Position numbers and translations under genes: made by a program
In this document: positions 1 through 39,198 of the stretch, piece after piece
Numbering within the stretch: position 1 is the first letter of the stretch
Layout of the letters: each line of letters opens with the position of its first letter
Notes under the pieces: model-generated
Told to the model about the DNA's origin: nothing
The model's database searches: none
What the model saw: only the letters and a program-made list of their open reading frames with translations
Assembly (NCBI GenBank): GCA_029254025.1
Contig: JAQWYK010000001.1
Location: 1 to 39,198 of the forward strand
Origin: Crocinitomicaceae bacterium
GTDB lineage: Bacteria > Bacteroidota > Bacteroidia > Flavobacteriales_D > Crocinitomicaceae
Length of the DNA stretch: 39,198 nt
Reading direction: 5' to 3'

Positions 1-1989
1 GTATCCTTCAAATCGGTAAAACTTATCGATTGTAGAACCATCAATTGGATCAACAATATTGATATTGTCTTCTTCTTCGTATTCTTCATTTACATTGTTC
101 CCGAAAGGATTGTCAATCAGCAATACTAATTCATTTTCCAATTCAATTATCTCAAGAGTTGGTGCTGAGGGAGGATCAATAATGCGGAAACAGTTATCAA
201 AAAGTGCCTGAGCTTTGGTATCATTTCTTTTTAAGGCTAAAACCGAAGTATAGGGATCGCCTTCAAATGATCTTCCATAAACAACTCCAACTGTTAAGTT
301 GTTAATTGCACCTGGTGTAAGTGTAAAAGGTCCTGCTGTTTGAAGGAAGTTTTTATCTTCATTGGTAGGATTTGAAGAGCCTGCGCCGTTTGTATTAAAC
401 TCGGACCACTCCCATCCTGGATCAACTCCTTGGGTAGCCCACAAGAGAGGATCTGAATCATTAGGGTATAGGTGTGAGGATTGAATTCCAGTAACACCGT
501 TGCTACTCGTATATCCATTGCCACCGTAATAGTTTAACGAGTTATCCCGAAAACGTCCAATCATGTAGTTGTAATAATCGGTTGGTGCCTGTGGCACTCC
601 ATTCGGTCCGCCACTTGCTACAAAATAACTAAAACGGCGCATTCCAAATCGTTCGTTATCGATAATTCCATCGGAATAACCGATTCCTAAGTCACGGTAA
701 ACGATACCCCCACCATTAATGGCTTCCGAAAGAGTTGGCACCACAAATTCAAAAGAGCCATCTGGTTGCTCTTCAAAACGAGGCCCAACGTTGTCAATGC
801 CATCAGCATCTTGGTAAGGACCTTCAAAGAAGTCGATTCCTATAGCCGGAGGGTTATCACCATATCCAGGAGATCCATTCCAACCAACATCGAAGTTAAC
901 GGAATTGTAGGCGTAACCCAAACCACGTGATACATCACAACCAACATAATCATCCCCATAGAAACCAATATCTGCGTCGCAATATTGAGAAAAATACGTT
1001 GAAAAGAGGGTTTGTGTAGAGCGATTTATCATTTCATAATTGTAGAACGTCATACGGTTCACTTCGTCATTTGTAGCAAATGAAAATGCTTGTGCTCGTA
1101 TTTCCATACCAATCGGATCAGCACCTGTTTCAGTGTGAATATTTCCTTTATCGTTAAATACATACCAGTGTGTTTCGTCCCCGAAAAGCGAAGTTCTTCG
1201 GTCAATTCCACATTCGATATCATCACGACCTAAAATGTCATCATACCAAGGTGTATCACCTTGAGAAGGGTCATAATTTCCATCTCCACCTCCGTTTTCA
1301 GAAGGATAGTCATAAAAGGGAGCTAGGTAGTAATCCTGGCCTCTCGATACATCTCCATGTGCTGGCCAATTATTAATGCGTGTGAGTACTTCATTTGTCA
1401 ACATGGGAAATTCATCCGTGCAATCAGGATTTTGGTTGCACTCAAAAGCTAGAGAAAAAGCGATAACTTCAGCCTTTCGAATGGTGAAAAATTGATCATA
1501 CTCGATGCACATATCTGGTGCTATGGTAGCCGCACCAAAATCTCTGGTGGCATCAAAACCAACCGGTTGAGAAGGATCGAAATCTCCTGATCCAATAATT
1601 TGAGAAAGAGGTCCCGCCCAAAAGTCATTACCCTGTCTCCAGCGCAATGCGGCTAGTTTTAACTGACCATTCACGTCTAATCCTCCCATCCAAACAGAAC
1701 CTGAGAAGATCACATGGTTTCCACTACCTTTAGGGATTTCGTAGGCGTTTGCAAATACCTGACGATCCTGCCACATTCCGCCGGAAGTTTCGATTAATGC
1801 ACGAACATCATTGAATTCCATAAATAAACGAGCATTTGAAGGCGGACAATTTGCTTTTGCTAAAGCCTCCGCAGCCTCTTTTTTTTGTTTTTTAGCCGCA
1901 GAGATTGGGTCAAAATCAGCTTTGCTAAATTGTGAAAGTATTAAAAAGGGCATTAATACTATTGAAAATGCGAGTAAAGTCTGTTTCAT
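1..1989 (-). CDS. Large secreted protein, C-terminus cut off by the window edge
   Basis: An open frame of 663 codons runs from ATG at 1989 to the first base of the window with no stop, so the gene is incomplete at its 3' end. The first 20 residues (MKQTLLAFSIVLMPFLILSQ) form a Sec signal peptide. The mature part is rich in D, G, N, W and Y, has many short DGxxD-like calcium-site-like stretches, and starts with a Lys/Ala-rich patch followed by a segment with NDVRALIETSGGMWQDR. I recognise this as a large Bacteroidota family of extracellular proteins that usually end in a fibronectin-like part and a type IX secretion sorting domain; that end lies outside the window, so T9SS export is inference. 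No enzymatic motif was seen. The gene following on the minus strand upstream is prfC, 194 bp away, so it is probably transcribed on its own. Confidence 0.85.
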   Translation of the reverse strand, partial: MKQTLLAFSIVLMPFLILSQFSKADFDPISAAKKQKKEAAEALAKANCPPSNARLFMEFNDVRALIETSGGMWQDRQVFANAYEIPKGSGNHVIFSGSVWMGGLDVNGQLKLAALRWRQGNDFWAGPLSQIIGSGDFDPSQPVGFDATRDFGAATIAPDMCIEYDQFFTIRKAEVIAFSLAFECNQNPDCTDEFPMLTNEVLTRINNWPAHGDVSRGQDYYLAPFYDYPSENGGGDGNYDPSQGDTPWYDDILGRDDIECGIDRRTSLFGDETHWYVFNDKGNIHTETGADPIGMEIRAQAFSFATNDEVNRMTFYNYEMINRSTQTLFSTYFSQYCDADIGFYGDDYVGCDVSRGLGYAYNSVNFDVGWNGSPGYGDNPPAIGIDFFEGPYQDADGIDNVGPRFEEQPDGSFEFVVPTLSEAINGGGIVYRDLGIGYSDGIIDNERFGMRRFSYFVASGGPNGVPQAPTDYYNYMIGRFRDNSLNYYGGNGYTSSNGVTGIQSSHLYPNDSDPLLWATQGVDPGWEWSEFNTNGAGSSNPTNEDKNFLQTAGPFTLTPGAINNLTVGVVYGRSFEGDPYTSVLALKRNDTKAQALFDNCFRIIDPPSAPTLEIIELENELVLLIDNPFGNNVNEEYEEEDNINIVDPIDGSTIDKFYRFEGY

Positions 1990-2183
1990 AATTTATAATT
2001 GCATGGTGAGTAGCTCATCCAATGAAAGTTTTTGTGCTTTCGGTACATGGAACGAAAATAAATTAAAATTAACAAATATTCTAGCTTATAAACCCTTAAG
2101 TGTACTTCTCGTGTATTGAATAACATATATTGGTTCAAATTACTACTCAGTTGTCCTAATCCTGGCGGAAGTTCTATTATGGT

Positions 2184-3782
2184 CTAGTGTTTATCAAGTA
2201 CCTTAAATTCTGAAGTCTTATGAAATTTGATTTCGGGATAGTCTCTTTCTGCCATTTGTAATAGGAAGGGTGTTTCTGCTAGGAACACTAAGTTATCATC
2301 CTTGTCCTTCGCAATGTTTCCAGTTTTTGCGCGTAAAAAATCTTTTAATTGATCCTGATTCGTGGAGGTTAACCAACATGCTTTGTGATAGCTTAGTGGA
2401 GTAAATGAACAATTTGCACCATACTCGTGGGTTAACCGATGTAAGATGACATCAAATTGAAGTTGTCCTACTGTACCAACAATTTTACGAGACCCAGGTT
2501 CTTGAATAAATAATTGGGCAACGCCTTCGTCCATTAACTGGCGAATGCCTTTGTCCAATTGTTTCGATTTCATCGGGTCATTGTTCTGAAGTTCCTGAAA
2601 TATTTCAGGAGAAAATGAAGGGATACCTATGAAGTTTATGTCTTCTCCGGCCGTTAATGTATCTCCGATTTTAAAGGTACCCGTATCATAGAGACCAATT
2701 ACATCACCCGGAAAGGCCTCGTCAATCACACTTTTATCCCGCGCCATAAAAGATGTTGGGTTAGGGAATTTTATTTTTTTATCGTGACGAACGTGTTTGT
2801 AAAAAGTATTTCGTTCGAATTTTCCAGATACTACACGTAGAAATGCAACTCTATCGCGATGGTTGGGGTCTAAGTTTGCGTGAATTTTAAACACGAAACC
2901 AGAAAATTTTGAGTCATTGGGTTCTACGAATCGTTGGTCGGTTTGTCTACCTTTAGGGGAGGGGGAAATCTTAATAAAGGTATCTAACAATTCTTTTACA
3001 CCGAAATTATTGACAGCACTTCCAAAAAATACTGGAGCAACCTCTCCGGAGAGGTATCTAGATTGATCAAAATCATCATAAACTCCATCAATTAATTCAA
3101 GTTCTTCACGCAATTCGTTGGCAAATTTATCGCCGACAATCGTGTTGAGCGCTGAATCATTTATGTCGTCGAAAGAAAGTACGTCTTCAGAGATTTTTGT
3201 TTTATTTGATTGGAACAGATTGAGGTTTTTATCATAAATATTATATACGCCTTTAAATTCGTCTCCCATTCCAATTGGCCAAGCAAGCGGTCGAACTTTA
3301 ATATTTAATTTAGTTTCTATTTCATCTAATAGGTCAAACGGGTCTTTTCCATAGCGGTCCATTTTATTAATAAACACTATAACAGGTGTATCGCGCATTC
3401 GGCATACCTCCATTAATTTCTCCGTTTGACTTTCTACACCATTTGCGCAGTCAATTACCAATATCACACTATCGACTGCTGTAAGGGTTCTGTATGTGTC
3501 TTCTGCGAAGTCTTTGTGACCAGGAGTATCAAGAATATTTACTTGTTTACCACCATATTCAAATGCCATTACTGATGTTGCAACAGAAATTCCTCGTTGC
3601 TTTTCAATTTCCATAAAGTCGGAAGTAGCCGTTTTTTTAATCTTATTATTCTTTACAGCACCTGCTGTTTGTATGGCACCACCAAAAAGAAGAAGTTTCT
3701 CAGTAAGCGTTGTTTTACCAGCGTCAGGATGGGAAATTATCCCAAAAGTTCTTCTTTTTGCTACTTCTTCTTTGTCACTCAT
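2184..3782 (-). CDS. prfC: Peptide chain release factor 3 (RF3)
   Basis: 532 residues, the normal length for RF3. This ribosome-bound GTPase recycles RF1/RF2 after stop-codon hydrolysis. The G domain is complete: P-loop HPDAGKT (residues 18-24), the switch region with KQRGISV (61-67), DTPGH (85-89) and NKMD (139-142). The [15 protein letters not shown] start and the GAVK segment after it are RF3 signatures that separate it from EF-G and LepA. The C-terminal part holds the RF3 domain II/III sequences (for example [10 protein letters not shown]). Start ATG at 3782 places the P-loop at the usual distance. A -7 box (TAACTTTG) lies about 50 bp upstream. It is monocistronic as far as can be seen: the upstream region carries a decayed gene on the other strand. 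Confidence 0.96.
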
Positions 3783-3834
3783 GGTGTGTTAAATCTTAAT
3801 TAGTATTTCTGCATAAGCAAAAAAATGTAGCTGC

Positions 3835-3842
3835 AAAGTTAA
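3835..3842 (-). promoter_or_regulatory. Candidate -7 promoter box for prfC
   Basis: On the minus strand these bases read TAACTTTG, an exact match to the Bacteroidota -7 consensus TAnnTTTG, about 52 bp before the prfC ATG. No clear TTG was found 19-21 bp further upstream, so this is only half a promoter by sequence. Confidence 0.4.
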
Positions 3843-4050
3843 CCAGATTTTACCACTTTTCTGCGGCTATTTCAGTAAAAGATGACGTATTAAGTTTTGT
3901 TTTTTATGGGTTAATTTTTATGATTTGGCCCTCTTTCAGGGGTGGGAGGACAGCAAAGAGATGGGTCCTCTTCCAAAATTTTGCAAACAATATTTTTTGT
4001 CGAAATATGAGATTTTTAATGATAATTACTTGAATTTCAAATATTTGTAA

Positions 4051-4627
4051 GAGGAGCTGCAAGGGTATTATTTGTTAAAAAAAGAAAATAAATTAACGAA
4101 TTCAGCTTACCTCACAATAATTGATTTTGGCAAACATTCTACTGAGCAATGTTTCTATTTAAGAGACATGAATACGTTTATCTTAGTGCATAAAACATAT
4201 TGTTCTCATGGCAAGAATACTGGAGGTGCAATGGCATCAAAGTTTTCCAAGAAAGAGGGTAGCCTCCAAACGAGTCTTGGATTTTATTTGACCGGCGAAA
4301 CGACACATGAAAATTCGATTTCGGATTGCGGCTTGACGGAATATAATACAGTAATGATAGAGCCAGGAGCAGAGGAATAGTAATGCATGAAGCACATTAT
4401 GCAACGGCCGATTTTCTCAAGCGTAACAACAATATTCTAGGAGGAAGTTTGTGTGACATGCTGTTCCCAAAGAGGAGGCAAATTTCTTAATTCAGAAAAT
4501 AAAAAATGGAAGTTTATTGTATATTTATCATCCGAATAGAAGATATGATAAAACCTCTCGAATTCTGAATAATACGCGTTTAATTAGTGCTATTTCGGAG
4601 AATAAGGGTGAGCCCACAACTATTTAA
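4051..4627 (+). pseudogene. Decayed L,D-transpeptidase (YkuD_2-like, murein cross-linking family)
   Basis: Three reading frames in succession give one recognisable protein. Frame 1 (4051-about 4350) has AYLTIIDFGKHSTE, then HKTYCSHGKNTGGAMASKFS, then GSLQTSLGFYLTGET, which is the core of the murein L,D-transpeptidase family PF13645 (usual pattern: DFSKPS, VAHGKNSG, FSN, GSxxSSLGFYxTGETY). Near 4350 the frame shifts and continues as NDRARSRGIVMHEAHYATADFL, matching the family's RAIVMHGADY motif. Around 4450-4466 it shifts again and ends as PKEEANFLIQKIKNGSLLYI and a stop at 4627. The catalytic block (normally GRSxGCPALP) is scrambled to GGSLCDMLFP by the second shift, so the cysteine context is lost. 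The N-terminus is also missing: a stop at 4048 precedes EELQGYY. Family membership is from motif recognition; loss of function is clear from the sequence, barring sequencing error. Confidence 0.85.
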
Positions 4628-5231
4628 TTTTTAAATTAAACATTTCTGTATCCTCGATTTTCCCAGAAAGTGTGTCACCAATTTGAACTGGTCCTACTCC
4701 TTCTGGTGTACCCGTAAAAAGTAAATCTCCGATTTTTAGGGTCATGAATTGTGAGACATAAGCAATCAACTGATCAATTGAGAAAATCATATCTGAAGTG
4801 TTCCCGCGCTGGACCAATTCACCGTTTTTATAAAGTGTGAAATTTAGGTTCTCAATTGATAGTTTCGACTTGTCGATGAAATGCTCGCTTAGCGGTGCAC
4901 TATGTTCAAAGGCTTTTGCAATTTCCCATGGATGTCCTTTGTCCTTACATTGCTGCTGCAAATCTCTAGCTGTAAAGTCTATTCCTAATCCTATCGCATT
5001 GTAGTATTCATGAGCGAATTTCTCAGAAATATTTTTGCCTAGTTTACAGATTCGGACGACTACCTCACATTCGTAATGAAGATCATTTGTGAAAGATGGA
5101 TAGAAGAAAGGGTTCTTTTTAGGGAGCAGAGCGGTGTCTGGCTTCATAAAGAACATGGGGGTGGATGGAATGGGAGAATTCATTTCCTTGGCGTGGTTTG
5201 CATAATTTCTTCCGATACAAATGATTTTCAT
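4620..5231 (-). CDS. Fumarylacetoacetate hydrolase (FAH) family protein
   Basis: 203 residues, the size of the compact FAHD1/YcgM-type members that hydrolyse or decarboxylate acylpyruvates and oxaloacetate-like acids. It begins directly with MKIICIGRNYANHAKEM, the family's substrate-lid start. Metal ligands are visible as E54-x-E56 in HYECEVVV and D85 in GIDFTARDLQ; the conserved lysine is near residue 106 (EIAKAFEHSAP), and TGTPEGVG (173-180) is the late family motif. The true substrate cannot be told from sequence. It lies 6 bp downstream of the exonuclease gene and is likely co-transcribed with it. Its stop overlaps the end of the decayed transpeptidase by 8 bp on the opposite strand. Confidence 0.88.
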   Translation of the reverse strand: MKIICIGRNYANHAKEMNSPIPSTPMFFMKPDTALLPKKNPFFYPSFTNDLHYECEVVVRICKLGKNISEKFAHEYYNAIGLGIDFTARDLQQQCKDKGHPWEIAKAFEHSAPLSEHFIDKSKLSIENLNFTLYKNGELVQRGNTSDMIFSIDQLIAYVSQFMTLKIGDLLFTGTPEGVGPVQIGDTLSGKIEDTEMFNLKIK

Positions 5232-5237
5232 ATCTTA

Positions 5238-6086
5238 CTATTTTGCAAATTTGGATTTTAACGCTGCTAATTTAGCATCAAGATTTTCTTCTTGTTCTTT
5301 TTTCTCTTGTTTTCTATTTTCCTTGATTTTTTCCATTTCACGTTTTAGTACTTCTTTTGTATATAATGGGAAATTAGAATTCATCATCCAACCATAGTAA
5401 CCTTGTTCTTCTTCTGCCACTTGCGCAATTGTTTTTCCCTTGTGTTTTCCAAAATTATAAATTGCTTCACCTTTATTATTTAAAGCTATTCTTCCTGCAA
5501 AATCGAGCAGTTCATTTTTCGATATTTGAGAAAATTCGGATAGAAACTCAGTTGATTTTTCCAGTTCATCATATTTCTCTAGTTGAGCCTTGAGCACCTC
5601 ATATGTAGCTATTACATCCGCCATAGCATTATGTGCATTCACAAGTTCCTTTCCACAGTAGAATTTGTAAGCTGCGACCAGAGTGCGCTGTTCCATTTTG
5701 TGAAAAATATTTTGAACATCGATAAACTTCCGTTTACTCATATCAAAATCACTCCCTACACGCAAAAATTCTTCTGCTAAAACAGGAATATCGAACTTAT
5801 TTGAATTGTATCCTGCCAGATCCGAATTTCCAATAAAATCAGCCACTTCATTGGCAATTTCTGCAAATGTTGGCGCATCTTTAATATCCTTTTCGTATAT
5901 TCCGTGAATGAGAGAAGTTTCATTCGGTATAGGTATTGTTGGATTCACTCGTTTTTTGTACTCTTCTTTCGTTCCATCAGGATGAACTTTAAGTATTGCT
6001 ATTTCCACTATTCGATCTTGGGTAACATCCACACCAGTTGTTTCTAAATCGAAAATCGATAGTGGTTTTTGTTCAATAAAATTCAT
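5238..6086 (-). CDS. DnaQ-like 3'-5' exonuclease
   Basis: DEDDh exonuclease domain: with numbering from the ATG at 6086, the motifs are FDLETTG (D13, E15), a middle Asp in GYNSNKFDIP (D99) and the terminal H152/D157 in VNAHNAMADV. After the nuclease domain comes a second small part, YNFGKHKGKTIAQVAEEE, also seen in a DUF3820-like add-on of Bacteroidota exonucleases, then a charged Lys/Glu coiled tail. The protein may trim DNA in repair or act in RNA turnover; no polymerase subunit is nearby, so I do not call it the Pol III proofreading subunit. An upstream TTG at 6131 would add 15 residues (MTILDD...), but the family begins close to the ATG chosen here. It is followed after 6 bp by the FAH-family gene. 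Confidence 0.88.
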   Translation of the reverse strand: MNFIEQKPLSIFDLETTGVDVTQDRIVEIAILKVHPDGTKEEYKKRVNPTIPIPNETSLIHGIYEKDIKDAPTFAEIANEVADFIGNSDLAGYNSNKFDIPVLAEEFLRVGSDFDMSKRKFIDVQNIFHKMEQRTLVAAYKFYCGKELVNAHNAMADVIATYEVLKAQLEKYDELEKSTEFLSEFSQISKNELLDFAGRIALNNKGEAIYNFGKHKGKTIAQVAEEEQGYYGWMMNSNFPLYTKEVLKREMEKIKENRKQEKKEQEENLDAKLAALKSKFAK

Positions 6087-6169
6087 CCCTATTGTTTTCT
6101 TGGTTAAGATTAAATCATCGAGTATTGTCAAAAGGTAAAAAAAATGCTAGAATAACTTTATGATCAGCG

Positions 6170-8527
6170 TCATTCAATAATGCGAAATTCAGTTCTACGA
6201 TTTTTTTGATGCTGCTCATCTGAGCAATTTGAGTCATTACCGCCTTCGCATGCACAGTCATTTAGAAGTTTTGATTCTCCATATCCTTTACCATAGATTC
6301 TCTCTGGGTTCGATATCTTTTGTTTTATATAGTTAGCTGAAGCACGTGCCCTATTATCAGATAAGGACATGTTGTAGGAATAATCCCCTCTACAATCTGT
6401 GTGAGATCCAAGCTCAATTTTTAAATTTGGATTGTCATTCATTATTTGAACAATTTTGTCCAATTCAATTGCTGCATCGGGTCGGATTGAATATTGATCT
6501 AAATCAAAATAAATAGGATTTATTTCAATAAGTGCAGATAAGTCTTCCCCAACATGAAGTTGATCAATCTTAAACGTATCAATAATGATGTTATCATCGC
6601 CAAGGTGTTTTGAAACTAAAAACTGTCGAGTAACATAATTTTCTTTCGAAATACGAATGTAAAAATCTATTAGGTCACCGTACTTTTTATCCTCTAAAAT
6701 TTTTGAATTAAATTTTCCCGAGAAAGAACTTTGTGCTATAGCAAAAATGTTACCTGCTAAATCAATAAAGTCAACTTGAGCGCCATCAATTTTATCGGAT
6801 GAATTTTGGTCTAAAATTAATCCGGCATAAGAAAATGGCATCTGTTCCCTTATTGTGTGGTTCTTGGAGTCATAAATGACAGATTTTTCCAATTTTTCAA
6901 AATTATCCTCACAATTGGTATTCAAAGTCATTCTGTATAATTCTTCAGATCCATTCTTGCGAGTGTAAATTATATCAAATTCCGAACATTTGGGTAAAGT
7001 TGAAAAGAACTTACCATCTCTCAAACGAGGAGAAACTGTACGTATGTTGCGTGCATCACAATTTTTACAATCTATAATTATTTCTATGTCCTCAGGGATT
7101 GGATTATTACTCGGAATAATTTCAATTGTACCTTCCAAGAAGGAAACATTTTGACTTCCTAAAACTTCATTTTTTACTTCATAAATATCTTTGTTACCCA
7201 TGCCTCCTTGTCTCGAGGATGAAATATATCCAGTTACTCCATCGGCGGTAGTAGTATAATAGATGTCATCACCAGTTGAATTTAAAGGATAACCTAAATT
7301 GATTGGGCTACTCCATGTATCTTCAAATTGAATGCTGAGAAAAATATCAAATCCTCCCATACTCTGAGGACCATTGCTAGAAAAATATAAGGTTTTGTCG
7401 TCTGCACTTATGAAAGGAGAATCTTCATCGTAGGATGTGTTAATAGGAGCTCCTAAATTGAATGGTTCACTCCACTCTCCATTTGGCAGTTTGACAATTC
7501 GATAAATATCTCTTCCTCCTAATCCCCCGTCTCTGTCTGAAGAAAAATATTTCGAATTTCCATCGTGAGAAACTGTAATGTGAGGTTCCCATGATGCAGA
7601 GTTCACGCTTTTATCTGGCAAGGGTTCAATATTTTTAAATTTTCCATCTTGAAATTCTGAAAAATAAATATCTCCGTTACCAATAGCATCGTTGTATACA
7701 TATATATTTCGTTCATCAGTGCTTATACCAATCGTAGCCTCATTCAAATCAGGCTGACAAAAATCGAGAAGAACTGGATCGCTCCAATCGGTTAAACCAT
7801 TTTTATATACTACGTAAATATCCTCTAAATATTGGCCTGTTTCTAAGTCATAAATATTAATGTTGGTATTATCTTTTCTCAATCGTCTAGATGTAAAGTA
7901 CAGTGATTGACCATCTAGTGATACGACTGAGGAGTATTCAGGATCAGAGGTGTTAATTTTTTTTCCTAAGTTAACTATTTCATAGTTTTTGGGATACATC
8001 AACTCTCTTGTCGCTATTTTACATTGTTCAATTAATAGTGATGCTTCTTGACGAAGTAGGTTGTTCGGATTAGATTTTTCAAGAAATGCTTGTAGATTCT
8101 TGTTCGCATTTGAAATATCAGTGAGTAGATGAAGGCATTTACCTAAGTAAAAATAGCTATCGACAGGAGAGGACATTTCTTTTGAAGAAAAAAAATCAAA
8201 AGTATTCGATGTTGATTTTATCGCTAATTCTAAGTGTTTTTTTGCAGCATTTAAATCATCTCCAATCATCAATAATGATAGTCCTTTACGGTAGTTGAAA
8301 TTCGAGTTTTCCGGATAAAACTCAATGAGTTTATTCGATAAGATTAAGGATTCCTCATTTAAATTTTCAAGTAATAGAGCAGAATTTTTTTCCAATATAT
8401 CTTTTATCGAAGCACTTTCACTGAATTGGATTAGTTCTGTATAGTCCTTTTGAGAAAAGGATAAAAATGTATACGAATTCAACAGAAAAAAAATATAAAG
8501 GAAATATCGAGAGTTAGCTTTTCTCAT
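6170..8527 (-). CDS. TPR / PD40 beta-propeller / OmpA-family envelope protein (PorE-like layout)
   Basis: 785 residues. A signal peptide covers about residues 1-25 (MRKANSRYFLYIFFLLNSYT). Residues 45-185 are helical TPR-like repeats. From about 200 to 450 there are five PD40/WD40-like blades, for example SHDGNSKYFSSDRDGGLGGR and SADDKTLYFSSNGPQSMGG. A carboxypeptidase-regulatory-like beta domain follows (about 565-650), and the last 115 residues are an OmpA peptidoglycan-binding domain with IELGSHTDCRGDYSYN and SLSDNRARASANYI. This order TPR-PD40-CRD-OmpA is the layout of PorE, the T9SS component thought to tie the machine to peptidoglycan, but several paralogues with the same layout exist per genome, so the role is uncertain. 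There is no lipobox cysteine at the signal cleavage site. It ends 42 bp upstream of the exonuclease reading frame. Confidence 0.9.
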   Translation of the reverse strand: MRKANSRYFLYIFFLLNSYTFLSFSQKDYTELIQFSESASIKDILEKNSALLLENLNEESLILSNKLIEFYPENSNFNYRKGLSLLMIGDDLNAAKKHLELAIKSTSNTFDFFSSKEMSSPVDSYFYLGKCLHLLTDISNANKNLQAFLEKSNPNNLLRQEASLLIEQCKIATRELMYPKNYEIVNLGKKINTSDPEYSSVVSLDGQSLYFTSRRLRKDNTNINIYDLETGQYLEDIYVVYKNGLTDWSDPVLLDFCQPDLNEATIGISTDERNIYVYNDAIGNGDIYFSEFQDGKFKNIEPLPDKSVNSASWEPHITVSHDGNSKYFSSDRDGGLGGRDIYRIVKLPNGEWSEPFNLGAPINTSYDEDSPFISADDKTLYFSSNGPQSMGGFDIFLSIQFEDTWSSPINLGYPLNSTGDDIYYTTTADGVTGYISSSRQGGMGNKDIYEVKNEVLGSQNVSFLEGTIEIIPSNNPIPEDIEIIIDCKNCDARNIRTVSPRLRDGKFFSTLPKCSEFDIIYTRKNGSEELYRMTLNTNCEDNFEKLEKSVIYDSKNHTIREQMPFSYAGLILDQNSSDKIDGAQVDFIDLAGNIFAIAQSSFSGKFNSKILEDKKYGDLIDFYIRISKENYVTRQFLVSKHLGDDNIIIDTFKIDQLHVGEDLSALIEINPIYFDLDQYSIRPDAAIELDKIVQIMNDNPNLKIELGSHTDCRGDYSYNMSLSDNRARASANYIKQKISNPERIYGKGYGESKLLNDCACEGGNDSNCSDEQHQKNRRTEFRIIE

Positions 8528-8551
8528 CTATTAACATTTCTATAAATGTAC

Positions 8552-9901
8552 TTAAATTTTTTGTAATTGATCAAAATTTTCTAAATAATCTGCAACTCGT
8601 TTCACAAACATTCCGCCAAGTGCGCCATCTACAACACGGTGGTCATAGGAGTGCGACAAGAACATCTTGTATCGAATTCCGATAAAATCTCCATTGGGGG
8701 TTTCAATGACAGCAGGTACTTTTCGAATTGCACCTAAGGCCAAAATGGCAACCTGAGGTTGATTGATAATGGGAGTTCCCATTACATTTCCAAAGGTCCC
8801 CACATTTGTTATTGTATAAGTTCCTCCTTGAATGTCTTCCGGTTTTAATTTATTGTCCCGCGCGTTGTTTGCCAACTCATTTACTGACTTTGCCAATCCA
8901 ACAAGGTTAAAGCGATCTGCCTGCTTGATTACAGGGACAATTAAATTACCAGAAGGTAAAGCCGTAGCCATTCCGATATTAATATTCTTTCGTTTTACGA
9001 TTTTATCCCCATCGACGCAGATGTTGATGTTAGGGAAGTCCTTAATTGCCTTTGCAACAGCTTCTATGAAGATGGGAGTAAATGTGAAGTTCTCTCCCTC
9101 GCGCTTTTTGAATTCGTCCTTAATTTTATTTCTCCAGTTCCAAATGTTTGTCACATCAGCTTCAACGAAAGACGTTACGTGTGGAGATACGTGCTTAGAC
9201 ATCACCATGTGTTCCGAAATCATTTTTCTCATTCGGTCCATTTCAATGATTTCGTCCTCAGGCATAGAAGGCACAAATGGGGCTTTAATCTTAATTGTTG
9301 GTTCATAACTTTCTGCTTTTGGAGCAGCTGCTGGTGCTTGTTTTTCTTCAGATGCTGAAGCGGTATTTCGCGGAGCTACAGGTTGTGATCCGCCATTTTC
9401 AACGCATCTCAAGATGTCTTTTTTGGTAACACGACCGTTTTGACCAGAACCGGAAATTGATTCTAATTCCGTCATACTAATGCCTTCTTTTTTAGCTATA
9501 CTGCGAACCAATGGTGAATAGAATTTACCGCTCGGTCCATTTTTGTCCACAGCTGTGTCACTAGCCACCTCTTGTATAACTGCAGCAACTGTTTCCATTA
9601 CCTTTACAGCTTCTTCTGGAGCTGACTGTGATGCATCAGCGGCTGGAACTGGTGCTGCGCCATTTGTTGAAATAATCGCAATGACATCACCTACTTGAGC
9701 AACTTGGTCTTTGTCAAAAAGTATCTGAACAAGGGTTCCCTCGGCTTCTGAAGGCAACTCATTATCCACCTTGTCTGTGGCAACTTCTACAAGTGGCTCG
9801 TCCATTTCTACCTTATCACCAACGCTTTTTAACCAGTTCGTAATGGTAGCCTCTGTTACGCTTTCTCCCATTTTTGGGAGTCTAATTTCTATTTGTGACA
9901 T
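8552..9901 (-). CDS. Dihydrolipoyllysine acyltransferase, E2 of a 2-oxoacid dehydrogenase complex
   Basis: 449 residues in the classic E2 order. The lipoyl domain (1-80) has the attachment lysine K44 in EVATDKVDNE. A flexible Ala/Pro-rich linker leads to the peripheral subunit-binding domain (about 127-166, FYSPLVRSIAKKEGIS to RVTKKDIL). A second linker leads to the acyltransferase core (218-449) with the catalytic DHRVVDG at 420-426 (H421, D425). It moves acyl groups from the E1 thiamine enzyme to CoA. The sequence resembles the Bacteroidota branched-chain/generic E2 group more than pyruvate E2, but E1 and E3 are not in the window, so the substrate (branched-chain oxoacids or 2-oxoglutarate) is open. 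The gene sits 24 bp upstream of the OmpA-type gene and has its own 80 bp leader. Confidence 0.93.
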   Translation of the reverse strand: MSQIEIRLPKMGESVTEATITNWLKSVGDKVEMDEPLVEVATDKVDNELPSEAEGTLVQILFDKDQVAQVGDVIAIISTNGAAPVPAADASQSAPEEAVKVMETVAAVIQEVASDTAVDKNGPSGKFYSPLVRSIAKKEGISMTELESISGSGQNGRVTKKDILRCVENGGSQPVAPRNTASASEEKQAPAAAPKAESYEPTIKIKAPFVPSMPEDEIIEMDRMRKMISEHMVMSKHVSPHVTSFVEADVTNIWNWRNKIKDEFKKREGENFTFTPIFIEAVAKAIKDFPNINICVDGDKIVKRKNINIGMATALPSGNLIVPVIKQADRFNLVGLAKSVNELANNARDNKLKPEDIQGGTYTITNVGTFGNVMGTPIINQPQVAILALGAIRKVPAVIETPNGDFIGIRYKMFLSHSYDHRVVDGALGGMFVKRVADYLENFDQLQKI

Positions 9902-9981
9902 ATCGTGTATTGTAAAAGTATCGTTTTAAAGTGTCACAAAAATAAATGAAAAATCGGTTATTTCAAGTGTTCCCCATGGAA

Positions 9982-11946
9982 TTATCTGTCGAGCAGAAGA
10001 ACATTTTGAAGAAGGAGTTGCAAATCCTTCCAAACTGAATAGTCTCTGGCATAAATGAGATTCATTTTGTGGAATCGTTCTGGTTTATCGATTAGCAAAG
10101 AACGCGTTTTGACGTCTAGAGGTGTAAGTATTCCAAATTTAATTTTCGGTAATTTCAAACCTTCATTGGCTAAACCTGTAGCGTAACCGACTACCGTTTT
10201 TTTTCCAGTAATAAGCTGCAAATGATTCTGGAATAAATTTTTTGGGTGCTTGTATAAGAAAAATACAATGGGGAATAAGATCATTCCGAGGCATCCAACA
10301 AGTAAATCAAATGTACGTTTATTTCTCCGATTTTTTGGTTGTGCGATTGCATTGATTTCAAATACATATAGGTCTCCCGCAGTATCGATAGAATTACTAC
10401 CGATTAAAAAAAGACTATCTGGTTGTGCTATTTTAAAGTCTACATCTTTATTGTCAATGGCTACCATCCAATTGATGATGGACTCAGCACTCGTGTCTTT
10501 TGCGCAAAAAATAATTTCATCCACATGGTGAATGTATATAATCTGGTCTAACTGCGAAAGAGAGCCAAGATCGTCTGGATATTTTTGATCGCTAGGTGAT
10601 ATCGATAAGACTCTTTCTACACGTTGTGAGGAATTTTTCAGGATTGTCTTTACACGATTGACCTCCCCAGGTGAGCCTACGATACCAAAGATTTTTGACT
10701 TCACATCATTGAGGTTGAATTTACCTCCTACCAAACGATTCAAAATGAGTCTGCTTAAGAAATAATATGTAATAATGACTACTGCGCCGAGCAAGATAAA
10801 GAGCCTAGAAAACTGAAGATCCTTGGGTAAAAGAGCGTAAATAATAAGTATGAGTCCAGTGCCAATAGCAACTCCTTTAATGTAATTGGCTAGGCGAATT
10901 GGTTTGTCATATCCACCAGAGTAAACTATGGAAATAATCCAAACCAGTAAATAGGAGGGAATTGCATAAGCTAAAATATCTTCGGGGAACTCAATATTTT
11001 CCTTTCTCCATAATTCGGTGAGCAGAAATAGCGCTGATAACGAAACTACAATGTCGACTACAGGAACAAAGCTTTTTCGCACCAATCGATTGAGAATTGC
11101 AATTCCTGCACGGAAATAAATGGCCAAGTTTATGAGAGATGAAAATAGCTTGGCATTTTTTTGTGAAAAGTGTTTTTTCGCAAAAATCACCATCGCATTA
11201 TAAAACACAAAAACGTAGTTGACGCTACTTTTTTTGGTGCTTTCTCCTTTATAATGAATAATTTTTGTTTCCGGAAAATAGTAATTCTTATATCCTCCAA
11301 GTAGAATTCTGTAAGATAGGTCTATATCCTCTCCGTACATGAAAAACGCTTCATCTAAAAGCCCTACTTTGTCTAACGTTTCTTTCCGTATTAACATAAA
11401 AGCACCACTCAAAACATCGACTTGATTGGTTTCGAATTCGTTCAAATAGCCGAGGTGATATTTGGAAAAACGTTTGCTTTTTGGAAACAAGCTAGAAATG
11501 CCAAATATTTTATAAAAAGCCGCTGCTGGAGTAGGTAAGCCTCTTTTGCTTTCAGGAAGGAAAATACCTTTTCCATCGACCATGCGAATGCCAAGTCCTC
11601 CGGCTTCTGGATGGTTATCCATGAAATCAATACACTTGCTAAAAGTATCCTCCTCCACCACAGTATCAGGGTTGAGCAAAAGGACATATTCCCCTTTTGA
11701 AACTCGAATAGCCTGATTATTCGCTTTAGAAAATCCCGTATTTTCCTTATTGGCAATGAGCTGAACAGCAGGGAATTTTTCACGCACCATATCAACTGAT
11801 CCGTCGATGGAATTATTATCAACAACAAAGACTTCTCCAGAAACTTTTTCCAATGCTTTGAACGTCGAGTTCAAACACTGCTCAAGAAAGTATTCAACAT
11901 TATAGTTGACGATGATTACGGATATGTTGATGTTTTCTTGGTTCAA
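9982..11946 (-). CDS. GT2 glycosyltransferase fused to a membrane and sugar-transferase-like region
   Basis: 654 residues with three parts. Residues 8-235 are a GT-A family 2 glycosyltransferase (rhamnosyltransferase-like): ISVIIVNYN start, VVDNNSIDGS, LLLNPDT at 89-95 as the metal/nucleotide site, and the acceptor-side FMYGEDIDLSYR (202-213). Residues 270-405 contain about four hydrophobic segments. Residues 415-520 resemble a Rossmann-type nucleotide-binding domain (FGIVGSPGEV). Residues 543-654 resemble the bacterial undecaprenyl-phosphate sugar transferase family (PF02397): KRTFDLLVGCLGMILFP at the start and YARDYSVWKDLQLLL near the end. The middle of that last part lacks the usual KFRSM and Asp-Glu catalytic signature, so it may be a docking rather than a catalytic module. 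Likely acts in cell-surface polysaccharide assembly at the inner membrane. No glycan cluster surrounds it. Confidence 0.85.
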   Translation of the reverse strand: MNQENINISVIIVNYNVEYFLEQCLNSTFKALEKVSGEVFVVDNNSIDGSVDMVREKFPAVQLIANKENTGFSKANNQAIRVSKGEYVLLLNPDTVVEEDTFSKCIDFMDNHPEAGGLGIRMVDGKGIFLPESKRGLPTPAAAFYKIFGISSLFPKSKRFSKYHLGYLNEFETNQVDVLSGAFMLIRKETLDKVGLLDEAFFMYGEDIDLSYRILLGGYKNYYFPETKIIHYKGESTKKSSVNYVFVFYNAMVIFAKKHFSQKNAKLFSSLINLAIYFRAGIAILNRLVRKSFVPVVDIVVSLSALFLLTELWRKENIEFPEDILAYAIPSYLLVWIISIVYSGGYDKPIRLANYIKGVAIGTGLILIIYALLPKDLQFSRLFILLGAVVIITYYFLSRLILNRLVGGKFNLNDVKSKIFGIVGSPGEVNRVKTILKNSSQRVERVLSISPSDQKYPDDLGSLSQLDQIIYIHHVDEIIFCAKDTSAESIINWMVAIDNKDVDFKIAQPDSLFLIGSNSIDTAGDLYVFEINAIAQPKNRRNKRTFDLLVGCLGMILFPIVFFLYKHPKNLFQNHLQLITGKKTVVGYATGLANEGLKLPKIKFGILTPLDVKTRSLLIDKPERFHKMNLIYARDYSVWKDLQLLLQNVLLLDR

Positions 11947-12000
11947 ATCATGCGACGTTAATGCTGAGAGCTAATGGAAATGGAATAAACAGAATACATA

Positions 12001-12378
12001 CTATCTGTGTGCAATGCATGATATTTCAATAGGCACGCCAAGAGGGAGTTTTGCAACTTGAACAGTTTCGCGAGCAGGAGGCATCTCTTTGAAGAAATTC
12101 TGATACACTTCATTCATAGCAACAAAATCATCCATATTCTTTAAAAAAATACTGCATTTCACGACGTTTTCAATAGAAAGGCCCGCTGTTTCCACCAAAA
12201 TTTTAATGTTCGTTAAGACCTGGTGGGTGGCTTCTCGAATGTCTTGACAGCATAATTCTCCCGTTATTGGATCCATTGGGATTTGGCCGCTGACATAAAG
12301 TGTATTATTTGCCATAACCGCCTGACTGTAAGGTCCTAATGGCGCAGGCGCATTTGGGATTTGGATTATTTTTTTCAT
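12001..12378 (-). CDS. ridA: RidA family 2-iminobutanoate/2-iminopropanoate deaminase
   Basis: 125 residues from the ATG at 12378, the usual length. RidA removes reactive enamine/imine products of PLP enzymes. The family marks are all present: NAPAPLGPYSQAV at the N-terminus, VSGQIPMDP, and PARETVQVAKLP with the substrate-binding arginine R103. An in-frame ATG at 12399 would add seven residues (MYKALRK) that the family does not have, so the later start was chosen. The gene is divergent from the amidotransferase gene with about 36 bp between the two starts, so the two promoters must overlap. Confidence 0.93.
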   Translation of the reverse strand: MKKIIQIPNAPAPLGPYSQAVMANNTLYVSGQIPMDPITGELCCQDIREATHQVLTNIKILVETAGLSIENVVKCSIFLKNMDDFVAMNEVYQNFFKEMPPARETVQVAKLPLGVPIEISCIAHR

Positions 12379-12405
12379 TTTTCGCAAAGCTTTGTACAAG
12401 TTTAA

Positions 12406-12413
12406 TAATTTTG
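12406..12413 (+). promoter_or_regulatory. Candidate -7 box for the amidotransferase gene
   Basis: TAATTTTG matches TAnnTTTG exactly. It ends one base before the TTG codon at 12415, so a transcript from it would begin after that codon and favour the GTG at 12424 as the start, with almost no leader. The -33 side is weak. Confidence 0.3.
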
Positions 12414-12414
12414 A

Positions 12415-12984
12415 TTGAAAAAAGTGAAGATTTTATTGTTGGATAACTACGACTCGTTTACATTTAACTTGGCGCATTACCTTGAATCCATGTGTGAAAA
12501 GGTGGATGTTCTGCGCAATGATGAAGTGAGTCTAGAACGAATTATAGACTACGATAAAATTGTGCTTTCTCCAGGTCCAGGTCTGCCTGCTGATGCGGGC
12601 ATGATGCCACAATTAATTAAGAGGTATGCAGGAGAAATCCCCATGCTTGGAGTCTGCCTAGGAATGCAAGGGATTGCTGAGTATTTTGGAGGGCGGTTAT
12701 ACAATCAACCTGTTGTTAGGCATGGAGTATCAACCATAATTGCTACTGCTGAAGAATCGCAACTTTTTAGGGAATTGCCGCGTCAATTCGAAGTAGGACT
12801 CTATCACAGTTGGGCGGTTACTGACTTGCCCAATTCGATAAGAATTAGTGCCACGAGTCAAGAGGAAGTTATCATGGCTATTGAGTCTGTAGATCAGCGT
12901 GTTTATGGTGTGCAGTTTCATCCTGAATCGATACTGACCCAGTTTGGTAAAGAAATACTACGGAATTTCATCTTATTGGGATAA
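12415..12984 (+). CDS. Class I glutamine amidotransferase, PabA/TrpG type
   Basis: 189 residues, the standalone size of the amidotransferase subunit that gives ammonia to anthranilate synthase (TrpG) or aminodeoxychorismate synthase (PabA). It opens with LLLDNYDSFTFNLAHYLE, has the oxyanion strand SPGPGLP, the nucleophile C81 in GVCLGMQG, and H169/E171 in VQFHPES. There is no trp or pab partner gene beside it, so the two roles cannot be separated here. Start is uncertain: TTG at 12415 or GTG at 12424; the latter gives the family-typical MKILLLDNYDSF. Confidence 0.92.
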   Translation: MKKVKILLLDNYDSFTFNLAHYLESMCEKVDVLRNDEVSLERIIDYDKIVLSPGPGLPADAGMMPQLIKRYAGEIPMLGVCLGMQGIAEYFGGRLYNQPVVRHGVSTIIATAEESQLFRELPRQFEVGLYHSWAVTDLPNSIRISATSQEEVIMAIESVDQRVYGVQFHPESILTQFGKEILRNFILLG

Positions 12985-13042
12985 ACTCCTAGGACCAGAT
13001 TCACTTTTCATCTAATTGTCTCCAATAAATGTCATCAATTAG

Positions 13043-13050
13043 TATATTTG
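13043..13050 (+). promoter_or_regulatory. -7 promoter box for the phosphohexomutase gene
   Basis: TATATTTG fits TAnnTTTG exactly and lies 24 bp before the ATG at 13075. It covers an in-frame TTG at 13048, which therefore cannot be in the transcript from this promoter; this decides the start. A TTG at 13016-13018 is 24 bp upstream, a little far for a -33 element. Confidence 0.5.
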
Positions 13051-13074
13051 ACGCTGAATAAAAAAAATCAGTGC

Positions 13075-14484
13075 ATGAGCGGAGCAATTAAGTTTGGAAC
13101 AGATGGTTGGAGGGCAATTATTGCGGATGAATATACGGTAGAGAATGTTGCGCGTGTTTCGCAAGGAGTAGCTTCTTGGTTAGCTAATCAAAATAGCGAT
13201 AATCCTTCTGTTATCATCGGTCATGATTGCCGATTTAATGGTGATTTGTTTATGCAAACGGCTATTCAAGTGTTCCGTCAAAATGGAGTAAAAGTCTATA
13301 TGGCAGAAGGCTTTGTTTCTACTCCGATGGTTTCATTAGGAGCCAATGTTTATGGTGCGGATTTAGGGATTGTTATAACTGCCTCTCATAATCCACCTTC
13401 ATACAATGGCTATAAATTGAAGGCAGGATATGGTGGACCTTTATCCCCAGAGAAAGTACAAGAAGTGCAAGACATGATTCCTGATTTTTTAGATGCTGCG
13501 TATAAATCGGTTAGCTTGGATGAAGCTAAGGTGACAGGAGCGGTGAGCGCAGTAGAACTTGAGAAAGAATACATTGCGCACGTTGAGAAAAACTTTGACA
13601 TTGAAGCGATAAGGAACTCAGGGATGCGTTTGGCGTTTGATGCCATGTATGGAGCTGGTCAAAACGTTTTGAAAGCACTTTTTCCTGATATGATGTTTTT
13701 ACACTGTGATCACAATCCTTCATTTAAAGGACAAGCACCTGAGCCCATTGAGAAAAACTTACAAGAGCTGAAGAAGTTGATTATTGAATCCAAGTCTATT
13801 GATTGTGCACTTGCTACAGACGGGGATGCGGATCGTATTGGATTGTTTAATAGTCGGGGAGAATTTGTGGACTCTCACCATATTATTTTGCTGTTGATTC
13901 ATTACTTGGTGAAATACAAGGGCATGACGGGAAAAGTGGTTACCGCGTTTAGCTGTACTCCAAGAATAGCCAAGATGTGTGAACATTATGGATTAGAGCA
14001 TCAGACGGTTAAAATTGGATTCAAATACGTTGCCGGTATCATGGTGGAAGAAGACGTGTTACTTGGCGGAGAGGAATCGGGTGGTATTGCCACGAAAGGT
14101 CACATTCCAGAGCGAGATGGGATTTGGATGGGAATGATTATCTGGGAATTCATGGCGAAATCAGGGAAAAATTTAGATGAATTGATTGCTGAAGTATATG
14201 AAATCGTTGGAGAATTCAAGTTTGAACGCAGCGATCTACACATCACGGAGGAGTTGAAACAACGCATCATTAAAAATTGCGAGAATAACGTTTATACGTC
14301 ATTTGGGCCTTACCACTTAGAAAGAACGGAAACCATTGACGGGTTCAAGTATTTCTTCCAAGATGGACGCTGGGTTATGATACGACCGTCAGGTACAGAG
14401 CCTGTTTTAAGAGTTTATGCAGAAGCACCAAATTTGGAGGAGGTGAGAAGAATTCTTAAGGTAACAGAAGAAACGATTTGTTAA
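13075..14484 (+). CDS. Phosphoglucomutase/phosphomannomutase (alpha-D-phosphohexomutase)
   Basis: 469 residues from the ATG at 13075. The enzyme interconverts hexose 1- and 6-phosphates in sugar-nucleotide and glycan precursor supply. All four catalytic loops are visible: the phosphoserine loop TASHNPPSYNGYK (102-114, S104), the Mg site DGDADR, the sugar-binding loop GGEESGG and the phosphate-binding loop RPSGTEPVLRVY near the C-terminus. The N-terminal KFGTDGWRAI is also typical. Whether glucose, mannose or glucosamine is preferred cannot be read; the GEESGG loop fits PGM/PMM rather than GlmM. A longer form starting at TTG 13048 is rejected because that codon lies inside the -7 box. Confidence 0.93.
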   Translation: MSGAIKFGTDGWRAIIADEYTVENVARVSQGVASWLANQNSDNPSVIIGHDCRFNGDLFMQTAIQVFRQNGVKVYMAEGFVSTPMVSLGANVYGADLGIVITASHNPPSYNGYKLKAGYGGPLSPEKVQEVQDMIPDFLDAAYKSVSLDEAKVTGAVSAVELEKEYIAHVEKNFDIEAIRNSGMRLAFDAMYGAGQNVLKALFPDMMFLHCDHNPSFKGQAPEPIEKNLQELKKLIIESKSIDCALATDGDADRIGLFNSRGEFVDSHHIILLLIHYLVKYKGMTGKVVTAFSCTPRIAKMCEHYGLEHQTVKIGFKYVAGIMVEEDVLLGGEESGGIATKGHIPERDGIWMGMIIWEFMAKSGKNLDELIAEVYEIVGEFKFERSDLHITEELKQRIIKNCENNVYTSFGPYHLERTETIDGFKYFFQDGRWVMIRPSGTEPVLRVYAEAPNLEEVRRILKVTEETIC

Positions 14485-14513
14485 CCAGCCAAGTGTATTC
14501 TTCGAAAAATCTC

Positions 14514-15092
14514 CTATTTACTATTGCTGGTGTAAAAATCTCTCAATAAAATCTTCCGAAAAATAACGGTAATAAAGATGGAGTAGGTGAATCCCAGAAT
14601 CATTAGCCCTAACAATGAAAATGTAAGCAATGCTTTAGGGGAATATGCGCTAACCGTACTAATCCGTATATCAGTATAAATTTCTTCATTGGTCAAGACT
14701 TTATATTCTGGGCTCTGCACTTTTAATGAATCCACGTAGCTCTCTCGCTCCATGGCATTGTAAACTAGGTCCATGCGATCAGAAATTCGAGTTTCTACAT
14801 ACTCTGGATTGATATCTGTGTAGTAGAAATACATGAAAATTGCCACGAGTAAAGCATATGGTGCTCCAGCTATCATACTATGTTTGATGTCTGAAAGGGC
14901 AGTACCTTGACCAAATCCTTCCCGTTTTTTCTCAAAATAGAGGCCGACTGAAATCGCTGCAAGCAAAAACAAGTTATTGATTAAACCTGGAATGAAAATA
15001 TCATTTTGAAATAATCCACTATAAAAGAAAGCCATTTTGATCAAGGACCAAGTAAGAGCAAAAAACAAGGCGGATTTTAGAGCTGGGCGCAT
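14514..15092 (-). CDS. DUF4199-like small membrane protein
   Basis: 192 residues with four hydrophobic segments (about 8-28, 35-52, 72-90 and 155-178). Between the third and fourth is a charged extracytoplasmic loop (TDINPEYVETRISDRMDLVY). The layout and length are those of the Bacteroidota DUF4199 family, whose function is unknown. It starts 2 bp after the rho stop codon, so it is almost certainly translated from the rho transcript. Its end faces the mutase gene, 29 bp apart, with no terminator seen. Confidence 0.7.
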   Translation of the reverse strand: MRPALKSALFFALTWSLIKMAFFYSGLFQNDIFIPGLINNLFLLAAISVGLYFEKKREGFGQGTALSDIKHSMIAGAPYALLVAIFMYFYYTDINPEYVETRISDRMDLVYNAMERESYVDSLKVQSPEYKVLTNEEIYTDIRISTVSAYSPKALLTFSLLGLMILGFTYSIFITVIFRKILLRDFYTSNSK

Positions 15093-15094
15093 AA

Positions 15095-16810
15095 TTAACC
15101 GTTCATCGACACTAAGAATTCTTCATTCGAAAGTGTGTTTTGCATGTGACCTTTGATAAACTCCATTGCTTCAACCGGATTCATGTCAGCAAGGTGCTTG
15201 CGAAGAATCCAAATGCGTTGAAGTGTATCTTTATCCATTAATAAATCTTCGCGACGTGTTCCTGACGCTAGAATATCGATGGCTGGATAAATTCTTCTAT
15301 TCGCGATTTTACGATCCAATTGTAATTCCATGTTACCCGTACCTTTGAATTCCTCAAAGATTACTTCGTCCATTTTCGAACCTGTATCTGTTAAAGCAGT
15401 TGCAATTATGGAGAGTGAACCTCCATTTTCAATTTTACGTGCAGCTCCGAAGAAACGTTTTGGTTTCTGTAATGCGTTGGCATCTACCCCCCCCGATAAT
15501 ACTTTACCTGAAGCGGGAGAAACAGTATTATAGGCACGTGCTAAACGCGTAATCGAGTCTAGTAAAATACACACATCGTGGCCACATTCTACCATTCTTT
15601 TGGCTTTCTCCAAAACCATGTTCGCTACTTTTACGTGACGATCTGCTGGCTCATCAAAAGTTGATGCGACGACCTCTGCATTTACGCTTCTTGCCATGTC
15701 AGTTACCTCTTCAGGCCGCTCATCAATCAATAAGATGATTAAGTAAGTCTCAGGATGATTAGCCGCTATTGCATTCGCTACATCCTTTAACAGAACTGTT
15801 TTACCGGTCTTTGGCTGAGCTACAATCATTCCACGCTGACCCTTACCAATTGGAGAGAACAAGTCCATTAAGCGTGTAGACATTGATTCTTGCTCATGAC
15901 CAGTTAGTTTGAACTTCTCGTCTGGGAAAAGAGGTGTCAAATATTGAAATGGAACTCGATCACGTATAAATGCAGGCTCACGTCCATTGATAGAGGCTAC
16001 TTTTACCAGAGGGAAATATTTTTCACCTTCTCTAGGCGGACGAATCGTACCAAAAACAGTGTCGCCTGTTTTCAAACCAAATAATTTTATTTGACTATGG
16101 CTGACATACACATCATCGGGAGATGGTAAGTAATTATAATCTGAGGACCTTAAAAATCCATATCCATCTTGAATAATTTCTAATACACCTTCGGCAGATA
16201 CGATTCCAGATAAATCATATTTCTTGGATAATTCTTCGCGATTTGCACGGTGATTCCCGCTATTGTTTCCATTTGTATTACCACTTGGAGCGTCCGAATT
16301 ATCTTGGTTTTGAGTATTTCTATTTTGGTTAGGGTTCTTATGCTGGTTGGACTGATTCCTTGGGTTTGGTGTTCTGCGCGTTCGTTGACGTTCTTCTTGA
16401 TTTTGTGCAGATTCAGGGCTAGCATCTTTTTCTTGAACAGGACGCTGACGTTTTTCGTAACGACTTGTTTTGTTTTCTTCGTTGTGTACCGAAGACTTTT
16501 TTTCATTTTCATTGTGCCCCAGATCTTTCGGCGAATCTTCTCGTGTTGATTCTTTTTCAGTGAACAAATCGTTATTGGAAGCTTGTTGAGCGGATTTGCG
16601 AACTCTTCTTCTGCGTTCGGTTGCCACTTTTTCAGTTTCAGTAGATTTGGATTCATCGTTACTTTGGACAGCTGCTGAAGTTTTAGCCCCTTCAGCTATT
16701 AGGTCAATAAGCTCTCCCTTTTTTAAGGTTTCGGCACGTTCAATACCAATTGATTTCGCTATTACGCGGAGTTCCGGGAGTTTTTTTCCCGTTAAATCTT
16801 CTTTGTTCAT
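15095..16810 (-). CDS. rho: Transcription termination factor Rho, with long disordered insertion
   Basis: 571 residues against about 420 in E. coli. Residues 8-40 are the Rho N-terminal helix bundle ([20 protein letters not shown]). Residues 41 to about 195 are low complexity, rich in Asn, Gln, Arg, Glu and Ser. Then come the cold-shock RNA-binding domain (about 200-275, [20 protein letters not shown]) and the RecA-like motor with Walker A QPKTGKT (about 330-336), LLIDERPEE, and the secondary RNA site [21 protein letters not shown]. All ATPase residues seem intact. It is the hexameric helicase that ends transcripts. A leader of about 200 bp without genes precedes it, compatible with self-attenuation, though no structure was proved. 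Confidence 0.96.
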
Positions 16811-17019
16811 GAATTTGTAATAATGAAAGAATAACTTAGAGAATCGTTATGATTTCGAGGACGCAGATAATTGCGACATTGCAAGTATAAGAATAATTAT
16901 CAAGTATATGCACTTTTGTATTTTTTTTTACAATAAAAGCTAGTTATAAGGAGTATCGTACCGATTCTATAGTTGCTATAAATCGTCTTTCTAACAATTA
17001 TGTAAGGTTAATATATAGT

Positions 17020-17658
17020 TTACAGTTTTTTGGCTAGTAGCTCTATTTCAATAGGGTCGACGGAATGATTTCCTGAATAGCTGTAACACTTGAAGTTTAA
17101 AGGGGCGTTTTTTAAGTGTTTCGTGATTTCAGCTGTTTTTTCAGTAGAAAAATATTCATCCTTAGTACCTACCAGAAATAGGTTGTTAGAAGCGCTAAAA
17201 TGAGAATTGTCTCTGGGTAATTCAAGATCAGGTGGAAATACGCTAGCCCATAGTATGAACTCATTTGCTTGCCAATTGCCCAACTCGTGCCATCTCGCCG
17301 CAGTTGCTCCACCTTGTGAAAATCCCAAGAGAACTTTCTTTGCTTGCGCGTTTTTTGCAGAGAATTGGTCGGCTAGGGAGTTCAGAAACCGGATGTTATC
17401 CTCAATGTCCTGAAGGCGCGCTTCTTTTGTCATCCAGGAAGCTCCGACGCGTCCGCTTGTTCCGTTTAAATAGAAGCGATGCATTCCTTCAGGCGCTACG
17501 ATAAAATGGTCTTCTGGGGGTAAGTGTTGGAACTTGCGAATGAAATACTCAGGTAACTGACCATAACCGTGCAATACAAACCAAATGGTTTTTGCGGTAT
17601 CCAAGTTTCCGTGTGTAAAATAACGGTAGGTTTTAGTTAATTGAATTGAGTGTACCAT
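17020..17658 (-). CDS. Phospholipase/carboxylesterase-like alpha/beta hydrolase
   Basis: 212 residues. Catalytic triad S114 in GFSQGG (112-117), D167 in VGTKDEYF and H198 in YSGNHSVD. The oxyanion strand is VLHGYGQ (28-34). This fits the carboxylesterase/thioesterase family related to YpfH/phospholipase-carboxylesterases, which act on short esters or acyl-protein thioesters; the substrate is unknown. No signal peptide, so cytoplasmic. Its first 22 bases overlap the end of the two-domain hydrolase gene upstream, showing coupled translation. Confidence 0.85.
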   Translation of the reverse strand: MVHSIQLTKTYRYFTHGNLDTAKTIWFVLHGYGQLPEYFIRKFQHLPPEDHFIVAPEGMHRFYLNGTSGRVGASWMTKEARLQDIEDNIRFLNSLADQFSAKNAQAKKVLLGFSQGGATAARWHELGNWQANEFILWASVFPPDLELPRDNSHFSASNNLFLVGTKDEYFSTEKTAEITKHLKNAPLNFKCYSYSGNHSVDPIEIELLAKKL

Positions 17659-19091
17659 AATTTGATCTGCTGAATAACTTCTTTAGATTGTTCGAGATGA
17701 GGAGCATGTCCACAATTATTCAAAAACATTGGAGTGGCATTTTTTCCTAGAGTAGTGACTATTTTTCTGACTTGATTGGGTGTTCCGTATTGATCTTCGT
17801 AACCTTGGATAATAAGAGCGGGAAACGGAGATTGAGATAAATCTTTCTCAATCGACCAATCTGAAAATGGGTGACTTAACCAGGTATCTGCCCATCTTCG
17901 AAATACATTCTCGGTTTTTGCTCCATGAAAAATTTCTAACCCCCTCAATTTCCCTTCTTCAAACGCGCTAATGGCAGGAGGAATCCCAGCTTTTGTTTCC
18001 GATTCATTTTCAATGTGTGCAGCCAAGGTAATTATTCCCGCTATGCCATTCGGGAAGCGCGATGCATACAAAAGGGCCTCAGTTCCACCATCAGAATGGC
18101 CAACAAGGATAAGCTTGTTTTTGACGTCTAGTTGATCGAGAAATGAAGGTAATACTTCCCATGCATATTCATGTAAATACCGTACTGTTCGCTCATGTTG
18201 AAGGTCGTCAGAGTATCCATATCCGATCATTTCAAGTACAATGGCAGGTAACTCTAACTCCTCTGCAAGAAGTGAGGGAAAATCTTTCCATTGATCAATA
18301 CTTCCAAGGGCTTCATGAAGGAAGAGCAGAAGAGGTGTTGATGAATCCGTTGTAGCTCCAATTTTTACGTAAGCGAGTTTACCATGCTGAGTCGCTAAAT
18401 GTTCGTATTCGAGGGATTTGAGTTGATGAACTACATGATTCGCGAACAGTTTCGGCGAAAGAAAACCCATTGGATGAATGAATGAAGGGATTTCAAAATA
18501 AAGGCCATCTGATGAGCATTCTGCCATTTTTTGGGACTCTTTTCGTGTGACCATCTTGTCTTTGCCTCCGCGCGTTATTCGAATGGGAGTTGTCAACTGC
18601 TGAGTACTTTTGTCATTCATCAATGGTTGTTCACCAATGGAGTGAATGAATGTACGTGTTTTCGCTAATAAATCATTCAAATGGGTTCCATGGAGTTGCT
18701 CGAGGTAATCATAAAATGATGCAGCTTTATTTTTTAAGAAATCGATGTTCAAGGTATTCACTTCGGCTTCAGCAATTTCAGGTGACCAATTTAGTTTTGT
18801 GCCAAGAGTGACAATACCGAGAATGTTTTTATTCTTGCGCAGAGCTGCATCCAGGGCAAGATACCCTCCAAGACTAAACCCAAAAATGAAAACTTCACCT
18901 AATTTATCGATGTATGCTTCAAGGTCGTTGCGTGCATCTTCGAGCGTAAAGTTGTTCAATTCTGTAACACGCTTACCATGCCCGGGTAGGTCGTACGCAA
19001 ACACGCTATACCTTTTTTCTAGGATAGCTCGAATAGTGTCGAATTCAGTGGAATTTCCCAGTGCTCCGTGGATGAGTAGTAATTGCCTCAT
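17637..19091 (-). CDS. Two alpha/beta hydrolases fused in one protein
   Basis: 484 residues with two complete alpha/beta hydrolase domains in tandem. Domain 1 (1-228) has LIHGALGNS, DLPGHG, nucleophile S73 in GFSLGG, D178 in GGKDKMV and H206 in SFIHPMGF. Domain 2 (about 230-484) has FLHEALGSIDQW, nucleophile S333 in GHSDGG, D433 in GYEDQYG and H462 in NCGHAPHLEQ. Both triads are intact, so both halves could be active. Domain 2 resembles the soluble esterase/lactonase type. No signal peptide. Start ATG at 19091 places the first strand MRQLLLIHGA at the very N-terminus, as expected. It overlaps the next hydrolase gene by 22 bp; the efp terminator sits immediately upstream. Confidence 0.88.
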   Translation of the reverse strand: MRQLLLIHGALGNSTEFDTIRAILEKRYSVFAYDLPGHGKRVTELNNFTLEDARNDLEAYIDKLGEVFIFGFSLGGYLALDAALRKNKNILGIVTLGTKLNWSPEIAEAEVNTLNIDFLKNKAASFYDYLEQLHGTHLNDLLAKTRTFIHSIGEQPLMNDKSTQQLTTPIRITRGGKDKMVTRKESQKMAECSSDGLYFEIPSFIHPMGFLSPKLFANHVVHQLKSLEYEHLATQHGKLAYVKIGATTDSSTPLLLFLHEALGSIDQWKDFPSLLAEELELPAIVLEMIGYGYSDDLQHERTVRYLHEYAWEVLPSFLDQLDVKNKLILVGHSDGGTEALLYASRFPNGIAGIITLAAHIENESETKAGIPPAISAFEEGKLRGLEIFHGAKTENVFRRWADTWLSHPFSDWSIEKDLSQSPFPALIIQGYEDQYGTPNQVRKIVTTLGKNATPMFLNNCGHAPHLEQSKEVIQQIKLWYTQFN

Positions 19092-19100
19092 TGAATTGAT

Positions 19101-19132
19101 AAAAAAAGCCTAAAAACGGTGTCTTTAGGCTT
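19101..19132 (-). terminator. Rho-independent terminator of efp
   Basis: On the minus strand the stem AAGCCTAAA (19132-19124) pairs over all 9 bp with TTTAGGCTT (19114-19106) across a 9-base loop and runs into seven T (19107-19101). It lies 23 bp after the efp stop and 10 bp before the ATG of the hydrolase gene, so the hydrolase is either read through or starts from a promoter inside or before the hairpin. Confidence 0.85.
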
Positions 19133-19155
19133 CAACTATTATTTATGCTTGGTGT

Positions 19156-19719
19156 TTATTTAACGCGCTCAACGTAAGTTCCCGTGCGCGTATCAATTTT
19201 AATACGTTCACCCATGTCAACGAAAAGAGGAACACGGACTTCAGCTCCAGAGTCAAGCGTTGCAGGCTTTAAACTGTTTGTTGCTGTATCTCCTTTTATT
19301 CCTGGTTCCGTATAAGTAACTTCTGCTTCGATATACATTGGTAAGTCAACTAACAATGGAGTTTCAGCTTCCGCATGAAATGTTATTTCACAAATCATTC
19401 CTTCTTGAAGAAATTCAGGCTTCTCCACTAATCTAGCAGGGATAAGGATTTGTTCATAGGTTTCAGTATTCATGAAGTTATATCCTGCTTCTTCTTCATA
19501 AAGGTATTGGTATTGTCTACGTTCTATACGAACTGGTTCAATTTTGTGACCTGCTGAGAAGGTGTGGTCAAGTACTTTACCAGATTCGATTTCTCTCAGT
19601 TTTGTTCGGACAAAAGCAGGACCTTTTCCTGGTTTTACGTGTTGGAACTCAATCACTGAAACGAGTTTTCCGTTCCAATTCATGCATAATCCATTGCGAA
19701 TATCTGATGTTGTTGTCAT
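19156..19719 (-). CDS. efp: Translation elongation factor P
   Basis: 187 residues, the normal length. EF-P rescues ribosomes stalled at proline runs. The KOW-like N-terminal domain carries the tip lysine K32 in KPGKGPAF, followed by VRTKLREIESGKV. The OB domains end with the family signature near the C-terminus (GAEVRVPLFVDMGERIKIDT). No modification gene (epmA, earP) is near. A -7 box lies 20 bp upstream and a terminator follows, so it is a single-gene unit. Confidence 0.96.
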   Translation of the reverse strand: MTTTSDIRNGLCMNWNGKLVSVIEFQHVKPGKGPAFVRTKLREIESGKVLDHTFSAGHKIEPVRIERRQYQYLYEEEAGYNFMNTETYEQILIPARLVEKPEFLQEGMICEITFHAEAETPLLVDLPMYIEAEVTYTEPGIKGDTATNSLKPATLDSGAEVRVPLFVDMGERIKIDTRTGTYVERVK

Positions 19720-19738
19720 AAAGAAATTTTAAAGGTAC

Positions 19739-19746
19739 CAAATATA
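19739..19746 (-). promoter_or_regulatory. -7 promoter box for efp
   Basis: On the minus strand these bases read TATATTTG, an exact TAnnTTTG match, 19 bp before the efp ATG. A TTG lies 24 bp further upstream, slightly beyond the usual spacing. Confidence 0.55.
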
Positions 19747-20236
19747 GAAATATTCTATTAAATGACTTATCAATTTTTTCATTGGAAATAATTTGCAGGA
19801 AACCGTTGTTAAGAATTACAACATCTCGGCTTCTTACTCTTGTTCCGCCAATGTCCAGTCATAGGTAGCACTTGTTTGTAGCCAAATTCTAATAGACTTT
19901 CGAAGTACTTGAAAATGTATTCCAAATTCCTCTTTAATACTTTTAAGCTGGACGTTCACGTCGTTCAAATCAATTGTATGGCTCATAATATCTTTGTTTT
20001 GAGGTCTAAATTAGCGACTCTTTGTAAACTAAAAAATGCGAAAAATCACTTTGTTACAATTGAGGTATATAATTATGAAAATAACGGATGCTCTCTACCG
20101 CGTGCTTGAATAAATGTTCCTGTTATGCCAAAAAAAGCTAAATTGTTCAGTGAAAATTAGGATAAACTAAACATGTTTCCTATCTTGGACTTCATTATTG
20201 TCATTAGACAAGTTATTTAATCTAAATTTATAGAAT
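19747..20236. other. Intergenic region between efp and the 76-residue protein
   Basis: About 490 bp, AT-rich. It must hold the efp promoter on the left and the promoter of the small plus-strand gene on the right (a TAAATTTA at 20223-20230, 22 bp after a TTG, is the only candidate and would leave almost no leader). The only coding candidate is a 50-codon minus-strand frame at 19834-19986. No tRNA or structured RNA was recognised. Confidence 0.5.
19834..19986 (-). CDS. Possible small protein, 50 residues, unrecognised
   Basis: ATG at 19986 to TAA at 19834. The product starts MSHTIDLNDVNVQLKSIKEE and ends TYDWTLAEQE; it is acidic at both ends, with an amphipathic helix-like centre (FQVLRKSIRIWL). 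Composition is protein-like rather than random AT-rich noise, and no good competitor exists on the other strand. I do not recognise the family. It could also be the remnant of a longer regulator. Low confidence because of length only. Confidence 0.3.
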   Translation of the reverse strand: MSHTIDLNDVNVQLKSIKEEFGIHFQVLRKSIRIWLQTSATYDWTLAEQE

Positions 20237-20467
20237 ATGGGTAGGCCACCAACGCGACCAGCACGATTAAAAGATGGTTTTTATATAGAAGTTCGTAACG
20301 AGGGTTCTCGAACCAGTGGAATAAAAATAAGAAGAGACACGAAAGAAGAAATGTTAATGGCAGTTGAAGATTATCGAAAGATTAAGGACGTTAATATTCT
20401 TGGTGAACTAAAAAACGATAAATGGATTGATAAATCGGAAGATTATGAAAAACTACTTAAAAAATAG
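20237..20467 (+). CDS. Conserved small basic protein of Bacteroidota
   Basis: 76 residues beginning MGRPPTRPARLKDGFYIEVR and containing GIKIRRDTKEEMLMAVEDY. I recognise this as a small family found widely in Bacteroidota with no assigned function. The Arg/Lys-rich start and the short beta then helix pattern suggest a nucleic-acid or ribosome partner, which is inference. A strong terminator follows 35 bp after the stop, so the gene makes its own short transcript. Confidence 0.8.
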   Translation: MGRPPTRPARLKDGFYIEVRNEGSRTSGIKIRRDTKEEMLMAVEDYRKIKDVNILGELKNDKWIDKSEDYEKLLKK

Positions 20468-20501
20468 ATTTTTGTATTCTTAGTGTTAAAATCAACGCTG
20501 T

Positions 20502-20538
20502 AAAATCCCTTCAAAAGATTAGTTTTGGGGGGATTTTT
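20502..20538 (+). terminator. Rho-independent terminator after the 76-residue gene
   Basis: Bases 20502-20516 pair with 20523-20537 over 15 positions (13 Watson-Crick, two G-T) around a six-base loop GATTAG, and the stem ends in a run of five T. It separates the small gene from the metallopeptidase gene that starts at 20556. Confidence 0.75.
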
Positions 20539-20555
20539 AGTTTCAATCCAAAGCT

Positions 20556-21422
20556 ATGAAAAGATTTTTACCCTGGGTATTATTGTTTTTGGTGCTACTC
20601 GCTGCTATCCCTGTGTTTTTGAAGATGGATGGAGTAGGTTTTGCGAAGTTTTTAGGCGTACTTGTCGTGGTATCAATTGTCGTAGCGCTATGGTTTTGGA
20701 GAGTGCAAACACGCAAATTGTCTCCGCGAAATGAGCGCGTTAAGCTCAACGTGAATGACAAGTATTGGATGAATGAAAATATTCCTTTTTATGCCACATT
20801 ATCGAAAGCCAGTAAACAAATTTTTGAGGACCGCGCAGGGATATTTTTGGCGGATGTGACGATTAGGGAAGTTGGTAAGGAAGTTCCTGAAAAAGAAACG
20901 TGTTTGTATGTTGCTTCAAGCGCGATTATCGCTTTCTGGGGATTGCCCTATTGGAACTATGCAGATTTAAGAGAAGTGTTGGTGTATCCCACAAACTTCG
21001 ATGAAAATAACCAATTGGATACGCTTGGCGTCGTTCAAGGCAAGGTGTATCACGGCGGTCTTATGAATAATACTATGATTTTGTCGCTACCAGCTTTAAT
21101 TGCTGGTTTTCAAATTGGGAATGATAAAAAGAATGTAGGCGTTCATGAATTCGCGCACTTACTGGATAAATCCGATGGATCAATTGATGGTGTTCCTTCG
21201 ATACTTGGTATGGAAGATCGGAAATCATGGATAGCGCTTGTTGAATCCGAAATTGAACAGATTCGAAAAGGAAAATCCACTGTTCCTGACTACGCAGCAA
21301 CAAACCATTCAGAGTTTTTTGCAGTACTCGTAGAATATTATAAAGAATGCCCTAAATTATTAAAGATTAAGCATCCAGAACTATTTGAAGCAATGAATAA
21401 GCTGTTTTCTACAGGGCATTAG
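20556..21422 (+). CDS. M90/MtfA-like zinc metallopeptidase, membrane-anchored
   Basis: 288 residues. Two hydrophobic helices at the N-terminus (6-22 and 31-50) anchor it in the membrane. The zinc site is H197-E198-x-x-H201 in GVHEFAHLLD, with the third ligand probably E253 in HSEFFAVLVEYY; the LLDKSDGSIDGVP segment is the family signature of MtfA-like (M90) peptidases. E. coli MtfA is a cytosolic peptidase tied to control of the glucose transporter regulator Mlc; no Mlc or PTS genes are here, so the role is unknown. Its last 4 bases overlap the end of the convergent gene. Confidence 0.88.
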   Translation: MKRFLPWVLLFLVLLAAIPVFLKMDGVGFAKFLGVLVVVSIVVALWFWRVQTRKLSPRNERVKLNVNDKYWMNENIPFYATLSKASKQIFEDRAGIFLADVTIREVGKEVPEKETCLYVASSAIIAFWGLPYWNYADLREVLVYPTNFDENNQLDTLGVVQGKVYHGGLMNNTMILSLPALIAGFQIGNDKKNVGVHEFAHLLDKSDGSIDGVPSILGMEDRKSWIALVESEIEQIRKGKSTVPDYAATNHSEFFAVLVEYYKECPKLLKIKHPELFEAMNKLFSTGH

Positions 21423-21949
21423 AATAAACGCTGAAGCTCTCCTTTTAATTGTTTAATCGTAATTTCAGTGGGCAGTTCTCCAACCTCTGCTACGATTTCA
21501 AAAATCTTACTACTTAATTCAGTAGCGTTCGCTTCTTCACCTATCTGACGGGCAGCAATGTTAATGATTTTGACCGTCTCCTCTTTACTTGACTTCACCA
21601 TTTCCCACCCGTTAAGGGATATAAAAATCTGCTGTGCTAGGTTGTGTTCGTATTCCTTTCGGATATTATCTAGAAGAGCTGTTTGAAATTGTTTTGCATT
21701 CAATCTTGGATCGTACATGCGCATGATAAGATTATTAGGAGTAATTCGCTCCATCAATAATACTGCACGTTGATACGCATCAACTCGAGGCTCAATGAAA
21801 GAAGCTTGCTGCTCTTTTTTTAATTGCATGGTGAGCGCTGAAATTTCTTTCTCTCCTTGTTTTTTGAGCATAATGTACACGACATAAATAACTGCGGCAG
21901 CCGGGATTAAAGCGATGATCATGTACGAAAGCAATTCAGTAATTTCCAT
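21419..21949 (-). CDS. Conserved membrane-anchored protein of Bacteroidota (DUF7935-like)
   Basis: 176 residues from ATG at 21949. One hydrophobic helix (about 5-27) is followed by a Lys/Glu-rich coiled segment and a cytoplasmic helical domain with AYQRAVLLMERITPNNLIMR and YEHNLAQQIFISLNGWEMV. I recognise the block as a Bacteroidota-only conserved family of unknown function. A start at 21979 would add ten residues (MYIYISKNNT) before the hydrophobic helix and is less likely. No partner gene is evident. Confidence 0.75.
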   Translation of the reverse strand: MEITELLSYMIIALIPAAAVIYVVYIMLKKQGEKEISALTMQLKKEQQASFIEPRVDAYQRAVLLMERITPNNLIMRMYDPRLNAKQFQTALLDNIRKEYEHNLAQQIFISLNGWEMVKSSKEETVKIINIAARQIGEEANATELSSKIFEIVAEVGELPTEITIKQLKGELQRLF

Positions 21950-22080
21950 GGTATTATTTTTTGAGATGTAAATATACAAGGATAATTGATTTCTTTCAAG
22001 TTGTTACAAACACTTTGGTTGAGTGAAATGTCCGTAAGGCATTCCTAAAATTGTGCTAGTTTTGTTGAGTAAATCACAGG

Positions 22081-22476
22081 ATGAACCACATGAAGAAAGG
22101 TAACGGTTTTTCGTTGAGGAGTCGACTCCTTAGTTTCAAATTTGCGATTAATGGATGGTTACTTTTCTTCAAGCACCAACCCAATGCTTGGATTCATTTC
22201 TTTTTTATGGTGTTAACCGTAGTAGGTGGAATCTTTTTTCACCTTTCAAGCTATGAATGGATCGCATTAGTTTTCGCTATCGGACTTGTGTTTTTAGCGG
22301 AAATGTTAAACAGTTCAATCGAACGATTGTCGGATGTATACACTGAAAAATTTGATCAGGGAATAAAAGAAACAAAAGACCTTGCTGCAGGAGCAGTTCT
22401 GTGGAGTGCTTTTATTGCGGTTATCATCGGACTCATTATATTTCTTCCGAAATGTTGGGAGCTGCTGAAGGTATGA
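22081..22476 (+). CDS. DgkA-type diacylglycerol/undecaprenol kinase
   Basis: 131 residues with three transmembrane helices, the size of the small integral-membrane lipid kinases. The catalytic signature AEMLNSSIERLSD (73-85; E74, N77, E81) and KDLAAGAVL (99-107) are both complete. In Gram-positives this family phosphorylates undecaprenol; in E. coli, diacylglycerol. Which applies here is unknown. ATG at 22090 is a possible later start. It lies 78 bp before the envelope gene trio and may share its transcript. Confidence 0.9.
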   Translation: MNHMKKGNGFSLRSRLLSFKFAINGWLLFFKHQPNAWIHFFFMVLTVVGGIFFHLSSYEWIALVFAIGLVFLAEMLNSSIERLSDVYTEKFDQGIKETKDLAAGAVLWSAFIAVIIGLIIFLPKCWELLKV

Positions 22477-22554
22477 TCACATCCTCACTTCGCCCGTATT
22501 TTTGCTATATTTGTTTCGTTCCAACGGTTGGACACTTCATTTCGTTCTGTTTTT

Positions 22555-24129
22555 ATGAAATACTATCGTCAATTTATCCCCCTATTAGCGGTTCTTCTCG
22601 TTACAATAGGGTGTAGAAAAGAACAGACTTCTTGGGATACAAACTGGGTATTTCCGGTGGTGAAAGATACTTTGACCATTTCTCAATTTTACAATGATTC
22701 TACCTTGGAAGTGAATGCCGATAACTCGATTCAGTTTGTACTGCGAAGAGATATTTTTGATATTGATTTGTTCTCCTTAATCGATATTCCGGATACCACC
22801 ATTGTACAAACTTTTTCGATTGCATTTTCTAGCTTATCACTTGCTCCAGGAACAGAGTATGTGAATCAAACGGAAGAACATTATTTTGAGTTAGAAGACG
22901 CAGTGTTGTTTAAAACGCGGACGAAATCTGGGCAAGCCTTAATTACTGTTGAAAATCCCGTGGAAACTGCTACTATTTTCGAAGTTGAATTACCAGGAGT
23001 TACCAAAAACGGAGCAGTTTTTACGCAAACGGAGATAGTTCCCGCGGCGCAAGGCAATACTCCAGGTGTTCGCTCCTTTGTATTGGACCTAACGGGCTAC
23101 ACCATTGATATGCGCGGAGAAAACGGTAATTCGTACAACACCCTTCAATCGAAAATGAAAGTCCGAACGGATCCGAATGGCCCAGCGGTGGTCATTACCA
23201 ATTCAGACATTGTAAAGTTTAATGTGAAATTCCAAGATCTGACGTTTGATTATGCCAAAGGATATTTTGGGTCGGTGGAAATAACAGACACAACGCAGCT
23301 CGACCTAGAAGCATTACAATCGGTTGCAGGTGGCTCGGTAGCGTTAGAAGGCATTGATTTTAATTTGATTTTGAGTAATGGTATCAAGGTGATGGGCCAA
23401 GGAATGATTACCCAGTTGAAAAGTACAAACTATTCAGGGGCAACGATTACATTGACTCATCCGCAATTGAATTCATATTTTAATATTGATCCTGCGGTTG
23501 CCTCTTGGTCTTCCATTACTCCTTTTGAGTATCCAATTGCATTCAATGAAGTGAATAGCAACATTAATCCATTTTTAGCGCACATGGGATCTTCCTATGA
23601 GATCGGTTACGGTATCAAGGTGAATCCTTGGGGGAATATAAGTGCGGGAGCAGATGAAATTTTTCCAGGTAGTCGATTAAAGTTACGCTTTGAGGCGGAT
23701 TTCCCATTGGCAGTTGGAGCAGACAACCTCATCATCATAGATACCTTCGCGGTGGATTTCGGCGAGCAACGCAATGCCTTCAGGGTAGAAAGCGGCTCTT
23801 TTGTATTAAAAACGAAAAACACGTTTCCCTTGGGAGGAAGTGCCGAGTTGATCTTGTTGGATGAAAACGGATTTTCTGTAGGAACCATTATTTCTTCAGA
23901 ACAAATTGACCCTGCGCCTATGAATATGTTAGTAGATGCGCATGAAGAAGTAGAAAACGAACTGATTTTTGTGGTGAACGAGTCCATTGTTAATGAACTC
24001 CCAGCGGTCAGAGAGATTGTAGTGAAGGTGCGTGTTAATTCCACGACGCTTGTAAACAATCAGCTGTACGATAACGCACGAATGATACTCCAGTTATTGA
24101 CGAATTTCAAATTAAAAGCGACGTTGTGA
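22555..24129 (+). CDS. Outer-envelope lipoprotein, unknown function
   Basis: 524 residues from ATG at 22555. The N-terminus MKYYRQFIPLLAVLLVTIGC is a lipoprotein signal with the acylated cysteine at position 20. The mature part is beta-rich and has repeated short strands (for example TTQLDLEALQSVAGGSVALE) without any enzyme motif I know. A start at 22528 would put nine polar residues (MDTSFRSVF) before the signal and is unlikely. Its stop overlaps the ATG of the next gene by one base (TGATG), so the two are translationally coupled. Confidence 0.85.
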   Translation: MKYYRQFIPLLAVLLVTIGCRKEQTSWDTNWVFPVVKDTLTISQFYNDSTLEVNADNSIQFVLRRDIFDIDLFSLIDIPDTTIVQTFSIAFSSLSLAPGTEYVNQTEEHYFELEDAVLFKTRTKSGQALITVENPVETATIFEVELPGVTKNGAVFTQTEIVPAAQGNTPGVRSFVLDLTGYTIDMRGENGNSYNTLQSKMKVRTDPNGPAVVITNSDIVKFNVKFQDLTFDYAKGYFGSVEITDTTQLDLEALQSVAGGSVALEGIDFNLILSNGIKVMGQGMITQLKSTNYSGATITLTHPQLNSYFNIDPAVASWSSITPFEYPIAFNEVNSNINPFLAHMGSSYEIGYGIKVNPWGNISAGADEIFPGSRLKLRFEADFPLAVGADNLIIIDTFAVDFGEQRNAFRVESGSFVLKTKNTFPLGGSAELILLDENGFSVGTIISSEQIDPAPMNMLVDAHEEVENELIFVVNESIVNELPAVREIVVKVRVNSTTLVNNQLYDNARMILQLLTNFKLKATL

Positions 24130-25361
24130 TGCGGGTGTTCAACGTGTTAAACTTATTGCTCCTTTGCTTCAGTACTGAAGCACAGCAATTGCTCCCACAG
24201 AGTTATGATACCCTCATTTATGGGAACCAGGTACATTTGGAAGGTTTGGGGTTTTATCAAACGAGCCATTTGCGCAATGAAATGTCGAATATTTTCCTTC
24301 GAGGAGGCTATTTGTCGGATGAAATCAAGCAGAACTCACGACTCGCAGAAAATCAAAATGGTCGAATTGGTGGAGAGCTATCAGGGGAAGTTGTTTTTAA
24401 GAGCGGAAATCCGTTGACTAAAAGTAACGAGAACCTGGGGTGGATCGCTAAGATGGGCTATTCTAATGTATTTGGCGCGCAGTATTCAAAAGATGCCTTC
24501 GATCTGCTGTTCTTTGGGAATCAATCGATGTTAGGAGAGGAAGCGACTATTGCAAATACTTCTGCGTTTAATTTAAGTTTTTATAAAGCAGGGTTTGGGA
24601 TATACAATAGAAAGAATAAGAACTCTATCGTTCTAAATGCCTTATTTGGCGGTAGCTATACGGGGATTGATATAGATCGGGGGCACTTGACGTTCAGTGA
24701 AGACGGTGGGGAAGTGGAAGCAAATTTGAACATGGGTATTCAGCAGTCCATTTCACCATCGTATTTTCAAGGTATGGGTGCAGCGATTGATTTTGAGCTG
24801 CATGCCGCCATCAAAGATATACCGGGCATTAGTGGTGCCTTTCAACTCTCAGGAAGGAACCTGGGGGTGATGTATTTTTCAAAGGTAGAGAGCTATGGTG
24901 TGAATTCGGAGTTGACGTATTCGGGTTTTACATTGAATGAATTATCTGATTTGGCGAATTATTCATCGAGTGATTTTGATACATACATTGATTCATTAGG
25001 TTTTAGCTCGTCCCAATTTTCAGGAGTTCGATGGGTGCCGGGAGGTACCATCCAAGCAGGGAAAATTGTCGAAGAGGGGAGTGAAAAAGTAGTACAATCA
25101 TTTTTTGGGGTGCGTGTTTTGACGAATATCATCTATCGTCCGATGGCTTTTGCGGGGGCTCATGTAACAGTGAATGATTGGTTGGCATTGGGAGGACAGC
25201 TCACATTTGGAGGATACGGTGGATTCCGAGGTGGAATGTACGCTCAAACTGAATTCAACAACATCCAACTGGGAATAGGGTCAGAAGACGTAGTAGGTTT
25301 CCTCGCCCAATCTACTTTTGGTAAATCACTCTTAATTCGAGGAGTATGGAGATTAGACTAA
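24129..25361 (+). CDS. Outer-membrane beta-barrel-like protein (DUF5723-like)
   Basis: 410 residues from ATG at 24129 (GTG at 24126 would add one residue). A signal peptide covers about 1-18 (MRVFNVLNLLLLCFSTEA). The body alternates short amphipathic strands and Gly/Asn turns and ends with strands TFGKSLLIRGVWRLD, as barrel proteins do. The overall pattern (early LYGNQ, AQYSKDAFDLLFFGNQ, GGQLTFGGYGGFRGGMY) fits the Bacteroidota DUF5723 group of putative outer-membrane proteins. Its last 16 bases overlap the start of the next gene. Placed between a lipoprotein and a T9SS cargo, it may serve as a surface anchor or channel; this is inference. Confidence 0.75.
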   Translation: MRVFNVLNLLLLCFSTEAQQLLPQSYDTLIYGNQVHLEGLGFYQTSHLRNEMSNIFLRGGYLSDEIKQNSRLAENQNGRIGGELSGEVVFKSGNPLTKSNENLGWIAKMGYSNVFGAQYSKDAFDLLFFGNQSMLGEEATIANTSAFNLSFYKAGFGIYNRKNKNSIVLNALFGGSYTGIDIDRGHLTFSEDGGEVEANLNMGIQQSISPSYFQGMGAAIDFELHAAIKDIPGISGAFQLSGRNLGVMYFSKVESYGVNSELTYSGFTLNELSDLANYSSSDFDTYIDSLGFSSSQFSGVRWVPGGTIQAGKIVEEGSEKVVQSFFGVRVLTNIIYRPMAFAGAHVTVNDWLALGGQLTFGGYGGFRGGMYAQTEFNNIQLGIGSEDVVGFLAQSTFGKSLLIRGVWRLD

Positions 25362-26791
25362 CGTATATACTCATTAGTATTCTGCTGTGTTGTTCATCCA
25401 TTCATGCGCAGGAAGCATTCTATCGAACATATGCTGGGAGCAGCTTCGACGAAGGACATGGAATCGCGCAACTCGCGGACTCTGGATATATCATTACTGG
25501 AAGTACAGCTGGATTCTCCGAAGCTTCCGATGTTTTCCTGACCCGATTGAATAAGTTCGGAGAATTTGAATGGAGCAAGAAATTTGGAGGAGCCAACAGT
25601 GAGCGCGGAAATCGTGTGTTTTACGAAGAAGGTGTTGGCTTCTGGTGTGCAGGATATTCGAATAGCTTAACAGCTCAATCGTTTGATTTTTACATGTTCA
25701 AAACAGACTTGGATGGTCAATTGGAATGGGAAACGGTCATGGGGACGCCAGATTGGGAGCGGTTACACGATGCCATCCGCTTGCCGAACGGGGATTTTGT
25801 ATTGGTGGGAGAAACACAAGGAGCGCTCTCCCAACAAGAAGATATACTGGTCATGCGGGTCGATGCCGCCGGAAATCAAGTGTGGGTGGAACGCGTTCAA
25901 ACGAGTGGGAGAGACCTTCCTCATGCCATTAGTTTGCTCAATGATACGACTGTCGTGATTGTTGGAGAAGCGTATAATGGTACTAATCAAGCGGCAATGC
26001 TGATGAGTATGCATATTAATGGGACCACCAATTGGATGAATTTTTATGAGCCTGAACTGCACGGTACATTCTATGACGTAGATACGTATGATAATAACAT
26101 TTATGCAGTGGGAGGTTTAATTGCTGCGACAGAATCATTGCCTGATTTGTGGATGATTCGAACCGACAAGGATGGGGTCTTAATTTACGACCATTTAGAC
26201 GTTAGAGACAGCACAGCCTATTATGGTGCCGTGGAAATGATGGGGGATGGACGTTTATATGTCTCTATTATTTCCGATTCTCCTTCGTTTAACCCATTTA
26301 CAGATGGTATGGATATGTTTGTGCTGAAATATCACCAAAATTTGTTTTGGAATGGTTTCTCTAGTAGTTATTCTGGGGTGAATGATGACGTCTTTACTCA
26401 GATCATACCGACCAACGACAACGGCGTGGCACTCATTGGAACGGTGAGTGATAATCGGGTGATCAACTCTCCGGGAACGCAGGTTACGGTGGTCAAGATT
26501 GGCGAAAATGATGAGTTTGAAGCTGTGGCGACTTCTGACGAATTAGTCTCTGTTGTTGAGCTCGCAGATACCGAAGTAGCGGTGTTTCCGAATCCATTGC
26601 AAGAAATACTTGCCATTCAAACCGACTTTAACGGACCTATCGATTATCTGCTTTCCAATCCTGCGGGTCAGCTCATTCAATCTGGGCGATTGGAGGAGGG
26701 GAAGTTGGATGTTTCCCAGCTTTCTCCAGGTATCTATTTGCTCACGCTCCGGTTAAAAGGGCAAGTGTGTACGATACGGTTGATGAAATAG
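25346..26791 (+). CDS. Secreted beta-propeller-like protein with T9SS sorting domain
   Basis: 481 residues. Signal peptide 1-21 (MEIRLTYILISILLCCSSIH, then AQ). The middle carries about six propeller-like repeats with the pattern GYIITGST... DVFLTRLNKFGEFEWSKKFG, DGQLEWETVMG and ADGVLIYDH-type blades. The last 80 residues are a type A sorting domain for type IX secretion: VAVFPNPLQEILAIQT followed by GKLDVSQLSPGIYLLTLRLK. The protein is thus exported and probably attached to the surface. It starts inside the barrel gene and ends 2 bp from the convergent CoA-transferase gene. No enzyme motif seen. Confidence 0.88.
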   Translation: MEIRLTYILISILLCCSSIHAQEAFYRTYAGSSFDEGHGIAQLADSGYIITGSTAGFSEASDVFLTRLNKFGEFEWSKKFGGANSERGNRVFYEEGVGFWCAGYSNSLTAQSFDFYMFKTDLDGQLEWETVMGTPDWERLHDAIRLPNGDFVLVGETQGALSQQEDILVMRVDAAGNQVWVERVQTSGRDLPHAISLLNDTTVVIVGEAYNGTNQAAMLMSMHINGTTNWMNFYEPELHGTFYDVDTYDNNIYAVGGLIAATESLPDLWMIRTDKDGVLIYDHLDVRDSTAYYGAVEMMGDGRLYVSIISDSPSFNPFTDGMDMFVLKYHQNLFWNGFSSSYSGVNDDVFTQIIPTNDNGVALIGTVSDNRVINSPGTQVTVVKIGENDEFEAVATSDELVSVVELADTEVAVFPNPLQEILAIQTDFNGPIDYLLSNPAGQLIQSGRLEEGKLDVSQLSPGIYLLTLRLKGQVCTIRLMK

Positions 26792-26793
26792 CG

Positions 26794-27867
26794 CTATTCT
26801 TTTATTCGGAATGCAATAGATTCCATACGCAACGTTTCCACTCCCTCAATTTGTTCATGCAATACGCGTGCTTTTGATTCCGGTTGATTCAACACATCCG
26901 CCACCGTATTAATCCTCCCTACTGGTATATGGAGTCGATGCATCTTTTCAAGGAGCGGTACACAGTCGTGTTTGAGGATTTCTTCTGCCAGAATTTCAGC
27001 CATTCGTGCACGGTGAATAACTCTTGATTGGGCAGACGAATAATCAGGCTGTTGCGCGAGTGCTGGAATACCCAATTCGTTACATAGCAACTGAAAGTGT
27101 CGGTCGGATCCAATCGCAAAGGTAATGGTAACACCGTCTTTCGTGCGAAACAATTCTCCATAGGGAGCAATGTTGGGATGCAGGGAACCAATGGGTTGTG
27201 CAACATGTCCCGCCATTAAGTAATTCGAGGACTGATTGATCAACGAAGAAACCGCCGCATCGTAGAGCGATACGGTGATGGTCTTACCCGCTGGATGAGT
27301 TAAACGTTCCAGTAATGCTATCAAGATCCCTTCTTTGAGGTGATGAGCAGCAAGTACATCAATCAAGGCCAATGGAATCTTCAACGGACCGCTTTCTGGT
27401 GTTCCATTCATAGACATGATCCCCGATTCTGCTTGGAGGATGAGGTCATAAGCAACGCGGTCGTTGTCATCCCCAAATCCTGTGATTTTTCCAATGATGA
27501 GTTGAGGATTATAGCTCCGCAAAATGTCGTCGGTAATGTGTAATTTCTCTTGATCACCATGTTTAAAATTGAGGACTACGATATCGGCGGTGGAACACAG
27601 TTGGTAGAGGTCTTGACGTGCTTTCGCTTGCGTAAGATCAAGAAAATGATAGTCTTTGCCGTAGTTTACACTAGAGAAATAAGCACTCACAGGAGATGCA
27701 GCATCTTCTTCGGGAAGTTTCCAGGAACGCGTCACATCCTTGTGAATGGGGTGTTCTACCTTTACGACATGAGCCCCTAATTCAGCAAAAAACATTCCCA
27801 CGGAAGGGCCCGCTAAAACGGAAGAAAGATCAATGACGGTAAGGTCGGCGAAGTATTTTTTGTTCAT
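26794..27867 (-). CDS. CaiB/BaiF family (class III) CoA-transferase
   Basis: 357 residues from ATG at 27867. Class III CoA-transferases move CoA between carboxylic acids through an aspartyl-CoA thioester. The family start LTVIDLSSVLAGPSVGMFFA and GAHVVKVEHP are clear, and the catalytic aspartate is D141 in RVAYDLILQAESG. The late PVGRINTVADVLNQPE motif is also typical. A GTG at 27885 would add six residues (MGRFEH) not seen in the family. Substrate unknown: no acyl-CoA dehydrogenase or lyase is adjacent. Divergent from tex with about 130 bp between starts. Confidence 0.9.
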   Translation of the reverse strand: MNKKYFADLTVIDLSSVLAGPSVGMFFAELGAHVVKVEHPIHKDVTRSWKLPEEDAASPVSAYFSSVNYGKDYHFLDLTQAKARQDLYQLCSTADIVVLNFKHGDQEKLHITDDILRSYNPQLIIGKITGFGDDNDRVAYDLILQAESGIMSMNGTPESGPLKIPLALIDVLAAHHLKEGILIALLERLTHPAGKTITVSLYDAAVSSLINQSSNYLMAGHVAQPIGSLHPNIAPYGELFRTKDGVTITFAIGSDRHFQLLCNELGIPALAQQPDYSSAQSRVIHRARMAEILAEEILKHDCVPLLEKMHRLHIPVGRINTVADVLNQPESKARVLHEQIEGVETLRMESIAFRIKE

Positions 27868-27969
27868 GTGTTCAAATCTACCCACAAAGTTAATGCTTCT
27901 TCTTGTGAAATATCATGATCCTACTAATTCATTGTCGGTCTAAATACTTCCTTATCCACTTCTTTCAGA

Positions 27970-27977
27970 TATATTTG
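27970..27977 (+). promoter_or_regulatory. -7 promoter box for tex
   Basis: TATATTTG, an exact TAnnTTTG match, 19 bp before the tex ATG. No TTG at 19-21 bp upstream was found. Confidence 0.45.
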
Positions 27978-27996
27978 CCCGAACAGAATTTCAAGT

Positions 27997-30111
27997 ATGA
28001 CAATTATCGAATATATACAACAGTATGCAGCGTTTAATACGCGCTCCATTGAAAACACACTGGCATTATTTGAGGATGGTGCAACTGTTCCATTCATTTC
28101 CCGCTATCGTAAGGAAGCTACGGGGGGATTAGATGAAGTGGAGGTGTCACAAATTCGGGATTGGCAAAAGGCCCATCGGCAACTCCTTGACCGTCAACAA
28201 ACGATTTTATCGGCGATAGAAGAACAAGGTAAATTGACCGATGCATTGCGGAGTTCTATTACCACGTGCTTTGATGCGGTGTTGTTGGAGGATCTCTACT
28301 TGCCGCACAAGCAGCGCCGAAAAACGAAAGCGGATGTAGCCCGAGAGCAAGGACTAGAGGGCTTGGCGAAGATCATCATGAGTCAACATAACGGCGTCAT
28401 TTATGGGCAAGCCACGCGATTTGTAAAAGGCGACGTGGAATCAGAAGAAGCAGCCATCAATGGGGCGAAACACATCATCGCCGAGTGGGTAAGTGAGCAT
28501 ATACAGCTGCGCGGTCAATTGAGGAAGATGTTCGAAACAAAAGGAATGCTTTCTGCAAAATTGGTCAAATCGAAAGAGGAAGACGCGCAAAAATACAGGG
28601 ATTATTTTGACCATTCAGAGGTATTGAAGCGGATTCCTTCGCATCGCTTTCTCGCCATCTTCAGGGGAGCCAAGGAGGGTCTGTTGCGCATGAAAGTGGC
28701 ACCGGAAAAGGAACAGGCGTTGCAATTGTTGGAACGCGTATTCGTGAAGAGCGGAAACGAAGCAAGTAAACTCGTCGCAGAAGCCTGTAAAGACGCATAC
28801 GATCGACTGATTGCTCCATCGTTAGAAAATGAAGTCGTACAGCAAATGAAAGAGAAGGCAGACGCCGCAGCGATTAAAATATTTTCCGTCAACCTCGAAC
28901 AACTGTTGTTGGCGCCTCCGTTAGGACAAAAGCGCATCTTGGCGTTGGACCCAGGGTTTCGAACAGGGTGTAAGGTCGTGTGCATCGATGAGCAAGGCGA
29001 GCTGCTGACGAATACCACGATTTTTCCGCATCCACCGCAGCGGGAAGCCAGTCAAGCGAAAAGTAAAATTGCCCAGTTGGTGCAGGCGTATAAAATAGAT
29101 GCCATTGCGATTGGTGATGGAACGGCGGGACGAGAGACAGAAGCCCTCATCAAACAAATTCGTTTTGATCGAGAGGTCCAAGTGTTTGTCGTGCGGGAAG
29201 ACGGCGCTTCGATTTATTCGGCAAGTGCTATCGGAAGAAAAGAATTTCCGGAATATGACGTTACGGTGCGTGGCGCTGTTTCAATTGGTCGCCGCCTTAT
29301 GGACCCATTGGCGGAATTGGTCAAAATTGATCCCAAATCAATCGGCGTGGGACAATATCAGCATGAGGTGAACCAAACGTTGTTGAAAGAAGCATTGGAC
29401 GATGTCATCATAAGCTGTGTGAACCGCGTAGGGGTGGATGTCAATACAGCGTCGCCCTATTTATTAAGTTATGTGTCTGGTTTAGGGCCCCAATTGGCGG
29501 AGAACATTGTCGCCCATCGCAGTGAAAACGGACCGTTCCAAGATCGTTCTTCCCTGAAAAAAGTGAAGCGACTAGGGGATAAAGCGTTCGAGCAATGTGC
29601 AGGATTCTTGCGTATTCGGGATGCTGCGTTTCCGTTGGACAATTCGGCCGTTCACCCAGAGTCGTACAAGACCGTGGAGCAAATGGCGAAGAAGGCACAC
29701 GTTTCGGTGAAAGAACTCATTGGAAATGAACACGTACTGGGAAGTTTGAAGAAGGAAGATTTTTCTTCCATTGATGCATTTACATTTACGGATATTGTGA
29801 ACGAGTTAAAGAAACCCGGGTTGGATCCACGGAAAAAAGCGGCGGTATTGGAATTCGACGAGACCATTAAGAGCTTGGAGGATTTACGAGAAGGCATCGA
29901 GCTCAAAGGAATTATCACCAACGTGACCAGTTTCGGCGCTTTTGTGAACATCGGTATCAAGGAGAATGGACTCATCCATAAGTCGAACATGGGAGACGCC
30001 TACGTCGAAGATCCATCGGATGTGGTAAGCCTGCACCAACATGTACGCACTCGCGTCATTTCCTTAGATTTCCCTAGAAAACGCATAGGCTTGGCGCTGA
30101 TTACGCGGTAG
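27997..30111 (+). CDS. tex: Tex family RNA-binding transcription accessory protein
   Basis: 704 residues, somewhat shorter than the usual 770 or so, mainly through a short C-terminus. Order: N-terminal HTH part with TVPFISRYRKEATGGLDE, YqgF/RNase H-like domain from about 312 (ILALDPGFRTGCKVV), helix-hairpin-helix region (VDVNTASPYLLSYVSGLGPQ), and C-terminal S1 domain from about 635 (LKGIITNVTSFGAFVNIGI). Tex binds RNA and affects transcription and stress fitness. The nuclease-like acidic residues of the YqgF domain were not verified. It starts near a good -7 box and is divergent from the CoA-transferase. Confidence 0.95.
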   Translation: MTIIEYIQQYAAFNTRSIENTLALFEDGATVPFISRYRKEATGGLDEVEVSQIRDWQKAHRQLLDRQQTILSAIEEQGKLTDALRSSITTCFDAVLLEDLYLPHKQRRKTKADVAREQGLEGLAKIIMSQHNGVIYGQATRFVKGDVESEEAAINGAKHIIAEWVSEHIQLRGQLRKMFETKGMLSAKLVKSKEEDAQKYRDYFDHSEVLKRIPSHRFLAIFRGAKEGLLRMKVAPEKEQALQLLERVFVKSGNEASKLVAEACKDAYDRLIAPSLENEVVQQMKEKADAAAIKIFSVNLEQLLLAPPLGQKRILALDPGFRTGCKVVCIDEQGELLTNTTIFPHPPQREASQAKSKIAQLVQAYKIDAIAIGDGTAGRETEALIKQIRFDREVQVFVVREDGASIYSASAIGRKEFPEYDVTVRGAVSIGRRLMDPLAELVKIDPKSIGVGQYQHEVNQTLLKEALDDVIISCVNRVGVDVNTASPYLLSYVSGLGPQLAENIVAHRSENGPFQDRSSLKKVKRLGDKAFEQCAGFLRIRDAAFPLDNSAVHPESYKTVEQMAKKAHVSVKELIGNEHVLGSLKKEDFSSIDAFTFTDIVNELKKPGLDPRKKAAVLEFDETIKSLEDLREGIELKGIITNVTSFGAFVNIGIKENGLIHKSNMGDAYVEDPSDVVSLHQHVRTRVISLDFPRKRIGLALITR

Positions 30112-30267
30112 GAGGAGCCAATCAATTGGTTACCATAGTAGTTGATCCGTTTTTTGCTTATTTTTAGGATGGAATAACCCGCCATAAAGGTTGCTTATCC
30201 AGCTGGTTTTAGGCGAATTGGTGTGGTTTTAGTGGTTATAAGTTAAAATCTTTATCAAAACTGGAAA

Positions 30268-30741
30268 ATGATTAAACATCAAGAAAAATTGCGGTTAGGG
30301 GTACATAGTCTATTTTTAGCAGCCTCTGTGATAATTCTAACGGACTTTATATTGCCCGGAAGTGTTGTAGTTGAACAAATAGTTGATGTTAAACAAGAGA
30401 ATCAACACTATTACAATGCTGCGGGAAATTATCATTTTTCATATAGGGTATTCACTAGCACACATAACTTTTCAATTACAGAAGATTTTGCCAAGGAAAT
30501 AAAGAACCACCAACCAATAGAATTTGCTGTATCACCTATATTCAATGAGATTAACAGCTATGGCTTGCTCAACTCCGGAAGTAAAGAAGTATATTCATTG
30601 CGCATTTTATCGGGCCTCGTTATTCCATTGGCATTAATTATTGTGATTGGTTTAGTGCTCAAGTATGAAAAGAAAATGAGTATTTTAATTTTTGTATTTC
30701 AAGCGCTTGTGATTGCTGACCTTATATTTTTATTCTTATGA
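30268..30741 (+). CDS. Small integral-membrane protein, unrecognised
   Basis: 157 residues with hydrophobic segments at about 10-30, 112-130 and 137-157. The loop between the first and second (about 31-110) is a soluble domain with HYYNAAGNYHFSYRVFTSTH and no cysteine, so probably periplasmic. The codon use is more AT-rich than tex and the rhomboid gene on either side, and it is bounded by non-coding stretches of 156 and 188 bp. This could be an acquired or a fast-evolving gene. I do not recognise the family. Confidence 0.6.
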   Translation: MIKHQEKLRLGVHSLFLAASVIILTDFILPGSVVVEQIVDVKQENQHYYNAAGNYHFSYRVFTSTHNFSITEDFAKEIKNHQPIEFAVSPIFNEINSYGLLNSGSKEVYSLRILSGLVIPLALIIVIGLVLKYEKKMSILIFVFQALVIADLIFLFL

Positions 30742-30893
30742 GAAAGGCTGTTGCCAGCAATGCATAAACGTAAGACGGGTTTAAACGCTATCTTTAAAGA
30801 GTTGATTAATAAAAAACATAACGTTCAACTAAACGTGAAGTGCCCGTAATCCATCTAACCCCCTCACCATCTCATCCCCCAATACCTGCCAGA

Positions 30894-30925
30894 TTGTCCA
30901 CATTTACCCTGCGGAATAGTATTTG
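30894..30925 (+). promoter_or_regulatory. Candidate promoter of the rhomboid gene
   Basis: TTG at 30894-30896 and TAGTATTTG at 30917-30925 are 20 bp apart, the right spacing, but the -7 box has one base too many between TA and TTTG. The box ends 4 bp before the ATG at 30930, which would make the transcript nearly leaderless or favour the ATG at 30939. Confidence 0.3.
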
Positions 30926-30929
30926 GAGC

Positions 30930-31754
30930 ATGGACGTTATGGAATTCAAACAAGAATATCGAGGAGCGACACTGGAAGCGATTGTGTATCCCATATTGGT
31001 CGTCGCACTGATTTGGTCTGTTTTTTTATTTGATCGGTATTCGGGACTTGATTTGTATAAATTAGGATTGAAGCCAGGAACGCTAGAAGGCGTAAAAGGT
31101 ATTTTTTTAATGCCCTTTATTCATGGGCAACGCGACTTTTCACACATTATTAATAATTCGGTTCCTACCTTGGTGCTATTGAGTGCCTTAATCTATTTTT
31201 ATCGAAAGATAGCGGTGTACGTGGTGCTGTTTGTATGGTTAGGCGGTGGATTGTTATTATGGTTGTTGGCGAATAACACAGGCAGTTACCATATTGGAAT
31301 GTCAGGTGTGATCTACGGGTTATTTGGTTTCCTGTTTATCAGTGGCTTTTTTAGACGCTATCTTCCACTTCAAGCCATCAGTTTGTTTGTCGTCTTTATT
31401 TATGGAAGTATGATCTGGGGGATTTTCCCGATGGAACCAGGGATTTCATGGGAAGGTCACTTATTTGGTTTCAGTGTTGGTTTGGTCGTAGGTTTTGCTT
31501 TCCGAAAGGAGGGACCTGTTCCACCGAAGTACCGTTATGAAATTGAACGTGAAATGGGGATAGAGCCTCCTGATCTAGAATCCATCTGGTGGGAGAATCA
31601 GCAACGCATCATGGAAGAATATAAACGAAGGGAAGAGGAGCGAAAAGCAGCCCAAGAAGGACAGCAGGCAGATCATCCTTCTCCCAAAATTGTGTATCAC
31701 ATTACGCCTAAAAATCCCCCTGAGGAGAAAAGTGACCAGAAAGGCGCGCATTAG
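30930..31754 (+). CDS. Rhomboid family intramembrane serine protease
   Basis: 275 residues from the ATG at 30930. Six hydrophobic helices. The catalytic pair is visible as S125 in YHIGMSGVIYG (GxSG motif) and H177 in WEGHLFGFSVG; H121 in HIGMSG is a variant seen in a Bacteroidota subgroup. A hydrophilic tail of about 80 residues (EEYKRREEERKAAQEG) extends into the cytoplasm. A GTG at 30840 would add 30 Pro/Ser-rich residues and was rejected; ATG at 30939 is also possible. Substrate unknown. The 3' end overlaps sixA by 47 bp on the other strand. Confidence 0.87.
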   Translation: MDVMEFKQEYRGATLEAIVYPILVVALIWSVFLFDRYSGLDLYKLGLKPGTLEGVKGIFLMPFIHGQRDFSHIINNSVPTLVLLSALIYFYRKIAVYVVLFVWLGGGLLLWLLANNTGSYHIGMSGVIYGLFGFLFISGFFRRYLPLQAISLFVVFIYGSMIWGIFPMEPGISWEGHLFGFSVGLVVGFAFRKEGPVPPKYRYEIEREMGIEPPDLESIWWENQQRIMEEYKRREEERKAAQEGQQADHPSPKIVYHITPKNPPEEKSDQKGAH

Positions 31755-32196
31755 CAATGCTGATTTCGTCCCACGTTGCAGCGTCAAATTCAAAGCTGAT
31801 TAATGCACCGGTCGACATGTGAATGCGGTCGTTACCAAGATAAGAAGCGAGGTCGGATAATCCTTCGTTATGTCCAATTAACAGTAAGGTATCTTCGGAG
31901 GTTGTTTGTTGGTTGATGCAATCGAGTAGTACTTCCACACTGGCGAGGTATAATGCAGGTTCAAATACTTTCTCCGAAATGGTTAAGGCACTTGCGATGC
32001 CCTTTAGAGTAGATCGGGTGCGGATTGCACTAGAACACAATACCATCAACGAAGTTTGTCCATAGCTGATGTCAAAATACTTTTTCAATATACTGATCTG
32101 CTGTTGTCCTTTTTCATGAAGTGTACGGTCAAAATCGGATTGATCAGGCTCCGCTTTGTTCGTTTTAGCGTGTCGCAGAAGGATTAATGTTTTCAT
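31708..32196 (-). CDS. sixA: SixA-like histidine phosphatase
   Basis: 162 residues, the usual size. The branch 2 histidine phosphatase signature LLRHAKTNK carries the phospho-acceptor H9 with R8; the second arginine is in CSSAIRTRST (R59), and H109 is in LIGHNEGLSDLA. In E. coli SixA removes phosphate from the NPr phosphocarrier; no PTS gene is seen, so the target here is unknown. The final 47 bp are antisense to the end of the rhomboid gene. Confidence 0.9.
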   Translation of the reverse strand: MKTLILLRHAKTNKAEPDQSDFDRTLHEKGQQQISILKKYFDISYGQTSLMVLCSSAIRTRSTLKGIASALTISEKVFEPALYLASVEVLLDCINQQTTSEDTLLLIGHNEGLSDLASYLGNDRIHMSTGALISFEFDAATWDEISIANARLSGHFSPQGDF

Positions 32197-32295
32197 TGCT
32201 TGAAGGCATCTGTATGAGCAACCGAAGGTAATGAAATATCGTGGTTCGTTGGAAAAGAGAAGAGTTTATTTTTCTGGACAAAGGAAGATAATTTT

Positions 32296-32862
32296 TTAAC
32301 TCAACCGTTTCAACACGTAGCTGTTAATCTTCTCGCAGAAGTTGGAGGGAGTGTATGTTCTCCAATTAATGGCTTCCAGTTCACCTCCCAAAACAAAATA
32401 CTGGTCCAAGTGAATTTCTTTGAACTCGCGGATGACGTGATCGTGAAAATTCACCAATGCGATGTATCCATCTTCTACTTCGTCGAACCATTCTTCGTAG
32501 TAACAATCATCGGAATAATGAAAGTTGAGCACGTTTTCCCCAATAAGAATAAATTTGTTGATGCCATTGCCGATGAGGTGTTCGATGATATCCCGTTTGA
32601 GTATCATGATATCATTATGGATCGCGTCGTTCCATTCCCCAATTAATTCAATGACAGCGTATCCTTCATCGTAATCCATGAAAAGGATTTTCAAAAATAA
32701 GGTCGGTGAACCCATTGTGTCCCATTGCGGGTGGATGACGTAGTTGTACACTTGATCCAAGAATTCGAATTCGCTGTATTCTCTGCCGTAAAAAGGGGAA
32801 TAGACATCTTCAGAAGCCACATAGTAGTCTCTCCAGTTAAAATATGGTTCTAAATCATGCAC
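32296..32862 (-). CDS. Conserved hypothetical protein of Bacteroidota
   Basis: 188 residues, acidic, rich in Tyr, Phe, Asp and Glu. The N-terminus MHDLEPYFNWRDYYVASEDV and the block IELIGEWNDAIHNDIMILKR are strongly conserved in Bacteroidota in my recollection, yet no function is assigned. No signal peptide or membrane helix, so cytoplasmic. No cysteine-rich or metal motif apart from one HYSDDCYYEEW segment. Stands alone; 99 bp separates it from sixA. Confidence 0.8.
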   Translation of the reverse strand: MHDLEPYFNWRDYYVASEDVYSPFYGREYSEFEFLDQVYNYVIHPQWDTMGSPTLFLKILFMDYDEGYAVIELIGEWNDAIHNDIMILKRDIIEHLIGNGINKFILIGENVLNFHYSDDCYYEEWFDEVEDGYIALVNFHDHVIREFKEIHLDQYFVLGGELEAINWRTYTPSNFCEKINSYVLKRLS

Positions 32863-32928
32863 ACCACAAAATTAGATAAATATACAACGGACAAACAACT
32901 CAAATTAACACAAGTTCAAAAGAATATG

Positions 32929-32936
32929 TAAATTTG
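32929..32936 (+). promoter_or_regulatory. -7 promoter box for the DUF4836-like lipoprotein
   Basis: TAAATTTG, an exact TAnnTTTG match, 19 bp before the ATG at 32956. The -33 side is not clear. Confidence 0.5.
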
Positions 32937-32955
32937 TTTAATGACACTTTATTAA

Positions 32956-34443
32956 ATGAATACGATGAAATTTCTTAGCCTACTTTCCGCAGTACTTGTC
33001 TTAGTTGTAATTACCTCTTGTGGAGGATCCTCCGGAGAAGGGTTGGATAAATACGTTGGTCAATACCTCGATAATAATTCGGACGCTATCCTCATCATGA
33101 AAATGGACGTAGCGGGCATCATGGATAAATCGGATGTGAAGAATTTGCCAGACGTTGGCTTTCAGTTGTTAGAGACATTCAATAAAATTGATTCGAGCAT
33201 GGCGTTGAGCGAGCACGTTTACATGATAGCCTCTGGTCCGTTGGACTATGATGGAATGCCTGAGAATACGGCCTTATTTATCGCGGTAAAAGACAAAGAG
33301 GAGGCCGCTAAGATGTTCAGCGAGATGGGCTACTTCTTTGAAGAAACAGACGGGGTGAACCTACATGACGAAGATGGATTAGCCATTGGTTATACGGATG
33401 ATTTAGCCATCATCGGTATTACTGGAGTTGATTCATTGGCACAATCATTTGTTTCAGAGGCTTTCATCCGTGCGAAAAAGGGAACAATGAATGAGTTCGT
33501 TATGAAAAATATGGATTACGAAGGCGACATGATTATTTCGTTGAACCTTCAGAACTTGTATGCAACCTCGAACACCGACTTAAACCAACTACCTGTGCAA
33601 CAGCTGGAGAAGATTAAGCAATTGGCGGAAAACTCGTATGTGAACACCGCGTTGAGTTTTAATGATGGGGAAATCGTGGTAGAGACGCATTTAGCGTTTA
33701 ACGAAGAATTGCAGAAAGCGATGTTCTTTGATGAGTCAGGGAATGTAGATGTGTTGACAAAATTAGGTCCTGGAGAGCCGCTTGCTGCATTTTCTATGAA
33801 TTTGGACTTGGATAAGATGGAAACATTCATGACGGAAGTTTATCCAGAGGGGATGAAAGAAATGTACAAAAATCTCGGTCCTCAAGGGATGATTTTAGAA
33901 GCCATTGGAGGAGGAAAACTGAGCAGTTTTGTCAACGGTGAATTTGCGGTTGCGATAACAGGTTTTTCCGAAGCTATGCTATTTGCTGTTCCACAAGTGA
34001 ATGTGTATTCAGGTTTAGGGGAATCCAGTGGTGATTTTTCGGACTTATTGATTGCCTTACTCGAGGAACAAGAAGTAACAAAATTAGGAGAGGGTGTCTT
34101 TGACTATGAAGGTATGAAAATTAAATTCAATTCTTCAGGTGTATTCATTACCTCAGACACTAACCTTACCGATGATCAATTGGGGAATACACCCATGAAG
34201 GTTCCAGCAGGGATTCAAGGTTTTGGTGAAAAGCCATTTACTTTTTATGTTGATTTTACAAAGCTGAAATTCAGTGAAGGAGCTGAAATAATGGCGGGTG
34301 AAGCTGAAATCGTGATGGAAGAACTAGAGTATATTTATTTTGAAGCGGACAATACGAAATCGAAATTGGTCATCAAGACAACTGACGGTTCTGTAAATGT
34401 TCTCAAGAAATCGGTTGATGTTGCCCTAGAAGCTATTTTGTAA
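32956..34443 (+). CDS. DUF4836-like surface or periplasmic lipoprotein
   Basis: 495 residues. Signal peptide with lipobox ITSC and acylated Cys at position 22, followed by a GGSSGEG linker, which in Bacteroidota can favour surface exposure. The mature part begins with YLDNNSDAILIMKMDVAGIM and has the alternating strand/helix pattern of DUF4836, a Bacteroidota family of unknown function. ATG at 32965 is a possible second start. The downstream 97 bp contain a degenerate TTCTAAA repeat and then the ffs terminator on the other strand. Confidence 0.7.
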   Translation: MNTMKFLSLLSAVLVLVVITSCGGSSGEGLDKYVGQYLDNNSDAILIMKMDVAGIMDKSDVKNLPDVGFQLLETFNKIDSSMALSEHVYMIASGPLDYDGMPENTALFIAVKDKEEAAKMFSEMGYFFEETDGVNLHDEDGLAIGYTDDLAIIGITGVDSLAQSFVSEAFIRAKKGTMNEFVMKNMDYEGDMIISLNLQNLYATSNTDLNQLPVQQLEKIKQLAENSYVNTALSFNDGEIVVETHLAFNEELQKAMFFDESGNVDVLTKLGPGEPLAAFSMNLDLDKMETFMTEVYPEGMKEMYKNLGPQGMILEAIGGGKLSSFVNGEFAVAITGFSEAMLFAVPQVNVYSGLGESSGDFSDLLIALLEEQEVTKLGEGVFDYEGMKIKFNSSGVFITSDTNLTDDQLGNTPMKVPAGIQGFGEKPFTFYVDFTKLKFSEGAEIMAGEAEIVMEELEYIYFEADNTKSKLVIKTTDGSVNVLKKSVDVALEAIL

Positions 34444-34455
34444 AGTCGCAAGTCA

Positions 34456-34519
34456 GAATTCAGAGTTGTGAATTCTAAGTTCTAAACTCTAAACTCTTAG
34501 TTCTAAATTTTAAACTCTC
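34456..34519. repeat. Degenerate short repeat, AAACTCT/TTCTAAA units
   Basis: Two GAATTC-bearing pieces (34456-34461 and 34470-34475) are followed by near copies of TTCTAAACTCT and TTCTAAATTTTAAACTCT. The pattern is tandem and noncoding, and lies in the gap between the lipoprotein stop and the SRP RNA gene. Similar runs are seen in other Bacteroidota intergenic regions, in my recollection. Confidence 0.5.
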
Positions 34520-34532
34520 AAAAATAAACCAT

Positions 34533-34555
34533 AAAAAAAGGGGCAAGCTACTTGC
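34533..34555 (-). terminator. Terminator of the SRP RNA gene
   Basis: On the minus strand GCAAG (34555-34551) can pair with CTTGC (34547-34543) across three bases, followed by CCC and seven T (34539-34533). The same CTTGCCCC also closes the RNA's own end helix, so the two pairings compete. Confidence 0.75.
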
Positions 34556-34638
34556 ATCGCACCGCTACAACCTCCGACCCTTGCTACGTTCCCGTCCTGG
34601 GGGATTAGGAGGGAGCTGGTCGTACAAGACTTACCCCC
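34540..34638 (-). ncRNA. ffs: Bacterial small SRP RNA (4.5S type)
   Basis: About 99 nt. The SRP core is unmistakable on the minus strand at 34600-34577: CCAGGACGGGAACGTAGCAA then GGGT, the apical loop and GNAR tetraloop region that binds Ffh. The two ends pair: GGGGTAAG (34637-34630) with CTTGCCCC (34547-34540) over 8 bp, giving the single long hairpin expected. It has a matched promoter upstream and a T-run at the end. The RNA targets membrane proteins to the translocon together with Ffh. Confidence 0.93.
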
Positions 34639-34642
34639 GGCG

Positions 34643-34672
34643 CAAAGATAGAAAAGATATTCTCATCTGCAA
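34643..34672 (-). promoter_or_regulatory. Promoter of ffs
   Basis: On the minus strand: TTG at 34672-34670, 19 bp spacer, TATCTTTG at 34650-34643, then the RNA 5' end five bases on. This is the best match in the window to the Bacteroidota sigma-ABfr promoter (TTG-N19-TAnnTTTG). Confidence 0.85.
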
Positions 34673-34807
34673 TGGAATGATTTTAATAATATTATGAATT
34701 GAATAAATTCCAGTCTGATTTTTTGTGACAGATAAATTGTTTTGGAAAATTATCCCAAGTGATTTACAGAACAAGTTGAATTAGTTAAGCTAAAAAGTAG
34801 TTGAAAA

Positions 34808-35446
34808 ATGTTAAGTAAAGTAGATGATTTTATTGAAAGTGCTTCAAAATGGCAAGATGAAATGAGACTCCTTCGATCCATTATTTTGAGCTGTGGATTG
34901 ACAGAAGAGTATAAATGGAGTCAGCCTTGTTTCACACATCTTGGCAAAAATATATTGATTGTTTCAAGTTTTAAGAAGTATGCATTTATTAGTTTTTTTA
35001 AAGGTTCTCTGATTAAGGATGAGACGAACATATTAATTGCCCCAGGGGAAAATTGTAATTCTGCCCGTCTAATTCCTTTTACGAGCGTATCTCAAATAAA
35101 GTGTTTGGAGAATATGATTAGAGAGTATGTATTTCAAGCTATTGAGATTGAAAAAAAAGGAATGGTCGTTAAAACAAGAAAGATAAAAGATGTTGAATTT
35201 CCAGAAGAGCTAATTGAAAAATTTGAAGATTCACCTAGTTTGAAGAAAGCATTCTTATCGTTAACCCAAGGAAGACAAAGAGGGTATTTAATTTATTTTT
35301 CTCAGGCAAAGCAATCGGAAACAAGAATTAAAAGAATTGAAAAGTATGAGGGGAGAATATTGATGGGAAAGGGAATTCGAGATTGCGTTTGTGGTCATTC
35401 GAAGCGGATGCCGAACTGTGATGGGTCTCATAAGTTTGTTGTCTGA
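34808..35446 (+). CDS. YdeI/DUF1801-like protein with C-terminal CDGSH iron-sulfur motif
   Basis: 212 residues. The first 115 residues are DUF1801-like (EYKWSQPCFTHLGKNILIV and FFKGSLIKDE), followed by the YdeI/OmdA-type helical part (residues 125-180, LIEKFEDSPSLKKAFLSLTQ to ETRIKRIEKYEGRIL). The last 20 residues carry C193-x-C195-x8-C204-D-G-S-H208 (CVCGHSKRMPNCDGSH), an exact CDGSH pattern that binds a [2Fe-2S] cluster through three Cys and one His. Function is unknown; YdeI relatives are tied to stress survival. ATG at 34808 gives the family start. No signal peptide. Confidence 0.85.
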   Translation: MLSKVDDFIESASKWQDEMRLLRSIILSCGLTEEYKWSQPCFTHLGKNILIVSSFKKYAFISFFKGSLIKDETNILIAPGENCNSARLIPFTSVSQIKCLENMIREYVFQAIEIEKKGMVVKTRKIKDVEFPEELIEKFEDSPSLKKAFLSLTQGRQRGYLIYFSQAKQSETRIKRIEKYEGRILMGKGIRDCVCGHSKRMPNCDGSHKFVV

Positions 35447-35544
35447 CTTTGGCTGATACAGATAATAAGCGAAAAAGCGCAACTTGTGAAAGTTGGGCGA
35501 TCCTTCAATCCTTAGTTTTTAATCCCCTTTGTAAGTGTTTTAAG

Positions 35545-35649
35545 ATGAAAAAAGCCTTCTCTTGTAGAGAATGCTTAAGTACCCGTAATGATTGCATTAC
35601 AAACAAATGTAATACTTGTACTAATTGTCCTTACAAACAGGATATTTAA
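35545..35649 (+). CDS. Possible cysteine-rich miniprotein, 34 residues
   Basis: ATG at 35545 to TAA at 35649 gives 34 residues with six cysteines in the order C-x2-C-x6-C-x4-C-x2-C-x2-C (CRECLSTRNDCITNKC and CTNC). The same frame is open back to TTG 35449, just after the YdeI gene, with three more cysteines. The regular spacing suggests a metal-binding peptide, but this could be chance. Low confidence. Confidence 0.25.
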   Translation: MKKAFSCRECLSTRNDCITNKCNTCTNCPYKQDI

Positions 35650-35710
35650 ATTAGTTAATAATTGATGTTCCTTATAAGGAACACTTATGCGTAGAATCAA
35701 ATTAACTAGT

Positions 35711-35772
35711 AAAGCCATACTACGTCTGAGAAACAATTGATAAGAGTCTAGGTTCGAGCCCTGGTAGGACAA
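35711..35772 (+). pseudogene. tRNA 3'-end remnant (probably tRNA-Gln-like)
   Basis: The T-arm is perfect: stem CTAGG (35748-35752), loop TTCGAGC, stem CCTGG (35760-35764), then a 3' acceptor strand TAGGACA (35765-35771) and discriminator A (35772). No matching 5' strand (TGTCCTA) exists upstream, and the anticodon arm region (35730-35747, ACGTCTGA then AAGAGT) is only roughly tRNA-like. The T-A end pair implied and the CTAGG/AGGACAAC sequence resemble Bacteroidota tRNA-Gln, by recollection. The remnant ends exactly where LRR gene sequence begins. Confidence 0.6.
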
Positions 35773-35998
35773 CAGTAAACGCTTCTATACCTGTTAAATC
35801 TGAAATGTTTTGTGAAGAACAATCAATAGTTCCCCCAAAAGCATTTGCCTCACTCACTTGTATTTCAGTATCACCATTGGTGTTAATCTGAGCATTCCCA
35901 ACTAAATACGCTTTAAAGTTAGCATCTGGAATGTTTACGTTTTGAGCGTAACTGTTTATTGCTAAAACGCTGATTAATGATAATAGTAGTGTTTTCAT
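35773..35998 (-). pseudogene. Truncated LRR surface protein gene (first 75 codons)
   Basis: ATG at 35998. Residues 1-75 (signal peptide MKTLLLSLISVLAINSYAQ, then NVNIPDANFKAYLVGN, up to DLTGIEAFT) match the intact LRR gene at 36023-36982 almost residue for residue, and the DNA is also close. After codon 75 the match stops sharply at 35773, where a tRNA 3' end starts; the frame runs on as unrelated residues (VVLPGLEPRLLSIVSQT) to a stop at 35720. All repeats and the C-terminus are gone, so it is non-functional. Confidence 0.85.
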
Positions 35999-36017
35999 AA
36001 TAGTGATTTTGTTTCTG

Positions 36018-36025
36018 TAAAGTTA
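36018..36025 (-). promoter_or_regulatory. Candidate -7 box of the truncated LRR gene, overlapping the neighbour's stop codon
   Basis: On the minus strand TAACTTTA, 19 bp before the ATG at 35998. Its first three bases are the TAA stop codon of the intact LRR gene. The same box sits before the intact gene (36998-37005), so it is a shared feature of the array; the last base departs from TAnnTTTG. Confidence 0.35.
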
Positions 36026-36982
36026 CTCATCCATCTTAAACACCTTCTCTGTACTACCATCATCAAACACATAGATAAATACTGTGTTAGGCTTGTATGG
36101 TGTTTCTCTTCCCATAAGGTCAACTATCTTAACAAGTTGTTTAGGAGTGTTAGAGAGTTCGTTTAATCCAAGAGCACAAGGATTTGCACAAGCAGTACTG
36201 AATGATGTTTGAGGGTCGATATTAGTCCAATTAGTAGTTGAATAAGCAACATCGTCAACTTCTATGCAAGTGAGGTTTGGATTGACTGTAGCGGAGAAAA
36301 TAGTGAAATTAGCATTGTTTCCATTCTTCACATTTAGGCAAATAAGTTGGTTATTATCACACAACAAATTAGTCAAAGCAGTATTCTGTGTAACATCTAA
36401 ACTTGTTAGTTGGTTACCATTACACCTCAAATAAGTTAAAGCAGTATTCTGTGATACATCTAGACTTGTTAGTTGGTTATTATCACAAAACAAACCAGTC
36501 AAAGCAGTATTCTGTGTTACATCTAAACTTGTGAGTTGGTTCTGACTACAAAACAACTCAGTTAAATCAGTATTCTGTGATACATCTAAACTTGTTAGTT
36601 GGTTAAGATGACAATACAAATAATTCAAAGCAGTATTCTGTGTTAAATCTAAACTTGTGAGTTGGTTATTATAACAATCCAAATAAGTTAAAGCAGTATT
36701 CTGTGTTACATCTAAACTTGTTAGTTGGTTATCAAAACATCTCAAATAAGTTAAAGCAGTAAACGCTTCTATACCTGTTAAATCAGAAACGTTTAAGCCA
36801 TTGCAAAAAATATCGCCCCCAAAAGCATTTGCTTCGCTCACTTGTATTTCAGTATCAAGATTAGTATTAATTAAAGAGTTCCCAACTAAATACGCTTTAA
36901 AGTTAGCATCTGGAATGTTTACGTTTTGAGCAAATGAATTTATTGTTAGAGCAAGCGCTCCGAGTAGTAAAAGTGTTTTCAT
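36023..36982 (-). CDS. Secreted leucine-rich-repeat protein
   Basis: 319 residues. Signal peptide 1-19 (MKTLLLLGALALTINSFAQ). A cap region (20-85) leads to six nearly perfect 21-residue repeats (87-212) of the form LTSLDVTQNTALTYLxCxxN, then a closing partial repeat and a Cys-containing cap with NPNLTCIEVDDVAYSTTNW. The C-terminal 50 residues (QLVKIVDLMGRETPYKPNTV and FDDGSTEKVFKMDE) match the DLMGRExxxKPNTxxIYxFDDGSxEKxFK tail common on T9SS-exported LRR proteins of Flavobacteriales. The protein is probably surface-exposed or secreted and may bind other proteins or carbohydrate; the target is unknown. It is the only complete copy of a tandem array. Confidence 0.9.
   Translation of the reverse strand: MKTLLLLGALALTINSFAQNVNIPDANFKAYLVGNSLINTNLDTEIQVSEANAFGGDIFCNGLNVSDLTGIEAFTALTYLRCFDNQLTSLDVTQNTALTYLDCYNNQLTSLDLTQNTALNYLYCHLNQLTSLDVSQNTDLTELFCSQNQLTSLDVTQNTALTGLFCDNNQLTSLDVSQNTALTYLRCNGNQLTSLDVTQNTALTNLLCDNNQLICLNVKNGNNANFTIFSATVNPNLTCIEVDDVAYSTTNWTNIDPQTSFSTACANPCALGLNELSNTPKQLVKIVDLMGRETPYKPNTVFIYVFDDGSTEKVFKMDE
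36347..36724 (-). repeat. Six tandem 63-bp LRR units
   Basis: Six in-frame units of 63 bp encode the 21-residue LRRs of the gene above. The core (a run encoding LTSLDV and QNTAL) is nearly identical in every unit while the xCxxN positions vary. Such repeats allow unequal crossover to change copy number. Confidence 0.9.
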
Positions 36983-36997
36983 AGTGATTATTTTCGT

Positions 36998-37005
36998 TAA
37001 AGTTA
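36998..37005 (-). promoter_or_regulatory. Candidate -7 box of the intact LRR gene
   Basis: On the minus strand TAACTTTA, 15 bp before the ATG at 36982, in the same context as the box before the truncated copy. Near but not exact to TAnnTTTG. Confidence 0.35.
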
Positions 37006-37008
37006 GAA

Positions 37009-37038
37009 TTATTTTTCCATCTTAAACACCTTCTCTGT
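37009..37038 (-). pseudogene. Last ten codons of a third LRR gene copy
   Basis: On the minus strand 37038-37009 encodes TEKVFKMEK and a stop, the C-terminus of the LRR family (the intact gene ends TEKVFKMDE). The 22 bp CCATCTTAAACACCTTCTCT plus GT on the plus strand are identical to 36030-36051. Upstream of 37038 on this strand the match ends abruptly at recombinase sequence. Confidence 0.8.
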
Positions 37039-37652
37039 CAGCCAAGTGCAAAACACCATATACCGGATATTTAGCAAAGAAGAAAGGATTGTATTATTAT
37101 AAAAACAATAGACCCGGATCTAAGGAAAATAGAAGTGCTAAAAGAATGCACGAAATGTTTCTACTGTTAATAGCTCAATATCAATTGACAGATCGTAAAC
37201 TAAAGCCATTAATTAAAGATGTAATGCTTAACACCTTCAAAAAACAACAAAAAGATACTTTGCAAGAAATTGAGGTAAACAAAAAAGCAATTAATGACAT
37301 AGAAAGGAAGTTAGCAAGACTAGAGGAAAGATTCGTTTTTGAAGAGATTAATACAGCTCAATATGAAAAATTCAAGTCGATGCTAACCCAAGAAAAGAAT
37401 GAAAAATTAATGTTTTCTGAAAAAGTAGGTTTTAATTTATCGAACCTTGAAAAAGCGCCAGAAATAGCACTCAAAAAAGCTCCGGAACTATCGTCAATGT
37501 GGGCAAAAGGAAATTTAGCAGAAAAAAGAAAGATTCAGAAAATGGTGTTTCCAAACGGAATTGAATATGATCATAAAAATGACGAATATCGAACTTTTAG
37601 AGTGAATTCATTTTTCTCCTACATCCCAGCATTATCAAAAGAATTAGGGCAT

Positions 37653-37695
37653 AAAAAAACCGGAAAGTTTCGTGTAAAAACGAAAAATTCCGGTT
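37653..37695 (-). terminator. Terminator after tRNA-Leu
   Basis: On the minus strand AACCGGAA (37695-37688) pairs with TTCCGGTT (37665-37658) over 8 bp; an inner TTTCGT/ACGAAA can extend the hairpin. Seven T follow (37659-37653). It lies 4 bp after the tRNA-Leu end and overlaps the recombinase remnant's tail. Confidence 0.8.
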
Positions 37696-37698
37696 CAG

Positions 37699-37782
37699 TA
37701 CTCGGAGCGGGACTTGAACCCGCACGCCCCAAAGAGCACAGGATTTTAAGTCCGGCGTGTCTACCAATTCCACCATCCGAGC
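37699..37782 (-). tRNA. tRNA-Leu(TAA)
   Basis: 84 nt with a type II long variable arm. On the minus strand it starts GCTCGGATGGTGGAATTGGT and has an anticodon arm with CTTAAAATC (anticodon TAA), T-arm GCGGGTTCAAGTCCCGC and 3' acceptor TCCGAGT plus A. CCA is not encoded. It is 40 bp downstream of tRNA-Gly on the same strand. Confidence 0.95.
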
Positions 37783-37822
37783 ATTTGATTTATCAGACAG
37801 ATAAATCTGGTAGTTTAAAATG

Positions 37823-37894
37823 AGCGGGCGATGAGATTCGAACTCACGACCCTAACCTTGGCAAGGTTATGCTCTACCCCTGAGCTACGCCCGC
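37823..37894 (-). tRNA. tRNA-Gly(GCC)
   Basis: 72 nt. On the minus strand: acceptor GCGGGCG, D-arm AGCTCAGGGGTAGAGC, anticodon loop TTGCCAA (anticodon GCC), T-arm GTGAGTTCGAATCTCAT and acceptor CGCCCGC with discriminator T. CCA is not encoded. Likely co-transcribed with tRNA-Leu. Confidence 0.96.
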
Positions 37895-37978
37895 TTATAC
37901 GTATCAACTTCGAATTCTGTTTTTGAAAGCAAAATTCTCAACTTTGATTTCGTCTGAAACGCTTTTCAAACGCGGGGA

Positions 37979-37986
37979 CAAATATA
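37979..37986 (-). promoter_or_regulatory. -7 promoter box of the tRNA-Gly/tRNA-Leu unit
   Basis: On the minus strand TATATTTG, an exact match, about 85 bp before the tRNA-Gly. A TTATTG lies 23 bp further up, slightly long. It sits between the mutS stop and the tRNAs. Confidence 0.5.
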
Positions 37987-38025
37987 ATTGAATTTTTAAT
38001 TGAATGCACCAATAAGTTAAAAAAA

Positions 38026-39198
38026 CTACTTTTTCCCTGTCAATTTTTTTATTTCATTCAACTTCAATAATGCATCCATCGGCGTGAGGGTGTCAATATC
38101 AAGATTTTGCACTTCATCACGTATTTGTTCCAAAACTGGATCATCCAATTGGAAAAAGCTCAGTTGCATGTCAGGTTGTTGTGTAATCTCTTTGAAGTTC
38201 TCCCGATCTTTGGCGCGAGAGGATTGTTCCAAATCATTCAGCATTTTGGTCGCTCGTTGGATAACGGCTTTTGGCATTCCAGCGAGTTTCGCAACATGAA
38301 TACCGAAGCTGTGCTCACTTCCTCCTTCCACTAATTTACGTAAGAATAAAATTTTTGTCCCGACTTCTTTCACCGCTACATTAAAGTTTTTGATACGAGG
38401 GAATTTGTTTGTCATTTCGTTCAACTCGTGGTAGTGCGTAGCAAATAGCGTTTTGCAATGCGCTGTAGGGTGTTGATGTATGTATTCCGCAATTGCCCAT
38501 GCGATGGAGATTCCGTCGTAGGTGCTTGTTCCTCGTCCGATTTCATCCAAAAGTACCAAGCTTCTTGGTGAAAGGTTGTTTAGGATACTCGATGTTTCAT
38601 TCATTTCTACCATGAAGGTAGATTCTCCTGAGGCGATATTGTCAGAAGCGCCAACGCGCGTAAATACTTTGTCAATTAAACCAAGTTTTGCCGATTTTGC
38701 AGGAACAAAAGAGCCCATTTGCGCCATTAAACAAATTAATGCTGTTTGCCGTAGAATCGCACTTTTACCCGACATGTTGGGCCCCGTAATCATAATGATC
38801 TGTTGTTGCTCATTATCAAGGAAGATGTCGTTGGCAACGTAAGCCTCGCCGGGTTTTAGTTCACGTTCAATAACGGGATGGCGTCCTTCTTGAATGGAGA
38901 TTTCAAACGAATCATCGACAATGGGTTTTATATAGTTGTAACGTTGTGCGATTTCAGCAAAAGCGTGCAAACAATCAATCTGACCAATGAGTTGAGCATT
39001 GTTTTGAACAGGCGCTATAAAATCGGCTAGCGCATATACTAGATCTTGAAAAATTTGTGTTTCTAAAGCATATATTTTTTCTTCTGCACCTAATATTTTC
39101 TGTTCATAGATTTTTAACTCCTCGGTGATGTATCGTTCAGCATTCACAAGTGTTTGCTTGCGAATCCAGTCTTCAGGAACCTTGTCTTTATGGGTATT
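38026..39198 (-). CDS. mutS: DNA mismatch repair protein MutS, N-terminus outside the window
   Basis: 391 codons are open to the right edge with no start, so only the C-terminal part is seen; the frame extends upstream as [20 protein letters not shown], the typical MutS core segment. The ATPase domain is complete: Walker A GPNMSGKS, the Q-loop, Walker [17 protein letters not shown], and [11 protein letters not shown]. The C-terminal helix-turn-helix dimer part ([17 protein letters not shown]) follows. MutS binds mismatches and recruits MutL. A GTG at 39147 is internal and not the start. Confidence 0.96.

Follow-up and report, generated by a model that had tools for sequence, protein, structure and literature searches.

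A mosaic of tandem LRR genes, an IS3-like remnant and a serine integrase stub at the tRNA-Leu(taa) of a Crocinitomicaceae genome

Introduction

How did three pieces of one LRR gene family come to be joined at one end to the 3' end of a tRNA and at the other to half of a serine recombinase, and do all these pieces belong to the same mobile element? The question is raised by a 2.1-kb block in the genome of a Crocinitomicaceae bacterium (2.70 Mb, 50 contigs, 99.9% complete), where it is located in contig C50; the whole of this contig (39198 bp) is the stretch of DNA analysed here and is referred to as the window. In the original prediction, made from the sequence alone, the block was taken for the residue of a larger LRR array in a mobile element, which had collapsed by recombination between copies and lost its recombinase. 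The reading that we favor, and consider reasonably probable, is that an element with a serine integrase integrated at a tRNA-Leu(taa) and then decayed, leaving unrelated scraps at this position.

Organization of the block and of its borders

The block is found at the 3' end of tRNA-Leu(taa), bracketed by the short repeats AGTACCCG (35578-35585) and AGTACTCG (37697-37704), with AGTAC as a direct repeat at both borders (35578-35582 and 37697-37701). The left copy, AGTACCCG, differs from the tRNA-Leu end at 37697-37704 by one mismatch, and the common repeat comprises only 5-8 bases. With the border marked by a slash, the sequences read TTAAGTAC/CCG on the left and TTCAGTAC/TCG on the right, the latter being the 3' end of tRNA-Leu(taa). 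From left to right, the block contains the tail of an IS3-like transposase, a palindrome, a tRNA-Gln 3' end, a slice of LRR genes and the C-terminal half of a serine integrase, which leads into the tRNA-Leu. The features are as follows:

35550-35577, minus strand: hairpin (fold -9.2 kcal/mol, z -2.95), with a related sequence directly beside tRNA-Leu in the same-genus genome G001
35578-35592, no strand assigned: left attachment remnant, composed of AGTACCCG (copy of the tRNA-Leu 3' end) and a short arm
35593-35649, plus strand: C-terminal codons of an IS3-like transposase (NKCNTCTNCPYKQDI and stop), matched in contig C41 of G055, with homologues in G280 and G307
35666-35683, no strand assigned: 18-bp perfect palindrome TGTTCCTTATAAGGAACA, also present 3' of related transposases in G055, G280 and G307
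about 35742-35772, plus strand: tRNA-Gln 3' end (T arm and acceptor strand), identified by matches to the tRNA-Gln of relatives
35773-35998, minus strand: LRR copy A, first 75 codons, cut where the repeats begin
36023-36982, minus strand: LRR copy B, intact, 319 aa, with LRR_4 repeats (PF12799, E 3e-16)
37009-37038, minus strand: LRR copy C, last nine codons and stop (TEKVFKMEK)
37041-37699, plus strand: C-terminal half of a large serine integrase, matching residues 308-517 of the one in G243, with a frame open through tRNA-Leu to 37823
37660-37693, minus strand: hairpin in the integrase 3' end (fold -14.8 kcal/mol, z -5.55; none of 200 shuffles as stable)
37698-37782, minus strand: tRNA-Leu(taa), the integration site (ARAGORN; Rfam RF00005)

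Hallmarks of tRNA-borne islands are present, namely a block at a tRNA 3' end, an adjoining integrase sequence and direct repeats, here short, from the tRNA end. The G+C content is 32-33% in the block against 40-41% in the host flanks, and it is also low at the third positions of the neighboring host gene at 34808-35446 (0.286). That the block belongs to a degraded insertion at tRNA-Leu had been correctly anticipated, as had the positions of the two sharp outer breaks of the LRR sequence, at 35772/35773 and 37038/37039. The hairpin at 35550-35577 is probably the original terminator of tRNA-Leu, now 2.1 kb away from the tRNA, and the hairpin at 37660-37693, judging from its predicted fold, is likely to act as a substitute terminator.

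Comparison with a same-genus genome

G001, the sole same-genus genome compared, aligns to the window over 32930-35598 at 93.7% and over 37694-39195 at 92.2%, and the stretch between does not align. Since the LRR and integrase pieces are absent from G001 and other genes occupy the site, the mobile-element reading stands; the same breakpoints across a clade, an outcome that the original prediction had named as contrary to it, were not seen. The G001 site has a terminator-like sequence directly beside tRNA-Leu, whereas in the window it is found 2.1 kb off. The site in G001 also carries four or five other small frames (MarR-, monooxygenase- and GNAT-like, judged by eye) and a second terminator copy, and because of this other insert and second copy it does not represent a clean empty site. 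The left arm agrees with that of G001 at 13 of the 16 bases of 35583-35598, three of the positions being tRNA end and six overlapping the transposase scrap, and for this reason a common ancestry of the two arms is only plausible. How the block is built and where it lies, its short repeats, the homology of the individual pieces and the difference from G001 are shown directly.

We propose the following course of events. An element with a large serine integrase would have integrated at the tRNA-Leu(taa) 3' end, presumably through the action of that integrase, whose gene would face and overlap the tRNA and supply at its end a hairpin able to replace the displaced terminator. The element would subsequently have decayed through illegitimate deletions and further insertions, in an order that may have differed from the one given here, until the IS3-like tail with its tRNA-Gln end, the tandem LRR slice and the integrase stub remained between the attachment remnants. 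Judging from relatives, the LRR ends may have perhaps one to three bases in common with the DNA to which they are joined. The locus is mostly a case of ordinary decay, a fresh example of the decay of an island at a tRNA.

Origin of the transposase tail and of the tRNA-Gln end

Over 35593-35773 the window is identical at 179 of 181 bases (99%) to contig C41 of G055, a genome of another family, in which the tRNA-Gln end is followed by other DNA with a HigA antitoxin gene. The order of transposase, palindrome and tRNA-Gln end is the same in G280 as in the window; in G307 the palindrome is present and a tRNA-Gln end was not found. The full transposase homologues of G280 and G307 terminate in NKCNxCxxC, and the G055 transposase fragment gave a weak match to NF033516, below the cut-off (NCBIfam). 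The full-length G280 homologue contains rve domains, the core domains of IS3-family transposases; compared with these, the window keeps the last codons only, and in the window, G055 and G280 the gene is followed by the palindrome and the tRNA-Gln end. The transposase was also considered as part of a transposon that generally targets tRNA-Gln; related transposases were detected in 14 of 299 genomes (E 1e-40), and among 16 loci inspected a tRNA-Gln end accompanies the gene in G055 and G280 only.

The tRNA 3' end predicted at the left break is indeed present and could be refined to tRNA-Gln. Its best matches in relatives reach about 94% over 33-34 bases, and all six tested loci that match it are intact tRNA-Gln(ttg) genes. 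No second match with three or fewer mismatches was found in the host genome, the host's own tRNA-Gln differs from the scrap at 4 of 24 positions, and a host origin of the scrap appears unlikely. It was considered as the attachment site of the block's element and rejected, being tRNA-Gln instead of tRNA-Leu and travelling with the transposase scrap. Likewise, it does not form the boundary of an LRR element, as had originally been assumed: it accompanies a transposase remnant that recurs in G055 at 99% identity and is continued differently there.

The LRR genes as a slice of a tandem array

Three members of one LRR family are arranged head to tail on the minus strand, as predicted, with 75 codons of the first, an intact copy and the tail of the last. 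The spacers, expected to be short and similar, measure 24 and 26 bp. The attC sites of integron cassette arrays are longer than this. The last copy had been placed correctly at 37009-37038, the ten codons ascribed to it being nine codons and a stop. Copy A displays 77% amino acid identity to the intact copy B over residues 1-77, the C-terminal tails of copies C and B read TEKVFKMEK and TEKVFKMDE, respectively, each before the stop, and at the DNA level 35773-36052 recurs at 36757-37038 with main pieces 84-95% identical, far above chance. The pieces are homologous genes in head-to-tail order with short spacers, two of the three copies being incomplete, and a slice of an array of at least three genes is supported, in agreement with the larger array postulated at the outset.

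Copy B may still encode a secreted-looking LRR protein. A T9SS sorting domain (TIGR04183) was not matched in the LRR protein of the window (NCBIfam, E 0.01). The gene may be silent, because its operon has lost the upstream portion and the motif TAnnTTTG is absent from the 198 bp upstream of copy B. The remaining host genome contains only three short matches to the LRR C-terminal tail, and a similar tail also terminates other proteins of the host genome.

The family was found in 111 of 399 genomes of the order (E 1e-25). Head-to-tail LRR neighbors within 400 bp occur at 10 of 80 named loci and at 5 of 15 further loci, where some neighbors match by tail or repeats alone. F. psychrophilum already provides an example of tandem LRR arrays that vary in copy number: one report describes 16 to 23 consecutive LRR genes, the number differing between isolates (PMC8400371), and another lists several LRR proteins of this species with a TIGR04183 tail (PMC5682007). 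The likeness to the window is one of arrangement, the genes being consecutive; in contrast to those arrays, the window holds a three-copy slice only.

Relationship between the LRR genes and the integrase

Was the array carried by the element of the integrase? A larger array that was cargo of an integrase element, shrank by homologous recombination and lost the recombinase, the whole constituting a surface-variation system, is in our view improbable. Head-to-tail LRR genes do exist in relatives, and their number varies in F. psychrophilum (PMC8400371), but in the window both outer ends are fused to non-LRR DNA. Collapse between copies would leave an LRR-LRR joint instead of two ends on unrelated DNA, and it is consequently rejected as the cause of the outer breaks. 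In favor of a cargo, a Flavobacteriales MAG contig (L135, CAJJBU010000013.1) displays a tRNA-Arg, an integrase C-terminal remnant and an LRR gene abutting one another in the orientation seen in the window; the integrase remnant is identical at 62 of 138 positions, the LRR gene at 51%, and the breakpoints differ. Also in its favor, an intact integrase lies at tRNA-Arg in G071, and upstream of it several LRR and DUF4116 paralogues are arranged head to tail, but these lack a signal peptide (judged by eye) and have in common a different N-terminal module. In G037 an LRR gene is located about 18 kb from an integrase. Against a cargo, the 169 kb surrounding 50 integrase loci (flanks mostly 1.5 kb) contained no LRR relative, no integrase was present at 15 further LRR loci, and one occurred at 1 of 110 LRR loci when the window's integrase fragment alone served as query. 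Among the intact or near-intact elements read, LRR matches were obtained in G071 and, weakly, in G275 only. LRR genes as a regular cargo of these integrases are unsupported as a rule, and a link between the LRR genes and the integrase family is, on these sequence comparisons, suggestive at most.

The LRR slice could instead have arrived independently of the integrase and been trapped by chance deletions in an integration hotspot at tRNA-Leu, to which we give a little less than an even chance. The LRR genes of the family are mostly not near an integrase, and at the DNA level the slice is matched at no more than 76%, in G322, where 10 kb were read without an integrase. Two junctions between an LRR gene and an integrase stub, in the window and in L135, nevertheless exceed what is expected of unrelated sequences, in a small sample. 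Regarding other carriers, the best plasmid DNA match covers 13% at 67%, and LRR protein relatives on 73 plasmid records have, at the best place of each, less than 60% identity, none covering 80%; IMG/VR contains one LRR relative, on a contig with phage-like genes (judged by eye).

Reads from different places could also have been joined at the two breaks during assembly. The genome is a draft of 50 contigs, and contig C1 is exactly alike to the window over 99 bp (37621-37719), which reveals branching assembly paths here; moreover, the LRR genes of several relatives sit at contig ends, as expected of repeats. However, about 680 bp separate the C1 branch point from the nearer of the disputed junctions, and an LRR gene abutting an integrase stub is also found in the unrelated assembly of L135. 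We regard such an artefact as very unlikely, and the preferred reading continues to be the decay of an integrated serine-integrase element. As a caution, what looks like a tidy mosaic may consist of several unrelated scraps.

The integrase fragment and its family

The stretch 37041-37694 aligns with residues 308-517 of the 555-aa large serine integrase of G243, the recombinase being truncated as predicted. The G243 protein has Resolvase and Recombinase domains, and the N-terminal catalytic Resolvase domain is absent from the window, whose integrase is a remnant only. The fragment begins at the zinc-ribbon position, where the cut had been placed, but no more than one of the four cysteines is found in the window fragment or in any of the four full-length tRNA-Leu relatives aligned with it, whereas the other aligned integrases retain them. 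Close relatives adjoin tRNA-Leu in G068 (89%), G018 (68%), G275 (64%, with stops) and G055 (96% over residues 99-218), those of G018 and G275 being degraded stubs, and the relative in G031 (76%) terminates at an apparent tRNA-Leu remnant. A conserved programmed cut of the integrase was considered, since the open frame of G031 has the length of that of the window (265), and rejected; the G031 frame extends further upstream, until IS-like sequence interrupts it (judged by eye), which speaks against such a cut.

A full-length recombinase at a site of this kind, as the original prediction expected, is found in G243, where the 555-aa integrase lies at tRNA-Leu(taa) beside tRNA-Gly in the arrangement of the window; the additional LRR copies expected there were not, no LRR relative being present in the 40 kb read around the integrase. 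A 12-bp copy of the tRNA core is located 20.1 kb off in G243, adjoining an apparent displaced terminator. When the ends of this one element were joined in a script, the predicted integrase of the circular form was shorter, at 546 aa, than the 555 aa of the integrated form, and its last residues differed. A second attachment core was sought in seven elements, yielding the 12-bp copy of G243 and a 23-bp match in G071, and no convincing candidate in the remaining five.

A convergent tRNA 3' end lies -60 to 120 bp from the end of the match at 43 of 51 integrase loci, the window included, these loci being the best matches listed, with some near-copies, and consequently not independent. The remaining eight comprise three without a tblastn match, four without a tRNA and one with a tRNA 188 bp off. 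In 43 of the 44 loci that could be judged, the integrase stop codon falls inside the tRNA (31) or beyond it (12), and in one it falls before. On a tree of 36 integrase loci, the tRNA isotype changes 9 times against a mean of 19.3 after shuffling, a value as low in none of 200 shuffles; since Leu and Met each require several changes, the isotypes are clustered without forming one clade each.

We hypothesize, with confidence evenly balanced, that this integrase family is dedicated to tRNA 3' ends by isotype, with an attachment site at the gene end, a possible integrase switch, and tRNAs that become scrapyards. As the attachment site would be at the very end of the integrase gene, integration would fuse the integrase frame to the antisense tRNA. 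The tRNA would also acquire a new terminator and, wherever the frame extends beyond the core, the C-terminal tail of the integrase would be rewritten, as predicted for G243, which could switch the enzyme. The integrated tRNAs might then become scrapyards, keeping the integrase 3' end and catching pieces such as LRR arrays. Similar to tRNA-borne islands and prophages, the block combines an integrase beside its attachment site, a tRNA 3' end, a short direct repeat, a replaced terminator and decay. It differs from them in its serine integrase, tRNA sites being described for tyrosine integrases in the accessible parts of the sources consulted: an R. anatipestifer island at tRNA-Arg with a tyrosine integrase (PMC6764341), 16 of 23 tyrosine integrase sites at tRNA in M. 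abscessus (PMC10654092), and IMEs, whose serine integrases are said to insert within genes (PMC5704250). Our search found no paper on tRNA-targeting serine integrases of Flavobacteriales and was too limited to call the pattern new. The integrase-tRNA pattern is a more interesting lead than the locus itself: if the choice by isotype is true, a set of integrases with matching attachment sites would become available for Bacteroidota, and the tail change predicted to accompany integration could control integrase activity.

No phage matched the window's integrase fragment, and a viral scan with the G243 integrase gave no match; IMG/VR contains one integrase relative at 49%, beside a repressor-like gene (judged by eye). 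The integrase of G241 carries a frameshift at nearly the same place as the cut in the window, which we take as a coincidence.

Results and discussion

Among the best matches listed, a tRNA 3' end was found convergent with a large serine integrase at 43 of 51 loci, the window included, and the integrase frame enters the tRNA at all but one of the loci where this could be judged (43/44). The integrase loci counted include the intact gene at tRNA-Leu(taa) in genome G243 (L263, 11785-13452), together with L038-L067 and L206-L226.

Among the integrases aligned, named by the adjoining tRNA, the tRNA-Leu members have lost most of the zinc-ribbon cysteines, while those of the Met, Arg, His and Gln types retain them. 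In genome G241 (L250, 8680-8860), a frameshift breaks the integrase frame at almost the same codon at which the window fragment starts.

An exact 99-bp copy of window positions 37621-37719, comprising the integrase 3' end and the tRNA-Leu 3' end, opens C1, another contig of the same draft genome (L068, L123), beyond which the sequence departs from the window and leads to a gene that by eye resembles a tyrosine recombinase. This copy followed by divergence suggests that another element occupies the same tRNA-Leu in part of the population.

In G071:C9 (L275, 2011-15453), an intact integrase lies at tRNA-Arg, and the head-to-tail genes upstream of it have a common N-terminal module and differing C-terminal parts (two LRR types and DUF4116).

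Window positions 36956-36971, where the intact LRR gene begins, and 37694-37709, at the tRNA-Leu 3' end, show an inverted match of 16 nt (88%) that is probably due to chance.

Three genomes share one arrangement, in which an IS3-like transposase is followed by a palindrome and then by the 3' end of a tRNA-Gln:

Coordinates of this arrangement
35593-35772, window
L252 1467-3068, genome G280
L247 7377-8114, genome G055
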